This document shows positions 1 to 64,000 of a stretch of DNA of 64,000 nt, piece after piece (position 1 is the first letter of the stretch; each line of letters starts with the position of its first letter). The stretch is from Microcaldota archaeon. Its GTDB lineage: Archaea > Micrarchaeota > Micrarchaeia > Micrarchaeales > Micrarchaeaceae. The position numbers were made by a program, and so were the translations under genes. The notes below the pieces were generated by a model. It saw only the letters and a list, made by a program, of their open reading frames with translations, did not search any database and was not told the DNA's origin. The DNA lies in assembly GCA_021817565.1 (NCBI GenBank), contig JAKAUP010000003.1, positions 124,001 through 188,000 on the forward strand. Reading direction: 5' to 3'.

Positions 1-708
1 GATGGAAGCCGCAAACGTTATGTTTCCGTATACGTCTATCTTCTGTCCTTTCTTTATCGTTGCAATTTCGTGCAAAGCAAGATATGCCCATATTGTTCCT
101 GCTATGCCGAACGGGACGCTTACAAGAAATATGAGGTGCCAGTCAACCGATGCAAGCACTCCTCCCAGCAACAGCCCTGCAAGCCCTCCCCCAACTGCCG
201 CTATCTGATTGAAGCCCATAGCTTTCCCGCGTTCGTTTGATGGGAACGCGTCTGTGAGTATCGCTGTGCTGTTTGCTATGAGAAATGCGCCTCCAAGCCC
301 TTGGAACAGCCTAAGTATTATTATCGAGAATACCCCAATCGTTCCTGTTAACAGATAAGAAGAGGCATATAGGAGCACGGAGAAAACTGTAAAGATAAGA
401 AAGCCAAGATTGTAGAGCTTGACTCTTCCGAACATGTCAGAAAGCCTGCCTATGCTTACTACAGCTACAGAAGAGACGATAAGATAGCCGAGCAGTATCC
501 ATAGAAGTACGCCTATGTTTGATGAAACAATCGGGTTTACCCCAAGCCCTCTGAAAAGAGCCGGAAGCGATATTATGAGTATTGAGGAGTTAATGGCTGC
601 CATGAGCCCTCCGAGCGTTGTGTTTGAAAGGGCAATCCATTTGTACCGCTTGCCGTACTTTGCCTCTCTCTCCTGCTCTATTTTATCATAACCGGATAGC
701 ATGCCCAT
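1..708 (-). CDS. MFS transporter, DHA2/EmrB-like (partial, runs off window start)
   Basis: Reverse-strand reading from ATG at 708: MGMLSGYDKIEQEREAKYGKRYKWIALSNTTLGGLMAAINSSILIISLPALFRGLGV...GRLSDMFGRVKLYNLG; MFS motif A-like GRLSDMFGR. Not in ORF track because it is open at the window edge. Confidence 0.85.
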   Translation of the reverse strand, partial: MGMLSGYDKIEQEREAKYGKRYKWIALSNTTLGGLMAAINSSILIISLPALFRGLGVNPIVSSNIGVLLWILLGYLIVSSVAVVSIGRLSDMFGRVKLYNLGFLIFTVFSVLLYASSYLLTGTIGVFSIIILRLFQGLGGAFLIANSTAILTDAFPSNERGKAMGFNQIAAVGGGLAGLLLGGVLASVDWHLIFLVSVPFGIAGTIWAYLALHEIATIKKGQKIDVYGNITFAASI

Positions 709-715
709 GCCTGAA

Positions 716-3559
716 CTATGATCTTATCTTAAGGAGCTCGCTTTCTACTTTGATTTTCCTCAAGCTTGACTCAAACTCCTTTATGAGCGGGTCGTCGCTT
801 ACATATCCAACCTTCTTCAGGTGAGCCATGTGTATGAATGTGTCGGTTGATGCAAGCACCTTTTTCGGATCTTCCGGATCATATATAACGGAGAACATAG
901 AGAACCCGCGCAGCGATTCGCTTACCGGAATGCCTATTGTCTGCGCAAATCCTGAATCGCCCTGCATCTGCGCGCCTGTGAAGACAAGCTTGCCCCCCAC
1001 AATTGAGGCTTCATGTACGTGCCTGTCGCCGCCCACAGCCAAGCACCCTTCCATACCGAGACCCCCAACCACGCTCTCTGGCATCACTCTGTGCGAGAAA
1101 AGGACAGGAAGGTCTCCGACATTCACGTTACCGTGACCGTAATCCCCACCATAAACGCGCTTGACGTAACTGCGTTTCGTTTCTGGAACTGCCTGTTCTA
1201 TGTTTCCGAAGAGCATGCCCGACTCTGTTATATCCTTCCTTATATAACTCTTGTTTGGATGGTTTCCGTCAGTAACAACTACTGCTGCTGCATCCGACAG
1301 GAGCGGTTTGACAAGGCTCACGAATGCGTCCGCTTGCGCGTTCGTATTCTGCTTTGGCGTCTTGTAGTAGAGCCACGTAGTATATTTCTGGAGGGCTTCT
1401 TTATACTCCTTGCTTCCCTGAACCATGCCCTTCTGCGATATAAAGCTCTTGAACCTCTGGATGTTTGCTGGGTCGTTATCTATAAGCATCTCGTTCTTGT
1501 GATCCCTTAGGTTGCCCTCTATGTTGTCGCCCATGAGGCAGAGCACAAAGCCATCCCTTAATTTGTCCTTTATGTACGAGACTGAAGCGTCAAGAAGCAG
1601 CTCATTGGGGTACCCGATTCCAGGACTACCTACATGAACGTCAGTTATCACCACAAAGTCTCTCTTTGCGACTTCCCTCCTTGATCCTGATTGAGAGAGC
1701 TGCTCTGAGAAAAAGCCAAGCGCAGCCTGCAGACGGGTTTCTTCAGAACTGTACTCCCCTGCTCTTATTTTGGCGCCAAGCTTTCTCCTGAGGTCTGAAT
1801 TGGTTATCCCCAGTCCCTCCAGCAATGATCTTACCCGTCTCTTGTTTGTTATCTCGCTAGGAAGTTTGTTCTCGAGCTGTATCTTATCTTTTTTGTCAAG
1901 CGGTACTGATGTCTGCTCGTAAGTACCGGCACGCTCCACTATTTTAGCGAGAACTGTTGATTGATACTTCTTCTCGTTGTCTGCCATCCTTTTAAGTATC
2001 TCTTCGGAGAAGAACGTGTGCTTTACTTTATTATCCACTATTTCGAGTTCATCGAAACCTGATCCGAGCGTTCCCTTCCCTTTTGAAAGAATCTCTGTAA
2101 ACCAGGTCTTAAGGCGTGCGTTCCAAGCTTCGATTATTCTGTTTGAATCAACACATGGAGGGGAAGAGAGTTGGTAGCAGAATTCCGGGCTTTTGTCGTG
2201 TTTTGGCACATATGTGGAAACGCCCATATACGAACCGGATGTGATCATAAGGTCCGCATCTCTTCCGACAGTCCTAAGCGCCCATTCAAATGAGCCACTC
2301 CCCTTTTTGGGATCCTTCATGAATTGGTGCGAGGTATTTGAAGGCTTGTTGCTTACAAAAACCTTAAGCCCGTTTTTCTCTATAAGCGTTGACCTATCGG
2401 ATACGATGTTTATGTTTATTCTTCTTCCGAATACATCGCTTATCCTGCTGCGCACAATTTTCAGCGATAGTTCCTGTGTAAGTTTTGAGCGAGTAGGTGT
2501 TCCGGGTATGTTGTTTGTGAAACGATATCCCTGCTCAAGCCTCATGTCCTGCTTTATCTCTTCTCCAGCCTTTTCCTTAGTTATTATCTCGTTTGAGAGT
2601 TTGGTAAGCAGGTTCCCTATCTCTTTTGACTTTTTCTCCAGTCTCAACCTCGACTTCCTTGATTTGCCTTTTCCGCTCTCTATCTTTTCGATTATGCTAT
2701 CAAGCTCTGATTCATACTCTTTTGCAAGACTCAACGCGTCTTCCCTCCTGTACTTCGCTATTATTTTAAATAGATCGTCATCAAGGTAGCCGCCGAGCTT
2801 TTCTATCAGGTATTTCATATCCTTCCTTCCCTCTATTATCCACATCTTGACCAGTTCAGAATAGAGGTTTTGGATCTCGCCGGTGTCGTTTCTCTCGCTG
2901 GACTTCTGGCTCTCTTTCTCCTTGAGCTTTGATATGTCAGATTCAAGCTTCTTCAATGCCTGTGGCTTTCCTTTGGGATTCTTGAATTTGGAGAGCGCCT
3001 CTTCCTTCTGCTTAATCTGGAGCTGGAGGCTTTCGAGCTTCTTTTCAAGCTCTAATAGTACCTGTTTATACCTTTGGCGCATGATGAACAAGTGTTCTGG
3101 GTCATAGTTGTATGAGCTGTTGATTATCTCATACTCTCTATCTACGTTCATTAAGTCGCTGTGCCCCATCACATAAAGTATCTCTGTCTTGGCCTTCTTT
3201 TCCTTTATGAGATCGGTAATCCTGCTTAGATGAGGCTTCATCATCACTACGGATTCGTCTACATTCTCTACGTGATCTGTTATTATAAGACTGCGCTGCT
3301 TCGCCTGCTTTGATATGAATTTCGGCACTTCTGGAAGTACCTCGCCGTGGAAGATTATGACATCGGGTTCTGTGCCGTTTGATATTCTGTCCTTGAACAT
3401 CCTGTATATGCCGAGCAGGTTGTTCCTCCCAAAATACTTTGTGCCTCCACCGAGTTCCCCTATGGACCAGATCCTTGTTTCGTTGGCTGTAGTTTGATTG
3501 GATTCAGAATTAACATTCTCATGGTTTCTAAGACCCACTGGAACCTCTTTACCCCCCAT
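716..3559 (-). CDS. Large metallophosphoesterase with central coiled-coil
   Basis: C-terminal FVVITDVHVGS...LMGDNIEGN...VTDGNHPNK...GGDRHVHEA calcineurin-like MPE motifs; long Lys/Glu coiled coil; N-terminal MPE-like segment PDVIIFHGEV..YVMGHSDLMN. Confidence 0.7.
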   Translation of the reverse strand: MGGKEVPVGLRNHENVNSESNQTTANETRIWSIGELGGGTKYFGRNNLLGIYRMFKDRISNGTEPDVIIFHGEVLPEVPKFISKQAKQRSLIITDHVENVDESVVMMKPHLSRITDLIKEKKAKTEILYVMGHSDLMNVDREYEIINSSYNYDPEHLFIMRQRYKQVLLELEKKLESLQLQIKQKEEALSKFKNPKGKPQALKKLESDISKLKEKESQKSSERNDTGEIQNLYSELVKMWIIEGRKDMKYLIEKLGGYLDDDLFKIIAKYRREDALSLAKEYESELDSIIEKIESGKGKSRKSRLRLEKKSKEIGNLLTKLSNEIITKEKAGEEIKQDMRLEQGYRFTNNIPGTPTRSKLTQELSLKIVRSRISDVFGRRININIVSDRSTLIEKNGLKVFVSNKPSNTSHQFMKDPKKGSGSFEWALRTVGRDADLMITSGSYMGVSTYVPKHDKSPEFCYQLSSPPCVDSNRIIEAWNARLKTWFTEILSKGKGTLGSGFDELEIVDNKVKHTFFSEEILKRMADNEKKYQSTVLAKIVERAGTYEQTSVPLDKKDKIQLENKLPSEITNKRRVRSLLEGLGITNSDLRRKLGAKIRAGEYSSEETRLQAALGFFSEQLSQSGSRREVAKRDFVVITDVHVGSPGIGYPNELLLDASVSYIKDKLRDGFVLCLMGDNIEGNLRDHKNEMLIDNDPANIQRFKSFISQKGMVQGSKEYKEALQKYTTWLYYKTPKQNTNAQADAFVSLVKPLLSDAAAVVVTDGNHPNKSYIRKDITESGMLFGNIEQAVPETKRSYVKRVYGGDYGHGNVNVGDLPVLFSHRVMPESVVGGLGMEGCLAVGGDRHVHEASIVGGKLVFTGAQMQGDSGFAQTIGIPVSESLRGFSMFSVIYDPEDPKKVLASTDTFIHMAHLKKVGYVSDDPLIKEFESSLRKIKVESELLKIRS

Positions 3560-3651
3560 TAAATCAAGTCAGACCCCCCTTAGTCCGGATATCATTTAAC
3601 TATAAGATATATATTAATTTTCCAAAACCCAGTGCCGAAATTTGCCGGATT

Positions 3652-4944
3652 CTATCTATGGTAGCGACTTCCTTTTTCTATAGGCTTGCCGTACCTGTGC
3701 CCTCTGTAATCTCCGCCGTGGCGGTGGGTTTCGCCGTGGCGGTGGGTTTCGCCGTGGAAGCGCCCTGGTCTGCCGTGAGAGGAGTCCCTGAAGCCTCCTC
3801 TTCCGCCCATGTTTACCTGCACATCCGCATATTTCTTTGTATCAAGGTATACCTTTTCCATCCTTATCCTTGCCTCGAATTCTATATCTTTTACTATACC
3901 TACTTGGTCATTAGATATGATGGAGAATGCACGCCCCTCTTTCCCCATCCTGGCAGTCCTGCCTACCCTGTGGACATAGACATATGGACTGTCCGGGATG
4001 TCAAAATTGATTATGTCGGTTATACCGCTTATGTCAAGCCCCCTAGATGCCACGTTTGTAGCAATCATGAATTTCGCGCCCTGCTTGAACCTGCTTAATG
4101 ACTTGCTCCTGTGCGCCTGCGTAAGGCCCCCGTGTAGTAATATGGCATCATGCCCCTGCTCTATCAGGAAGGAGTGGAGAATGTCAGATTCCCTCTTTGT
4201 CTGTGCGAAGATGATTCCTTTCTGGGGCTTGTACTCGTCTATGTATGCCAAAAGCATGTGGAATTTCTGTATGCCGCGAGCTATGCCGTACATGTGCTTT
4301 ATGCTCTTGACTGTTATCTCGTCGCTGTCTCCTACTGATATCATCTGATGGTTCCTCATCTTCCTCTTTGACACCTCTATTATGTCCTTGGGCATGGTTG
4401 CTGAAAGCATGACTGTCTGCTTTGTCTCTGGTGTTTTGTCCATTATGTATTCAAGGTCTTCTATGAAACCCATATCTAGCATCACGTCAGCTTCGTCTAT
4501 CACAAGGTGTTCTACAGATGAGAGTTTGAGTGCGCCTCGTTCGATAAGGTCGATAACACGGCCCGGAGTGCCTACGACCAGTTCTGCTCCCCTTCTGAGA
4601 GCGTCGATCTGTATGTTTATAGATGCACCGCCGTAAACAGTAACAACCAGTCTTCTGTCCGTTATCCTTGAGGCGACTCCAGATATCTGGACTGCGAGCT
4701 CACGGGTCGGCGCGAGCACAAGTATGTGCGGCTGGACATGGGTGTGATGCTTTGCAGCCTGCTGAATCATAGGTACGAGGAACGCAATCGTCTTGCCCGT
4801 ACCTGTCTTGGCCCTGACAATAGCGTCCTTGCCAGTAAGTATTACAGGTATTGATTCACGCTGTACGTCAGTTGGTTCAACTACGTTCATCCTCTTCAAC
4901 GCATCCGCTATGTTCTTGCTAACTCCTAATTCTTCAAAACTCAA
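3652..4944 (-). CDS. DEAD-box RNA helicase with His/Gly/Arg-rich tail
   Basis: Q-motif, AKTGTGKT, PTRELA, DEAD, SAT, HRVGRTARMG. Confidence 0.95.
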   Translation of the reverse strand: MSFEELGVSKNIADALKRMNVVEPTDVQRESIPVILTGKDAIVRAKTGTGKTIAFLVPMIQQAAKHHTHVQPHILVLAPTRELAVQISGVASRITDRRLVVTVYGGASINIQIDALRRGAELVVGTPGRVIDLIERGALKLSSVEHLVIDEADVMLDMGFIEDLEYIMDKTPETKQTVMLSATMPKDIIEVSKRKMRNHQMISVGDSDEITVKSIKHMYGIARGIQKFHMLLAYIDEYKPQKGIIFAQTKRESDILHSFLIEQGHDAILLHGGLTQAHRSKSLSRFKQGAKFMIATNVASRGLDISGITDIINFDIPDSPYVYVHRVGRTARMGKEGRAFSIISNDQVGIVKDIEFEARIRMEKVYLDTKKYADVQVNMGGRGGFRDSSHGRPGRFHGETHRHGETHRHGGDYRGHRYGKPIEKGSRYHR

Positions 4945-5088
4945 TTTAACACCGTAGCAAAACGAGATTCTGCTTTCTGAACTATGGGATATAAGCTATA
5001 TAGACCTATTGGTTGGGCGCAGAAAGGGTTTTCATTGATTTTTCAGTTTGTTCCGCCCATTGGAATCGCTTTACCAAAATGCAGTTGA

Positions 5089-5160
5089 TGGGCCCGCGGA
5101 GAATCGGACTCCGGGTCTCCCGCGTGTGAAGCGGACGTCTTACCATTCGACTACGGGCCC
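5089..5160 (-). tRNA. tRNA-Val(CAC)
   Basis: Cloverleaf read on reverse strand: GGGCCCG/CGGGCCC acceptor, TCCGC-TTCACAC-GCGGG anticodon arm, CGGAG-TCCGATT-CTCCG T-arm; no encoded CCA. Confidence 0.9.
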
Positions 5161-5210
5161 CAGAATGAATCAATAAGCAAATATTTATTATGATACTGGT
5201 CAATCTTTTT

Positions 5211-5774
5211 ATGGAGAACGTATATTACACCGGTTCAGGTGACGATGGCCAAACATCCGTTGGAGGTAAACGGGTTGGAAAGGATGACCCCCTCATGGAC
5301 TGTATGGGAAATATAGATGAGCTCATAAGCACGCTTGGCGTATTGCGTTCTATCGTGAAGGAAAAAAATAAACGTATTTCTGGACACATATCAGAATTAC
5401 AGGATACTCTTTTTTCGATAAACTCAGAGATTGCAGCCTCGATTGACAGAAGATTCCTTCCGAAAAAGAGAGTATCCCAAACTGACCTATCGTATATCGA
5501 AGATATGATAAAAGAGATAGGAAATGGGATACCGAAGATGACTCAGTTTGTGCTGCCGGGTGGCAACACCGCCAGCGGATATGCGGATCTTTGCAGGGCG
5601 GTTTGCAGAAGAGCCGAACGCTCGTATGTATTCCTGTCCAAATCTGCTGTGATTGAGGACGGCCGCTTTTCCATAACAGAGCGTTATCTCAATAGGCTCT
5701 CGTCTTGCCTTTTTTGGATTGCAAGATATCTCTGCTTTTCTGAAGGAGAAGAAGAGTTGCATCCCACCGGTTAG
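5211..5774 (+). CDS. Cob(I)alamin adenosyltransferase, PduO-type
   Basis: YYTGSGDDGQTSVGGKRVGKDDPLMDCMGNIDELIS N-terminus; ERSYVFLSK..RYLNRLSSCLFWIAR C-terminus. Confidence 0.85.
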   Translation: MENVYYTGSGDDGQTSVGGKRVGKDDPLMDCMGNIDELISTLGVLRSIVKEKNKRISGHISELQDTLFSINSEIAASIDRRFLPKKRVSQTDLSYIEDMIKEIGNGIPKMTQFVLPGGNTASGYADLCRAVCRRAERSYVFLSKSAVIEDGRFSITERYLNRLSSCLFWIARYLCFSEGEEELHPTG

Positions 5775-5778
5775 AGGA

Positions 5779-6249
5779 TCAGCCAAGGCTGAAATACTCG
5801 AGGAATTTCTTTGTGGTTGTTATCCTCTTCGTTCTCCCCTCCTTTTGTGCTGCGATGAATTCCTTATCCGTAAGCTCTCTGATGTACTGATATGCGGAAT
5901 CGCCAAAGAGCTTTATCAGCCTGTTCTGCATTATTGGTTCGTTCTTGCTTATGTATGCCAATATCCTGAGTGCGCCTTTTGATATCTCTGGAGAATTGGT
6001 TAGGCTGCTCAGCCTGCTTGCGTATGGTTCGCGCAGCTCCATTACGTACTTCCCTGCTATCTCGCTCACTATTATGGGCGTGTCGCGTTCCCTGTATTCC
6101 TGTTCTATCTCCTTCAGTATCTTGCCGATTTGGCTCAGCGATACTATCCCGGTTAACCCGGATATCTCTTCTGCTCCTACTGCCTTACCCGATAGGAATA
6201 AGACCGCCTCAACCATCTTCTTGGCTGTAGCTTTGCTGTCGCCGTCCAT
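5779..6249 (-). CDS. scpB: Segregation and condensation protein B
   Basis: VEAVLFLSGKAVGAEEISGLTGI..; wHTH organisation; adjacent to ScpA-like gene. Confidence 0.8.
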   Translation of the reverse strand: MDGDSKATAKKMVEAVLFLSGKAVGAEEISGLTGIVSLSQIGKILKEIEQEYRERDTPIIVSEIAGKYVMELREPYASRLSSLTNSPEISKGALRILAYISKNEPIMQNRLIKLFGDSAYQYIRELTDKEFIAAQKEGRTKRITTTKKFLEYFSLG

Positions 6250-6254
6250 CGCAA

Positions 6255-6992
6255 TTACCCTGCGTTAAACTTTACTATAATCTCCCCGAAGAATGGTTCC
6301 TGCGATAGTGTTATCCTCCCATCCTTTTCTAGAAAGAGCATGGGTATGAAGAGATCAAACATTACAGAGTTTGTATCTAGCCCATCGCATACCTCACTGA
6401 ACAGCGCCATACCGTCGCGCCCTCTTTTGGAGTAGAGTTTCTCATATGTACCGTTTATCTTCTCGTTTATGTCCTCCGTGTCTATGTTTATCCTTATCTG
6501 CTCCGTCTGCCTGGAGGATATCTCTCTCCTTCCCTCAATCTTTACCGCCTCTTCCAGCGCATCCATCAACTCCTTCAGTGTTATCTTCCTGTATGGGAGA
6601 TGCCTCGACCTTGCAACAAGGTTCGGAATGTCGGGCCTTATCCTTTCTGTTACTGGCTCTTCCGCCTCCCCAAAACTTTCGGCATCGTCCTCGAACACGA
6701 TCATCGAATCGCTCTTTATGTGGAGCAGGTATGCTGAAGCGAATAATATGTTTGCCGGAACAGATAGGTCCATAAGACGCATCTTCCTTATGGTTGCCAT
6801 GTAATCAACCACTATCTTTCCTATGTCTATGTCCCAAGGATCAAGCTTGTTCGTCTCGACAAGTTTCAGTATTATCTCCTTCCATGTGCTACTTGATACG
6901 AGCTCTTCGATGTCAAGCCCGCTGCCGCTCATAGCCATCTCTTCGATACTCCTCTCTAAAAGCGCTACCTTTTCCATTTGAAGACCGGTCAT
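6255..6992 (-). CDS. scpA: Segregation and condensation protein A
   Basis: WKEIILKLVETNKLDPWDIDIGKIVVDYM...FASAYLLHIKSD, ScpA/kleisin hallmark; start chosen at internal Met. Confidence 0.85.
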   Translation of the reverse strand: MTGLQMEKVALLERSIEEMAMSGSGLDIEELVSSSTWKEIILKLVETNKLDPWDIDIGKIVVDYMATIRKMRLMDLSVPANILFASAYLLHIKSDSMIVFEDDAESFGEAEEPVTERIRPDIPNLVARSRHLPYRKITLKELMDALEEAVKIEGRREISSRQTEQIRINIDTEDINEKINGTYEKLYSKRGRDGMALFSEVCDGLDTNSVMFDLFIPMLFLEKDGRITLSQEPFFGEIIVKFNAG

Positions 6993-7038
6993 ACATAATT
7001 CAACATAAAAATATTTATAGTTACCCGAAGCAAAGTAT

Positions 7039-8367
7039 GTGTTAAAACAGAGGAATGTGTTCATGCGAAAACATATAAGTGAGATAGCAGGAATGGTCGG
7101 GAAGAGCGTAGAACTGAAGGGGTGGGTTCATAGGAAAAGAACAAGCGGCAAGATCATATTCATTGTTTTACGCGACCATACTGGCATAGTGCAGGCATCA
7201 TTCAAGAGCGAAAATCTGCCGGAGAAGGAATGGGAGGCGGCAGAGAATGTGGCTGTTGAATCAAGCATTGCAATAGAGGGGAAGGTTGTGAGCGACCCAA
7301 GGGCGCCGACCGGTTATGAGATATCCGGATCTTCGATAAAGCTGATATCAGCCTCTGAACCATATCCGATAACAGAGTATCAGAGCACAGAGCTTCTTCT
7401 TGACAAGAGGCACCTATGGCTGAGAAGTACAAGGATGACAAAAATAATGAAAGTGAGATCTGCCGTATTCAGGCACACGCGTTCATTTCTGGACAGGAAC
7501 GGATTTTTTGAGATAACCCCGCCATTGATAACCGCTTCCGCTGGAGAAAGCGGGGCTGATATGTTCACTGTAGACTATTTTGGAAAGGACGTTTACCTTA
7601 CAGAAAGCTCGCAACTGTACTCTGAGGCGATGATATACTCGCTAGAGAAGGTATATTCGTTTGCGCCCTCTTTCAGGGCGGAAAAGTCTAGAACCACAAA
7701 GCATCTGGCGGAGTACTGGCACCTTGAACCGGAGATGGCATACTTCGACCTGAACATGACTATGGAGCTGATTGAGAACTTGATCTCTAGCATAGCATCT
7801 GGGTTGATTGAGAATGAGGGAGAGTTGCTTGAGCAACTTGTGATTGACAAGAAAACGCTTTCTGTGGTAAAACCGCCATTCAAGCGTATAACATACGAGA
7901 AGGCGATAGAACTGCTCAACAAGAAGGGAAAGGAACTCTCTTGGGGAGATGATTTAGGGGTTGATGAGGAGAGGATGCTTACGCAGGACGAGAAGGTGCC
8001 AGTGTTTGTAACCCATTGGCCGAAAGAGATTAAGCCCTTTTACATGCCCATAAATCCTGAGGATGATAGAACAGTATTGTGCGCAGATCTGCAGGCGCCT
8101 GCCGGACATGGGGAGATAGTTGGGGGCAGCGAGCGCGTCTGGAAGTATGAGGATGCAATAAGAAGGTTCAGGGAGGTAGAGGCCATAAAGGGAGTAAAGT
8201 TCAATATGGACAATTACGCTTGGTACCTTGACCTTATGAGGTATGGGGGAGTGCCGCATGCAGGGTTTGGTATGGGCATGGAGAGGCTCATAAAGTGGAT
8301 GTTGAATCTGGATCATATACGCGATGCAATACCGTTCCCGAGGATGAGCAACAGGGTAAGTCCTTAG
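7039..8367 (+). CDS. asnS: Asparaginyl-tRNA synthetase
   Basis: OB fold N-terminus; YLTESSQLYSEAMIYSLEKVYSFAPSFRAEKSRTTKHLAEYWHLEPEMAY; GGVPHAGFGMGMERL motif 3. True start may be 7063. Confidence 0.88.
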   Translation: MLKQRNVFMRKHISEIAGMVGKSVELKGWVHRKRTSGKIIFIVLRDHTGIVQASFKSENLPEKEWEAAENVAVESSIAIEGKVVSDPRAPTGYEISGSSIKLISASEPYPITEYQSTELLLDKRHLWLRSTRMTKIMKVRSAVFRHTRSFLDRNGFFEITPPLITASAGESGADMFTVDYFGKDVYLTESSQLYSEAMIYSLEKVYSFAPSFRAEKSRTTKHLAEYWHLEPEMAYFDLNMTMELIENLISSIASGLIENEGELLEQLVIDKKTLSVVKPPFKRITYEKAIELLNKKGKELSWGDDLGVDEERMLTQDEKVPVFVTHWPKEIKPFYMPINPEDDRTVLCADLQAPAGHGEIVGGSERVWKYEDAIRRFREVEAIKGVKFNMDNYAWYLDLMRYGGVPHAGFGMGMERLIKWMLNLDHIRDAIPFPRMSNRVSP

Positions 8368-8371
8368 TCAG

Positions 8372-9145
8372 CTACTCGCTGAATTCTGATAGGAAGCTCC
8401 TTAGTATGGCCTTTGTTTCATCTACCGAGTTTACCTTTATTGATTCTACCCCGCACTGCATCACCGGATAGTCGTTCCCGCCCTCAAAGATTGCATCTCC
8501 GAGAAAAACCATCTCTTCCTTTTTATACCCGAGTACTTCGGTTATCTTCTTTATCCCGTAAGCCTTGTCTATCCCCTTCCTTGTTATATCTACAGAGCTT
8601 TTTCCGCCAAGCCGTATCTCGAATTCTGGAATCATCTCTTCGAGTTTTGCCTTGATTGCGAGTCTTTTCCTTGAGTCTGGATCCCACGCTTGTTTCGCTT
8701 CGGAAGGCGCTTGCTGCCCCACCCCAGAAAGGGTAATCTGAGTATCCCTATCTTCTATTATTGGACCGTAGACAACATCCGGCCTCTGATAGGTTCCATC
8801 GCTTATTACCATATCAAGAGCGTCAATTATCCTTTTCTTTTCTTCTTTTGTCAGTTTCTCTGAGTATGCCTGCTTCCATAGACCATTAGAAAATATATAC
8901 ATCTCGCTTCCGGAGGTGGGAAGCAGGTACAGACCTGAATCATTCTCAGAGCTTTCCATTCCTGGCATAAACTGTTTTTGGAGTTGGGTGTAGCTACCTC
9001 CAGTTATAACGGCAAATGAGATGTGTCTTAGTAAGGAACTTATTATCTTTCCCATATCCCTCCCCAATGGCATTTTGCTTTCCGCCAGGGTGCCGTCTAA
9101 GTCTGCGATTATTATTTTTTTGCTCTTTATGCTTTTGGAGTGCAT
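8372..9145 (-). CDS. HAD-IIB hydrolase, phosphomannomutase-like
   Basis: IIADLDGTLAESK, VITGGS, VFLGDAIFEGGNDYPV. Confidence 0.75.
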   Translation of the reverse strand: MHSKSIKSKKIIIADLDGTLAESKMPLGRDMGKIISSLLRHISFAVITGGSYTQLQKQFMPGMESSENDSGLYLLPTSGSEMYIFSNGLWKQAYSEKLTKEEKKRIIDALDMVISDGTYQRPDVVYGPIIEDRDTQITLSGVGQQAPSEAKQAWDPDSRKRLAIKAKLEEMIPEFEIRLGGKSSVDITRKGIDKAYGIKKITEVLGYKKEEMVFLGDAIFEGGNDYPVMQCGVESIKVNSVDETKAILRSFLSEFSE

Positions 9146-9195
9146 AGATAAAATCCGCTTCGAATCTTTTTATACCTTTCTTAGCATTATGTTGT

Positions 9196-9810
9196 GTGGT
9201 ACGCTTGGTAGAGTTAATTATATTTGACTTGGGAGGAGTTATAGTCGACTTTAATGAGGAGATGTACGTCAAGTACATGAGCCCAAAATTAGGCATCGGT
9301 TATAATAGGATGCACAGGGCGGTAGTGGACAATCTGAGACCTTACGAGATTGGAAAGATAAACTTTCAGACTTTTAGAAAAAGGTGCCTCAGTAAAATGG
9401 GTTTGAATGGCGATACCGATATGCAGTGGAACAGCGCATTCCTCAAGCTCGCGCGCACAAATAAGGATGTGGAGAGACTTGTACGGAAGCTGCATGATGA
9501 TTATGATTATTCTACTGCCCTGATAACGAACATATCAAAGACGAGGTATGATATGGCATGCAGATACAAATTCGACCCGACAATATTTGATAAGAAGTTT
9601 ACCTCGTTCCGGCTCGGGATGGCAAAGCCATCGAGATTTATATATAGGAGGGTGTTGGACGAGATGAACACAAAGCCCTCTGATGCGGTATTTATAGACA
9701 ACCTTAAGAAGAATGTTGATGGGGCAGAAGCGATAGGTATACATGGAATCGTGTTTAAGAATTATAGGCAGTTGGCAAATGATTTGGGGAACTTGGGAGT
9801 GTTGAAATGA
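9196..9810 (+). CDS. HAD family hydrolase, subfamily IA-like
   Basis: LIIFDLGGVIVDFN; SFRLGMAKPSRFIYR; VFIDNLKKNVDGAEAIGI. Confidence 0.8.
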   Translation: MVRLVELIIFDLGGVIVDFNEEMYVKYMSPKLGIGYNRMHRAVVDNLRPYEIGKINFQTFRKRCLSKMGLNGDTDMQWNSAFLKLARTNKDVERLVRKLHDDYDYSTALITNISKTRYDMACRYKFDPTIFDKKFTSFRLGMAKPSRFIYRRVLDEMNTKPSDAVFIDNLKKNVDGAEAIGIHGIVFKNYRQLANDLGNLGVLK

Positions 9811-10664
9811 GCGGGACCATAGAGAGGGTATTTTCCGGAAGGTGGATTGCAGGTCCATCCATAGCTGATGCTGTGAGAGAGGCGAAGCGTATACAGTCTT
9901 ATCAAATAGTTCCCATAGTCAATTACCTGGGGGAAGCATATAAGGAGAAAAAGAGTGTTGAGAGAACTATACGCATATACATGAAATTGATTGATACGCT
10001 GAAAAGGAATAGGCTTGAGTTTAACATATCATTGAAGCCTTCCCAGCTTGGCGTACTGATAGACAAAGGTTATTGCTCTGCAAACTATTCGAAAGTTGTA
10101 AGGTATGCGAGAAGGGCAGGCATTTTTGTATGGCTGGACATGGAAGAAAGCTCCATAGTTGACGATACGATAGCACTATACAAAAAGGAGATAGGGAATG
10201 GAGGGGTAGGCATATGCATACAGTCTTACCTTAAGAGGAGCGCGGGAGATATAACAAGTATAACAAAGTTGGATGGTGCGGTTATACGCCTTGTCAAGGG
10301 AGCGTATTCAGCTGGAACGGACACTGCATACAATGACAGGGATAAGGTTACGGCAAATTACTACAGGCTCATGCTCCAGCTATTTAAGAACGGGAAGAAA
10401 TTCACCATAGCGACGCACGATGCTAAGATAATATCAAGGGCGCTGGCGCTGAATAAGAGGTATAAGAGGGATGTTACTTTCGCGATGCTTAGGGGGATAA
10501 GGAATGATTATCTGATAAAACTTGCAAAATCAGGGCACAAAACCACGATGTACCTGCCATTTGGGGAGGAATGGATCTCTTACTCCTACAGAAGGCTCAG
10601 AGAGGCAGGCCATCTCTCGCTCATTATAAGATCGCTGCTGGAACCTTCTGCTGAAGGACTATAA
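9807..10664 (+). CDS. Proline dehydrogenase family protein
   Basis: NISLKPSQLG, VWLDMEESS, GAVIRLVKGAYS, IATHDAKI, MLRGIRNDYL. Confidence 0.88.
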   Translation: MSGTIERVFSGRWIAGPSIADAVREAKRIQSYQIVPIVNYLGEAYKEKKSVERTIRIYMKLIDTLKRNRLEFNISLKPSQLGVLIDKGYCSANYSKVVRYARRAGIFVWLDMEESSIVDDTIALYKKEIGNGGVGICIQSYLKRSAGDITSITKLDGAVIRLVKGAYSAGTDTAYNDRDKVTANYYRLMLQLFKNGKKFTIATHDAKIISRALALNKRYKRDVTFAMLRGIRNDYLIKLAKSGHKTTMYLPFGEEWISYSYRRLREAGHLSLIIRSLLEPSAEGL

Positions 10665-10732
10665 TGGATGGAAGGTGTCCACATAAAAATATAAATCTCA
10701 TCTTTACTATCTAGGTACTGACAAGTGCTTAA

Positions 10733-12196
10733 ATGGAGAAATCTTCAGCAGATGATAAAGCGAACCGCAGCATAACGGCTAGCAAGCATGCTAATTTTTC
10801 AGAATGGTATGTGCAGGTGCTCATAAAATCGGATTTTATAGATTATACCTCAGTATCGGGATGCATAGCGTTCAGGCCTGATTCATACTTCGCGTGGGAG
10901 AGAGTGAGGGATTATGTTGATCCGCGACTGAAGGAAGATGGAGTAGAAAACGTTTACTTCCCATCGCTTATACCAGAGCACCTGCTCCAGAAAGAGAAGG
11001 ATCATGTGGAGGGTTTTACACCGGAAGTGGCTTGGGTAACGCAGACGGGCAACAGCAAACTGGATGAAAGGTTGGCAGTGCGCCCCACATCAGAAGCAAT
11101 AATGTATGAGAGTCTTTCTAAGTGGATACGCTCCTGGAGGGATCTGCCCATGAGGTTAAATCAGTGGAACAGCGTGGTGCGCTGGGAATTCAAACATCCG
11201 ACGCCGTTCCTCCGCACAAGGGAATTCCTTTGGAACGAGGGCCACTCGGCTTTCGCCACAAAAGAGGAAGAGGAAGCTGAAATGATGCGCATAATGAACA
11301 TTTACGGACAGGCGCTGAAGGATACAATGGCGATTTTCGGCGTACTCGGGAGAAAGACGCAGAGCGAGAAGTTTGCAGGGGCTGTTGACAGCTTCAGCTT
11401 TGAGCATTTTATGCCAGATGGAAAGGGTGTGCAGGGGCCAGCTTTCCATATGGATGAACAGCTTTTCTCAAAGGCATTCGATATTAGTTTTACCAGAAAG
11501 GACGAGAAAAAAGATTACGTTTACCAGAACACATATGCAATATCTACAAGGGAATTCGGGGTAATGGTAGCTACGCACTCAGACGATAAGGGTCTGGTGA
11601 TGCCGCCAAACATTGCAAGGTTCCAGGTGGTAATAGTTCCGATATACAATGATAAAAACAGGCAGGAAGTGCTTTCGTATGCTGCGGAATTTAAAAAGAT
11701 GCTAGACGGGAAGGCGAGGGTAATACTGGACGACCGCGATGAATATTCGCCTGGTTGGAAGTTCAATGAGTGGGAACTCAAAGGAACGCCGGTAAGAGTT
11801 GAGATAGGGGGCAGAGAGGCGGCAGAGAATGTGCTAACGGTTTACACGCGTTACAACTCGTCTAAGGAGAAGGTTGAAATCCGCGATTTTGTGGACAAGA
11901 TAAAAGATAGGCTGGAAGGCATACAGCAAGCAATGTATCAGAACTCAAAGAGCTTCATGCTTTCTAGGATAAAGAGGTGTACGTCAATTGAAGAGCTGGG
12001 AAGGCTTGTTGAGGGAGGTTTTATGGCACAGGCGCCGTGGTGCGGCTCGGCGGATTGTGAGAAGAGCATAAAGGATAAGACTGGAGCAAAGGCAACGAAC
12101 ATGCCATTTGAAGCGCAGTCGGAAGCGGAAGGGAAAAAGTGCGTTTACTGCGGGAAGGATGCAGCGCACATTGTCAACTTTGCAAGATCGCATTGA
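10733..12196 (+). CDS. proS: Prolyl-tRNA synthetase, archaeal/eukaryotic type
   Basis: FSEWYVQVLIKSDFIDY..GCIAFRP; VRPTSEAIMY; FLRTREFLWNEGHSAFAT. Confidence 0.95.
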   Translation: MEKSSADDKANRSITASKHANFSEWYVQVLIKSDFIDYTSVSGCIAFRPDSYFAWERVRDYVDPRLKEDGVENVYFPSLIPEHLLQKEKDHVEGFTPEVAWVTQTGNSKLDERLAVRPTSEAIMYESLSKWIRSWRDLPMRLNQWNSVVRWEFKHPTPFLRTREFLWNEGHSAFATKEEEEAEMMRIMNIYGQALKDTMAIFGVLGRKTQSEKFAGAVDSFSFEHFMPDGKGVQGPAFHMDEQLFSKAFDISFTRKDEKKDYVYQNTYAISTREFGVMVATHSDDKGLVMPPNIARFQVVIVPIYNDKNRQEVLSYAAEFKKMLDGKARVILDDRDEYSPGWKFNEWELKGTPVRVEIGGREAAENVLTVYTRYNSSKEKVEIRDFVDKIKDRLEGIQQAMYQNSKSFMLSRIKRCTSIEELGRLVEGGFMAQAPWCGSADCEKSIKDKTGAKATNMPFEAQSEAEGKKCVYCGKDAAHIVNFARSH

Positions 12197-12199
12197 CGG

Positions 12200-12272
12200 A
12201 GCCCCGTCATCTAGCGGCCAAGGATAGCGGGCTTTGGACCCGCGCACATCGGTTCGAATCCGGTCGGGGCTA
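12200..12272 (+). tRNA. tRNA-Gln(TTG)
   Basis: AGCCCCG/CGGGGCT acceptor, GCGGG-CTTTGGA-CCCGC anticodon arm, TTCGAAT T-loop. Confidence 0.93.
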
Positions 12273-12610
12273 TATGTGCATTGGGGTTATATATAACTCG
12301 ATGAAATATTCCCTTTTATAACATAGTTTTAGCATGGAAAGGGCTGAGAAAGACTAGGCTATGCTCCCATAATGGCCAATAATGGAAGTAGTGATAGGAT
12401 AAGTATCATGAATACAAAAAACCAGAAAATGATGGTTATGAAGAATCTCTCAGTTTTAAACAGCCATCACGAGCAGATTTACTGATAGCTATTTATCTCC
12501 TTATTAATTAGCCATGCCTTTTGTATCGCGCCAAAACTCCCAAACGCAAAAAGAGGAGCGGAAAGTCGGCAAAATGGTAGAAACAAAAAATGTTTTGCCT
12601 CATATGAAGT

Positions 12611-13465
12611 TTACTTTGTTGCTATTACTCCCCTATAGCTTTTTCTCACGTTTTTAAACCCGGCCTTATATAACCTACTAGTCACTCCCTTCAAGTAGTC
12701 AATTTTATATTCACGCGGTACTCTCCCGCCACCTACAAAATGATAAAGGGATCCGCCCTTCTTCAACACTCTAAATAATTCGGTGTAGAAATCAGCTGAA
12801 TATAGTGTCCCTTCCATCTTCAAGTTTGGCGGATCGTGCAGCATTAAATCGAATTCGTCTGCTTCAAGATATTTGATTGCTGAGCGTATGTCAGAATTAG
12901 CTAGCTCTATCTTTTTATTCTCGAACGCATTTCTGGACCACGGATTTATATGAGCTATCTCTATAACGCTTGGGGAGATTTCATAGGTACGCACCTTCTT
13001 TGCACCGCTGCGTGCTAAATCTATGGCGGTATACCCTAGGCCAAAACAGGTATCAATTACATTTCCGTATATATTTCCAAGAGCACTCACTTTATTACGC
13101 GCTTCTTCGACAGGGTTGGAATATGATACGGCATGCATCATATTACCATTTATCCATAAAGTAGGAGACCGGTCTATGCGTGGTTCGTATAACTTGTATA
13201 CTCTGTTGTTCTCAAACGAATATATGAATGTCAAGTTTCCGCCCCCCACTAGAAAACAATCTTCAGGGCGTCGTCTTTTGTTTATTTTTTCAAGTTGTTT
13301 TAATTCTATCCTCTGCCCGTCTTGAAAAACAATCTCAGTTTCGTATTTTATTACTGTGCTGTAGGTTAATCCGAGATCCAAACTTATGGATATATCGCCA
13401 ATTTTGTGCTTCAAAATTTCGGTTATATGATAGCCGGAAACAACTAACTGCTGGTTTCTACTCAT
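12611..13465 (-). CDS. SAM-dependent methyltransferase, spermidine-synthase-like fold
   Basis: VIDTCFGLGYTAIDLARSGAKKVRTYEIS; LMLHDPPNLKMEG. Confidence 0.75.
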   Translation of the reverse strand: MSRNQQLVVSGYHITEILKHKIGDISISLDLGLTYSTVIKYETEIVFQDGQRIELKQLEKINKRRRPEDCFLVGGGNLTFIYSFENNRVYKLYEPRIDRSPTLWINGNMMHAVSYSNPVEEARNKVSALGNIYGNVIDTCFGLGYTAIDLARSGAKKVRTYEISPSVIEIAHINPWSRNAFENKKIELANSDIRSAIKYLEADEFDLMLHDPPNLKMEGTLYSADFYTELFRVLKKGGSLYHFVGGGRVPREYKIDYLKGVTSRLYKAGFKNVRKSYRGVIATK

Positions 13466-13716
13466 AAAAAGACTTCACACAATGGAATCAAACGTTTTAA
13501 CATGTATTTTGGCCGTGATTATGGTTTCCAGTACAACCACGCATTTCTTGTAGTACGTCTCTCTTTGAATTTATCCCAAAGCCCCAAAGGAATTTGGGTT
13601 TCACATATTTTTCTTGCTCCTTTCCCACTTTTTCACCTTGATATGTTTTTGTATACATACTTTTATAACATATCACACCTTGTTTTCAGCGCGCCCTTTA
13701 TTGTAGAGTGTTTGCA

Positions 13717-14424
13717 TTAGTCCCTTTTGAAGAAATTGAAGTACGGTTTCCTCGTTACCTTATAAAAGATTGTGTCGGATATAATGAGCCCGAATAGGAC
13801 CATTAACCATACACCCAGTCCGAAGATATGTTCCTGATAGGGATAATGCGAAAGTCTCCATATATATACCAGAATTATAAACACGTAAACGAACGACCTT
13901 TTGTTTTTTAATCTGGCTGGCAGGTTTTGGATTATTTGAACGAGAAAAAGGAGACTGATTACGATTGCGGTGAAGATGATGTCAACGCTGAACAACGAGG
14001 TTCCGCCTTGGAAGCACTTTGTGGAATTGAGATAGAAAGGCGCTATTATCAGCTGGGTTATGTATATGCCTAAAAGGAAAAGATTGATCTTGGGCCTTTT
14101 TATTACATACGACAGTGGGAGAAATAGCAGTACCACTAATACGGTATAGAATAGGTTGTATTGATATGAAACGGCATTTGGGAGCGTTGTTTCTGTGTAC
14201 GCATTAAACGGCCCTATTATACTCCCATATATTTTTCCTGCAAACGTAGACGTATTTGTATAGAGACAGGTTTGCGCTGGACTGTTTACTTGATAAAGTG
14301 TGCTTACGAGTAGGATAATACAAACTAGGATTATTGGGATGTAGTATAATTTATTCATTTTACTACCATAATACTTTACCTTTGTTATCTTGTTTTCTTT
14401 ACTTATTCCTTTCCCTGAAGACAC
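13717..14424 (-). CDS. Multi-pass membrane protein, unknown
   Basis: Multiple hydrophobic segments; no recognised motif. Confidence 0.5.
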   Translation of the reverse strand: MSSGKGISKENKITKVKYYGSKMNKLYYIPIILVCIILLVSTLYQVNSPAQTCLYTNTSTFAGKIYGSIIGPFNAYTETTLPNAVSYQYNLFYTVLVVLLFLPLSYVIKRPKINLFLLGIYITQLIIAPFYLNSTKCFQGGTSLFSVDIIFTAIVISLLFLVQIIQNLPARLKNKRSFVYVFIILVYIWRLSHYPYQEHIFGLGVWLMVLFGLIISDTIFYKVTRKPYFNFFKRD

Positions 14425-14473
14425 CAGCTACCGAAAGGCCCGAATTTGGAAAGACATGCCCTATTCGCCACAG

Positions 14474-15358
14474 TTATATGGATATGGCAATTATACCGAG
14501 AAGGATTGCGATGGCGCCTATGTACTGGTTATAGGTTGGTCTCTCCTTGAATATGAACATTGCGAGCGCTATTGTGACTGCGGGTGCTGCCGAGGCAATC
14601 GGAGCCACTACTGCAATGTAGTTTCTTGTTATCCCTGCCCCAAATGTGAAGTTTCCGATGAGGCTCGCAAGGCCTGCTACAAGTATTGCCAATATCCATA
14701 TCCTACTTTTGTCAACTTTCCTGCTTCTTCGCTTTACGCTGCCTGCAATGACCGCAGATATCACCAGCGATGGAATAACATAAAGCACGCCAGCTGGAAA
14801 TATGCCAATCCTATATATGAGAAGTCCCAAGAAGAATGAAAATATGCCCCAGAGCAGCGCGGCAAAAATCCCGTACTCGACTCCGACAACCATGTTCTTT
14901 CTACTCAGTTTCAACTTTATTATGTCGCGCGGGTTGAATGACTCAAGCACAACGCCGCACACAATCATCCCGATTCCCAGAATCTGGATATATGCAAGCT
15001 TCTCTCCGAGTATGATTACGCTGAGTGCAACTGTGAGCACAGCCCATGTTGACGCTACCGGCGATACGATAAAGAGGCTTCCCAGTTCTGATCCTTTCGC
15101 AAAACTCATTGCGGCAAAAACACCGGTTATCCCCAGTATCATTATAAGCAGCAAATCCATGTTGTCTAGATTGAGCCTTTGATGCATGTAGATGAGGAGG
15201 ATAACCCCAATCGCCATTACAACGAATATGTAGAAAGTCGCATTTTTGTGCCCGATTTTTCTTGAGGTAAATGCGTAGAGGAAATCGGCTATTCCCCAAA
15301 GAAACATTGTTAATATTCCGAAGAGTATGGCGAAACCAATCAGGAAGACACCTGTCAA
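14474..15358 (-). CDS. EamA/DMT-family transporter
   Basis: Ten hydrophobic segments; repeated VASTWAVLTVALSVIILGEKL / VAPIASAAPAVTIALAMFIFKERPTYNQYIGAIAILLGI. Confidence 0.85.
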   Translation of the reverse strand: MTGVFLIGFAILFGILTMFLWGIADFLYAFTSRKIGHKNATFYIFVVMAIGVILLIYMHQRLNLDNMDLLLIMILGITGVFAAMSFAKGSELGSLFIVSPVASTWAVLTVALSVIILGEKLAYIQILGIGMIVCGVVLESFNPRDIIKLKLSRKNMVVGVEYGIFAALLWGIFSFFLGLLIYRIGIFPAGVLYVIPSLVISAVIAGSVKRRSRKVDKSRIWILAILVAGLASLIGNFTFGAGITRNYIAVVAPIASAAPAVTIALAMFIFKERPTYNQYIGAIAILLGIIAISI

Positions 15359-16452
15359 TAGCTTGTTAGGTTGGATAGGTCTGCGCCGGCATAAGTTTCT
15401 ATGTTGACTGTGTCACTTGGCACGTATTCGAATTCGTGTTCCTTGTAGAGTATTGTTATTGCAAGCGCTAAGAACGAGATTATGGCGATGATAAGTATAT
15501 AGTCACGTATGTAAACGAGGTAAGCATACGAGAACGCCGTTACCGAAAATATATTTATTGCAACGCTGTATATGAAGGAGCGCGTTGTATTGGCAAGCAT
15601 CGATATTCCGGCGATAAAGCTGAGCAGGGAGATGATTGCGCCTAGTATCGGAAACAGGTTCACAAAGTTCTCAAATTGGATTAGGCCGGAAAAATTCCCG
15701 TGGATAACATTTGGAAGAACCATGAAAAGCTTGCTTCCTTGATATATTACCTGATTGTAACCGAAGTATACGAACAGTATAAACATGAGCATCATGAGCG
15801 CGCCAGCGCATACCTGCACATACTGATAACTGGTGTTTTTATTCTCTACGGGCTTCTCACTCTTGTCAACATCCTCCAGGCAGAATGGATTCCCGTCCTT
15901 TTCTATTATATCTTCATAGCAAAATGGCCTACCGCAGTATTTGCATATGTTGTATGCGTTTCGCCAGGGGTGCCAGATGCATCTGAGGGAGCCGTCGCTC
16001 TCTTTCTCCTCCCTTTCGGTAAGATAACCAGGTGGGACGCCGGCAGCCTCTATCTGTTGCGATGTGAATGATTTTACTGAAGCAGGCTTTGTCTCACCCT
16101 GCTCGACATAATTGGCTTTGTTTATGAGTTCTGAGCTTTTAACACTCTCAACCTTCCCGGGTTTTCCTAGAACCGATGCGGGTTGGGACGCCTTCTGCTG
16201 GATGGCTGTTGGGGCGACTTGCTGCGCCGCCATCTTTGTTGCTATGAGCGAGTCTTGCGCTGCGCTTATCTTTACTGCAAGCACTTTCGCTTGCGCTATC
16301 ATAGAATTAAGCTGCGCGATGTCTTTAGCTGCGTCCCTTTTGAGCTTCATATCCTTTGAGACCGCCTCTTTCTGCTTGATGATGCTGGCCGAAAGCGACC
16401 TCATCTGCGCTATCATCTGCTGAATCTCACGCTCAAGCGATTCCTCCGACAT
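15355..16452 (-). CDS. Coiled-coil, B-box-like zinc and membrane protein
   Basis: CIWHPWRNAYNICKYCGRPFCYEDIIEKDGNPFCLED followed by transmembrane segments. Confidence 0.6.
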   Translation of the reverse strand: MSEESLEREIQQMIAQMRSLSASIIKQKEAVSKDMKLKRDAAKDIAQLNSMIAQAKVLAVKISAAQDSLIATKMAAQQVAPTAIQQKASQPASVLGKPGKVESVKSSELINKANYVEQGETKPASVKSFTSQQIEAAGVPPGYLTEREEKESDGSLRCIWHPWRNAYNICKYCGRPFCYEDIIEKDGNPFCLEDVDKSEKPVENKNTSYQYVQVCAGALMMLMFILFVYFGYNQVIYQGSKLFMVLPNVIHGNFSGLIQFENFVNLFPILGAIISLLSFIAGISMLANTTRSFIYSVAINIFSVTAFSYAYLVYIRDYILIIAIISFLALAITILYKEHEFEYVPSDTVNIETYAGADLSNLTSY

Positions 16453-16454
16453 GC

Positions 16455-16874
16455 TTAACCACTCTTAAGCTTCGATATTTCCTTCTGCTTTTCGCTTATC
16501 TTATCAAGCATCTCCAACACATTGTCCACGCTTTCTTCTATCTCGTTTATCTGCTCGTCAGGATTGACGATTAGCGATATTCCTTTTTGGACGGTTGGCT
16601 GTTGGGATTGGATTTGCGGTTGGGGCTGAATCTGCTTCTGCGCAGCCTTTGACTGCGCGAGTATCTTCGCCTTCTCCCGCTTCTCCTTGATCTCGTTTAC
16701 CGCTCCCTTTGCCTCTGCCTTTATAGGCTTTATTATGTCCTCCTTTATAAAATCAAAATCGATCGAATGGCTCGGGTTTTTCCCAAGAGGCGTTTTATTG
16801 CCTTCCTGTTTCTGTGTTTTCCTTTCTGCCCTCATTCTGAATATAAGCAGATCCTTGTCGGGATTTATTGTCAT
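16455..16874 (-). CDS. Hypothetical coiled-coil protein
   Basis: Tightly packed (overlaps upstream S26e frame), Gln/Lys/Glu-rich. Confidence 0.5.
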   Translation of the reverse strand: MTINPDKDLLIFRMRAERKTQKQEGNKTPLGKNPSHSIDFDFIKEDIIKPIKAEAKGAVNEIKEKREKAKILAQSKAAQKQIQPQPQIQSQQPTVQKGISLIVNPDEQINEIEESVDNVLEMLDKISEKQKEISKLKSG

Positions 16875-17137
16875 CTGAACGACCTTTCGGAACGCTCCCT
16901 CGCCTCTCTCTTCTTTTTCTCGAATATGCCCCTGTGCTTTGCACAGCTTACGCAGTAGTATATCTTCCTCTTCTCAAAAAGTCTCACGTCTTTTGTAGTA
17001 TTCATGCCTGTGCCTATACTGAGCGCCTTCTCATAAGCAACGGCCTTGTTTCTTGGAGTCTTTCTTCCGCATGATTCGCAAACTACGATTGTATTCTTAC
17101 CTCTCAACTTAAACACCTGTATTATATTCAATACCAA
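16871..17137 (-). CDS. Ribosomal protein S26e
   Basis: VVCESCGRKTPRNKAV...KIYYCVSCAKHRGIFEKKKREARERSERSFR matches S26e signature; start uncertain. Confidence 0.8.
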   Translation of the reverse strand: MVLNIIQVFKLRGKNTIVVCESCGRKTPRNKAVAYEKALSIGTGMNTTKDVRLFEKRKIYYCVSCAKHRGIFEKKKREARERSERSFR

Positions 17138-17178
17138 ATATTAAAATATGCGATGATTCAAATTTTTACAGCGATACG

Positions 17179-17520
17179 ATGCAGTCCATGGACGTTCCCT
17201 GTTCTTCCGACATAAGAGAAGCGATGTCTGCGGTAAAGATAGCTGTGGCGATATCCCTCTCGAAGGAGAGCAATATGCGAAATATCGAGATAGGGAAATC
17301 GCTCGGAGTAAGCGGTGCGGCCGTGACAAAGTATCTCTCCGGAAACTATTCGCGGAAGACAGCAAGGCTCGTATCTTACGTGATTGAAAAGAGAATGGAG
17401 AGGGGAGTAATGCGTTCGGTCTTATCGGATCTGGACGCGGAAAAGACTGAAGCGGAGGTCGAGCGTGCGGCTGCGCTTTTGCTGCTTGGCAAGCGTCTAT
17501 CTTCTCGACTTAAAGAATAG
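17179..17520 (+). CDS. HTH transcriptional regulator
   Basis: MRNIEIGKSLGVSGAAVTKYLSG helix-turn-helix. Confidence 0.7.
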   Translation: MQSMDVPCSSDIREAMSAVKIAVAISLSKESNMRNIEIGKSLGVSGAAVTKYLSGNYSRKTARLVSYVIEKRMERGVMRSVLSDLDAEKTEAEVERAAALLLLGKRLSSRLKE

Positions 17521-18078
17521 AATCTCGCTGCCCGCGTTCTCCATTTGGATCCTTGCGACATCCTGCTTCCTCCTAAAGCCAGGCATGAGCGCCTCTGTAT
17601 ACCTCATCCCTCTCGTTATGTCGAATATGCTGCATATTATTAGGTAGAAGCGCTCCGCCTGCTTCAGCTCTCCGGAGTTTAACAGATCCGTAATCTCTCT
17701 CCTAAGCTCGCCGACAACGTCCATCATGCCAAGAAGGTACGCTTCGGCTGACACTCCAAGTTCGGAGATGCTCGGCACGGTTGCCCCCTTCTTTATGGAG
17801 TAGAGCGCCTCCGCTTCAGTGTATTCCTGAAGGGCTTGGAGCGCATGCCACCTGAACTCCCTGTCCACAGCCTTTAGCTTGTTTGCATAGTTTCTGAGCT
17901 TTTCCATAGAATCTTTGGATACGCTGCCTGCGTGTATCGCTGCGATTATCTTACCTGCAACCCTTATCGTGCTCTTTGATATCTCGTTTATCTCGTCCAA
18001 TGCCCTCTGCCTTGCCTCTATCTCCTGCTCAGCCTTGATGAATTCCTTTTCTATCCTTGCATTCTCATTCTTCTTCAT
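17497..18078 (-). CDS. Translin family protein
   Basis: RQRALDEINEISKSTIRVAGKIIAAIH...GMMDVVGELRREITDLLNSGELKQAERFYLIICSIFD. Confidence 0.8.
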   Translation of the reverse strand: MKKNENARIEKEFIKAEQEIEARQRALDEINEISKSTIRVAGKIIAAIHAGSVSKDSMEKLRNYANKLKAVDREFRWHALQALQEYTEAEALYSIKKGATVPSISELGVSAEAYLLGMMDVVGELRREITDLLNSGELKQAERFYLIICSIFDITRGMRYTEALMPGFRRKQDVARIQMENAGSEILFFKSRR

Positions 18079-18089
18079 AATACCACGAT

Positions 18090-18953
18090 TTAGAAGGTGC
18101 CGCGTCCATACCAAAAGATGTACTGCTGGGCGAATCCCGCCAGACTTCCCCACTTCTTGTCTGCATACGCATGTATATCCTTTATGCTCCGCTTTTCGCC
18201 CTTGAAGTACATCAGTTCCATGCTTCTTTTTACCCAAACGTCTATAGGAAAGGCTTCAAGCTTGCCGTAACCCATAAGCGCTATGCAATCCGCAACCTTG
18301 TCTCCGACCCCGTCAATAAGAAGCAGTTCTTCTTTGAGCTCGGTGTAGCCCAATTTTGATAGTGAGCCGAGCTCTATGTTTTTACTGCAGTACTCTGCAG
18401 CGCTCTTGATGTACTTTCCCCTGAAACCTGTGCCGCACTTGATTATCTCTTCAAGCCTTGCGTCTGCAAGCGCCTCTGCTGATGGAAATGTGTGTATTGT
18501 TTCTCCGCCGAAGCCCTCTATCTCCTCCCCGAAAGAAACCATCATCCCTTTTATTATCTTTCTTATTCTCTTTAGATTGTTGAACTGGGAGACTATGAAG
18601 CATATGGTTGTCTCCCATGGATCGTTCTTCGTAATCCTCATTCCCCTGTATTTCTCTATCGCAGTAGATATCTTCCTGTCTGTTTTTATCGAATCGTACA
18701 TTGATTCTATGTCGTCGCCGAGCCTGAATCTCGACATTATCTCTCCGACCGCGCTCTTCCCGTCTGACCTCCTCGCGCTTATTGAGGTGGATGACAGTCC
18801 TTGTTTGAATCTGGCTTCCACTGCTGTATTCCCGACCGGGTATGTTATAATACTTATCTCGGGATTGTAATCCGCATAGAACGTGAGCGGCTGGCCGCTC
18901 TCTATGGTGTATCTTGGGTGCAAGTCCCTTGCCAGAATTGTCTCGCCACTCAA
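18090..18953 (-). CDS. ogg: 8-oxoguanine DNA glycosylase (HhH-GPD)
   Basis: LLIDGVGDKVADCIALMGYGKLEAFPIDVWVKRSM; NDPWETTICFIVSQFNN. Confidence 0.88.
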   Translation of the reverse strand: MSGETILARDLHPRYTIESGQPLTFYADYNPEISIITYPVGNTAVEARFKQGLSSTSISARRSDGKSAVGEIMSRFRLGDDIESMYDSIKTDRKISTAIEKYRGMRITKNDPWETTICFIVSQFNNLKRIRKIIKGMMVSFGEEIEGFGGETIHTFPSAEALADARLEEIIKCGTGFRGKYIKSAAEYCSKNIELGSLSKLGYTELKEELLLIDGVGDKVADCIALMGYGKLEAFPIDVWVKRSMELMYFKGEKRSIKDIHAYADKKWGSLAGFAQQYIFWYGRGTF

Positions 18954-18957
18954 AAGA

Positions 18958-20469
18958 TTACCTTATCTGCTTCCAATCAGTTCTTGTCTGCTTTGTGTCA
19001 GACGCGTTCCTTACCGTAACCGTCTCGTCCTTAAGCGTATCATAATCTACTGTTATGGTGTTCCGTATGCCCATCTCGTCCGCTTTCGCATATCTTTTCC
19101 CTATGCTGCCGCTTTCCGAGTAGAATACAGATGCCCCGTCGTTTATCAGCTTTGCCCTTATTGCTGCGGCCTTATCAGTAAGCTGCTGGTCTTTCTGCAA
19201 CGGAAATAATGCGTATTTGTATGGGGCCACGTGTTCGTTGAGGAGGAGAAGGCTCCATTCTCTTCCCTCAGTCTTGTATATCGAGTTATACATAATGGAC
19301 CAGAAAAGCCTATCTGTACCAAAACTAACTTCCACAACGTGCGGCACAATGTTCTTATTGTTGCTCAGTACCGACATGTTCTTTTTGGAATTGTTCTGGT
19401 GATTCATCAGGTCAAAGTCAGTCCTATAAGCATTCCCTATCAGTTCCTCAAATCCCTCGTTTACCCTCACTTCCACATCGATATTCCTTTTCGAGTAGTG
19501 CGGAAGTTCGTCATCAAGAAGATCCCTCAGGCGTATCAGCTCGTTGCCTATCCCAAGCCCATTTAGGAATTCGATCTCCTTTGAGAGCAGCATCGCATAA
19601 AGATGGTTCGGTATCACTTTCCTGTCAAGAAGCTCCCCTATGCTTAACGCCTCGACCTCGGTTCCGCGGTTTGCCTGTGCATCCCTTGAGAGGAAGTTTA
19701 CCTTGCAGGCGGTGTATGATTCTGCATCCTTCTCTATAGAGGAAAGGTCTTCCGGATCGAAAAAGTACTCTATTTCCATCTGCGAGAATTCTCTCATGCG
19801 TATGAGCATGTTCCTTGGGGATATCTCGTTCCTGAATACTTTTCCGGATTGTCCTATCCCAACGGGCAGTTTCAGACCGTAGTTCCTGAATATCTCCTTG
19901 AAATCCAGGAATATGCCCTGGGCAGTCTCAGGCCTCAGATACCCTATCTGCTTGTTTGATGGGCCGATTTTTGTCTCGAACATGAGGTTGAATTTACCTA
20001 TGGTTCCCAGCTCGCTCTTGCACTTGAGACATTTGAGGTTTTCCTTTATCATCGACTCCATCTCTTCGGAGGCCGCATGCTTCACCTTTTCCTTTCTTGC
20101 CTCGTCCTTTATGCTTCCGAAATATTCCTCGAGTAGCTTGTCAGCGCGGTAGCTGCTCCCGCATTTAGGGCAGTTGACTATTGGGTCGACAAAGTTCTTG
20201 AGGTGGCCGCTTGCCTCGAATACCCTTTCCGGGTATATGATTGTGCCCTCAATCTCAAGGTTTCCCATTCCATCTATGAAGAACTTTCTCCAGAAATTCT
20301 CGATGTTGTGTTTTATCCTGGTGCCTATCGGACCATAGTCGTAGAAGCCCGCAACCTCGCCGTAGACCTCGAATGCGGGTATTATTATGCTTCGCCTAGT
20401 GCAGAGATTGACTAGACTGTTCATGTCCTGCTTCTCCATAGAACCAACAGAATAGAAAGATGCTCTCAA
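18958..20469 (-). CDS. glyS: Glycyl-tRNA synthetase
   Basis: RRSIIIPAFEVYGEVAGFYDYGPIG; RPETAQGIFLDFKEIF; FRNEISPRNMLIRMREFSQMEIEYF. Confidence 0.95.
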   Translation of the reverse strand: MRASFYSVGSMEKQDMNSLVNLCTRRSIIIPAFEVYGEVAGFYDYGPIGTRIKHNIENFWRKFFIDGMGNLEIEGTIIYPERVFEASGHLKNFVDPIVNCPKCGSSYRADKLLEEYFGSIKDEARKEKVKHAASEEMESMIKENLKCLKCKSELGTIGKFNLMFETKIGPSNKQIGYLRPETAQGIFLDFKEIFRNYGLKLPVGIGQSGKVFRNEISPRNMLIRMREFSQMEIEYFFDPEDLSSIEKDAESYTACKVNFLSRDAQANRGTEVEALSIGELLDRKVIPNHLYAMLLSKEIEFLNGLGIGNELIRLRDLLDDELPHYSKRNIDVEVRVNEGFEELIGNAYRTDFDLMNHQNNSKKNMSVLSNNKNIVPHVVEVSFGTDRLFWSIMYNSIYKTEGREWSLLLLNEHVAPYKYALFPLQKDQQLTDKAAAIRAKLINDGASVFYSESGSIGKRYAKADEMGIRNTITVDYDTLKDETVTVRNASDTKQTRTDWKQIR

Positions 20470-20508
20470 ATCTTATATTTATATCTTTTGTGCTTTCGTG
20501 CGGATGGT

Positions 20509-20685
20509 ATGGGATTAAGACATGGACATGCACACCAGTCTCTTCCACAGTAGGAGAATCATGGCACGTTCGAGAACAGGCTGGAAGCTAGGCACTTACC
20601 AGCAGCGATAAGTGAGGACATAGCTGACAGTTATATGGAGAGTATAATAGACATGGAAAAGGTTCTGAGCTCACTGATAGTATGA
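20509..20685 (+). pseudogene. Possible decayed ORF with one in-frame TAG
   Basis: MGLRHGHAHQSLPQ*ENHGTFENRLEARHLPAAISEDIADSYMESIIDMEKVLSSLIV*; same frame on both sides of TAG at 20551-20553. Confidence 0.3.
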
Positions 20686-20765
20686 GAAAAACGGAAATCA
20701 GAACTTGCAGTCCTTGTAAGTGAGTAGTTCGCCGTATTTGGGTTCAAGTCTCTTGAGGGCTTATT

Positions 20766-21824
20766 TTGGGCCGAAAAATAAGAAGGGCTTGGCTGTACTC
20801 TTATTTATCCAGAAAGATATTTAAGCTTCAGATAATAAGTCCGTCTGGTGTTTTTCTGCAGAGTGACATAGAGGAATTGCGCAGGCGCATGATCAATGCC
20901 GCAAAGGAGGGCATAAAGAGCTCGTATGAGAGCGAGGAGTATGCGCTGATTCAGGCAGTGAACGCAATAAACGAACTTAACAAATCATACAACCTTGCAT
21001 TCGAACGGCTGTCTGAGTGGTTCGGGATATATTATCCGGAAGTAAGGATATCCAACCCATCAAGCTTATCCAAGATTGTGCATAAGATTGCGGCGTCGGA
21101 GGAGGTGGATGAGGAGGAGATACGGCAGATAATAGGGGATGAGACCTCCGGCAACGTATATGAGAAGATAGTGAAATCGATAGGGAGGCGGATGGGAGAG
21201 GAAGAGAAGAAGGTCCTTTTGAGGTATACGGAGACTGTAGACCATATGGAAGAACTGCGCGAAACGCTTGATGTTTACATAAAGTCTGCAACACAGCGAC
21301 TGCTCCCAAACACAGTGTACCTTACGGACAACATGGTTGCTGCAGAGTTGCTAAGCAAGGCCGGCTCTCTCGATAGACTGGTAATGATGCCGGCAGGGAC
21401 GGTACAGTTGCTGGGCGCTGAGAAGGCACTTTTCAAGCACATAAAGTTTGGGAGCAAGCCGCCGAAATACGGGGTGCTGTTCAAGCTACCAGCAATCTCC
21501 GCGGCAAGGCCAGATGTAAGGGGAAAACTCGCAAGAACTTATTCTGCGAAGATAGCGACTGCGCTGAAAGCTGACGTAATATCGAAGAGGTTTATCGCAC
21601 CAGAGCTGAAAGCTGCACTCGACAAGAGCGTGGAACGCATAATGAGCCAGGAGCCGAAGGAGAGAAAGCACACACAACGTAACATGCCGAGAGAGAGGAA
21701 TGCGGAGAGGCACAACAATGCTGGCAGGGAAAGGGAAGGAAGGAACCGTGACGGGAAGGAACAGAATTATGGGAAGGGTCGTTTCAGAGGAGAAGAGCGC
21801 AGAAGGAACAGGCGTAAAAGATGA
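20766..21824 (+). CDS. Nop5/Nop56-58 family C/D sRNP protein
   Basis: NMVAAELLSKAGSLDRLVMMPAGTVQLLGAEKALFKHI..PPKYGVLFKLPAISAARPDVRGKLARTYSAKIATALKAD; basic Arg/Gly/Asn tail. Confidence 0.93.
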   Translation: MGRKIRRAWLYSYLSRKIFKLQIISPSGVFLQSDIEELRRRMINAAKEGIKSSYESEEYALIQAVNAINELNKSYNLAFERLSEWFGIYYPEVRISNPSSLSKIVHKIAASEEVDEEEIRQIIGDETSGNVYEKIVKSIGRRMGEEEKKVLLRYTETVDHMEELRETLDVYIKSATQRLLPNTVYLTDNMVAAELLSKAGSLDRLVMMPAGTVQLLGAEKALFKHIKFGSKPPKYGVLFKLPAISAARPDVRGKLARTYSAKIATALKADVISKRFIAPELKAALDKSVERIMSQEPKERKHTQRNMPRERNAERHNNAGREREGRNRDGKEQNYGKGRFRGEERRRNRRKR

Positions 21825-21962
21825 TGCGCTTCTCTTCCGCTAATTTTATTCTTCGCAAAATCTTCAGTAAGCTTTAAATATATATTCCAACACTACATTA
21901 TCATGACAGAATCATGACTCTTATACAACAGAGTCGTGCAATTCTCATGAGAGGGTAGGGAA

Positions 21963-22487
21963 ATGAGGACAAAGAAAGAGATAGAAAATGAGCTTTTGGA
22001 GTTGAAGAAGCAGTTTTCACAAATGTCCCAGAAGAACGAGGAGATGAGGAAGATAGTGCAGGAAGGATCAGAGGAAAACACATCAAAGCACATGTTCCTT
22101 CTTCTCAAGTATATGATGGATGAGAACAAGAAGACAACGATGATACTCAACCAGATACTCAATTCGCTGCCGAAGGAGGAAGAGGAGGAGGGTTATGAGG
22201 AGCAGCGTTATGCACCGCAGCAACCAGTACAGGTGCAGCAGATAATGCTTTCAGATGTTGATGCAAGGATACTTCAGTTCATACAGATGTCGCACAACAG
22301 CATGGCTTGTGCAGAAGAGGTAAAGGACGGAATGGGTTATGGATGCAGGAATGCGGCAAGTGCACGCCTGAACAGGCTGCACATGCTTGGCTTACTGGAC
22401 AGATATCAACTAGGTCACAAAGTTTATTACAAATTTGATGCTGGCAAGGCGACTAAAACACTGATTGTCTCACCCCCACAGAAATAG
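21963..22487 (+). CDS. Coiled-coil plus winged-helix putative regulator
   Basis: LSDVDARILQFIQMSHNSMACAEEVKDGMGYGCRNAASARLNRLHMLGLLDRY HTH-like. Confidence 0.6.
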   Translation: MRTKKEIENELLELKKQFSQMSQKNEEMRKIVQEGSEENTSKHMFLLLKYMMDENKKTTMILNQILNSLPKEEEEEGYEEQRYAPQQPVQVQQIMLSDVDARILQFIQMSHNSMACAEEVKDGMGYGCRNAASARLNRLHMLGLLDRYQLGHKVYYKFDAGKATKTLIVSPPQK

Positions 22488-22497
22488 GCAATATGTA

Positions 22498-22517
22498 CCC
22501 CGCCCCAATGGGCGGGG
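22498..22517. terminator. GC-rich 8-bp hairpin with CAAT loop
   Basis: CCCCGCCC-CAAT-GGGCGGGG, 11 nt after a stop codon between convergent genes. Confidence 0.45.
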
Positions 22518-22571
22518 GACGTGCTTAAGAAGTGGTGTTGGGATGAGCAGTGAAAATTGTCAGATTGGCCT

Positions 22572-23603
22572 TTACTGGCTCTCCTTACTTTCACTCTTGT
22601 CCTTTTTGCTGTTCATCTCTTTTACGATGTTTTTCAGCTTCGCAAAGTCCCTTCTTATCAGTGGTATATTTTTCTTGAACCGCACACCTGCTGCTGGATG
22701 CATGGTTACAAAGCATTCCGCAGGCACCTCAAGCAGCTTTACAGGATAACACTTTCCGTGTATCTCGCGGATATCGTCAAAACCGGTAAGGAGCTTGCTT
22801 GATACTCTCCCCAGGCAGATTATCAGCTTTGGCCCAACTACCGATATCTCCCTCTTGAGGAAAGGAAGACACATCTCTATCTCCTCCTTTGTCGGCTGCC
22901 TGTTCTCAGGGGGGAAAAACTGGACTACGCTCGTTATGTATATGTCTTTTCTCCTAAGGCTGGCGTGTTTGAGCATCGTGTCCAGAAGGCGGCCTGCCCT
23001 CCCGATGAATGGACGAAGATGCAGGTCTTCGTTGGCTCCTGGAGCCTGCCCTATTATCATTATCTCTGCGTCGCACGGGCCCTCGCCTGGCACAAACCTA
23101 TGACTCAAGGCAAAGCCATCCTTTTTCGGAAGTCTTGCGTAATCTGCGTTTATCTTATCCAGTTCTTCCTTTTTGTTTATGTAAAGGTCGGCGTGGTTGA
23201 TAAGTTGGATGTGCTGCTTGAAGTGCATCGCTTTCATGCACTCCTCCTTGTCCATCCACTCTGAACTGGAATGTTCGTCTGATATCCTTACCTCTACTGA
23301 TGGGGAAACGCGAGCTATGAACATAGTAACCTTCTTTTTTATTGCGTCATCCTTGCCCTTTAGCCAGTATGTGAGGTAGTGTCTGAAAAAAGGGTCTGGC
23401 TCAGACTTTATTCCGGTTTCCTCGAAAGATTCGCGAATCGCCGCAGTGTATATGTTCTCTCCGCTCTCTATGTGGCCCTTCGGTATGTCTATTGACTTTC
23501 CCCTCTTGAGTATGAGGAAAAGGCGCCTGCCCCCTGCGTACTTGTAGAAGAGTATCCCGCTTGAATATTCGAATTTGACCAAAGTATTACCTAGTTGAAC
23601 CAA
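22572..23603 (-). CDS. NUDIX hydrolase fused to family-4-like uracil-DNA glycosylase
   Basis: N-terminal NUDIX box (GHIESGENIYTAAIRESFEETGI); C-terminal UDG motifs GQAPGANEDLHLRPFIGRAGRLLD and TMHPAAGVRFKKN. TTG start inferred at 23603. Confidence 0.87.
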   Translation of the reverse strand: MVQLGNTLVKFEYSSGILFYKYAGGRRLFLILKRGKSIDIPKGHIESGENIYTAAIRESFEETGIKSEPDPFFRHYLTYWLKGKDDAIKKKVTMFIARVSPSVEVRISDEHSSSEWMDKEECMKAMHFKQHIQLINHADLYINKKEELDKINADYARLPKKDGFALSHRFVPGEGPCDAEIMIIGQAPGANEDLHLRPFIGRAGRLLDTMLKHASLRRKDIYITSVVQFFPPENRQPTKEEIEMCLPFLKREISVVGPKLIICLGRVSSKLLTGFDDIREIHGKCYPVKLLEVPAECFVTMHPAAGVRFKKNIPLIRRDFAKLKNIVKEMNSKKDKSESKESQ

Positions 23604-23634
23604 CAGGATTAATGGGCACCATAGCAATAAAAAT

Positions 23635-25170
23635 TTAAGTGGCGGAAGCGGTATAATATGATGTGCAGAGCACAGTTGAGCCGTATCTGGTTCCGCTCTC
23701 CATAAGGGTGTATAGAACGGATTCTGCGCGATCGACAGTTCCTCCGGAATACACACATCCGCCTTCCGGCCCAGGCTGTGCTATCTCTTGGGCGCTTACC
23801 AAAACGTACAGTCCGTTGATCTTCCCGGGAATTGAGAATGTGTTGATATAGAGGGCAGAGCCGTTTAAGTATGCGCTATACACATTAAGCGCTATTCCGT
23901 CATTAAGTATGTACGATGAGAGTAGCGAGGTATTTTTTGGGCTGATAAACGGGACGCTACCGTTATCGGACATAAGCATAAAACCAGTAACATCCCTGCT
24001 GCCGTTGTATATTCCGAAAACAACAGAGTTTGATATGGTTCTGCCTATCGGGGAGACAGAATAGTTGTCCGGGCTCTTTATGATGGAGAGGTATAGGAGA
24101 GAGAGGCTTTGGTTGGATATGGTGGAGGATGAATTCATGAATGAGGTATATGGCACCGATACGGATTGCAAGTATGGTAAGTTCACGGAAAGGAAGAAGA
24201 GACCGAGCAGTATCCCGAAGATAAGGTATACAAACCGGCTTGCTCCTGGCATATCATGCCTTTTCAGGCGCTTTGTACGCTGGGGCTTTGGCATTGAGAG
24301 CCTGAATTTCGGGAAGAGAAGGACCATAATTACGATTGCTATATCGAAGAGTATCTGGCCGGCAAACAGATGAAATAGGGATACTGCCGGGCCTATGCCG
24401 TAGTACATCCATTCTATTGATATGATAAGCATCCTTATTACGTTAAGGAAAAGCAACAGAACCACTGCGGATATTATCCATATGAACTTTGATTTGCGTT
24501 TCCCTTCAAGAAGATATGCGATCGGAAGGAGAAACATGACGATCGCAACAAAGGCGGCTATGTCAGTGCATGTCCGAGATATGGTTATCGCAGATCCGCT
24601 TGATGCTGCTATCACAAGTCCGTTCCTTATCACTGGTGCGCCAATCAGCTTGAGCAAGGAGTAGACGAATTGCGCATTGATGACTGTGAATGAGCCGTTG
24701 AGTGACAGGACAGGGATAAGGATCACTGGAGACGCGAATACGGAGTAAACGATAAGCCATTTCATGCGTTTTATCCCTTTAATGCCGAAGATTGCCACAA
24801 TAAGCGATGCTAGAATGATGGGGAATAGAAGGGCATCAATCCTGTAGGAAAGGAAGAGGTATGAGAGCTTTCCCCTAAGGTAGCTTGTCAGTATGAAGAA
24901 TACCGCGGCAAGTATCGCGCCGTACACTATATTGATCCATTTCCCATCAATATCGAGGTTTTCCTTTGCGGAAAAGACTATGAAAAAAAGGAGCATTAGC
25001 ATGACGACGACAATGTAGCTTCCCTGCGCGTTGTCTGATATGCTAAAGCTGGTCAGCGAGAGGGATGGTGAAATAGCAAGCAGAAAGGACACAAGCAGCG
25101 CTGCAATACCCATCCATCGTTTGCTCATGCCTTCACCTGCAAAGTCCTCTGCCGAAATGGGCTTCATCAA
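23635..25170 (-). CDS. Exosortase/archaeosortase-family protein with large C-terminal domain
   Basis: Multi-TM; SRTCTDIAAFVAI, NVIRMLIISIEW, SLFHLFAG provide the Cys/Arg/His triad. Confidence 0.75.
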   Translation of the reverse strand: MMKPISAEDFAGEGMSKRWMGIAALLVSFLLAISPSLSLTSFSISDNAQGSYIVVVMLMLLFFIVFSAKENLDIDGKWINIVYGAILAAVFFILTSYLRGKLSYLFLSYRIDALLFPIILASLIVAIFGIKGIKRMKWLIVYSVFASPVILIPVLSLNGSFTVINAQFVYSLLKLIGAPVIRNGLVIAASSGSAITISRTCTDIAAFVAIVMFLLPIAYLLEGKRKSKFIWIISAVVLLLFLNVIRMLIISIEWMYYGIGPAVSLFHLFAGQILFDIAIVIMVLLFPKFRLSMPKPQRTKRLKRHDMPGASRFVYLIFGILLGLFFLSVNLPYLQSVSVPYTSFMNSSSTISNQSLSLLYLSIIKSPDNYSVSPIGRTISNSVVFGIYNGSRDVTGFMLMSDNGSVPFISPKNTSLLSSYILNDGIALNVYSAYLNGSALYINTFSIPGKINGLYVLVSAQEIAQPGPEGGCVYSGGTVDRAESVLYTLMESGTRYGSTVLCTSYYTASAT

Positions 25171-25263
25171 GAGTCAGCAGTTACTCTCCTCATCATCGGA
25201 CAAAGAGATTATTCAAATACAAATATTAACCTGATGCTTCAAAGTTTCTGGAAGGAGAGACCG

Positions 25264-25698
25264 ATGGGGTACAGATTCTTGGAGCATACTGCGGATGTGG
25301 AGTTCATAGCGAGCGGAAAAAACCTCGATGCGGCGCTAAGAAGCGCTGCTGAGGCGATGTTTGATACGATAGCGGACGGAAGTATGCTCTCAAAAAAGAG
25401 GACGAGAAAAATGGTGGTCTCCGTAAGGGTGAGGGCAGATAACTACACGGATCTTGCATGGTTGATGCTGCAGCATCTGCTTTCCAAGGCGAGTTCGATG
25501 AACCTCTTCCTGTACGAGGTGGAGAGCGTAGATGTAAAAGAGATGAGAAATGGGAGGCTATTGTGCAGGATTTCGGCTTTTGGGAAGGAGCAGGATAAGG
25601 AATCGGCAAGGACAGAGGTCAAGGCGGTATCGAGATACAACATAGAGACGAGAAGAACAGGAAATAGCTATTCGGTAAGGGCTGTGCTGGACATTTAG
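25264..25698 (+). CDS. Archease
   Basis: YRFLEHTADVEFIASGKNLDAALRSAAEAMFDTIAD; LAWLMLQHLL. Confidence 0.92.
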   Translation: MGYRFLEHTADVEFIASGKNLDAALRSAAEAMFDTIADGSMLSKKRTRKMVVSVRVRADNYTDLAWLMLQHLLSKASSMNLFLYEVESVDVKEMRNGRLLCRISAFGKEQDKESARTEVKAVSRYNIETRRTGNSYSVRAVLDI

Positions 25699-25727
25699 AT
25701 GCTGCCAAAATGGTTCTTATGCGGATG

Positions 25728-25813
25728 AGCCAGGAGAGGGATTTTCGCTTTTAGGTGTCGAACCCCCCTAAGCCGCTCTGCAGGCGGCCGCATAGCCAAT
25801 CTGCCATCCTGGC
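25728..25813 (-). tRNA. tRNA-Cys(GCA) with predicted 15-nt T-loop intron
   Basis: GCCAGGA/TCCTGGC acceptor, GCCGC-CTGCAGA-GCGGC anticodon arm, U discriminator; T-arm GGGGG/CCCTC interrupted. Intron predicted at 25742..25756. Confidence 0.85.
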
Positions 25814-25876
25814 CCACTCTGAATTTAATTATAACAGTATATATATTTTGGTGTCTAATGAGATAACGGCGATGCT

Positions 25877-27028
25877 ATGGTAGATTTATCATTAAAGGTG
25901 AGTGCGGATTTGATCTCCCCCGCGAAGTTCGTTGATTACAATGATAAGGTAGTGAGCTTGATCGGCACGCTATCAAAAGAAGACGCGGTAATAGTGAGAA
26001 GAGGGAATGAGGTAACTGGAATACTCGATAAAAGATCGCTCGGAAGGGAGATGAGCGGAGTGACGATCTCGAAGAACGCTATAGCTGGAAAGATGGCAAG
26101 GAAAACACCCATATTGTCCGGTGATTCTACGCTGATGGACGCGATAAGATATATGCATGCCTCAAGGTCGAAGGCGCTTCCATATGTGGAGAACGGAAGA
26201 GTAAAGGGCATATTGAACAGATCGGCACTGCTCAAATCGATACTGTCCGCAAAGGCGCTGAAGGGATTTAGGGTGGAGAGCGCGATGACGCCGAATCCGT
26301 TGGCCATACATAATTCCAGGAACATATCTGAAGCTGCGTCGATAATGGAAAAGAATAAGGTAAACAGGCTTGTCACATTTACGGAGAACGGGATACCGAC
26401 AGTAATAACACTCCACGATATACTCTTACAAGGAAGAAAGACGAATGACAGGAAGCCGCAGAGGACGATGAGAAAGGTATCACCAAACGATGCCGCAGTA
26501 GTGGAGCTTGCGACAAAAAACCCTGTGTATATAAACCCGGAAAGCGGATTGGACGAGGCTGTGCGCGCATTTGTGATGAACAACATATCCTCGCTGATAG
26601 TGAAGAAGAAGAACGGAAGCGAAGCTTTGGGGGTAATAACGGTATACGATGTGTTCGAATCGATAATAATGGCGGAACAGAAACCAACGAATGTGCTGAT
26701 AACTGGTTTTGACGAGGAAACGGAGGATTACAGGGATGACATAGAGCAGGATACGGCTAGATTCCTCGAAAGGATCGGGAAGATAAACAAGATAAAGGTG
26801 GATTACTTATCCATAAGGTTCAAGAAGATCAGGGACAAGAAGTACGAGGTTTATGTGCGCGCCTCGGTGCCTAAGCATGGCGTGATGTATCTGCGCACAA
26901 CCGGCTTTTACCTAGAGCGCACGATCGATAACTCCCTGAATAAGCTCAAGGGCATGGTAATAAAGGCCAGGGGGAAGAGCGTAATAAAGGGAGAACAGGG
27001 AGAGCCGGCAGGGGAAGAGGAGGATTAA
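25877..27028 (+). CDS. Multi-CBS-domain protein
   Basis: Four CBS-like repeats; C-terminal YLSIRFKKIRDKKYEVYVRAS. Confidence 0.8.
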   Translation: MVDLSLKVSADLISPAKFVDYNDKVVSLIGTLSKEDAVIVRRGNEVTGILDKRSLGREMSGVTISKNAIAGKMARKTPILSGDSTLMDAIRYMHASRSKALPYVENGRVKGILNRSALLKSILSAKALKGFRVESAMTPNPLAIHNSRNISEAASIMEKNKVNRLVTFTENGIPTVITLHDILLQGRKTNDRKPQRTMRKVSPNDAAVVELATKNPVYINPESGLDEAVRAFVMNNISSLIVKKKNGSEALGVITVYDVFESIIMAEQKPTNVLITGFDEETEDYRDDIEQDTARFLERIGKINKIKVDYLSIRFKKIRDKKYEVYVRASVPKHGVMYLRTTGFYLERTIDNSLNKLKGMVIKARGKSVIKGEQGEPAGEEED

Positions 27029-27033
27029 TCCTC

Positions 27034-27939
27034 TTATATCGATACCTTTTCGCCAGGAATCCTCCTGAAGAGCTGTACCTCCCCTATATGGTCTCCCCTT
27101 GTCAGGAATCTGGCCAAGCGTTCTATCCCGAAACCTGCGCCGGCGGAGGGAAGGAAGCCGATTTTCGCCTCTTTGAGGTAGGCCGAGTATATGTCCATCT
27201 GAAGTTTGTCCCTGCCCATTCTTTCCGTTATGCGACTGTAATCGCTCTCGCGTTCTCCGCCGGAAAGCGCTTCGCCATAACCCAATGGGTATACGAGGTC
27301 GTAGTTGAGGTAATGCCCTGGGTTTGATGGGTCCTCTTTGTCATAAAACTCCCTCTTGTGGCAGAGAGCCCAGAAGGGCTGGTCGTGCGCCTTTGATGCG
27401 GGTATCTCCCAATCTTCGCCATACTTATCCTCAAGCTCATGCGTCTCATAGACCTTGAAAGGTGTCTTGAACCTGAATGGTTCGATCCCAAGTGCAGCAA
27501 ACCCCTCGCTCTTGCCTATTCGTCCGTTCAGATGTTTGTAGAACCTTTCCATGAGCGCCATCACGTCCTCCTTCTTCGCGTATGGTATCTCGAAATCAGC
27601 CTGAGTGAATTCGAAGAGGTGCTTCTTTGTTGATTTCCTTTCACCTTTTTCCAATCGGATGTTTGGAGAGAGTATCCACACCTTCCCTGAAAGTCTCTTT
27701 AAGGCAACCTGCTTGTGCAGTATCATAGAGTTCATCAACCTGAGTTTTTCCCCTAGGTACTCTATCTCTGCTGTTTTAATGACTGAAGAGCCAGGATCAG
27801 GCCCAAGCGGGTCTGTGCTCTTCCCAAGCATGACGGGAAGCAGTTGCACAAACCCTTCATCGTGGAAGAAATCCACTGTCGCACGTATCACATCGCTCAC
27901 AACAGTAAGCCTGCCCAATAGCTCTTTATCTTTAGTCAT
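27034..27939 (-). CDS. Asparagine synthetase A / AsnRS-paralog (AS-AR type)
   Basis: Class II synthetase core without OB domain: EKLRLMNSMILHKQVALKRLSGKVWILSPNIRLEK; GAGFGIERLARFL. Confidence 0.75.
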   Translation of the reverse strand: MTKDKELLGRLTVVSDVIRATVDFFHDEGFVQLLPVMLGKSTDPLGPDPGSSVIKTAEIEYLGEKLRLMNSMILHKQVALKRLSGKVWILSPNIRLEKGERKSTKKHLFEFTQADFEIPYAKKEDVMALMERFYKHLNGRIGKSEGFAALGIEPFRFKTPFKVYETHELEDKYGEDWEIPASKAHDQPFWALCHKREFYDKEDPSNPGHYLNYDLVYPLGYGEALSGGERESDYSRITERMGRDKLQMDIYSAYLKEAKIGFLPSAGAGFGIERLARFLTRGDHIGEVQLFRRIPGEKVSI

Positions 27940-28034
27940 AAAATCACAAAATGGTATTGGCTAATGAGGTATATAAATATTTCTCCAATAAAAGTGTAAA
28001 ATATTTAGATTTTATCGAAATATTTAAATATACT

Positions 28035-28051
28035 ATTGTATAAAATACAAT
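28035..28051. promoter_or_regulatory. Perfect 7-3-7 inverted repeat abutting the Lrp/AsnC start codon
   Basis: ATTGTAT-AAA-ATACAAT immediately before ATG at 28052. Confidence 0.55.
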
Positions 28052-28480
28052 ATGGATAGACTGGACGAGGAGCTTATAGGGTATGTGGATGCAGGGATAA
28101 CTAGGTATTCGAGCCTTGCGAAGAAGGTCGGAGAGCCGCTGTCCACAGTCCATATAAGGATGAAGAAACTCGAAAAGAGCGGAGTAATAAAGGGTTATAA
28201 GGGGGAGGTAGATTGGAGCAAGGCTGGGTTTGGGATAACAACTTACATCTTAATAAACATAGACGTGAACCTGCTTCAAGAACTAAAAAAAAGCCAGGAA
28301 ATGCTGCTGAAGGAAATACTCAGAATCGAGTATGTAAAGGAAGGATATGTAATTACTGGCGATGCGGACATAATGGTTAAGGTAATAGCGAGGGATACCG
28401 GGCATCTGAAGGAGATACTGCTAGGTGGGATAGACAGGATAGAAGGCATAGTAAAAACAAAGGCTATGATAACTTTGTAA
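28052..28480 (+). CDS. Lrp/AsnC family transcriptional regulator
   Basis: HTH YSSLAKKVGEPLSTVHIRMKKLEKSGVIKGY; RAM-like VITGDADIMVKVIARDTGHLKE. Confidence 0.9.
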   Translation: MDRLDEELIGYVDAGITRYSSLAKKVGEPLSTVHIRMKKLEKSGVIKGYKGEVDWSKAGFGITTYILINIDVNLLQELKKSQEMLLKEILRIEYVKEGYVITGDADIMVKVIARDTGHLKEILLGGIDRIEGIVKTKAMITL

Positions 28481-28530
28481 TCATTCCGATGCTTTTATGA
28501 AATGTTTAAATAGGCAATTGAGTAAAATGA

Positions 28531-29079
28531 ATGATGGAACATAGCGCATACGAATCTTCTACAATCCAGGATTATCTTTCAGGGCATCGAATCGGGGACG
28601 AAGCAGATGGAAGGAGGTATAGAAAGGCGCAGTCAAGTCTGGAGCTTTTGGTAACGCTCTCGTTCGGACTTATAATACTCCTTCCGATAGTTGCGCTTGC
28701 TTTCCTGCAGATATCATCTTCCTCATCAACCCTCTCCGCAACTGGTGCGCAGCAGATAGGCTCAAAGATAGCCACAGTGGCGGAGATTGTCGGATCGCAA
28801 GGACCTCCGGCAAGACAGCTTACAACAATAGAGATTCCTCCGGGCGTACAGGACATATATGTTGGCACGCTCACAAACGGTGTCGGCCACTATATCATAA
28901 TAACGATATCTACAACAGGAGGATTGGACAACATTGTATCGTACACTCCGGTAAACGTGAGCGGCGATATAAGCGGACTCTCATCCCAAGGCACATATCT
29001 GCTCAACATAAGCGCAGATGAGAACTGCCCTTCTGACGCAGCAACATCATGCGTATACATATCGCCGGCGTATGGATAG
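28531..29079 (+). CDS. Pilin-like secreted protein with class III signal peptide
   Basis: RRYRKAQSSLELLVTLSFGLIILLPIV matches QxSxE + hydrophobic class III pattern. Confidence 0.75.
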   Translation: MMEHSAYESSTIQDYLSGHRIGDEADGRRYRKAQSSLELLVTLSFGLIILLPIVALAFLQISSSSSTLSATGAQQIGSKIATVAEIVGSQGPPARQLTTIEIPPGVQDIYVGTLTNGVGHYIIITISTTGGLDNIVSYTPVNVSGDISGLSSQGTYLLNISADENCPSDAATSCVYISPAYG

Positions 29080-29189
29080 GTGAATGTTGGTGGAGATATA
29101 CCGGATGGCGAACGTGAAAGGCGGAAAGAATACTGTCATGAAATGAGGCCGCCAATAATATTTAAATATCAGCTCAGAGCAATAATTAC

Positions 29190-30179
29190 ATGCGCGCCAG
29201 AAACGAAATGATAGCTGCTGTATTCCTTGGAGCTATGAGCGCTTCCGGAGTTGTGCGTACGCCTCATGAATTGCCGAGACCTGCAATAGGCGTTGTCCGT
29301 TCTAGCGAGACTTTTTCTACAGGACATACATCTTTGCATTATGATCTGAGGCATATTTCTGGAATATCTGGATATGTGGAGTCAGTGAATGGGGGAGATG
29401 TGGGTTTTAAGGACATTACGCCGAAAATAGGGATGGGCAGCCTGCAATTCATAACCTTTATGGCTGCGGGATCGGATAAGAGGGAGGATTTCTTTGGGGT
29501 GCAAAGCGTAATTACAGTGTTGGCAGTAGTTAAAGGCGCAGACAAAGCGAAAGGCTATGTGATAATACCGGATGTGGAGATATACCAGTTCAAAAATAAC
29601 AAACAAGCGCAGATCTCGGAAAAGATAAGCGGTTGGGGGCATCTGTACAGCAGGGGGATAAAGAATGAGGAGTATATGTGTTATTCAAAACCCCTAGGGG
29701 TAAAGGCGGGGGAATTTTCGGGCAAACTTTCAATACGTGTAAAACTGAGGGATGGCGTAGCTAACCTTTTCTTCAGCCAGAGGATAGGCAGCGATACGCT
29801 CTCAATAGACGATGTAAATATAGGCTCTCCGGGCGAGTTCAGCTACGCAAAGATAATATCAGACCCGAAAGAGAGGATAAACATAGAGGGAGGTTACGTT
29901 GGCGCAGAAGACAATGCGGCCTTCATCCCTTCCGACAAGCGCTTCCATGAAAAGTTATGGATGAGCGATAATGGCAAGGCAGTAAATGTAGTGCCGGTAA
30001 GCCTGCGTGAAGACAATACCGAAGAGAAGGCGGAAGGCATGATGGCTGTAGAACGTTCCGGAAAGGTAATATTCACAGACGGGTTGGGACCGCAACCAAC
30101 TGCAGTAGCAATTGCGTCGTTGAGGAAGGATATGAAGGTGTACAACAGGACCACCGGTAAGAAATCCAAAAATTTCTGA
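29190..30179 (+). CDS. Hypothetical protein
   Basis: 329-codon ORF with host-like codon use; no recognised motif. Confidence 0.5.
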   Translation: MRARNEMIAAVFLGAMSASGVVRTPHELPRPAIGVVRSSETFSTGHTSLHYDLRHISGISGYVESVNGGDVGFKDITPKIGMGSLQFITFMAAGSDKREDFFGVQSVITVLAVVKGADKAKGYVIIPDVEIYQFKNNKQAQISEKISGWGHLYSRGIKNEEYMCYSKPLGVKAGEFSGKLSIRVKLRDGVANLFFSQRIGSDTLSIDDVNIGSPGEFSYAKIISDPKERINIEGGYVGAEDNAAFIPSDKRFHEKLWMSDNGKAVNVVPVSLREDNTEEKAEGMMAVERSGKVIFTDGLGPQPTAVAIASLRKDMKVYNRTTGKKSKNF

Positions 30180-30263
30180 TATTTAAAGTAAATGGGCATT
30201 TCGTCTTTCAACGAATAACAAAACGTCGCTTTTAAATGATCGCTACTATGGTGTAGCGATTTT

Positions 30264-31814
30264 ATGGAAATAGAAAAAAAAGCTGCGGAGAGAGTAGGCA
30301 TTTCTTATTTGGGGGTAGAAGCACCGTACACAACATTCTCGGCTGAGGAGCTGGGAAAGGCGATAGAACAGGATCCGGATAAGATAAAGAAGGGCTTGGG
30401 TATTAGAAGTATGAAATGGCCCGCATATTCCCAGAACAACAGCACGATGGCTGCGCAGGCACTATACGCTTTCATACAGAAACTGGAGAAGGATCCAGAA
30501 CTCAAGAAGAAGTTTTTTGAAGAACCGCCGAGGCGCATATTCTATGCCACTGAGAGCAATTCCGATCAGAGCAGACCTGACGCGATGAGCGCCATACGTA
30601 TGGTATGCAATGAACTAATGAGTGAGAGCAGTGATAATAGAAGGTATGTGAATGTGCTTAGGGGTTGCGATGTAATGCAGGTAACATTCGCATGCGCTGG
30701 CGCAGGCCTCTCCCTTGGAAATGCGTTCGACCACGTAAAGGCTAACGATAAGAGCTCTGCGATAATAATATCGGCGGACACCTCAGTATACGACAATGCG
30801 AGGGCGCCAAACGCAGAGGCGACGCAAGGGTCCGCGGCCACGATAATGTGGGTAACGAGGAATCCGAAACTTGTGGCGCTGAATGGGGATACGATCAGCG
30901 GAACTGCAAACCTGCCAGTATCCGATTTTACCAAGTTCGGGGACCATAGGCCGCTTGTACACGGCAAGTTCTCTGAGATTATGTACATATACCTTGCTGC
31001 GCAGGCTTTTGAAAGCGTGGAGGATCACTACGCTGAGAGAACGGGACACACGATACTTGATGATACGCAGTTCATGGTAACACATGTACCGTTTCCGAAG
31101 CAGGCGCTTTATTACAACTCGGCGCTTTTCGCTCATTACATAAAGCTGAATGGGAATAAGGCCTTGAAAGATGCGGTAGCGCCTCAATCGGATCCTGCTA
31201 ACAACCTCATGAACAGCGTTAGATTCACGAACATAGTATCTGAGATAATAGAAAAAAATAGGGGTTTGCCGGAGGTTGAATTTGAGCATGCAGTAAGATC
31301 AAATGAGCTTCTTCAGGAATACATGAATTGGCTGAGGTCGCTTAGGGCAAAGCCAGAAACCGAACTTTTTGCGAAGAGCCTGCACATAGCCGAGTCATTG
31401 ATGATACCATCCGTAACAGGCAACTCTTATTCAAGCGCGGCGGTGGTTGGACTTGCAAGCACGCTATCTAATGCGGACTTGGAAACATTGCATAGGGGTC
31501 TTGTTGTATTCTACGGCAGCGGCGCCATATCAAAGGTTATACCACTGGACATTGTGGCAAGGGAATTGGAGAAGAACAGGTACATGAACATAAACGTAGG
31601 CGTTGGCGACGAGGTGGTGTATCTTACAGCGGAACACTATAAGGAGATGCATGAGATGTTATTGATGGGAGAGGCAAAGAGGGTCATGTCAGACGTAGAC
31701 CTTTATGAGAAGGATTGCAAACTGCTCGGTGGAAGCGATAAGGTGCCGCCAGGCTTCCATGTGAACAGGTACAACCGTGATGGAACTTCTGATGCCTTCT
31801 ACCTGAGAAGGTAA
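30264..31814 (+). CDS. HMG-CoA synthase, long form
   Basis: GLGIRSMKWP; MQVTFACAGAGLSLG with active Cys; SFSAA-like NSYSSAAVVGLAS; YGSGA. Confidence 0.83.
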   Translation: MEIEKKAAERVGISYLGVEAPYTTFSAEELGKAIEQDPDKIKKGLGIRSMKWPAYSQNNSTMAAQALYAFIQKLEKDPELKKKFFEEPPRRIFYATESNSDQSRPDAMSAIRMVCNELMSESSDNRRYVNVLRGCDVMQVTFACAGAGLSLGNAFDHVKANDKSSAIIISADTSVYDNARAPNAEATQGSAATIMWVTRNPKLVALNGDTISGTANLPVSDFTKFGDHRPLVHGKFSEIMYIYLAAQAFESVEDHYAERTGHTILDDTQFMVTHVPFPKQALYYNSALFAHYIKLNGNKALKDAVAPQSDPANNLMNSVRFTNIVSEIIEKNRGLPEVEFEHAVRSNELLQEYMNWLRSLRAKPETELFAKSLHIAESLMIPSVTGNSYSSAAVVGLASTLSNADLETLHRGLVVFYGSGAISKVIPLDIVARELEKNRYMNINVGVGDEVVYLTAEHYKEMHEMLLMGEAKRVMSDVDLYEKDCKLLGGSDKVPPGFHVNRYNRDGTSDAFYLRR

Positions 31815-31831
31815 AGGGGGGGGGATGAGGT

Positions 31832-32299
31832 TCATTCCTCTATCTCTTTCCCCTTCTTGGATTTCTTTGATTTTATCTTCACCATAGATTTTAGATCAGG
31901 GTAGAGTTTGATCAGATAGCTCTCTGTTATGTATGAGGGCATCTTCAGGTCGGAGAGCACGGAGGATGCGAGATACCTGAGCGCTTCCTTCTCTGCGGCT
32001 GGACTGCCGCTTCCTACAGCTCCCTTCACGCTCCCTTTCAGGATTGCCGCATCGAGCGCGCCGATTCCCTTGCCTTTGATGTTGGCTGATATGCTTTGCG
32101 CAATCTTGTCAAGCGCCTCTGTGTCTATATCGAGATTTGACTTTACCCCGGCATCGGTTATTCTCCTTATACCAGATAGCACAACCGCAATTTCCTCAGT
32201 CTTTGTCTGGGGCGTTATCCTAAGGCGTTTTATTGCGACTATCCCGTCAAGATTGGAGATGAAGTCTATGAACTGGTCTGGGGTATCAGTGACGGTCAT
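31832..32299 (-). CDS. Hypothetical protein, tandem relative of next gene
   Basis: Shares LR(I/V)TP.TK..EI..-L...R with 32304..32666. Confidence 0.55.
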   Translation of the reverse strand: MTVTDTPDQFIDFISNLDGIVAIKRLRITPQTKTEEIAVVLSGIRRITDAGVKSNLDIDTEALDKIAQSISANIKGKGIGALDAAILKGSVKGAVGSGSPAAEKEALRYLASSVLSDLKMPSYITESYLIKLYPDLKSMVKIKSKKSKKGKEIEE

Positions 32300-32303
32300 G
32301 ATA

Positions 32304-32666
32304 TCAGCCTATAAGTTCAAGGAAGCGGCCAGAAATGTAGCACTTCGAGATCTTCTTAAGTTCCGCGTTTCCTGAGCACGCCTTGTCTATCGCGTCTATG
32401 ACTGTTTTGTCTTTAAGCGCTTCTTCGAGTAAGGAAAATACTTTCCCATCCTTGGCCTTCTGAAGGTATTTGGATATGGCCTTGTCTATGGTGGTAGTGG
32501 ATATGCCAAGCACGCCGTATATACATGTATTGACGGAATCGCGCATCTCTGACAGCGATTTTACAATCTCGTCCTTTTTTGTGGATGGCGTTACCCTGAG
32601 TTCATAAGACTGAGATGATTCTTTATACTTGAATCCGAAGTTGGCGTATTTCTGCGGCTCGGCCAA
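32304..32666 (-). CDS. Hypothetical protein, tandem relative of preceding gene
   Basis: LRVTPSTKKDEIVKSLSEMRDSV aligns to LRITPQTKTEEIAVVLSGIRRIT of 31832..32299. Confidence 0.55.
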   Translation of the reverse strand: MAEPQKYANFGFKYKESSQSYELRVTPSTKKDEIVKSLSEMRDSVNTCIYGVLGISTTTIDKAISKYLQKAKDGKVFSLLEEALKDKTVIDAIDKACSGNAELKKISKCYISGRFLELIG

Positions 32667-32670
32667 AGAA

Positions 32671-32883
32671 TCACTTTCCTGGTATGTAATACAATGATTT
32701 CCCGTCCTTGGAAAGTTTGCTTACCTTTCCGGACTTTGAGAGGTGGTCAAGTGCGTTTGAAACCACTCCGCGTGGCCTGCTGCACTTTGCGGATATCTCA
32801 GTAAGGGCCTTTGCGCTCTGCTCATTCTTAGCATTGAGCGCCTTGATTGCTTCGGTTATCGCCTTCTCCTCGTTCTGCATCAT
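32671..32883 (-). CDS. Small winged-helix protein
   Basis: TEISAKCSRPRGVVSNALDHLSKSGKVSKLSKDGKSLYYIPGK; start moved to internal ATG because upstream overlaps L40e. Confidence 0.6.
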   Translation of the reverse strand: MMQNEEKAITEAIKALNAKNEQSAKALTEISAKCSRPRGVVSNALDHLSKSGKVSKLSKDGKSLYYIPGK

Positions 32884-32891
32884 TATCACGA

Positions 32892-33044
32892 CTACTTCTT
32901 CACGCGCTTCGACTTGCGTTTGGGTCTCAGTACATGGTATCCGCACTTCCTGCACTTTATGCTTCCCGCCTTGTTCCTGGCTTTGCACCTGAGGCAGATG
33001 CGAACCTTTGAAAGCTCGGATTCAACAATAGCAAACTTTGCCAT
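32892..33044 (-). CDS. Ribosomal protein L40e (missed by ORF track)
   Basis: MAKFAIVESELSKVRICLRCKARNKAGSIKCRKCGYHVLRPKRKSKRVKK; CxxC...CxxC zinc ribbon. Confidence 0.88.
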   Translation of the reverse strand: MAKFAIVESELSKVRICLRCKARNKAGSIKCRKCGYHVLRPKRKSKRVKK

Positions 33045-33178
33045 AAGACTTCACTTAAGATTAAAGACAGAGAATATAGATACAGTAAGATATAAAAGTA
33101 TTTATGCGGACAGCGAATCGGGCAGGAGAGGAAAAGGGATATGCGGGTTATTTATTGTTTGAGGCTGATTATGCTATC

Positions 33179-33442
33179 ATGAGACACATCAGACATGATA
33201 GGAACCATCCGTATGAGGTAAAGCTAGGAGATCTTCCTGGCATAAAGAACATAACAAACGACCCGAAAGTGCTGAATTATGCGACTTACATATGCGCATG
33301 CGGACTTTCGAAGCACAAGCCTTTCTGCGACGGGAGCCATGCAAAGACAAAAAACGAGGAGCCAGGAAAGTTGTACTTGTACGATAAAGATGGGAACAGG
33401 TTCGAAGGAGAGGATAAGGACATCCCGAACGAGTACGAATAG
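33179..33442 (+). CDS. CDGSH iron-sulfur domain protein
   Basis: YATYICACGLSKHKPFCDGSHA (CxC...CDGSH); start inferred. Confidence 0.87.
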   Translation: MRHIRHDRNHPYEVKLGDLPGIKNITNDPKVLNYATYICACGLSKHKPFCDGSHAKTKNEEPGKLYLYDKDGNRFEGEDKDIPNEYE

Positions 33443-33474
33443 GTAGGTTTTTATAAGGGTTTAAAGAATACGAA

Positions 33475-34602
33475 TTGATGCAGAACGATCAGGTCGTAAA
33501 CCCTTATGAGGTAAAGGGGAATATAGATTACGCGGAGGTAGCGAAGCGTTTTGGGGTAACGATAATAGACGAGCAGCTGAAGGAGAGGATAAGGAGGAAT
33601 GCGGGAGGAGAACTCCACTTTATGATAAGAAGGGGAATATTCTATTCCCAAAGGGACATGGGCTGGCTGCTGGACGAGTACGAGAAGAAGAACAGGTTCT
33701 ACATATACACAGGCATAGCCCCTTCCGGAGCTATGACAATAGGGCATCTTATCCCATTCGAGCTCACAAGATGGCTTCAGGAGAAGTTTGACGCAGACGT
33801 TTACATACAGATACCTGATGAGGAGAAGTTTCTTGACAAGAAGAAGAACCTTACCTTGGAAAAGACGCACGAACTATCATATGACGATGCGGCAAACATA
33901 ATAGCGATGGGGTTCAAGAAGGGAAAGACAAGGATATTCCTGGACACGGAGTACTCAAAGACGCTTTACAGGAACGCGGTAAGGGTAGCAAGAGGGATAA
34001 CCTTTTCCATGATAAAGGATGCGTTTGGGTTCACTACGGAGGATAATGTAGGACGTATATTCTATACAAGCATGCAGGCAGTGCCGGCTTTCCTGAAATC
34101 GGTGGAGGAGGGAAGGAATGTGCCTTGCCTCATACCTCTTGCGATAGACCAGGACGTGCATTTTAGGATAGCGAGGGATTCGATAGCGAAGCTGGGTTAT
34201 TACAAACCGGCAAGCATCCAGTCAAAGTTCCTCCCAGGGCTGAGCGGGAAGGCGAAGATGTCAGCGAGCGATCCGGCAGACACGATATACCTGAACGATG
34301 ATGAGAGTACGGTCAGAAAGAAGATATTCAAGGCGTTCACTGGGCAGCAGGCAACAGCGGAACTGCAGAAGAAGCATGGGGGAAATCCGGATGTGTGCGT
34401 AATATGCCAGTATTATCGTTATTTCTTTGAACAGGATGATAAGAAGCTAGAGAAAATATTCGAGGCTGAGAGATCAGGAAGCATGCTGGCGGGAGAACAT
34501 AAGGAGGCGCTCGCAGACACGATAGTAGAATATCTGAAGAAACAGAAGGAAAAGAAGGAAAAGGCACTCAAGGAGATGGACAAGTTCATTGTTAGGGATT
34601 AG
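33475..34602 (+). CDS. trpS: Tryptophanyl-tRNA synthetase
   Basis: YTGIAPSGAMTIGHLIPF; SGKAKMSASDP (KMSxS). Confidence 0.92.
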   Translation: MMQNDQVVNPYEVKGNIDYAEVAKRFGVTIIDEQLKERIRRNAGGELHFMIRRGIFYSQRDMGWLLDEYEKKNRFYIYTGIAPSGAMTIGHLIPFELTRWLQEKFDADVYIQIPDEEKFLDKKKNLTLEKTHELSYDDAANIIAMGFKKGKTRIFLDTEYSKTLYRNAVRVARGITFSMIKDAFGFTTEDNVGRIFYTSMQAVPAFLKSVEEGRNVPCLIPLAIDQDVHFRIARDSIAKLGYYKPASIQSKFLPGLSGKAKMSASDPADTIYLNDDESTVRKKIFKAFTGQQATAELQKKHGGNPDVCVICQYYRYFFEQDDKKLEKIFEAERSGSMLAGEHKEALADTIVEYLKKQKEKKEKALKEMDKFIVRD

Positions 34603-34605
34603 TGA

Positions 34606-36189
34606 ATGCAGGACGGAGAGATTTCTGAGGAGCAGATAGGGATAAGGACTGCGAGGAAGGGCACCATATACATCATGGGAAGGCTGCTCTCTGCAGCATC
34701 CACCCTTGCGATACTGATATTCCTTACCAGGTATCTGGGAGCGGCTGAATACGGACTGTATGCGATAGCGGCTGCTTTCACAAGCGTCTTGGGGATGTCG
34801 GGCAACTTTGGGCTGGGAACCGGCACAAGGAAGAGGCTGCCAGAATTGGAGAGTAGGAAGGATGTTTCAAGGCATGTGGCAACAACCTACTTCATAGCGC
34901 TGTTGGCATCTGGGCTGATAATGCTCTTAGGCATTGGAATAAGCGGGTACATAGCTGTAAACGTATACAAGAACGCCTCCCTTTACATACCTCTCATCAT
35001 AGCATCAATCACAGTGGTGCTTTCCGTAATATACAACGTCTCTAATTCGGTGCTGGTAGGTTTGGACAAGGTGAAGCAAGCGTCAATATGCAACATCATA
35101 TACGCATTCGCGCAGCTTGTGGGAGTTGTGCTGCTTGTCCTGCTTGGATTCTCAATAGAGGGAGCTCTGGCAGGGCTGGCGATAGGGCTTGCCGTAGGGA
35201 CATTGGTTGCATTATTCTACATAGTGCGTTCGAAGAAGGTTGATGTTTCAAGGCCATCATTGAAACTGGGAAGGAAGATGCTGGGGTTCTCGCTGCCAAT
35301 AATGGTATCGAATGTGGCGTATGTTGGCATAGCAAACCTGGCGATAGACTTATTGGGAATAGTTGTAGCGCCGAACATAGTGGGAAGTTTTGGGGCGGCG
35401 TACAAGTTGGGGAAGACGTTTGACCTGATATTGGTCTCATCGACGTTCGTACTGCTCCCTGCGCTGAGCAAGGCCTTCTCTGATCCAAGTTTGTCGAAGA
35501 AGATATCAGAGATATATAACACAAGCATCTTTTACCTGATAATGCTGGTGTTGCCAGTGCTTGTCTTCCTTATAACTTCAGCAAAATACATAACGCGCAT
35601 ACTCTTCTCTGGAGCGTATCCGTACAGCGGCATCTACTTTGCGCTGATATCAGTAGGTATAACAATACAGGTAATAAGCAGTTTTGCGGGGACGCTGATA
35701 ATAAGCCATGGAAACACGAAGAGGTTCATGAAGTACCAGTTAATTGGGGTGATGGCGGAGTTTATCCTGCTTGTACTGCTCATACAGAGATTCGATGCGT
35801 ATGGAGTGATACTCTCAATCTTCATAATAGGTCCGCTGCTGATAAACTATATGTATATAAGGATGCTGAGAAATGAGTTCAAAATAAGGTTGGACTACGG
35901 AAAGATAGGAAAGCTGTTCACGCTTGCACTGGCGACATGGTTGATAGTAACGATCCTGAACTATTACGCAACAGGCATAAGTTACTTTACGGTGCTCCTG
36001 GATTTCGTGGCGGTAGTGCTCATATACCCGCCGCTGCTGATACTGACAGGATCGGCGAACAGCAAGAACATGGACTTCGTAGGAAGGATGACAAAAGGAC
36101 TGCCCATATTAGGAAGTTTTATGGCAGGGATAGTAAGGTACGCAACATTGTTCTCAAGTGAGGAGAGGGAAGGAAAAGCAAAACAGTAG
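34606..36189 (+). CDS. Polysaccharide flippase (MOP/Wzx-like)
   Basis: 12-14 hydrophobic segments; FLTRYLGAAEYGLYAIAAAFTSVL. Confidence 0.82.
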   Translation: MQDGEISEEQIGIRTARKGTIYIMGRLLSAASTLAILIFLTRYLGAAEYGLYAIAAAFTSVLGMSGNFGLGTGTRKRLPELESRKDVSRHVATTYFIALLASGLIMLLGIGISGYIAVNVYKNASLYIPLIIASITVVLSVIYNVSNSVLVGLDKVKQASICNIIYAFAQLVGVVLLVLLGFSIEGALAGLAIGLAVGTLVALFYIVRSKKVDVSRPSLKLGRKMLGFSLPIMVSNVAYVGIANLAIDLLGIVVAPNIVGSFGAAYKLGKTFDLILVSSTFVLLPALSKAFSDPSLSKKISEIYNTSIFYLIMLVLPVLVFLITSAKYITRILFSGAYPYSGIYFALISVGITIQVISSFAGTLIISHGNTKRFMKYQLIGVMAEFILLVLLIQRFDAYGVILSIFIIGPLLINYMYIRMLRNEFKIRLDYGKIGKLFTLALATWLIVTILNYYATGISYFTVLLDFVAVVLIYPPLLILTGSANSKNMDFVGRMTKGLPILGSFMAGIVRYATLFSSEEREGKAKQ

Positions 36190-36241
36190 AAACAGAAAGA
36201 GAAATAGAAATAAAAAGTATTCGAAAGAAAGGTTAGAAAGC

Positions 36242-36325
36242 GCCTCGGTAGCTCAACGGCAGAGCGCCTGTCTTGTAACCAAGCAAGAGAACAGGAGGTT
36301 GAGGGTTCAATTCCCTCTCGGGGCT
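36242..36325 (+). tRNA. tRNA-Thr(TGT) with predicted 12-nt intron at 37/38
   Basis: GCCTCGG/TCGGGGC acceptor, CCTGT/ACAGG anticodon stem, BHB CTTG/CAAG with bulges TAA and AGA; intron 36278..36289. Confidence 0.9.
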
Positions 36326-36476
36326 ATACTTCATATAGAGGAAATTAAGGTATTTCCTCTGCGCCAGCTTCGGGCGATGACCTAAAAGGCCCTCCCGTAG
36401 TAGAATTAGGTCGTATAAACTTCAAAATTTCATGGGCAAATATTTACATACCTAGGACATAGTCCACGCTCTCCAT

Positions 36477-36620
36477 TTGGATAAAGAAAAAGACGCGGCA
36501 TTTGTAATATTTAATATTGGAGATAATGAGTTTTTCTTAATAAAAGATATGGCTCTTGCAAAACTGCTAAAACCGGATATACTTGAAAGACGTAGAAGAC
36601 TTAATCTTTCAGCTAATTAA
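36477..36620 (+). CDS. Small ORF upstream of restriction-modification gene
   Basis: TTG-start 47 aa: MDKEKDAAFVIFNIGDNEFFLIKDMALAKLLKPDILERRRRLNLSAN. Confidence 0.3.
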   Translation: MDKEKDAAFVIFNIGDNEFFLIKDMALAKLLKPDILERRRRLNLSAN

Positions 36621-36680
36621 GATATTTAAGGCTTGACTACTAAGCAAATTATATGGAGTCTGGCTTATTTGTGATTAGGT

Positions 36681-39545
36681 ATGGATGAGGCTACTGCTAA
36701 AAATAAAATTCAAGATCTTATTGATGATTTTAAAGCAAATTATCAGAAGCATTCGAAAGAATACGAAGCTAATACTGAAACAAAGCTCATAGAGCCCTTA
36801 TTTGCAGCATTAGGGTGGACATTAAAGGACTTTGATAAAAGAGAAAAAGCCCATAGGGGAGAAAAAAGTGGATTCGCTGATTACGCCTTCAAAATAAACG
36901 ACAGAATTGTCTTCTTTCTAGAGGTCAAGAAAGTTGGTGTTCCTTTGGAAAAGGAAGCCGACAAGCAAGTTATATCATATGCTCTATCAAAGAGAATACC
37001 TTTTGCAGTTTCAACTAACTTTGAACAAATGAAAATCTTTTGCGTAGAGCAAGAAGACGCGATGAATAATGTCTTTAGAACATTCAAGAAACCCCAGGAC
37101 TATGTAGACAACTTACACGATTTGCTTTTTCTGTCTAAAGAGAGCTTTGAAAATGGCAATACACTTAGTAAGGCTGTAGATGAAGGCAGACTAAAGAAGC
37201 GTGTGACGATAGATAAACCTCTACTTGAAGACTTGATGAGAATAAGAGGAATGATTGCAAGTGACCTTGGAAAACGATATGGAAATAAATATGAGATAAA
37301 TCAAAAGGACGAGATAATACAAAGGATTATAGATAGACTTATTTTTATTAGACGTTGCGAGGACATAGGCATAAATCCTGAGAATATAATGCTATCTGAT
37401 ATTGCTTTGTTGTCTGACACACGAGCTTATGGTAAGTTGAAGGAAATTTTTATCAGATACAATGAAATGTATAACAGTGGACTTTTTGCAGTTAATTCAG
37501 ACAATGATTGTGACATTATCACGATAGATGGAGAGATAATAAAGAATCTAATTAGTTGCCTTTATTCTTCCAAAGATGGAAATTACATATACAACTTTGA
37601 TTGGATAGATGCAGACGTACTTGGTCAGATATACGAGCAATATCTCGGTAAAATATTGGCCCAAACAAGAAGTGGAAAGGCAAAACTTACTGATGGACAG
37701 GTTCACAAGAAAGAACAAGGAGTCTACTATACCCCTACTTATATCGTCGATTATATAGTAAAGAAATGTATAGAAGATGCCCTAAAGAACAAGAAAGTAA
37801 AGGCTAATGAGCTAAAGATACTTGACCTCGCTTGTGGTTCAGGCTCATTTCTCATAAAGTCATTTGATTATCTCAATAGGATACTGAGTGAAGATGCTCA
37901 GTCGAAACAGAAGAAGATGGACAGCCAGGGCACATATTCGATAAAGACTGAAATCCTCAAGAGAAACTTGTTTGGAGTAGACCTTGACAGCAAGGCCGTA
38001 GAGATTACCAAACTAAATTTGCTTCTCAAGGCAGCAGAGAAAGGCAGAAAACTACCAGAAGAGCTTGATATACATATCAGACACGGTAATAGCCTAATAG
38101 ACAAGACTGAAGTAATAGGTTTTAATGATGCTTTTAATTGGGGAGGAGATTTTCAAGCTGGCACTTTTGACATGATAATTGGTAATCCGCCGTACATTAG
38201 AATACAATCTTTGGATGACAAGAGCGTTGCATTCTTCAACTCGACTTATAAATCAGCCACTAAGAATTACGATATCTATGCCCTCTTTGTTGAAAAAGGC
38301 TTATCGCTACTCAAAGATGGTGGAATTCTCGGCTTTATACTGCCCTCTAAATTCTTCAATGCAGATTATGGAGAGGGACTAAGAAAACTAATCGCAGATA
38401 AAAAGGCACTCTACGAAGTAGTTGATTTCAAGGACTTTCAGGTATTTGACACTGCAACTACATACACTTGTCTACTATTCTTGAAAAAGACAAATAATAA
38501 GCAGTTTAACTATATGGAACTTTTGGACAAGACAAAACTAAAACAAACTAAGGCGCTATCCTTGAATTTGCTTGAACAATCAAAACAGAAAGAGCCACAA
38601 GCATCGGAGCCTTGGGTCTTTACGTCTGATAGGGACAGATCCATAATAGATAAATTAGACAATACAAAGTTAAGACTCGGTAGCATTACTAAGAATATTT
38701 TCCAGGGGCTAACAACAAGTGCAGATAAGATCTATCTACTTCAGCTGCTTGAGGAAAAGCCAGATACATTTAAGGTATTTTCAAAGGCGCTAGAAAAAGA
38801 ATATGTATTGGAAAAGGGGTTGTTAAAACCTATTTTGAAAGGACAGGAGATCAAAAAATGGTCAATAAGCAAATTTAAGTATGTGGTACTCTTTCCATAT
38901 AAGGTTGAAAATGGGAAAGCGAAACTAATCGACTTTGATGTTATAAAAAGAAATTATCCAAAAACTGCCAGATATCTAGAAGACGCAAAAAATATTCTGC
39001 AAGATAGACAAGAAGGTAAAATTAAAGGGACAAAAGAGTGGTATGGTTATATTTATAGAAAAAATTTAGAAAAGTATGAGCAACGAAAGATACTTACTCA
39101 AGTCCTCTCTTCAAGGAATAGCTTTACACTGGATGAAATGGGGCAGTACTATTTCGTAGGCGGAGGTAATGCTGGAGGGTACGGAATAATACTCAATAAG
39201 GAGTTTGAAAATGATTACTATGTTGTGCTGGCATTGCTTAACTCTAAGCTGCTGGAGTTTTATTTACAACATATAAGCACGCCGTTCAGAGGAGGGTTCT
39301 ACTCTTATGGTAAGAGATTCATAGAAAAGCTACCCATAATTATACCTGCCGAGAAGACAGAGCTAACCAATTTGTCTAGAAAGCAATTGGAAAGACATAG
39401 AACTTTGCAATCTTTCGGAGACAAGAAAACCTCAGAAACAGCAAAGTTGGAATTTGAGATAAAGGAAACTGACAAAGAAATAAACGATTTGGTATACAAA
39501 ATTTATAAGATAACCAAAGAAGAAATAAAAATAATTGAAGTATGA
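36681..39545 (+). CDS. Type IIG-like restriction endonuclease-methyltransferase
   Basis: N-terminal PD-(D/E)XK-like FADYAFKINDRIVFFLEVKK; LDLACGSGSFLIKS and IGNPPYIR N6-MTase motifs; C-terminal specificity-like region. Confidence 0.88.
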   Translation: MDEATAKNKIQDLIDDFKANYQKHSKEYEANTETKLIEPLFAALGWTLKDFDKREKAHRGEKSGFADYAFKINDRIVFFLEVKKVGVPLEKEADKQVISYALSKRIPFAVSTNFEQMKIFCVEQEDAMNNVFRTFKKPQDYVDNLHDLLFLSKESFENGNTLSKAVDEGRLKKRVTIDKPLLEDLMRIRGMIASDLGKRYGNKYEINQKDEIIQRIIDRLIFIRRCEDIGINPENIMLSDIALLSDTRAYGKLKEIFIRYNEMYNSGLFAVNSDNDCDIITIDGEIIKNLISCLYSSKDGNYIYNFDWIDADVLGQIYEQYLGKILAQTRSGKAKLTDGQVHKKEQGVYYTPTYIVDYIVKKCIEDALKNKKVKANELKILDLACGSGSFLIKSFDYLNRILSEDAQSKQKKMDSQGTYSIKTEILKRNLFGVDLDSKAVEITKLNLLLKAAEKGRKLPEELDIHIRHGNSLIDKTEVIGFNDAFNWGGDFQAGTFDMIIGNPPYIRIQSLDDKSVAFFNSTYKSATKNYDIYALFVEKGLSLLKDGGILGFILPSKFFNADYGEGLRKLIADKKALYEVVDFKDFQVFDTATTYTCLLFLKKTNNKQFNYMELLDKTKLKQTKALSLNLLEQSKQKEPQASEPWVFTSDRDRSIIDKLDNTKLRLGSITKNIFQGLTTSADKIYLLQLLEEKPDTFKVFSKALEKEYVLEKGLLKPILKGQEIKKWSISKFKYVVLFPYKVENGKAKLIDFDVIKRNYPKTARYLEDAKNILQDRQEGKIKGTKEWYGYIYRKNLEKYEQRKILTQVLSSRNSFTLDEMGQYYFVGGGNAGGYGIILNKEFENDYYVVLALLNSKLLEFYLQHISTPFRGGFYSYGKRFIEKLPIIIPAEKTELTNLSRKQLERHRTLQSFGDKKTSETAKLEFEIKETDKEINDLVYKIYKITKEEIKIIEV

Positions 39546-39562
39546 TTCTTATGTGTATATCA

Positions 39563-40249
39563 GCAAAGGATCTGGGCTGACTCGCAGTAGATGACTTCTG
39601 ACCTAGATGCTTCCAGATAGAAAGACATGCTGAAGGGCTACCTTATCAAATGGGCTTCCCTGGCATCTTCGCCTCGATAGACGCTTACACAAAGAACATA
39701 ATCGAAAGATACTTTCAAAAGAATGGAAGATTTCCGGAGTGGCTCAGCGACATTGGATCAGCAAAAAAGATAGTATCAGTAAAACCTTCAGAGTTTAAGG
39801 TAAAAACAGACAACATTACTATAACTGGTATTCCTGATTTGCTATTTGAAAGGTCAAATGGCAGCTTTGCAATAGTGGACTATAAGACAGCTAAATATAC
39901 TGGAAACCAAGACCAGCTTATGCCAGTATACCAAATACAGCTCAATGGCTATGCTTACATAGCAGAAGCAATAGAGCTTAAGCCTGTAAAAGATCTTTAT
40001 CTAGTCTATTTCGAGCCTCCTTACAAGGAGACTTATGAAGCGATAACTGATGGCCATACTAATGGAGAAGGATTTGAGATGCCGTTTAAGCCAGTCATAC
40101 ATAAGATAAAGATAGAGCCCAATAGGATAGGCAAATTACTTGAAAAGGCAGGTGAAATATATAGATCTGAAAAACTACCTGAAAGACGCTTAGGTTGTAA
40201 AGATTGTGAGAAACTCAATAATTTGATAAATATGTTAAGTATCAGGTGA
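39563..40249 (+). pseudogene. PD-(D/E)XK nuclease (RecB/Cas4-like) with in-frame stops near N-terminus
   Basis: GIPDLLFERSNGSFAIVDYKTAKYT..QIQLNGYAYIAE core intact from ATG 39650; same frame upstream reads CISAKDLG*LAVDDF*PRCFQIERHAEGLPYQ. Confidence 0.65.
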
Positions 40250-40286
40250 GTTTATGGATCAACCCCAAATTTTTTGGGTCTTCATA

Positions 40287-40439
40287 TCACATAAAAAGAC
40301 AGCTCCCTCCTGACGATATTAATGCGTTACATAATGCAGGAAGCAATAGGTCAAACAGTATCCATAATATTAAAATTATGATTATAATTGATATTACTAT
40401 CTTGATAAAATCTCCAATATCTGAACCTCCTCTTGACAT
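40287..40439 (-). CDS. Small membrane protein (missed by ORF track)
   Basis: MSRGGSDIGDFIKIVISIIIIILILWILFDLLLPALCNALISSGGSCLFM. Confidence 0.4.
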   Translation of the reverse strand: MSRGGSDIGDFIKIVISIIIIILILWILFDLLLPALCNALISSGGSCLFM

Positions 40440-40470
40440 GTTATCATCTTAAGTCTAAAAGTATAAAACA

Positions 40471-40761
40471 TTATTTCTTTTTAAGTAAAAACGCAAGCAA
40501 TATACCTACACCTATTGCAACTAATCCTGCTGTAATATTTTCATCATTTGTTTTCCTTGTAATATAATCATTAAACTCCTCAATTGATTTGAATTTTAAT
40601 TGATTTAACATATCTTGTACTTCATAAGGTGCAAAAGAGTTTAAATATTGCATAAATTCTTTCAATTCGTTACTAGCTGCTGTCCGCTGATTCACCTTCT
40701 TAAGAAGGGTCTCAAACCTAACTAAATCTTGTCCGGCTAAATTAAACATTTTTATCATCAT
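40471..40761 (-). CDS. Small protein with C-terminal TM
   Basis: 96 aa; ENITAGLVAIGVGILLAFLLKKK tail. Confidence 0.45.
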   Translation of the reverse strand: MMIKMFNLAGQDLVRFETLLKKVNQRTAASNELKEFMQYLNSFAPYEVQDMLNQLKFKSIEEFNDYITRKTNDENITAGLVAIGVGILLAFLLKKK

Positions 40762-41056
40762 CTTTTAACATCTTAAGAAGCGCCTCCAATCTTCCTTTTT
40801 GAGCTTCGTCTTTTGTTTCTTTCAGGTCTTGGTGAACCATTGTTTCCACCATAGTAGTCAAAACTCTTGTTTTTTTCTTTATTTCTCTATCTATGTAGTT
40901 TTTGATAAGGTTGTATATAAACCAAAATAGTCCAATTATAGTCACAAAACTAGCCAATATTCCTAAAATTAATCCTATTAGCGACAGGCCATGACTTAAT
41001 CCTGTTGAAATTGTTTGGTTTACTAACGTTGTTGGTAAGAGATAAAGGATATCCAT
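40742..41056 (-). CDS. Small membrane protein
   Basis: 104 aa; TM segment followed by charged coiled coil; overlaps next gene start. Confidence 0.45.
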   Translation of the reverse strand: MDILYLLPTTLVNQTISTGLSHGLSLIGLILGILASFVTIIGLFWFIYNLIKNYIDREIKKKTRVLTTMVETMVHQDLKETKDEAQKGRLEALLKMLKDDDKNV

Positions 41057-41095
41057 GGACGTCTATTTTTATTTGATAGCAAAATCTTTTAACAA

Positions 41096-41239
41096 TTACC
41101 AGAACACGCCTAAAGGCACCAGTTTTCTAATTTTCAACGCCTCATCGTGAAAACCCGGTTGCTTTTCCTCTTTCGCCATTCTGCTAGTTGCTTCATTTAA
41201 TATTTTTTCGATTAATGTAGTTATAGTTGCAAAGGACAT
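41096..41239 (-). CDS. Micro-ORF (missed by ORF track)
   Basis: 47 aa: MSFATITTLIEKILNEATSRMAKEEKQPGFHDEALKIRKLVPLGVFW; TATA-like sequence upstream. Confidence 0.35.
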   Translation of the reverse strand: MSFATITTLIEKILNEATSRMAKEEKQPGFHDEALKIRKLVPLGVFW

Positions 41240-41666
41240 AATTGATTATTAGTGACGCGGCTTTATACAGTTATACCAGAGCAGTAACGTTGAAATGTTT
41301 AAATAATTATGTAAGTTATAACTAGTGTTCTAATTTTTTGGTGCTTTTAAGTGGTTCAATATTTTTTTAGGAAACAGATTTGAATTTTTTGGTGAAAATT
41401 AAGGATGCAGTTAAAGTGACGAACAAAAAGGGATGTTGCAGAATTAGTAACTTCTTATCTTTCTGCATAACGTTTAACTATAAATATAGGGATGGTAAAT
41501 GTCAAGTTGTGCAAGCTGTGTCGAAGCAGAAGATTCAAGTTGTAGATGTGCATGTAACAGCGCACATCATGGCAGGAATAGGCATGGCTCATTATAGGAC
41601 AACATAGCCGTACGCAGCAATATGCACCCATAGAACTTAACGCCTCTTTATAACAAACCTAAGTCA

Positions 41667-41980
41667 AGTCTGAAGGGCAGTATACTTTTCCTTGAGGATG
41701 ATTATGCCACTACCCCGCAAAACTTTGACAGGGACCTTCAATCGTTAGTACACCGGCCTGGCTTTGGCGGGAGGGAGGGCTGGTGATCGGCTGGTTTCAG
41801 AACGTTTCCGGAGTAACACGGCTGCTTCCGGACAAAATAATCAGAACCAAAAAGGAACTGAAAGACATGCCAGTTATCTCAGGTTCAGGTTTTGGACATA
41901 CGTAGCTGCAGATAACCTTTTCAATATGCGGCACAGAAAGAATTTCGGCTAGCTCTACTTTGCATTTTGTTTTGGACGTG
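41667..41980 (+). pseudogene. Decayed S66/MccF-like LD-carboxypeptidase fragment
   Basis: SLKGSILFLEDDYATTPQNFDRDLQSLVHRPGF / LVIGWFQNVSGVTRLLPDKIIRTKKELKDMPVISGSGFGHT / ITFSICGTERISAS spread over shifted frames. Confidence 0.7.
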
Positions 41981-42251
41981 TTAAATACTCCAATAGCTTC
42001 GCTAGAACAACCAGTAGTGTCACTACCATACCTAGCAATAAACCTAAATTCGGACCTTCACGTACCTGAAGTATCCTTAAAAAGCATACAACCCAAGCTA
42101 CAACCACAGCAACCCACAACCATCGGCTCCGTACTATATTCCTTAGCGACATTGACCTAAGCTTTTCTGGGTGCTTTACTTTTATATGCTCTTTCATTGC
42201 TGATTCTGTATTGGATTTATGGCCACATACGTTACAAAAGTATTCTGCCAT
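41955..42251 (-). CDS. C2H2 zinc-finger plus two-TM protein
   Basis: YFCNVCGHKSNTESAMKEHIKVKH then hydrophobic segments. Confidence 0.6.
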   Translation of the reverse strand: MAEYFCNVCGHKSNTESAMKEHIKVKHPEKLRSMSLRNIVRSRWLWVAVVVAWVVCFLRILQVREGPNLGLLLGMVVTLLVVLAKLLEYLTRPKQNAK

Positions 42252-42331
42252 ATTATCATTATCATTATTTTTATTCTATTTTTATTTCACTGCACTATAC
42301 AATTTATTAATCTTTATATCTTATTCCTTTT

Positions 42332-42829
42332 ATGGCGAACAGAAAGCTTAAGAGATATGGGTTGGAAAGCGCGGCTAAGACGCTCATTGCAGTCGGGCTG
42401 CTTCTTGTGCTCATTTCTTGGATTGCCGGATTTTATTATTACAGGATCCTGGAGAGAGGCGCCATCCTCCTAGTGCCGTTTATATTTACGTGCGTGCTTG
42501 CTCTACTGCTTTTGGTAATCAAGTACAGATACACCCTGTTCGAGAAGTATCCGTATCTTATGAATCTCCCTTCCATATTCTATCGTATAGGCAAAAGTGG
42601 TTCAGAGAATAAACAGAGCGAAGCATTCAGCATGATATTTACGGTGCATGCGCTGGTAATCGCCTTTATGGGTCTGTTGAGCCTGATCCTCACAGTCACA
42701 GTTAGTATAAGTGCAGGAATAAGACATACTGCCTCCCCGCTTCTTTACGCATACTTTCTGGTAGTCATAATACTGCTTGTTTCAGTGTTGCTGCAATACC
42801 GCAGGATTTATAGGAAGTTTTCCAAGTGA
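42332..42829 (+). CDS. Four-TM membrane protein
   Basis: Hydrophobicity pattern only. Confidence 0.5.
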   Translation: MANRKLKRYGLESAAKTLIAVGLLLVLISWIAGFYYYRILERGAILLVPFIFTCVLALLLLVIKYRYTLFEKYPYLMNLPSIFYRIGKSGSENKQSEAFSMIFTVHALVIAFMGLLSLILTVTVSISAGIRHTASPLLYAYFLVVIILLVSVLLQYRRIYRKFSK

Positions 42830-42901
42830 TAGGTTCCTTGCATTCTATGATAAAAAGAATTGGTCTACTGGGTTGCTTTGTTACCGGCCCAGTTACAGTA
42901 A

Positions 42902-43660
42902 CTAAACCTTCACACAAACGAATATTGGTTCTTCTTTTGAGTCTTTATCCCAAATCTTCCCAGACCAATCGCAATATATTGACGTATTGAAACCTATACG
43001 CTTTGCAATATTTTCTACTTCTCTGGTTTTTTGTGGGTTTTTGTAAGAAATAATGCTCGTTTTAAATTCCTTTTCTACATTTTTGCCTTTTGCCAGAATA
43101 ATTATCTTATCCATATTGAACTTTTTGTTTCTGATACATTTGTGTGTTATGTATATGAATTTTTCATTTCCTGTGGAAAGGATCGTTACTCCAATATTCT
43201 CATTTATCCAGCAATCCTCGACTAATGGCAGATTGAATATCAGTACCCCTCCCTTCCTTAGGTGTCCATATAGGTTTGTTAATGTTTTCCCGATGTTAGC
43301 TCTGAGATCATCGCCATGGTCTATAGAGTCAAAACAAGTTATTATATCAAATTCCATTTTTAGGTTGAAGTCCAGCATATTACCAATGAGAAAGTTAACC
43401 CCTTTGACTCTTTTTTTGGCCGATTTTATCTCATTGGGATTTATATCGAGGCCTGTGCAGGCGTATTTATCTTTCAACATGCTAAGCATAAGTCCGCGCC
43501 CGCACCCCACATCTAGTAGACTTTTTCTTTTTACTTTTGTGTTCTTTCTGACCACTGATTCTATGAATTTCTCCTGCCTTCTCCTGTAGGCCTTATCTAA
43601 CTGTGCACCTTTTGCCTTATACGCCGTACTGAAACGATCAAAGATGGAGTTATTCGACAT
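42902..43660 (-). CDS. Class I SAM-dependent methyltransferase
   Basis: LLDVGCGRGLMLSMLKDKYACTGLDINPNEI; FDIITCFDSIDHGDD. Confidence 0.78.
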   Translation of the reverse strand: MSNNSIFDRFSTAYKAKGAQLDKAYRRRQEKFIESVVRKNTKVKRKSLLDVGCGRGLMLSMLKDKYACTGLDINPNEIKSAKKRVKGVNFLIGNMLDFNLKMEFDIITCFDSIDHGDDLRANIGKTLTNLYGHLRKGGVLIFNLPLVEDCWINENIGVTILSTGNEKFIYITHKCIRNKKFNMDKIIILAKGKNVEKEFKTSIISYKNPQKTREVENIAKRIGFNTSIYCDWSGKIWDKDSKEEPIFVCVKV

Positions 43661-43780
43661 ATTTCACAATAGCGATGCAAACTATTAAGTTTATCCGTCT
43701 GAATATCAAAAACGGTTTTCTGTTCGAATGGCAAATTATATCCGATACCTATAAATATCTAAATATTACCCAACCCTACC

Positions 43781-44371
43781 ATGGCTTACGTAATAACTTG
43801 TAGGAGACCCAAGATAGCCGTAGACTTGGACAATACACTTGCTGCCTCGATGAAAGCCCAACTAAGAGTACATAGCGAAAACGAAGGTCGCAGCCTTGAT
43901 ATGTCAGACATAAAGTCTATAGATATCAACAGCGAATTTGAGAGACTTGGATTGAATTTGGACATAACTGATATGGTTTATAGACGCATATGGAAGGAAA
44001 ACCATGTTATACCACCTTTGGACAGCTATACTGTAGAGACGATGGGCAGGATATCATCAATATTTTCTGTAACCATACTTACCGCAACAATCGCGTCTGA
44101 AGATGAGATAAAGGAATGGTGCCAGAGAAACAAGATTTTTTACGATCATATAGTAAAACTCCCCGGCCCAGCCAAATTTGAATTTGCGAAAGAATCCAGG
44201 ATATACAAGTTTATAGATGACAGTCTAGAAATGACCGTGGTTAACGATTCTGGTAAAGATCTAATACTCATAAGGCAGCCGTGGAACAGCAATGTAGTAG
44301 CCAATCAAAAAAATGAACGCCTGCGCATTGCGAATGACTGGAAGGAAGTAGGGAGCCTGCTTAGGTTTTAA
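43781..44371 (+). CDS. HAD-like (NT5C-type nucleotidase-like) protein, copy 1
   Basis: IAVDLDNTLAASM; FIDDSLEM. Confidence 0.7.
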   Translation: MAYVITCRRPKIAVDLDNTLAASMKAQLRVHSENEGRSLDMSDIKSIDINSEFERLGLNLDITDMVYRRIWKENHVIPPLDSYTVETMGRISSIFSVTILTATIASEDEIKEWCQRNKIFYDHIVKLPGPAKFEFAKESRIYKFIDDSLEMTVVNDSGKDLILIRQPWNSNVVANQKNERLRIANDWKEVGSLLRF

Positions 44372-44496
44372 CATCAATGCTTTTGGACTTCCGGATAATG
44401 AAAAAACCGTTTATGTCAAGATCAAGTGAATCTATCAGCATAAGGAACCAGTTAGTATACTTTTATATTATATATACCTAAATCTTAATCATCTCC

Positions 44497-45084
44497 GTGG
44501 CTCACATGAAAAGCAATAAACCCTGGATAGGAATAGACCTTGACGATACGCTTGCTGATTCTATGGAAACACAGCTAAGGGTGCTCAGAAGGGTTGAGAA
44601 CCGTGATATTAAAAAATCTGACATAGTTTCGATAGATATACCCTCTGAATTTGAGCGGCTGCAACTAAATCTAGATGTTGCCAAAGAGGTTTACAAATCA
44701 ATATGGGAAAGAAATACGACCATACGCCCATTAGATGCGTATACAGTAGAGACAATGGGTATGATATCTTCCGAATTCTCTATAATCATACTTACCTCCT
44801 CAATCGCATCCGAAGAGCAGATAAAGGAATGGTGCCAGAGAAACAAGATTTTTTACGATCATATAGTAAAACTTTTGTCTAATGAGAAACTCGAGTTTGC
44901 GAAAGAATCGAAGATATGCACGTTTGTGGATGACCACCCAAAGTTCAAGGTTGTTAGCAACATGGGCAAAAATTTGATACTCATTAGGCAGCCATGGAAC
45001 CGCGATATAAAGGATGATCCGGAAAATGTCCACTTGCGGGTTGCGGACAGCTGGCAGGGAGTAAGAAAACTCCTTAGGTTGTAG
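44497..45084 (+). CDS. HAD-like (NT5C-type nucleotidase-like) protein, copy 2
   Basis: IGIDLDDTLADSM; paralog of 43781..44371. Confidence 0.7.
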   Translation: MAHMKSNKPWIGIDLDDTLADSMETQLRVLRRVENRDIKKSDIVSIDIPSEFERLQLNLDVAKEVYKSIWERNTTIRPLDAYTVETMGMISSEFSIIILTSSIASEEQIKEWCQRNKIFYDHIVKLLSNEKLEFAKESKICTFVDDHPKFKVVSNMGKNLILIRQPWNRDIKDDPENVHLRVADSWQGVRKLLRL

Positions 45085-45160
45085 TATCGGTACTCGCTTA
45101 TAGGCGTGTAAAACCTTGCTTTGGGCAAGCATTATAAAATATCCATGCAAAGAAAGGTTT

Positions 45161-45565
45161 ATGGGAAAGGAGAAAAGGTTCTCGATAGTCGAGCGCGTGA
45201 AGATATATGATACGGATGCGCAGGGAGTGGTGCATTACGCCGGATACTACCGCTTTTTCACTGACACTGCTGAGATTTTTGCCGAGAAGTTTATCGGAAA
45301 CTACTACTCAACGGATTATCCTGTCTGGTTTGTGGTAGTAGAAAGCAAGGCGAGCTACCATAAACCCTCTTATATAGGCGATAAGCTTAGGGTTGAGATA
45401 CTTCCAAAACTTATTTCTGATAAGGCGATAAGGTTCAACTTCATTATATCCAGAGGAAGGGTAAGAATATGCGATGGCTACATAATACAGGTCTGCATAT
45501 CAAAAAAGACTTGGAAAGCAGTAACTATACCAAATGAGATAAAGAAAAAAATGAAGGATTGGTAG
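45161..45565 (+). CDS. Hotdog-fold acyl-CoA thioesterase
   Basis: VKIYDTDAQGVVHYAGYYRFFTDTAE. Confidence 0.85.
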   Translation: MGKEKRFSIVERVKIYDTDAQGVVHYAGYYRFFTDTAEIFAEKFIGNYYSTDYPVWFVVVESKASYHKPSYIGDKLRVEILPKLISDKAIRFNFIISRGRVRICDGYIIQVCISKKTWKAVTIPNEIKKKMKDW

Positions 45566-45566
45566 G

Positions 45567-46781
45567 ATGGGTGAAAAGATAGTTTTTGAGAACGGTAAAT
45601 GGATTGTGCCTAATAACCCCATTATACTTTTTGCTGAAGGCGATGGGATAGGGCCGGAGATAAGTTTGAGTGCCAGGGCTGTTGTTGATGCAGCTGTTAA
45701 AGCCGCATACAATGGGTCCAGAATGATAGAGTGGTCCATGATATTGATAGGGGAAAAGGCTAGGGCTGAGAGCGGAAGCGGCATACCCAAAGAGTCTATG
45801 GAAAAGCTCATGCAGCATAAGGTATTGCTTAAGGGTCCGCTTACTACAGAGGTTGGAGGAGGAGGAAGATCGCTCAATGTCACAATAAGGATGGCTCTCG
45901 ACCTTTATGCAAACATCCGACCAGTAAAATACATAAAAGGGATTGAGAGCCCGATAAAGAATCCTGAAAGCGTTGACATGGTGATATTCAGGGAGAACAC
46001 GGATGACATATACAAAGGAATTGAGTGGAAGTCAGATAGCCCGGAAGCAAAGGAAATACGCTCCTTTTTGCTGGATAAGTTCGGGGTTGTTGTATCTGAA
46101 GACTCAGGGATAGGCATCAAACCCATAAGCAAGGCAAAGACTGTAAGAATAGCAAAGGCCGCATTAAACTATGCGATAAACAACTCGCGCCGCTCAGTCA
46201 CAATAATGCACAAGGGAAACATAATGAAGTATACGGAAGGCGCATTCAGGGAGTGGGCTTACGAGGTCGCAAGAAGCGAACAGTATAGGATGCATACGGT
46301 ATTGGAGAGCGAGCTTGCTGATGGCGCTGTACCGAAAGGAAAGATACTTGTGAATGATAGGATAGCGGACAACATGATGCAGCAGATCATAACCAAACCA
46401 GATATGTATGATGTGATACTTGCCCCAAACCTCAACGGTGATTACATATCTGATGAGGCGGGCGCACTGATAGGCAACATAGGCGTTCTCGGAAGCGCGA
46501 ACGTTGGCGACGCTGGAGGGATGTTCGAGGCTTCCCATGGTTCAGTGCCGAAATACGCGGGAAAGAACATTGCCAACCCGATGGGAATGATAAAGGCGGC
46601 TGAACTGTTGCTTACCTTCATGGGATGGAATGAGGCTGCAGAGCTGATAAAAGGAGCGGTTGAAAAGGCTGTGATAGAGAAAAAGGTCACAAGCGACATA
46701 GCCAGATATACGGGCAGCAAACCCTTGGGCACAAAGGAGTTCACTGCCGAACTCATACGCAGCATCGATGGGTCCGCCTAA
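45567..46781 (+). CDS. icd: Isocitrate dehydrogenase
   Basis: EGDGIGPEIS; FRENTDDIYKGIEW; HKGNIMKYTEGAFREW; NLNGDYISDEAGALIG; HGSVPKYAGK. Confidence 0.9.
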   Translation: MGEKIVFENGKWIVPNNPIILFAEGDGIGPEISLSARAVVDAAVKAAYNGSRMIEWSMILIGEKARAESGSGIPKESMEKLMQHKVLLKGPLTTEVGGGGRSLNVTIRMALDLYANIRPVKYIKGIESPIKNPESVDMVIFRENTDDIYKGIEWKSDSPEAKEIRSFLLDKFGVVVSEDSGIGIKPISKAKTVRIAKAALNYAINNSRRSVTIMHKGNIMKYTEGAFREWAYEVARSEQYRMHTVLESELADGAVPKGKILVNDRIADNMMQQIITKPDMYDVILAPNLNGDYISDEAGALIGNIGVLGSANVGDAGGMFEASHGSVPKYAGKNIANPMGMIKAAELLLTFMGWNEAAELIKGAVEKAVIEKKVTSDIARYTGSKPLGTKEFTAELIRSIDGSA

Positions 46782-46811
46782 GTACGGTTTGAGAAAAAAG
46801 AGAAAGAGAGC

Positions 46812-48482
46812 TCAACTTGCGGTTGTGCTCTCCTCCTGCAGCAGCTTTTCTGCTTTGTATATCATCTTCTTTGGAGCGCTGAGCTGCGCTATTCCCCAGA
46901 ATATGACTGCGTATATTATCGCAACGTACATATCATACGGGAATTGTATCCGGTTGGTACCGCCTGTTGCACTGCCTCCGTAATATGAGAGGACGATCAT
47001 CCCTATTATAAAGACAGGTATCCAGAGGGAGTGCTTGAGATGCACCTCTTTCCACTTGCTCCTATATGCTTGGTATAGGTAGATGACTGTGCCGAAGAGT
47101 GTCGCCCCTAATGCATATAGGGTTGTAGGGTATGTTGCCCAGTATATCAGCAGTGCCGACAACACAAACGCTACAAGCGACCATAACTTCACATACGGAA
47201 CCTTGAAAGGTCTCTTTATGTCAGGGTATATCCTTCTGAGTATTGGCAGGGATGCTGAGACTAGAGCGAAATTCACCACTGCCGCAACAACCACGAAGTC
47301 GACAAGCGAGTACCATGAAGGGAGCGGTATTATGAACACTATCGCCAGTACAGATGCAAGCACGAGGGCGTATATCGGTACGCCGTCCTTGTTCGTTTTT
47401 CCGAAAACGCCCGGCAACGCCTTCTCCTTCGCAAAACCGAATATGATCCTTGCTGCTCCTGTAAGGTATACGCCGAATGTTCCGAAAGGAGAGAATATGG
47501 CGAAGAGCAGGGCTATTATCACCAGCGCGCCCAATGCTGCGCTTACGAAGCCTGTTGCCTGCAGTGCGCCTACGTGCATAAGGTTGGCAAGGGGGGAGCT
47601 GAGCGATGCAACGCTGCTCCATGTGCCTGGACTCACTCCAAGCCCTGACCAACTTACCGCTCCGACAATCACTATCGCCATCAGCACATACAACACGCTC
47701 TGCACAAGAAGGGTTGTGCCTATGGCCTTTGGCACATTCTTCTTGGGATCTTTCATCTCTCCGGACATATCGGCAACCTGCCTATATCCTCCGAATGAGA
47801 ATAGGATGCCTGTGGCCGGTATGGCTATCAGTACGCCTGCCCAACCATAAGGAAGGAATCCTGTACTCGTGAAGTTTGTTCCGTGAAAGAGAAGCATTGG
47901 AACGAGTATTATGAATAATATGACTGTTGCTACCTTGAGGTATGTTAGCGCTGAGTTGAACTTTCCGAACTTTGATATGCCCGCAAAGTTTAGCAGGGCG
48001 AAGAATATGGTTATCATAATCGCTACAAGTATTCCGAAAGGAGTTAGAAGACCCGATCCATTGACCGTATGATAAAGGCTTGGAACCCAGTATGAGGCGT
48101 ACTCTGCTACTGCTACACCCTCTATTGCAGGTATGATTGCCGACCAAAGGAAGAGCGCCCACCCTGAAAGGAAACCTCCGTAGCCTCCATATACATAATA
48201 ACCTATCCTGGCACTGATCCCTCCCTTAGGCACCATGGATGCGATCTCAGCGTAAGGTATGGTGATAAATGCGATCATCAAAGCCGCGATAATCCAGGAA
48301 AGCACGACAGCAGGACCTGCATAGCCTGTACCGCCGGCAGCAGCAAAAAGTATACCGGAACCTATAGCGCCTCCAATTCCGATCAGCGCAGCATCCTTAA
48401 ATCTCAAATCCCTTTTGAGACCTTCCTTCTTAACTGCCCTTGACTTTGCCATCCAATAACCCAATAATAGATACAAGACCAT
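46812..48482 (-). CDS. APC-family amino acid permease
   Basis: GIGGAIGSGILFAAAGGTGYAGPAVVLSWIIAAL; 12-14 TM segments. Confidence 0.88.
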   Translation of the reverse strand: MVLYLLLGYWMAKSRAVKKEGLKRDLRFKDAALIGIGGAIGSGILFAAAGGTGYAGPAVVLSWIIAALMIAFITIPYAEIASMVPKGGISARIGYYVYGGYGGFLSGWALFLWSAIIPAIEGVAVAEYASYWVPSLYHTVNGSGLLTPFGILVAIMITIFFALLNFAGISKFGKFNSALTYLKVATVILFIILVPMLLFHGTNFTSTGFLPYGWAGVLIAIPATGILFSFGGYRQVADMSGEMKDPKKNVPKAIGTTLLVQSVLYVLMAIVIVGAVSWSGLGVSPGTWSSVASLSSPLANLMHVGALQATGFVSAALGALVIIALLFAIFSPFGTFGVYLTGAARIIFGFAKEKALPGVFGKTNKDGVPIYALVLASVLAIVFIIPLPSWYSLVDFVVVAAVVNFALVSASLPILRRIYPDIKRPFKVPYVKLWSLVAFVLSALLIYWATYPTTLYALGATLFGTVIYLYQAYRSKWKEVHLKHSLWIPVFIIGMIVLSYYGGSATGGTNRIQFPYDMYVAIIYAVIFWGIAQLSAPKKMIYKAEKLLQEESTTAS

Positions 48483-48537
48483 GTTTATAAGTTTTTCTTA
48501 TCATTAAAACAGGTATTAAAAACCCGAAAATGGTTAC

Positions 48538-49026
48538 ATGGAGAAGCGTTTGAATTTGTATATGGCAAGTCCGCTGGGGTTCACTGAAGAAGGGAGACTT
48601 TATTATAAAACAGTGCTTTTGAGGAAGGCGAGGGAGCTTGAAGGCGTAAATGTGCTTGACCCGTGGGAGATGGATGGTAAGAAAAAGGAAAAAGAGGATA
48701 AAAAGCATGTTTTGAGTAAGTGCGAGGCGATGGAGATAGGCGGAAGGAACTTTTATCTGATAGACATATCGCATGTAGTGCTTGCAAACCTTAACGGGAC
48801 CGATCCGGACAGCGGCACATGCATCGAGATAGGGTATGCGGCACACGCAAGAAAGCTTGTTGTTGGTTACAGAACGGATTATAGGATGGCAGGGGAGGTT
48901 GATGGAATGAAGGTCAACTTGCAGGTTGAAAGCGCGATAAGGCGAAGCGGTGGAGCTGTCTTTGATACGCTTGAAAAGAGCCTTTCCTTCATAAGGGAAT
49001 GGAAGGAACATAAGTACGGGGAATAA
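48538..49026 (+). CDS. Nucleoside 2-deoxyribosyltransferase
   Basis: LYMASPLGFTEEGRLYYK; NLNGTDPDSGTCIEIGYA. Confidence 0.85.
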   Translation: MEKRLNLYMASPLGFTEEGRLYYKTVLLRKARELEGVNVLDPWEMDGKKKEKEDKKHVLSKCEAMEIGGRNFYLIDISHVVLANLNGTDPDSGTCIEIGYAAHARKLVVGYRTDYRMAGEVDGMKVNLQVESAIRRSGGAVFDTLEKSLSFIREWKEHKYGE

Positions 49027-50501
49027 TGAGTCTTGCAGAAGATATTTATCCCTTTACGGGCAAATATCTGGCTGGGGGAGATTTTTTGAGGATAAATACT
49101 GAACACGGCCTATCTTTTGATGACGTGCTGCTTGTCCCGAAAAGGAACGCTTTCGGATCCAGAATGAATGTGGAGCTTAGGTCTAATTTGACAAAGAGGA
49201 TAGTACTCAATGTACCGATTGTAAGCGCAAACATGGATACCATAACAGAGTCAAGGCTTGCGATAGTGATGGCGCAGAATGGCGGGATAGGGATAATACA
49301 CAGGTTCAATTCAATAGAGGAGGAGGCAAACGAGGTAAGGAAGGTAAAGAGGCAGAATTCCTACATAATAAGGGAGCCTTATACGCTCAGCCCAAATATG
49401 AGTGTTGGGCAAGCGAGGGAGTTGAGCAGGAGGTATGGAGTCTCCGGTTTTCCGGTTGTTGAAGGGAAGAAACTTGTAGGTATAATCACAAACAGGGATT
49501 TCTGGTTTTCCGGAGACGGGGAGATAGTGGAAAAGGTAATGACAAGAAAGAAGGATATGGTTTTTGTGGAGCAGGATAAGATAAAGGAGTATGGGGATTT
49601 TGAGGGCATGTTCAGGAAGAAGAAGGTGGAGAAGGTACCGATAGTTGACAGTAAGGGGAATTTGACCGGGATGGTTACTGTAAAGGACGTGATGAACATG
49701 AAGGACAGTCATGCGACAAAGAGCAAGGATGGTACGCTTATGGTCGGTGCGGCGATAGGGGTAAAGGACGCGGTAGAGAGGGCGAAGGCGCTGCTGGACG
49801 CTGGTGCCGACGCGCTTGTGATAGATATAGCACACGGGCATTCTGATGCTGTTGTGGATACGATAAAAAAGATAAAGAAGAACTTTGATGCGGAACTGAT
49901 TGCAGGCAACGTTGCCACATACGAAGGGGCGGACGAACTGATGAGCGCAGGGGCGGATGCTGTAAAGGTTGGGATAGGACCGGGAAGCGTCTGCACCACG
50001 AGGATTGTGACTGGGAGCGGGATTCCGCAGCTGACCGCAATTGGTTGGGCTTATAAGGCTGCGGAGGAGCACGGAATTCCAATCATAGCCGATGGGGGGA
50101 TAAGGAATTCCGGGGACATGGCGAAGGCGATTGCGGCTGGCGCTTCTACAGTTATGATAGGGAGGATGCTGGCTGGAACTGAGGAATCGCCCGGCAGCAC
50201 CATCATGAAGGACGGGAAAAAGTATAAGTTTTACAGGGGAATGTCTTCAATTTCGGCAAACAGCAAGAAGCTTGAGATCGATAGCTCTGATTTCGGACTG
50301 AGCGATGTTGTGGGAGAAGGGAACGAGACCTTTGTGCCTTATGTGGGAAGCGCGAGGGACGTGATAGTGCAGATTGCTGGAGGATTGAGATCCGCATTCA
50401 GCTACTCTGGTTCAAGAAACATAGAGGAATTGAGGAAAAACGCTGAACTGATAAGGATATCGCCGAGCGCAAAAAGAGAGAGCTACTCGAAACTTGATTG
50501 A
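49026..50501 (+). CDS. guaB: IMP dehydrogenase with CBS pair
   Basis: [51 protein letters not shown]. Start could be TTG 49086. Confidence 0.93.
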
Positions 50502-50512
50502 GCTGAAACTTT

Positions 50513-52099
50513 TTACCGTGCCTTACCTTTGCGTCCAAGACTCTTCGGAGCCTTTTTATGCCTCATTTCCGGCACAGTGAACCTGTTCCAGAAAAGTTTG
50601 TACAGCTTTAGTTTATCTGGAAGTTCGTTAAGGTAAGGGACAAATGGGAATACAAGAAGCAACAGGAAGGCGAGGAGCGCGACGGTTCCGTTCTCAAGGT
50701 CGCTCCACCAGGGTATGTGCGATGTCCCTATTTCTAGCAGGTTGTATGGTATGAGCCAATACTGTATGGACCATGGAGGAGCCCCGACCATGAGCATCCC
50801 AAATTGCGAAGAGCGCAGATGGTATGCCGTTGCCTCGCTTGAAAGCGCGCCAGAATCGTATAAGAAACGGGTCACATATGTCTCGTTTAGGCCGCTTGCT
50901 ACTTCCCCTTGAAGAACATCCTGATATGTACCAGATTGCGCCATAACCGTCAATTCGGAAGCCATGGATATGGCAGGATTCGTTGAGTTTATCCCTTTGG
51001 ATATAGACCCGTTATTCGAAAAGTAGCTGAACGCCTCCGATAGATATCCGGATTGGTTAGGTTTTGAAAGTAACTCAGCCTCATAGTTGGTGCCTCTGGA
51101 GATATTCAGATAGGAATCGTATGGTATGGTGACATATACGGATCTCGTATTGAATGAGTACGGGTCTATCGTATCAAGGTATTGGGCGGTGTTGCTGGAG
51201 TAGTTAAATTCGCCCAGAAACGCTATAGCTATGGATTGGGGGTTGGAAGATGCGGCCTTTGCTATTGTAAGTGGAGGGAGGTATGGGGCGCTAAAGAGTA
51301 AGGCAAATACCACAACTATGGCTGCCACATACACCATTCTTCTGTACAGCTGCTTGTGGTCCGCAGGAACCATGCTGTACGGTATGTCCTTCCGATAAGG
51401 TTTGCTTAGACCATCTTTTTTTACCATAGAGTAATGAAAGAACATGAGCATCATGAGGATGAGCGGCAAGATTGCAACATGCCAGCCTATCACTGCGCCG
51501 ATGTTCAGCGGGTTGATCCAGTATCCGAGACCCATCCCGTTCCACAGGTCGGCTCCCGCCTTCGCATTCCACTGCGACAGGAATCCGCCCTGTATCCCTA
51601 TGCCGAATGCGAACTGAAGCAGAACGAAGAAGAGCATGATGCTGCCTACGACCCACACAAGCTTCTTCTTTTTGAATGCGGATGTGGAGAAGTTGACAAA
51701 GAGGTGCACGAACATCAGGGTAACGAAGGCTTCGGCTGCCCACAGGTGCACGCTCCTAAAGAACGTGCCTATTGGGGTAAGGTCCCACCAGTAAGGGCCG
51801 AACAGGAGCATGACGGAGCCGCTGGCCGCGAGAATCACAAAGAGTTCGAGGAGGTAAACCCCTATTGTAAAGAAGAAGTTGTTGCCGTATGATGGCACCA
51901 TCTTTATGTACATCGATTGCACTACTCCCTTTACTGGAGACAGTGGACCGCCCTTTTCCTCTTTGATGGTTTTAGCCATATAGATAGTTTTCTGATAGCA
52001 TTTATAAAATCTGCTATCATGAGTACCGTATAATTTAGCTTGAGAAAAAGAAATCGGTGAAAGCGTTATAAAAGTTTGTTTTGTTAGGTTAGTATTCAT
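50513..52099 (-). CDS. Cytochrome b (N-terminal b/b6-type domain)
   Basis: HLWAAEAFVTLMFVHLFVNF and GWHVAILPLILMMLMFFHY heme-His pairs; multi-TM. Confidence 0.8.
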   Translation of the reverse strand: MNTNLTKQTFITLSPISFSQAKLYGTHDSRFYKCYQKTIYMAKTIKEEKGGPLSPVKGVVQSMYIKMVPSYGNNFFFTIGVYLLELFVILAASGSVMLLFGPYWWDLTPIGTFFRSVHLWAAEAFVTLMFVHLFVNFSTSAFKKKKLVWVVGSIMLFFVLLQFAFGIGIQGGFLSQWNAKAGADLWNGMGLGYWINPLNIGAVIGWHVAILPLILMMLMFFHYSMVKKDGLSKPYRKDIPYSMVPADHKQLYRRMVYVAAIVVVFALLFSAPYLPPLTIAKAASSNPQSIAIAFLGEFNYSSNTAQYLDTIDPYSFNTRSVYVTIPYDSYLNISRGTNYEAELLSKPNQSGYLSEAFSYFSNNGSISKGINSTNPAISMASELTVMAQSGTYQDVLQGEVASGLNETYVTRFLYDSGALSSEATAYHLRSSQFGMLMVGAPPWSIQYWLIPYNLLEIGTSHIPWWSDLENGTVALLAFLLLLVFPFVPYLNELPDKLKLYKLFWNRFTVPEMRHKKAPKSLGRKGKAR

Positions 52100-52110
52100 T
52101 TGGGATTAGT

Positions 52111-53106
52111 GTGGATGCTGTAGTTGTTGAGAATCTGGTAAAGGCTTTTGGAGAGTTCAAGGCAGTAAACGGGATCTCTTTTAAGGTAAGGGAAGGAGAG
52201 ATATTCGGATTGCTGGGACCGAATGGAGCAGGAAAAACAACCGCGATAAAGATGCTCACCACACTGTTGCCGCCAACATCAGGAAGGGCAAAGGTTGCTG
52301 GATTTGAGATAAAGAATAAGCAGAATGAGGTAAGGAAGAATATCGGGATAATATTTCAGGATCCATCGCTAGATGAGGATCTGACAGGAAAGGAGAACCT
52401 GGAGTTCCATGCGATATTGTACAATATAGAGAAGAAGAAAAGGGATGAGAAGATAGGCGAGGTTCTAAAGCTGGTAGAACTTGAGGACAAGGCGGATGTG
52501 CTGGTAAAGAACTACTCGGGAGGAATGAAGAGGAGGCTCGAGATAGGGAGAGGTTTAATACAGGAGCCGAAGGTGCTCTTCCTTGATGAACCGACGGTTG
52601 GACTTGATCCGCAGACAAGAAGGCACATCTGGGATTATATAAAGAAGCTGAATAAGCTGAAAAAGACGACGCTTATACTCACGACGCATTACATAGAGGA
52701 GGCGGACTACCTGTGCAGCAGGGTTGCGTTCGTGGAGAATGGGAAGATTGTTGCATTGGATACGCCCAAGGCTTTGAAGGACAACCTCGGAGGGGACGTC
52801 GTATCATTGCAGGTAGATTCTGAAGGGAAAGAGGAGTTTATAAGATCGCTGAAAGGCGCTAGGTGGATAAAGAACATATCAAAGCACGAGGATTTTGTGG
52901 ACCTGAATGTCGAGGATGGGGAGAGGAGGATACCGGAGATAATGGCGATTGCGAACAAGAAGAAAGTGGCAATAAAGCACGTTGGGCTCCATAAGCCGAG
53001 CCTTGAGGATGTTTTCATACATTACACAGGAAGGACAATAAGGGATGAAGGGGGCAGCACGAAAGAGCAGATGAGGTCAAGGCACAAGGCATTTACCAGG
53101 AGATAG
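52111..53106 (+). CDS. ABC transporter ATP-binding protein
   Basis: LLGPNGAGKTT, YSGGMKRRLEIGRG, VLFLDEPTVGLD. Confidence 0.95.
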   Translation: MDAVVVENLVKAFGEFKAVNGISFKVREGEIFGLLGPNGAGKTTAIKMLTTLLPPTSGRAKVAGFEIKNKQNEVRKNIGIIFQDPSLDEDLTGKENLEFHAILYNIEKKKRDEKIGEVLKLVELEDKADVLVKNYSGGMKRRLEIGRGLIQEPKVLFLDEPTVGLDPQTRRHIWDYIKKLNKLKKTTLILTTHYIEEADYLCSRVAFVENGKIVALDTPKALKDNLGGDVVSLQVDSEGKEEFIRSLKGARWIKNISKHEDFVDLNVEDGERRIPEIMAIANKKKVAIKHVGLHKPSLEDVFIHYTGRTIRDEGGSTKEQMRSRHKAFTRR

Positions 53107-53107
53107 G

Positions 53108-53863
53108 ATGGACACAAACGCAATTTACGTTCTTTGGTTGAGGGACATAAAGAGGTTCATAAGAGCGAAGTCGAGGATAATTGGTACGCTCATGCTCCCC
53201 CTATTCTTCCTGCTTGGATTGGGGCTGGGATTGGGAAGCTTGGTTAAGCTCCCTGGAGGAGGCAACTACTTTGACTTCATAGTTCCTGGCATAATAGGAA
53301 TGTCGCTGCTCTTTACTTCCATATTTACGGGATCGGCGGTGCTGTGGGACAGGCAGTTCGGATTCCTAAAGGAGATAATGGTAACCCCGAATTCGAGGGC
53401 TTCTATAGTGGTAGGGAGGATATTTGGAGGGGGAACAACTGCTGTGATGCAAAGCATACTGGTATTGATAATAGCGCTGGTGATAGGTTTTAGCGTACAT
53501 GTAACCATTTATACCGCATTGGCGATAGTGTTCATGGCGCTGATAGCTGCGACCTTCATAGGGCTGGGACTTACGCTTGGCTCCATGATAAATGACTTCC
53601 AGGGATTCCAGCTCGTAACCAGCTTTTTCACAATGCCTCTGTTCTTCCTTTCCAACAGCATATTCCCTGTAACGGCTTTACCTTCTTATGTTCAGTACAT
53701 CCTATATTTGAATCCGCTTACATACGGGGTTGACGGCCTGAGGAACGCGCTCTTGGGAACGGGCACGTTCTCCATATGGGTAGACCTGCTTGCAATGATA
53801 ATATCCACATTGATAATGACCGGCATTGCTGTGTACGCGTTCAATAGAACTGAGGTAGGGTAA
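53108..53863 (+). CDS. ABC-2 type permease
   Basis: Six TM; FGFLKEIMVTPNSRASIVVGRIFGG; adjacent to ATPase. Confidence 0.92.
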   Translation: MDTNAIYVLWLRDIKRFIRAKSRIIGTLMLPLFFLLGLGLGLGSLVKLPGGGNYFDFIVPGIIGMSLLFTSIFTGSAVLWDRQFGFLKEIMVTPNSRASIVVGRIFGGGTTAVMQSILVLIIALVIGFSVHVTIYTALAIVFMALIAATFIGLGLTLGSMINDFQGFQLVTSFFTMPLFFLSNSIFPVTALPSYVQYILYLNPLTYGVDGLRNALLGTGTFSIWVDLLAMIISTLIMTGIAVYAFNRTEVG

Positions 53864-53931
53864 CCGGCACAGATGCAAAGAAACCGACACAATCCTATTG
53901 GGACTCGCGTTGGTTATGGAGGAAGCAGACC

Positions 53932-54492
53932 TTAAGGGATGTTTTTCAAATAGCTTCCGAGCTTTGAAAAGGCTAGACCTCTGTCCGAAATAGCAGACTT
54001 CTTACCCATGCTCATTTGAGCAAAGGTTCTTTTCCGGCCTTTTGGAATGAATATTGGATTGTATGCAAAAGCGTACTTGCCGATGATTACTCTTGATATG
54101 GTTCCGTTTACCTCCCCTTTGAAGATTCTGATATCGCCATTTGGAAGAAGAATCCCTACAACAGACCTGAAACAGGCACGCCTGTCCTTCTTGTCTTCTA
54201 TCAGTTTGAGTATGCCTTCTAGTCCTATGGTATTGAATGCTTGCGCGGAGTATGGACCTGGAAAACCAGCTAGCGTGTTTATGAATAGGCCGCCGTCTTC
54301 TACAATAAAGCAGCGATCCTTCATCGGTTTGATGTGAGAGAGCGAATAGCGGACGATATCGCGAAGGTTGTCGCTTTGGATCTCGATCTTTTTCTCCTTT
54401 CCGGAATGTTTTATCTCTATCCCGAAACTGCTTAGTATCAGTGAAGCTTCAGAAAACTTGTTTTCGTTTCCAGTTACGAATATGATATCCAT
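53932..54492 (-). CDS. XTP/dITP diphosphatase (HAM1/RdgB)
   Basis: IIFVTGNENKFSEA; VEDGGLFINTLAGFPGPYSA; FAYNPIFIPKG. Confidence 0.9.
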   Translation of the reverse strand: MDIIFVTGNENKFSEASLILSSFGIEIKHSGKEKKIEIQSDNLRDIVRYSLSHIKPMKDRCFIVEDGGLFINTLAGFPGPYSAQAFNTIGLEGILKLIEDKKDRRACFRSVVGILLPNGDIRIFKGEVNGTISRVIIGKYAFAYNPIFIPKGRKRTFAQMSMGKKSAISDRGLAFSKLGSYLKNIP

Positions 54493-54547
54493 GTTTGCAC
54501 CACTACATCCCCAACAGGATTCCTACCCTACAGTTAATATAATCGCC

Positions 54548-55030
54548 TTATCTGCGTTTGATTAATCTTTCTGTTCTAGTCAAATTGATAACGCCAAACA
54601 GCACCTGGGCGTCCTTGTCTGGACGAGTGCTGTCGTCAATTATGAAGCGGAAACCGGACATACCGGCAATGTATTCCGAACAAACAAACATGGACAGAGG
54701 CGGAATGCTTTTGCAAACACAAACGTTCCTCTCGGTGTTTGTTTCACCTTTCGTAAGTTCTCCGTTTTGATCGAATGTGTATATCCCTTTTATGTACGGA
54801 GCATTGCCAATTATGTCTAACCATTTGCCTGCCAGCTTCGTAGTAATCTCTGGCTTTCTTTGGATCAGTGATAGTACCTCTTGGTAGGTAGGCTCGTTAA
54901 GGCCATTTTGGTTCAATAATTTGCTTCTTTCGCTGCGCGTAAGGGCTTGGTCCGGGCAAGCCAGAAACATCCCAGAATCAACTGTCTGAAACTTTAGCTC
55001 GGAACCTCGCTTCTTGATACTAGCTAGCAT
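54548..55030 (-). CDS. Hypothetical protein
   Basis: 160-codon ORF; no recognised family. Confidence 0.5.
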   Translation of the reverse strand: MLASIKKRGSELKFQTVDSGMFLACPDQALTRSERSKLLNQNGLNEPTYQEVLSLIQRKPEITTKLAGKWLDIIGNAPYIKGIYTFDQNGELTKGETNTERNVCVCKSIPPLSMFVCSEYIAGMSGFRFIIDDSTRPDKDAQVLFGVINLTRTERLIKRR

Positions 55031-55130
55031 GAATACACCTTATGTCACTCAAAGATTCACAAGTATAAATAGTTTTCTTCGATGTTCGTTAGCCTCCAGA
55101 CTGAATTGAAAGGCAGGCGTGCTTCGTAAA

Positions 55131-55322
55131 CTAGATTTTATAAATAGAATTAAGATAACAACAAATGGTACAAGATTGCATATTTAATATTGATGGTGCT
55201 ATCATAGATTTGAAAGATTTCGGGATTAATAATTGTGCTTTAATTTTGTTATACTTATCCATGAGCTTCCGAATTTCATTTTCGTTTATACTCTGCATAA
55301 GTACCACGTAGTCTTTTAACAA
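55131..55322 (-). CDS. Small ORF at 3' end of toxin cassette
   Basis: 63 aa; starts 2 nt after MazF-like stop. Confidence 0.35.
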   Translation of the reverse strand: MLKDYVVLMQSINENEIRKLMDKYNKIKAQLLIPKSFKSMIAPSILNMQSCTICCYLNSIYKI

Positions 55323-55324
55323 TA

Positions 55325-55690
55325 TTAAATTGCAAGCATATCTTTTATTATGGTCTTTATCTTTGCTATTTGCTGGTCGTCCAATTTACCTATCTCACTA
55401 CCGGTTATTCTGTCATAAGCTATGGCCCTTAACTGAAATATTAAGGCTACGCTCTCGTCATTTAGATTTGTTGTATTCGTTCTGCTTATTTGCATTGTAT
55501 AAGGAAGCTTTAGGCGTTCTAGCTTGCTTGTTAGTGGTATAACCAAGCACATGCTTAATTCGTTTATGACCTTGAAGATTATGGCTGGCCTTGCATAACT
55601 CTGCTCGTGTCCCTTACCAGTGCCAAAATCTACATTGTAGATACTATATTCTTTCACTATCCCACTACTCGAACTTTCGTAAGCCCTCAT
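55325..55690 (-). CDS. MazF/PemK-like toxin
   Basis: IYNVDFGTGKGHEQSYARPAIIFKV..CLVIPLTSK..ESVALIFQLRAIAYDRITGSEIGKLDDQQIAKIKTIIKDML. Confidence 0.78.
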   Translation of the reverse strand: MRAYESSSSGIVKEYSIYNVDFGTGKGHEQSYARPAIIFKVINELSMCLVIPLTSKLERLKLPYTMQISRTNTTNLNDESVALIFQLRAIAYDRITGSEIGKLDDQQIAKIKTIIKDMLAI

Positions 55691-56219
55691 TGCTTATACT
55701 ATCCCACTCTTCTGTTTCCTTTTCAAGAGAGTTCATTATTGCCACTCTGAGCTTTTCCGTTAGGAATAGCTTCTTGATTGTGTTAGAGCCTGTCCAAATA
55801 TCTTCTAGTTTGAGATGTGGTTTCAACTCGTGAAGTTTGTTTTCTGCCTGATTCTCGTCTAAACCTTTATCCTTTAGCCAGAGAAGGCTTGCTATTATCT
55901 CTAACTCTCTTTGATTCAACTCTCTGAGTATAGGTATTGCCTGTTTCAGTTCATCTGTCTCTTCTTTACTTAGCTGTGTTGCGTTTCTTACATTTGCAAA
56001 ATCATCTTTATAATCAAAATATTCCTTTGCTAATTCGCGAGAATACGGTCCCCTTATATAAAAGTTAAAGTCGGCATACAGCGTCTTTCCAATAAGTTTC
56101 TGAATAATGTAGGCCAGTTTCTGTGCTTTAATTCTATATTCAAATTTATCGCTATCTATCTTTACGTCTAGCAAATTCAAATAAGCTATAAATTTCTTGG
56201 TTTCATTTTTCATATTCAT
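55665..56219 (-). CDS. YwgA/Panacea-like protein, candidate antitoxin
   Basis: RIKAQKLAYIIQKLIGKTLYADFNFYIRGPYSRELAKEYF resembles K.QKL.Y..........F..Y..GPYS..L; overlaps toxin start by 26 nt. Confidence 0.6.
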   Translation of the reverse strand: MNMKNETKKFIAYLNLLDVKIDSDKFEYRIKAQKLAYIIQKLIGKTLYADFNFYIRGPYSRELAKEYFDYKDDFANVRNATQLSKEETDELKQAIPILRELNQRELEIIASLLWLKDKGLDENQAENKLHELKPHLKLEDIWTGSNTIKKLFLTEKLRVAIMNSLEKETEEWDSISNEGLRKFE

Positions 56220-56566
56220 CCCTTTTGTTCACCAAAAAAGTGTAGTGTACGGACTAACCATGATTTTATTTCTTCGTATGCCTTTTCCCCTTTTTCTTCA
56301 ATGTAATAAACAACGATTGTCCTATCTTCTACCTTAGTATCTTCAGATCGGATATAATGGTTATTTTTGAGCCATAGCAAGTTTGGCGCCAGCGAGCCGT
56401 CTTCCAGCCTTAACGTGTCTTTTATGTCTTGGTAAGACAAGCCGTCCTTGCCGTAATAGTCTAGCATAGCCAATGTGCTTATTCTTGCATAAAGCAATAA
56501 CCTTCTGTATTTCCTGTCTAAAGAGGATGGTAGACCGTTGTTGCCTTCAACTACAATAGCCGCCAT
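56216..56566 (-). CDS. Winged-helix regulator
   Basis: LSYQDIKDTLRLEDGSLAPNLLWLKNNHYIRSEDTKVEDRTIVVYYIEEKGEKAY; overlaps next gene start by 4 nt. Confidence 0.65.
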   Translation of the reverse strand: MAAIVVEGNNGLPSSLDRKYRRLLLYARISTLAMLDYYGKDGLSYQDIKDTLRLEDGSLAPNLLWLKNNHYIRSEDTKVEDRTIVVYYIEEKGEKAYEEIKSWLVRTLHFFGEQKG

Positions 56567-56693
56567 AGATATCTATCAAGTGGAAGATATTTATACCTTT
56601 ATGTTTAATTATAAATAAGTTACTTTAGAATTTATAGGTATAGTATTGTAGAAAAGTTTTATAATAGTAGGTTCATATTATCTCGGTGTTACA

Positions 56694-57014
56694 ATGAATC
56701 TTTATAGAAAAGGAAGAATTGCGGAAAGGAAGGTAATGGGATGGTTAAAGATGCGTGGTCACACAAACATTAGAAGGAGCGCAGGAAGCAGAGGGCCGGC
56801 GGACATCTATTCGGTTTCGCCAAGCGGCACAAAAACATACACTCAGGTTAAGTCTAGCAGTGCATTTCTTGATTCTAGTGGTCGTAAAAATCTGAGGCAT
56901 CTGGCCAAGGAAAGAAAGGGATTTGCACAGTACGTACATTACGAAAATGGGAAGGTAGATAAGGCGGTTCCACTCGGGAATTGGAATAGGAAAAGAACAA
57001 AAGCAATACGTTGA
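56694..57014 (+). CDS. Hjc-like PD-(D/E)XK endonuclease
   Basis: RKGRIAERKVMGWLKMRGHTNIRRSAGSRGPADIYSV...TYTQVKSSS. Confidence 0.65.
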   Translation: MNLYRKGRIAERKVMGWLKMRGHTNIRRSAGSRGPADIYSVSPSGTKTYTQVKSSSAFLDSSGRKNLRHLAKERKGFAQYVHYENGKVDKAVPLGNWNRKRTKAIR

Positions 57015-57015
57015 T

Positions 57016-57303
57016 TTGATGAGTAATGGAATAGGGGACGGACAAAATAAACCAAAACAAATCACAGGTTCGGTTTTCATCATAATAGGAATAGCGCTTT
57101 TTATCTTATCCTACATAACTTACCTTAACGGTTATCATAAAGCAGTTTCAAACGTTTCTAACTTCGGTTTCTTGTTCTCTGGCATATTTTGGTTCTTTGT
57201 GGAGGCAATAGTAGGGGCAGTGTTCTTTGCATTGGGTCTGATTTGGGTGTGGCCAAGGGGGGCTAAATGGCTGGCCGATAGAGGAAAAGGGTTTTATAAG
57301 TGA
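57016..57303 (+). CDS. Two-TM membrane protein
   Basis: Hydrophobic segments; immediately downstream of Hjc-like gene. Confidence 0.45.
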   Translation: MMSNGIGDGQNKPKQITGSVFIIIGIALFILSYITYLNGYHKAVSNVSNFGFLFSGIFWFFVEAIVGAVFFALGLIWVWPRGAKWLADRGKGFYK

Positions 57304-57307
57304 GGAT

Positions 57308-59188
57308 TTGGAAAAGAAGACAAAACTAGAAAAATTCAAATCAAAACGCAATAAGGTTAGTGATGAGCTTAAGATAAGTTTAGTTAGTTTAATTATAGCA
57401 TTATTTGCCATTTTGATTTTACCAAATGTTTCTCATGCTTCTGGAATAAGTACACCTTATGATGAACAATTAGGTATTACGTTTACTCAAGATTACACTT
57501 CATTAGCTTATAACGTAACTGCCGTAGCTCAAAGCTCAGGGAACGGATATGGACCTGCGTATCTATTAAATGGCTATTCTAATACTGGATATTGGTATCA
57601 AGTAGGGTTATCTTATAATTGGTTACCTAATCAGGGATGGGCTGTTAATTATGAGGTTTTTGATCCTAATGGGCGCTCAATATATCCTCAAAATGGAGGA
57701 GGCGGTACGCTAGAGTTTAATGGGCCTATAAATCAGGGTGACAAGGTGCTACTGAACTTGTACTTCTCTGGTGGAAGCGTTATAATGTTGGCTAAAGACC
57801 TAAACACGGGATCATCTGCAAGTACGTCCTATAGCGCAGAAGGTGGATCTACTTTTCTAGGGAATCCTTATGCTACTGAAACTGATGGTTATTTTACGGG
57901 ACTTATGACCGAATGGTATCATTCTAATTCGTATTATGGTAATGAACAGGGTGTGAACTACTCTGTTTTTGGGGGTGTAACAAATGGTGCCGGGTGGCTT
58001 TGGGCAGATGAATTTTATTGTGTAGACGTAAGTTGTTATCAAAAACAGAACATATTCTGGAACTCAACCGCTTCTCCAATATCATTTACCGGTCCGCTTT
58101 ATGAGTTTTATTCTAATGGGGCTACCGAATATGCCAATTCCCAGACATATATAACTGGTAGCTATCCGGCAAATAACATTACAACTACAACTATTTCAAG
58201 CAAGGTCACTCCAACAACAATAAACTATCTATATTCCAATAGTACCTCAATTATCAACATACAATATAACACTACCTTACCACAAATAGTAACATCCGGC
58301 CATATCATAAGCATTCCTGGAATAGACCAATCAAATAACTTTTACTTAACAGACCCTACGGATATAGACTTATCTGGAATAAGTAATTTTCTTAATGCAA
58401 CTTCATCTTCAATGAATAATATTGTATTATTGGATCTAAGCGGTGTAGGAAACAATATCACAATAGTAGACGGGAATATAAGTATAGATTTATCCGGGAT
58501 AAATAACATAGTAACTTTAAAAAATGCAAAAGCAAGGATATTGGCTGGTATTTCAGGAATAAATAACACGATTTATCTTATTAATAGCACATTAATTGGC
58601 GGTAATAACTTTGGCATAGATAATAAAATAATTTCTTATCAGAGAGGAACAGTTAATTTAAATAACAGTGCTTCAACTTTTATAACAACAACACAGAATT
58701 ATACTACAACCATACCTTATGTTATACAAAATGTGTCTTCCTCGATTACTGCCACCAAATCTACTCAGACAACTACGATTAGTTATAACAACGAACATGG
58801 CTCTGGATCACGTAATATTTTATCGAGCTTTTTCGATGCAATAATAAATTTCTTTGATAATTTATTTTCAAGTAATTCTAAAAATACCACCGCATATTCA
58901 ACTGTGGCTACTACTTCTACGAACCCAACAACATCCACTACAATTAACAAGCAGGCAAATTGTCAATCTGTAGTAAACGTGGGTACAGATGGCACTGAAA
59001 GCACCAGCGGTAGCTGTACCGGCTTCATCGTAAATATTGGCACAAATGGGGATTATACAAATTATGGAAATGCATGTCCTTCAATAGTCAATATAGGTAC
59101 AAATGGTGATTACTACAATAACGTCAGCGGATGCAATCCAACAGTGAACGTTGGAACAAATGGCGATTACCACAATGTTAATACATAA
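57308..59188 (+). CDS. Large secreted Asn/Thr/Ser-rich repeat protein
   Basis: TTG start; N-terminal signal/TM; DLSG(I/V)xNxI repeats and C-terminal VN(V/I)GTNGDYxN repeats. Confidence 0.75.
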   Translation: MEKKTKLEKFKSKRNKVSDELKISLVSLIIALFAILILPNVSHASGISTPYDEQLGITFTQDYTSLAYNVTAVAQSSGNGYGPAYLLNGYSNTGYWYQVGLSYNWLPNQGWAVNYEVFDPNGRSIYPQNGGGGTLEFNGPINQGDKVLLNLYFSGGSVIMLAKDLNTGSSASTSYSAEGGSTFLGNPYATETDGYFTGLMTEWYHSNSYYGNEQGVNYSVFGGVTNGAGWLWADEFYCVDVSCYQKQNIFWNSTASPISFTGPLYEFYSNGATEYANSQTYITGSYPANNITTTTISSKVTPTTINYLYSNSTSIINIQYNTTLPQIVTSGHIISIPGIDQSNNFYLTDPTDIDLSGISNFLNATSSSMNNIVLLDLSGVGNNITIVDGNISIDLSGINNIVTLKNAKARILAGISGINNTIYLINSTLIGGNNFGIDNKIISYQRGTVNLNNSASTFITTTQNYTTTIPYVIQNVSSSITATKSTQTTTISYNNEHGSGSRNILSSFFDAIINFFDNLFSSNSKNTTAYSTVATTSTNPTTSTTINKQANCQSVVNVGTDGTESTSGSCTGFIVNIGTNGDYTNYGNACPSIVNIGTNGDYYNNVSGCNPTVNVGTNGDYHNVNT

Positions 59189-59296
59189 ATGCTAGCAAAA
59201 AACGAAAAGGAGCAGTGAGAGTCTCATTTTGCCGCAATCCCATAAAAGTCGGGTTATAATGGATAGGTAATCATACCTTGGAATGAAATCAGTAAA

Positions 59297-59328
59297 CACC
59301 TCTTCTCTATGCTAAAACTATGTTAGAG
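59297..59328. repeat. Hairpin CTTCTCTA/TAGAGAAG
   Basis: 8-bp perfect stem, 14-nt loop (TGCTAAAACTATGT); coordinates approximate. Confidence 0.4.
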
Positions 59329-59348
59329 AAGGGAGACATTTCGATGAC

Positions 59349-59390
59349 TTATATATAACCCCAAATTGCATTTGCTGGGGTTATATATAA
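59349..59390. repeat. 15-bp perfect inverted repeat
   Basis: TTATATATAACCCCA-(12)-TGGGGTTATATATAA; right arm plus CTC recurs at 12282..12299. Confidence 0.7.
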
Positions 59391-59469
59391 CTCAAAGATT
59401 TTGAACACTTTTCTTTCAAATTTATGGAAAACCATAAATATCATTTAACCTTAATTATATTTAGATAAG

Positions 59470-59820
59470 ATGAGTATTTCAGAAGACGCTTTAATTGCTG
59501 TAATTGCTTTAGGATTCCTCGCAGGCATATTTGCACATATTCAAATTATTACAGGTATAAATCCAACGCCTGAAGGAGTTGCAGTATATGCTCTGAACAG
59601 TATTTGCCATATATTTAATGCGACAATACTTCATACAACTACCTATGGTCAAACCTACATAAAAAACTGCTACTCTAACGTCTTTTGGCTTGAGTTATTT
59701 ATTACTATTTTTAGTGTAATAATCACGCTAGCATATATATTGGCCACTGGTAATATTTTAGTTGGAACAATAGCTTATTTTGTTTCATTTATAATCGGAT
59801 TTTTGTTAATCTCTGTTTGA
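59470..59820 (+). CDS. Multi-pass membrane protein
   Basis: Three hydrophobic segments. Confidence 0.5.
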   Translation: MSISEDALIAVIALGFLAGIFAHIQIITGINPTPEGVAVYALNSICHIFNATILHTTTYGQTYIKNCYSNVFWLELFITIFSVIITLAYILATGNILVGTIAYFVSFIIGFLLISV

Positions 59821-60722
59821 TTCTTAGATGTCATACAATTGAAAATTAGTTTTCTAGAGATCCTTATGATTTTTAGTGTTAAATCGCTAATAGATGCAAA
59901 AGTTTCATTTTCCATACGTTGCATATTTAGCTCCGAGTCTATATCTACGGATCCGTGACCTATACTGTTACGAAGTTCATAATATTTATCTAATTCTTTC
60001 TTATTAAAAGAAACCCCATTATTTCTCAATGTGTTTTCTACACACCTTCTCCTAGTACCACCATTACACCATTTTGAGTTGATCTCATTATACGGAGTGC
60101 CTTTGTTTTGCTCCTTTAATTTATAATAACGCTTTGCAATTGTTTCAATAGATCTCCAAGCGGAGAAAAAAGACGCTTCTGCATTAAACCAGGATAGTAT
60201 TGCTTCCCCAGATAGTATTATTGCCTTATCTAATAGGGCATCGTTTTCGGATAGTTTGAGTGTTTGATTTGCAATGTCTGATGCATTATGTGCTCTAGAT
60301 ATTACTTCTTTATAAGAAATATTATCATCAAATAAAGGCAAAGCACCTGGAGAAAAATCTATAGTGTCTTTATGTTCTTGTTTATTATCAAACATGATCA
60401 TGGATATTGAAAGTTGGGCACTAGCAGCAAATAACATGTGACCAACAATACGCTTGCGCATATATACAAACCCTTTAAACCACCTATCTTTTAGGTCAAT
60501 ATACATGTTTTGCTTTAGCTTTACAATTTTTCTAGAATCTTCTACCGTTATCTTTCGTAAAGTTTCGTCTTCATTATTATTTTCTGGATATGCTATGTCA
60601 ATAAATTTATTAGGATTCAGGTGCGCAATTACATAGTAATCTGAATCAGGTAGCTGTTGTCTATTTTTATATTCTGGTTGATTGTACAGTTCGCTGAACA
60701 TAGAGTCGTCCAGATGGTTCAT
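59775..60722 (-). CDS. HEPN-domain protein (ApeA-like C-terminus)
   Basis: AEASFFSAWRSIETIAKRYY..KYYELRNSIGHGSVD; RX4H motif RNSIGH. Confidence 0.65.
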   Translation of the reverse strand: MNHLDDSMFSELYNQPEYKNRQQLPDSDYYVIAHLNPNKFIDIAYPENNNEDETLRKITVEDSRKIVKLKQNMYIDLKDRWFKGFVYMRKRIVGHMLFAASAQLSISMIMFDNKQEHKDTIDFSPGALPLFDDNISYKEVISRAHNASDIANQTLKLSENDALLDKAIILSGEAILSWFNAEASFFSAWRSIETIAKRYYKLKEQNKGTPYNEINSKWCNGGTRRRCVENTLRNNGVSFNKKELDKYYELRNSIGHGSVDIDSELNMQRMENETFASISDLTLKIIRISRKLIFNCMTSKNQTEINKNPIINETK

Positions 60723-60886
60723 AATCTCACCATTTTAATCATGACTTTTATGATTATTTCTCCTTTGAATCCAAATGCGATTAAAATTTACTTCTAATGC
60801 TCTTCAAACTCTCCCATTACTTTTTGATCGACGCCATGCAGTTTTAGTTTCTTTTTCGATTGTTTTCAGTTATAATACTACCTACC

Positions 60887-61521
60887 TTAAGTGTTATTAA
60901 AGTAACCTAAACACTGAATATCTGGATTAACTTCTTTAAATGTAAAAAGGTAATTTTTAGCAACCCAATATGGAGAGCTATGCGCTGTGTAATTCTGTGG
61001 GGCTGCTATTGTATATTTCCCACCAGCCATATGTACTGCTTGAATCAACAAACCTGGTTTTTCTGTTGTTAGCAACAATACCCTAGCATAACTGCCCGGA
61101 TATATAATAAAATTATTATTACTTATTTCAGCAAAATTTGGCCCTGTGTAACTTACATTAAATGGTATTGTTCCTGTTACCTGCGTCTTATTTGCAAATA
61201 TTTGCCCTTTTGAAACAATTTGAATATCTAAAATTAAGTGGAGCAGTACCATTATTTGTTATATATAATCCAACCCAATAATATGGAATGCCGTTATTTA
61301 GCGTACCGTTACCCCATCCTTGGGGCAATCTATGGTAATATATGGTTCTGGAAGAAAAGAGCCCGTGTTTACATAATTCTGGTAATACGGAGCAAAGAAA
61401 AGTGATAAAACTGCAACAAATAATATTCCTATTGAGATTGCGAATGTAAATTTAGGGAGATTCCTTGCCAGTCTATTGTGTCTTTTATTTCCTTTCCTAT
61501 TTGATTTTACTTTTTTGCCAT
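60887..61521 (-). pseudogene. Frameshifted single-TM exported protein
   Basis: Three reading-frame breaks join MAKKVKSNRKG..ISIGILFVAVLSLFF / QGWGNGTLNNGIPYYWVGLYITNNGTAPLNF / DIQIVSKGQIFANKTQV. Confidence 0.65.
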
Positions 61522-61528
61522 TTTAACA

Positions 61529-64000
61529 CTAAATTTTAATAGCGCTCAAGCTATTATATGTCTTCCTTTTAAGTCTTATCTTCTTTCCTTCCTTAATCTT
61601 TTTCTTTAGGTAATACAGGGTTGTCCTTCCTATTCCTAACCCCTTTGCTTCTTCATATGATATATCCTTAATTACTAATAAAATCTTATTTTCTGTTTCG
61701 TTACTATAGGCAACATAATTTTGTTCAACGACTCCTATTACCTCGCTTTCTTCTAGGTTGTTGGACTCCTTGCCTATGTGGATTATGCCGTCGATAGCGA
61801 TATGCTTCCTTTGAAGCTCTCCGATCTTACCGTCGTACTTGCCATCATCGTGGTCTATATATGCTACGAGAAACTCAGAAAGCGGCTTCCAGTAGAACTG
61901 CGTGTTTTCCGCATATTCTTTGCCTGTCTTATAGTCGACAAAAAGCTGGAAGGGCACAAGATCTAGATCCTTGGTGAATGGGACAACTGGTATTATGGTC
62001 TCGCCTGTTGACGGATCTATTTTGTTTCCCACACCCGCGATCACGAAGTTGAACGGCTTAAGCTTCCTGTCCTTGTTTATTTTATTGAAGCGCCTCAGCA
62101 CAAACGGCGAGGTCAGGGCGAGCCTGCCCATTACGAACTTGTGTCGATGCTTTTCTGCAAATGTCTCTCTTGTTAACAGACCGTAGTGAATTCCTAAGAT
62201 GTCACGCCATATTTGCCTTATTTCAGTTTCGCTTATACCCAGTATAGTGCCCAGTCCGTGCGAGGAGTGCTTAAGGATCTCGATATCATCTCCGTCTTTG
62301 CGGTACAGACAGTACCTCTTTGCAGATATGCCGTAGAACCAGACATCGTGCAACGGATTGCCTTTCCCATCTTTTTCCACCTTAAACATCTCTACCGGTG
62401 TGGTATATGGGTTCAGCAGTCTGAAAAACTCTTGAATATCCCCCACTATCTCCGGATTAACGAACAATGAGTCAGTATCGCAATATGCAAAATATCCATT
62501 CTTTTCATGCACATATGCCTCTACCATTGCGAGTATGAGTCTTGATCCAGATGTGAGCATGGTTGCAAGTATGGGATTAAATGCTCGGCCAAATTGTTCT
62601 TTCTTCTCTACTCTACATGTAAACGGACTAATTCCATAGATTTCTGCATCTGTCTTTTCGTTTTCTGTGTTTACCTCAACGAAAATACCATAAGAAGTGG
62701 CATTGGCAATTATTTTTGCTATAAAATCCTCTTTCTTCAGATCTTTGTTACCTGGGTCTTTCTTCAATTTCTGCTTTATCTCTAATCTATGTTCTATCAA
62801 ATAGCGGATAAAGTCCTCTTTTTCTGGGTTTATCGTCTTTCCAAACAGCGTTATCGGGCCGAGGTTGCTCTGCTTGCCTTTAGGAATGAACCTGTAGGCC
62901 TTTATAATCTTTGGTGTCTTCCCCGTAAGAAGTTTTGATGCTATGATATCGGGATATGTGTACCAGAGTGCCTTGCCCTTTGCGTAGTTCAGCCCTATGT
63001 TGTATGCTATCTTTCCGCTGTATCTTGCCCTAAGTGGCAAAATCTCGTTATCCAAATCCACTAGTGCAATTCCATTCAGCTTTTTCCATAAATCCTTGTT
63101 TGTAAGGGCGTTTAGGCTTATGTTATCCGAAAATTCAGGGAATTTGTTATCCTCTGTAACATCTATGTTATCAGCGATAACGTAATCCCATAATCCGAGT
63201 AACACGAATTGAGTTGGATACATGGATGTAAAGTCGATATATGATACTTTTACAGGTTTTTTGCGTATATGCACCTCTGTTCTCCCACCATAATAGGTTG
63301 TCATTATCCATCCAAGCATCTGTTTAGGGAACGCGGGATTGAGTTCTAAAAATGGTTTTATGCCCATCTCCTTGAAGTATTCCTTTCCAATGGAAGCTGG
63401 TGATAACAGCCTGTTCAATGGGGTGGATAGTTTATACTTTAAAAAATCTTTTTTTAATGCAAGAAAAAGGTCATAAGATGCAAAAACATCGTTTATGTTG
63501 TACTGCACATATTCTTGCGTTATCTTTCCATGCTCTTCAGTCCTCAGCTTCTTATGCTCAACATTGAAAAGTTTGCAAGCGCTTTCAAGCGAGTGATTCT
63601 CGTTGGTCAGGGCAAAGGATAACGTTCTTAGATCTACAAATACCCCCCTGTATCTGTTTATTCTCTTATAATTTTTGGAGTAAGGCGTAGAAAAGTTTAT
63701 CAGCGAACGCTTAGAATCGATATGTTTTATGATAATTCTAGGCATATACACGTTCTCAAAAAGTTTGAAAGAAAAGGCGTTGTTATCCCTTCTCGATATG
63801 CCGTAGTCTATGGCTATGCGCGATATGTCAAAAGGAAGGTTAAAACCTACACAGATCGCCCTTCTTTTATATACATAATCGATAAACAGCTCTAAAAACT
63901 GGCTTTTTGTTATCAGTTTTATGTGTTTTTTGTTAGCGTAATCTGATAATGTTTTGATATCGTTATTATCCAGATTGTTATCATAAAATAATCCAAACTC
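61529..64000 (-). CDS. Family B DNA polymerase with exonuclease domain (partial at 5' end)
   Basis: Exo II-like GFNLPFDISRIA (upstream of track start), motif A SYIDFTSMYPTQF, motif B KIIANATSYGIF, motif C YCDTDSLF. Frame open from 63751 to window end. Confidence 0.92.
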   Translation of the reverse strand, partial: EFGLFYDNNLDNNDIKTLSDYANKKHIKLITKSQFLELFIDYVYKRRAICVGFNLPFDISRIAIDYGISRRDNNAFSFKLFENVYMPRIIIKHIDSKRSLINFSTPYSKNYKRINRYRGVFVDLRTLSFALTNENHSLESACKLFNVEHKKLRTEEHGKITQEYVQYNINDVFASYDLFLALKKDFLKYKLSTPLNRLLSPASIGKEYFKEMGIKPFLELNPAFPKQMLGWIMTTYYGGRTEVHIRKKPVKVSYIDFTSMYPTQFVLLGLWDYVIADNIDVTEDNKFPEFSDNISLNALTNKDLWKKLNGIALVDLDNEILPLRARYSGKIAYNIGLNYAKGKALWYTYPDIIASKLLTGKTPKIIKAYRFIPKGKQSNLGPITLFGKTINPEKEDFIRYLIEHRLEIKQKLKKDPGNKDLKKEDFIAKIIANATSYGIFVEVNTENEKTDAEIYGISPFTCRVEKKEQFGRAFNPILATMLTSGSRLILAMVEAYVHEKNGYFAYCDTDSLFVNPEIVGDIQEFFRLLNPYTTPVEMFKVEKDGKGNPLHDVWFYGISAKRYCLYRKDGDDIEILKHSSHGLGTILGISETEIRQIWRDILGIHYGLLTRETFAEKHRHKFVMGRLALTSPFVLRRFNKINKDRKLKPFNFVIAGVGNKIDPSTGETIIPVVPFTKDLDLVPFQLFVDYKTGKEYAENTQFYWKPLSEFLVAYIDHDDGKYDGKIGELQRKHIAIDGIIHIGKESNNLEESEVIGVVEQNYVAYSNETENKILLVIKDISYEEAKGLGIGRTTLYYLKKKIKEGKKIRLKRKTYNSLSAIKI

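What the first reader, a model, noticed from the sequence alone, without database searches (positions are those of the whole stretch)
55131..56566. Four-gene overlapping cassette: wHTH, YwgA/Panacea-like, MazF/PemK-like, micro-ORF
Seen: four minus-strand genes with 4-nt and 26-nt overlaps and a 2-nt gap, so they are almost certainly co-expressed. The third protein has MazF/PemK-like motifs (VDFGTGKGHEQSYARPAIIFKV). The second has the K.QKL.Y / GPYS pattern of YwgA/Panacea-like proteins. Established: Panacea-domain proteins can act as antitoxins for diverse toxins, and MazF normally pairs with a MazE/AbrB-fold antitoxin. Inference: an archaeal toxin-antitoxin or anti-MGE module in which the YwgA-like protein replaces MazE, with a dedicated wHTH regulator. 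The 63-aa downstream ORF may be an extra component. No MazE-like gene is visible nearby.
Basis: partly seen in the sequence, partly recalled or inferred. Interest (0 to 1): 0.75.

Follow-up and report, generated by a model that had tools for sequence, protein, structure and literature searches.

The report
Archaeal MazF toxin with unusual antitoxin
This is a compact three-gene toxin-antitoxin cassette of tiny archaea (Micrarchaeota) in which an RNA-cutting MazF toxin is paired, instead of with its usual MazE partner, with an unnamed protein resembling the toxin-binding half of the antitoxin DarG, and always travels with a small DNA-binding regulator; it suggests that antitoxin parts can be swapped more freely than expected.

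Summary
The operon is real, but it is a three-gene cassette, not four. A winged-helix gene, a 184-aa YwgA-like gene and a MazF gene (PF02452, E 3.5e-19, catalytic Arg and Thr conserved) occur in this order in 30 of 30 testable loci (29 Micrarchaeota genomes plus one Thermoplasmata bin). The 63-aa fourth ORF has no counterpart in any relative. The 26-nt overlap is probably a wrong start: homologues begin where the window has GTG at 55657.

The YwgA-like protein has no family of its own in Pfam, NCBIfam or PHROGs and no match among solved structures. Its core resembles the C-terminal domain of the antitoxin DarG (25 of 25 members, best E 8e-7). It is not Panacea (profile probability 2%). MazF-linked members carry an extra C-terminal tail of about 30 residues, in many resembling the toxin-binding tail of classical MazE. 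Relatives without MazF lack the tail region and the winged-helix gene.

Best reading: a mobile three-component type II toxin-antitoxin module, with MazF as toxin, the YwgA/DarG-C-like protein as antitoxin and the winged helix as repressor. Gene content, co-inheritance and mobility are shown; neutralisation, the tail's role and repression are inferred.

The parts
56216..56566 (-). winged-helix DNA-binding protein, 116 aa (HTH_34); proposed autorepressor, first gene of the cassette
   Evidence: Pfam HTH_34 33.2 bits, above the cut-off of 27; present upstream in 30 of 30 MazF-linked loci and 0 of 7 loci with a YwgA-like gene but no MazF
55665..56219 (-). YwgA-like / DarG-C-like protein, 184 aa; proposed antitoxin
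   Evidence: No Pfam, NCBIfam or PHROGs family of its own; PADLOC DarG E 3.2e-5 for this protein and 25 of 25 relatives, best 8.4e-7; profile match to YwgA-like proteins without MazF, E 4e-30 over the core only; AlphaFold2 mean pLDDT 85.6
55668..55763 (-). C-terminal tail of the proposed antitoxin (about residues 153-184), ending in WDSISNEGLRKFE (55668-55706); proposed MazF-binding segment
   Evidence: Outside the core shared with YwgA-like proteins that lack MazF; low pLDDT, 50-59; scores 10.4 bits on a profile of classical MazE tails, p 0.0026 against 754 ORF ends and 0.010 against shuffles
55325..55657 (-). MazF/PemK toxin, 110 aa from GTG 55657 (the ORF can be extended to ATG 55690)
   Evidence: PF02452 E 3.5e-19; EndoA 4mdx E 4e-7; GHEQ, RP and PLT motifs invariant in ten relatives; a relative's model matches solved MazF structures
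56567..56681 (-). promoter region carried with the cassette; TATA-like TATAAATA at 56588-56595, about 25 nt upstream of the ATG, fitting a leaderless transcript
   Evidence: DNA similarity to relatives extends to about 56670-56681 and ends there; TATA-like block conserved in 8 upstream regions
55131..55322 (-).
   Evidence: No significant match in any of nine relatives' loci; DNA similarity ends at the MazF stop codon

Best explanation
The locus is a self-contained, horizontally mobile, three-component type II toxin-antitoxin module. MazF (55325-55657) is the toxin, a sequence-specific single-strand endoribonuclease. The 184-aa YwgA/DarG-C-like protein (55665-56219) is the antitoxin: a helical core of the kind that lets the DarG C-terminal domain sequester its toxin, extended by an amphipathic tail that probably binds MazF as MazE tails do. 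Because this antitoxin has no MazE-type DNA-binding domain, the winged-helix protein (56216-56566) supplies autoregulation, probably at a TATA-overlapping operator just upstream. Shown here: gene content, order, co-inheritance, intact toxin residues, mobility as a unit, similarity to DarG, and presence of a tail resembling MazE tails. Inferred: toxicity, neutralisation, tail-mediated binding and repression.
For: MazF assignment and conserved catalytic residues. Of 37 MazF hits found in 301 Micrarchaeota genomes with the family profile, 30 have the YwgA-like gene directly upstream; the winged-helix gene precedes it in 30 of 30 testable loci (29 of these plus the Thermoplasmata bin) and in 0 of 7 without MazF. 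Antitoxin and toxin distances correlate, r = 0.88, 0 of 2000 permutations as high, and within both sub-groups. Tight spacing: from 29-nt overlaps to 12-nt gaps, as annotated. Patchy distribution; two genomes of different families share 1432 nt at 88.8% identity with unrelated flanks, and a Thermoplasmata bin has the full module with flanking genes foreign to this Micrarchaeota order. The DarG C-terminal domain alone binds and neutralises its toxin (PMC7003065). MazE binds MazF through its disordered C-terminal part (PMC11394972). Tails of MazF-linked proteins outscore ORF ends on a profile of classical MazE tails (Mann-Whitney p 1e-13). Four MazF relatives without the YwgA-like gene have AbrB-, RHH-type or similar small antitoxins in the same place.
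Against: No experiment. No solved structure resembles the antitoxin model. The DarG similarity is weak in single searches (E 3e-5 for this protein) and far below NCBIfam's cut-off. Only 19 of 30 tails score p < 0.05, one of them at a place other than the tail motif, and 2 of 8 proteins not linked to MazF do too. The classical tails were aligned by eye and the 30 proteins are related, so the pooled p-value is optimistic. The two-domain AlphaFold run of a read-through YwgA-MazF pair was inconclusive about docking (pTM 0.63). The predicted operator is only a TATA-overlapping imperfect palindrome.
Confidence: 0.74

Rival explanations
1. The winged-helix protein is the real antitoxin (or part of it), and the YwgA-like protein is a sensor or adaptor that releases or redirects the toxin.
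For: The winged-helix gene is as strictly conserved as the other two (30 of 30), and many antitoxins are small DNA-binding proteins encoded first in the operon.
Against: The YwgA-like gene sits directly before MazF with overlapping or very short spacing, is related to a domain known to neutralise a toxin, and carries the extra tail. No MazE-like tail was seen at the end of the winged-helix proteins (inspection).
Confidence: 0.12
2. A dedicated anti-virus abortive-infection system: MazF is held by the YwgA-like protein until a viral product disturbs the complex.
For: Patchy, mobile distribution; DarTG, whose antitoxin shares the core domain, is an anti-phage system (PMC11481870).
Against: No virus contig or phage record carries a relative, no defence island is visible next to it, and simple addiction or stress modules look the same. 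This concerns biological role and is compatible with the best explanation.
Confidence: 0.3
3. The operon is not a toxin-antitoxin system: MazF acts as a regulatory RNase in a housekeeping operon.
For: MazF-fold proteins can act on specific RNAs (general knowledge); the module is chromosomal.
Against: Absent from most relatives, including the one other genome of the same genus, found in different surroundings in each genome, and moved as a unit between families. That is not how a housekeeping operon behaves.
Confidence: 0.06

Closest known systems
MazEF / PemIK (type II toxin-antitoxin)
   Same: Same toxin family with its catalytic residues; antitoxin gene directly upstream; an antitoxin tail that resembles MazE tails in many members
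   Different: The antitoxin's globular part is not AbrB- or RHH-type but YwgA/DarG-C-like, and a separate winged-helix gene is always present
DarTG
   Same: The antitoxin core resembles the C-terminal, toxin-sequestering domain of DarG
   Different: No macrodomain and no DarT; the toxin is an RNase, not a DNA ADP-ribosyltransferase
Panacea (PanAT) systems, including PemK/MazF-like PanT toxins (PMC8832971)
   Same: A non-MazE antitoxin domain paired with a MazF-like toxin, with partner exchange
   Different: The antitoxin is not a DUF4065/PF13274 protein by profile search or profile comparison; the third gene here is obligatory, whereas accessory third genes of PanAT are sporadic
Three-component systems with a separate regulator (paaR-paaA-parE; omega-epsilon-zeta from general knowledge)
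   Same: Regulator, antitoxin and toxin as three genes in one operon
   Different: Unrelated toxin, antitoxin and regulator families
YwgA-like proteins without MazF: with an acylphosphatase-like gene (six loci, five of them Micrarchaeota) or an HD-hydrolase-like gene (L056)
   Same: Homologous core (profile E 4e-30)
   Different: Shorter, without the C-terminal tail region, the winged-helix gene or MazF

Membership tests
MazEF (type II TA) | Toxin of the PemK/MazF family with catalytic Arg and Thr | tested here: met
   PF02452 E 3.5e-19; Arg34 and Thr54 invariant in ten relatives, aligned with EndoA
MazEF (type II TA) | Antitoxin with an AbrB- or RHH-type DNA-binding fold | tested here: not met
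   No MazE_antitoxin or RHH match in the operon's proteins; the antitoxin candidate is a helical protein with a beta-hairpin
MazEF (type II TA) | C-terminal toxin-binding tail on the antitoxin | tested here: inconclusive
   Window tail 10.4 bits, p 0.0026; 19 of 30 family members p < 0.05, but so are 2 of 8 unlinked proteins; short motif, no structure of a complex
MazEF (type II TA) | Toxin toxic, antitoxin neutralises by binding | not testable with these tools
   Needs expression and binding assays
Panacea (DUF4065) antitoxins | Antitoxin contains the Panacea/DUF4065 domain (PF13274) | tested here: not met
   No Pfam match in 25 members; profile against true Micrarchaeota Panacea proteins 2% probability; Panacea exists elsewhere in the phylum
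DarTG | DarG C-terminal toxin-binding domain | tested here: inconclusive
   25 of 25 members match PADLOC DarG, best 8.4e-7; for the window protein the match falls in profile 170-231; no structural match in the fold search
DarTG | N-terminal macrodomain (or NADAR) and a DarT partner | tested here: not met
   The protein is 184 aa with no macrodomain; the partner is MazF
YwgA proteins | Core with QK..Y and GPYS motifs | tested here: met
   Motifs invariant or nearly so; profile E 4e-30 to relatives, one next to an HD-domain gene. That B. subtilis YwgA has this motif and context is from memory only
Three-component TA with a separate regulator | Obligatory third gene for a DNA-binding regulator | tested here: met
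   30 of 30 loci against 0 of 7 controls
Three-component TA with a separate regulator | Regulator binds the operon's promoter | not testable with these tools
   Conserved TATA-like block only

The most novel reading that the evidence does not exclude
An undescribed antitoxin family: a DarG-C/YwgA-like scaffold that acquired a MazE-like toxin-binding tail. Antitoxins would then be modular, with the toxin-binding tail moving between unrelated globular domains (AbrB, RHH, YwgA), DNA binding handed to a separate winged-helix protein, and the YwgA scaffold serving as a promiscuous partner domain that also pairs with acylphosphatase-like proteins.
Probability: 0.45. Interest if true: 0.72.

Novelty: new variant of a known kind. 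Interest (0 to 1): 0.62.

Why it matters
Toxin-antitoxin systems of DPANN archaea are largely undescribed. If correct, this defines a MazF partner family with no entry in the libraries searched here, shows a DarG-like antitoxin scaffold serving a quite different toxin, and gives a case of antitoxin modularity in which the DNA-binding job has moved to a third protein. The cassette has moved between Micrarchaeota families and apparently into a Thermoplasmata genome, a lineage proposed as host for such archaea (general knowledge), so it also bears on gene exchange between these symbionts and other archaea.

Tried and rejected
Panacea membership: tested by Pfam, by a phylum-wide PF13274 search and by profile comparison, and rejected. 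Fold search of the antitoxin model against PDB and viral structures: no E below 0.26; the best plausible viral match is a Sulfolobus polyhedral virus 2 protein, E 0.5. The tail alone against PDB sequences: nothing. Reading the in-frame YwgA-stop-MazF pair of G247 through its TGA as one chain for AlphaFold: tail helix confident but inter-domain placement uncertain, and the deeper alignment is a confounder, so not used as evidence of docking. Viral contigs, phages and plasmids for relatives: none except a weak Campylobacter plasmid MazF. Empty-site comparison with the same-genus genome G001: no matching DNA found, so not resolved. The LmuB hit of the antitoxin (E 6e-4) is seen in 2 of 25 members only and taken as chance. 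A B. subtilis-type MazE antitoxin sequence written from memory was used once as a probe and hit 4me7_E; nothing rests on it. My interim notebook count of 20 of 30 tails was a miscount; the correct number is 19.

Full report
What is there. The first is a winged-helix protein (HTH_34, above Pfam's cut-off), the third is a PemK/MazF toxin (E 3.5e-19), and the second has no Pfam family. By phmmer the MazF aligns with B. subtilis EndoA, including the Arg of the RP motif and the Thr of the PLT motif, and both are invariant in ten relatives. A structure model of the related G247 protein matches solved MazF structures. The window belongs to a Micrarchaeota genome: relatives carry that title in public records, with a 775-kb assembly.

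Corrections. The 26-nt overlap depends on ATG 55690. In relatives MazF starts at the equivalent of GTG 55657, and in three of them the upstream stretch has an in-frame stop. The 63-aa ORF has no counterpart in nine relatives, and DNA similarity ends at the MazF stop. The conserved unit runs from the MazF stop to about 115 nt upstream of the winged-helix start, roughly 55325-56681.

Conservation. In 148 near relatives the three genes occur together in a few genomes and are mostly absent otherwise; the one other genome of the genus lacks them. Across 301 Micrarchaeota genomes, profile searches found 37 MazF and 35 YwgA-like places, and 30 are adjacent pairs. The winged-helix gene precedes the pair in 30 of 30 testable loci (29 of these pairs plus the Thermoplasmata bin) but is absent from 7 loci where a YwgA-like gene has no MazF. 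Distances among the antitoxins and among the toxins correlate strongly (r = 0.88, 0 of 2000 permutations). The wider PemK family is found in 86 of 301 genomes, mostly with other partners where I looked.

Mobility. The surroundings differ from genome to genome. G055 and G270, of different families, share 1432 nt at 88.8% identity with unrelated flanks. A Thermoplasmata bin (L051) has all three genes at about 52-59% protein identity for the YwgA-like protein; its neighbouring ribose-5-phosphate isomerase is nearly absent from this Micrarchaeota order and its UbiA-like neighbour is at most about 35% identical to anything there, so that contig is unlikely to be Micrarchaeota contamination.

The antitoxin candidate. 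It matches nothing above cut-off in Pfam, NCBIfam or PHROGs. All 25 members match PADLOC's DarG model, best E 8e-7, and in the window protein the match lies in the part after the macrodomain. The DarG C-terminal domain alone counteracts DarT and binds it (PMC7003065), by mimicking DNA according to work cited in PMC11481870. Panacea is excluded on sequence. The predicted structure is helical with one beta-hairpin carrying GPYS and a weakly predicted C-terminal helix; no solved structure resembles it.

The tail. Profile comparison with YwgA-like proteins lacking MazF covers the core only (E 4e-30, positions 6-152 of 192), so the last 30 or so residues are specific to MazF-linked members. MazE proteins bind MazF through a disordered C-terminal region (PMC11394972). 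I collected AbrB- and RHH-type antitoxins next to other Micrarchaeota MazF genes; several end in a motif of the form W-x-x-(A/S/L)-(S/A)-x-E-(S/A)-L-x-(K/R). On a 13-column profile of 16 such tails, the window tail WDSISNEGLRKFE scores 10.4 bits (p 0.0026 against 754 ORF ends, 0.010 against shuffles). Nineteen of 30 family members reach p < 0.05, one of them at a place that is not the tail motif, as do 2 of 8 unlinked proteins. This supports a MazE-like tail in many members, the window's included, but does not prove common descent, and in some families (for example G190, G191, G285) the motif is not recognised by the profile.

Partner exchange. MazF relatives of this group without the YwgA-like gene include one in G207 with an RHH-like antitoxin ending LDDLSDEALSNFEAQL, and three with AbrB-type or other small antitoxins. 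The simplest account is that one MazF lineage has used different antitoxin scaffolds.

Mechanism. In classical MazEF the antitoxin's N-terminal domain represses the operon and its tail blocks the toxin. Here the antitoxin has no such domain, and a winged-helix gene is always present, which suggests a division of labour. A TATA-like block about 25 nt before the ATG fits a leaderless transcript and overlaps an imperfect palindrome; repression there is inference. The biological role (addiction, stress arrest or abortive infection) is open.

Verdict. A real, conserved, mobile three-component toxin-antitoxin module; a new variant of MazEF-like systems with an undescribed antitoxin family related to the DarG C-terminal domain. 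I found no paper describing it: a search for YwgA with antitoxin returned none, although only open-licence papers are held.

Noticed in passing
L055:1948-3154, L112:2734-3930, L113:3187-4391, L114:2980-4171, L115:3296-4575, L116:3300-4678: A second, conserved two-gene unit: an approximately 235-300-aa protein with an acylphosphatase-like N-terminal part (Pfam E 3e-5 in L055) and a GxxLRE...WALQGAGRVF signature, followed by a YwgA-like protein without the MazF tail. Function unknown; possibly another toxin-antitoxin or defence pair.
   Followed up: partly
L054:2680-4438: In a Nitrosopumilus bin a YwgA-like protein follows a 420-aa protein with no Pfam match, beside a VirB4-like ATPase gene (annotation by eye), suggesting a third partner type on a mobile element.
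   Followed up: no
L056:1558-3495: In a Pseudorhodoplanes bin an HD-hydrolase-like gene precedes a YwgA-like gene, an arrangement that recalls ywfO-ywgA of B. subtilis (from memory).
   Followed up: no
L082:1477-1815: The MazF of G166 has GRKYAAV where others have the RP motif; the catalytic Arg may be displaced or lost.
   Followed up: no
L065, L047: G270 in the whole-genome set and the record JASHXR010000077 carry the same cassette in the same surroundings, apparently the same assembly.
   Followed up: partly
window 57016-57303: Small membrane-protein gene with an 84% identical copy next to the same cassette in G067, more similar than the cassette itself (72%); the 106-aa gene 56694-57014 between them in the window is missing in G067.
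   Followed up: partly
L127, L128, L129, L130: True Panacea (PF13274) proteins occur in a few Micrarchaeota genomes, each followed by a small (116-127 aa) RelE/HigB-looking protein (by eye), so both antitoxin kinds coexist in the phylum.
   Followed up: no
window 53932-54492: Ham1-family NTP pyrophosphatase gene (Pfam E 1e-39) two genes downstream of the cassette; ordinary housekeeping.
   Followed up: no
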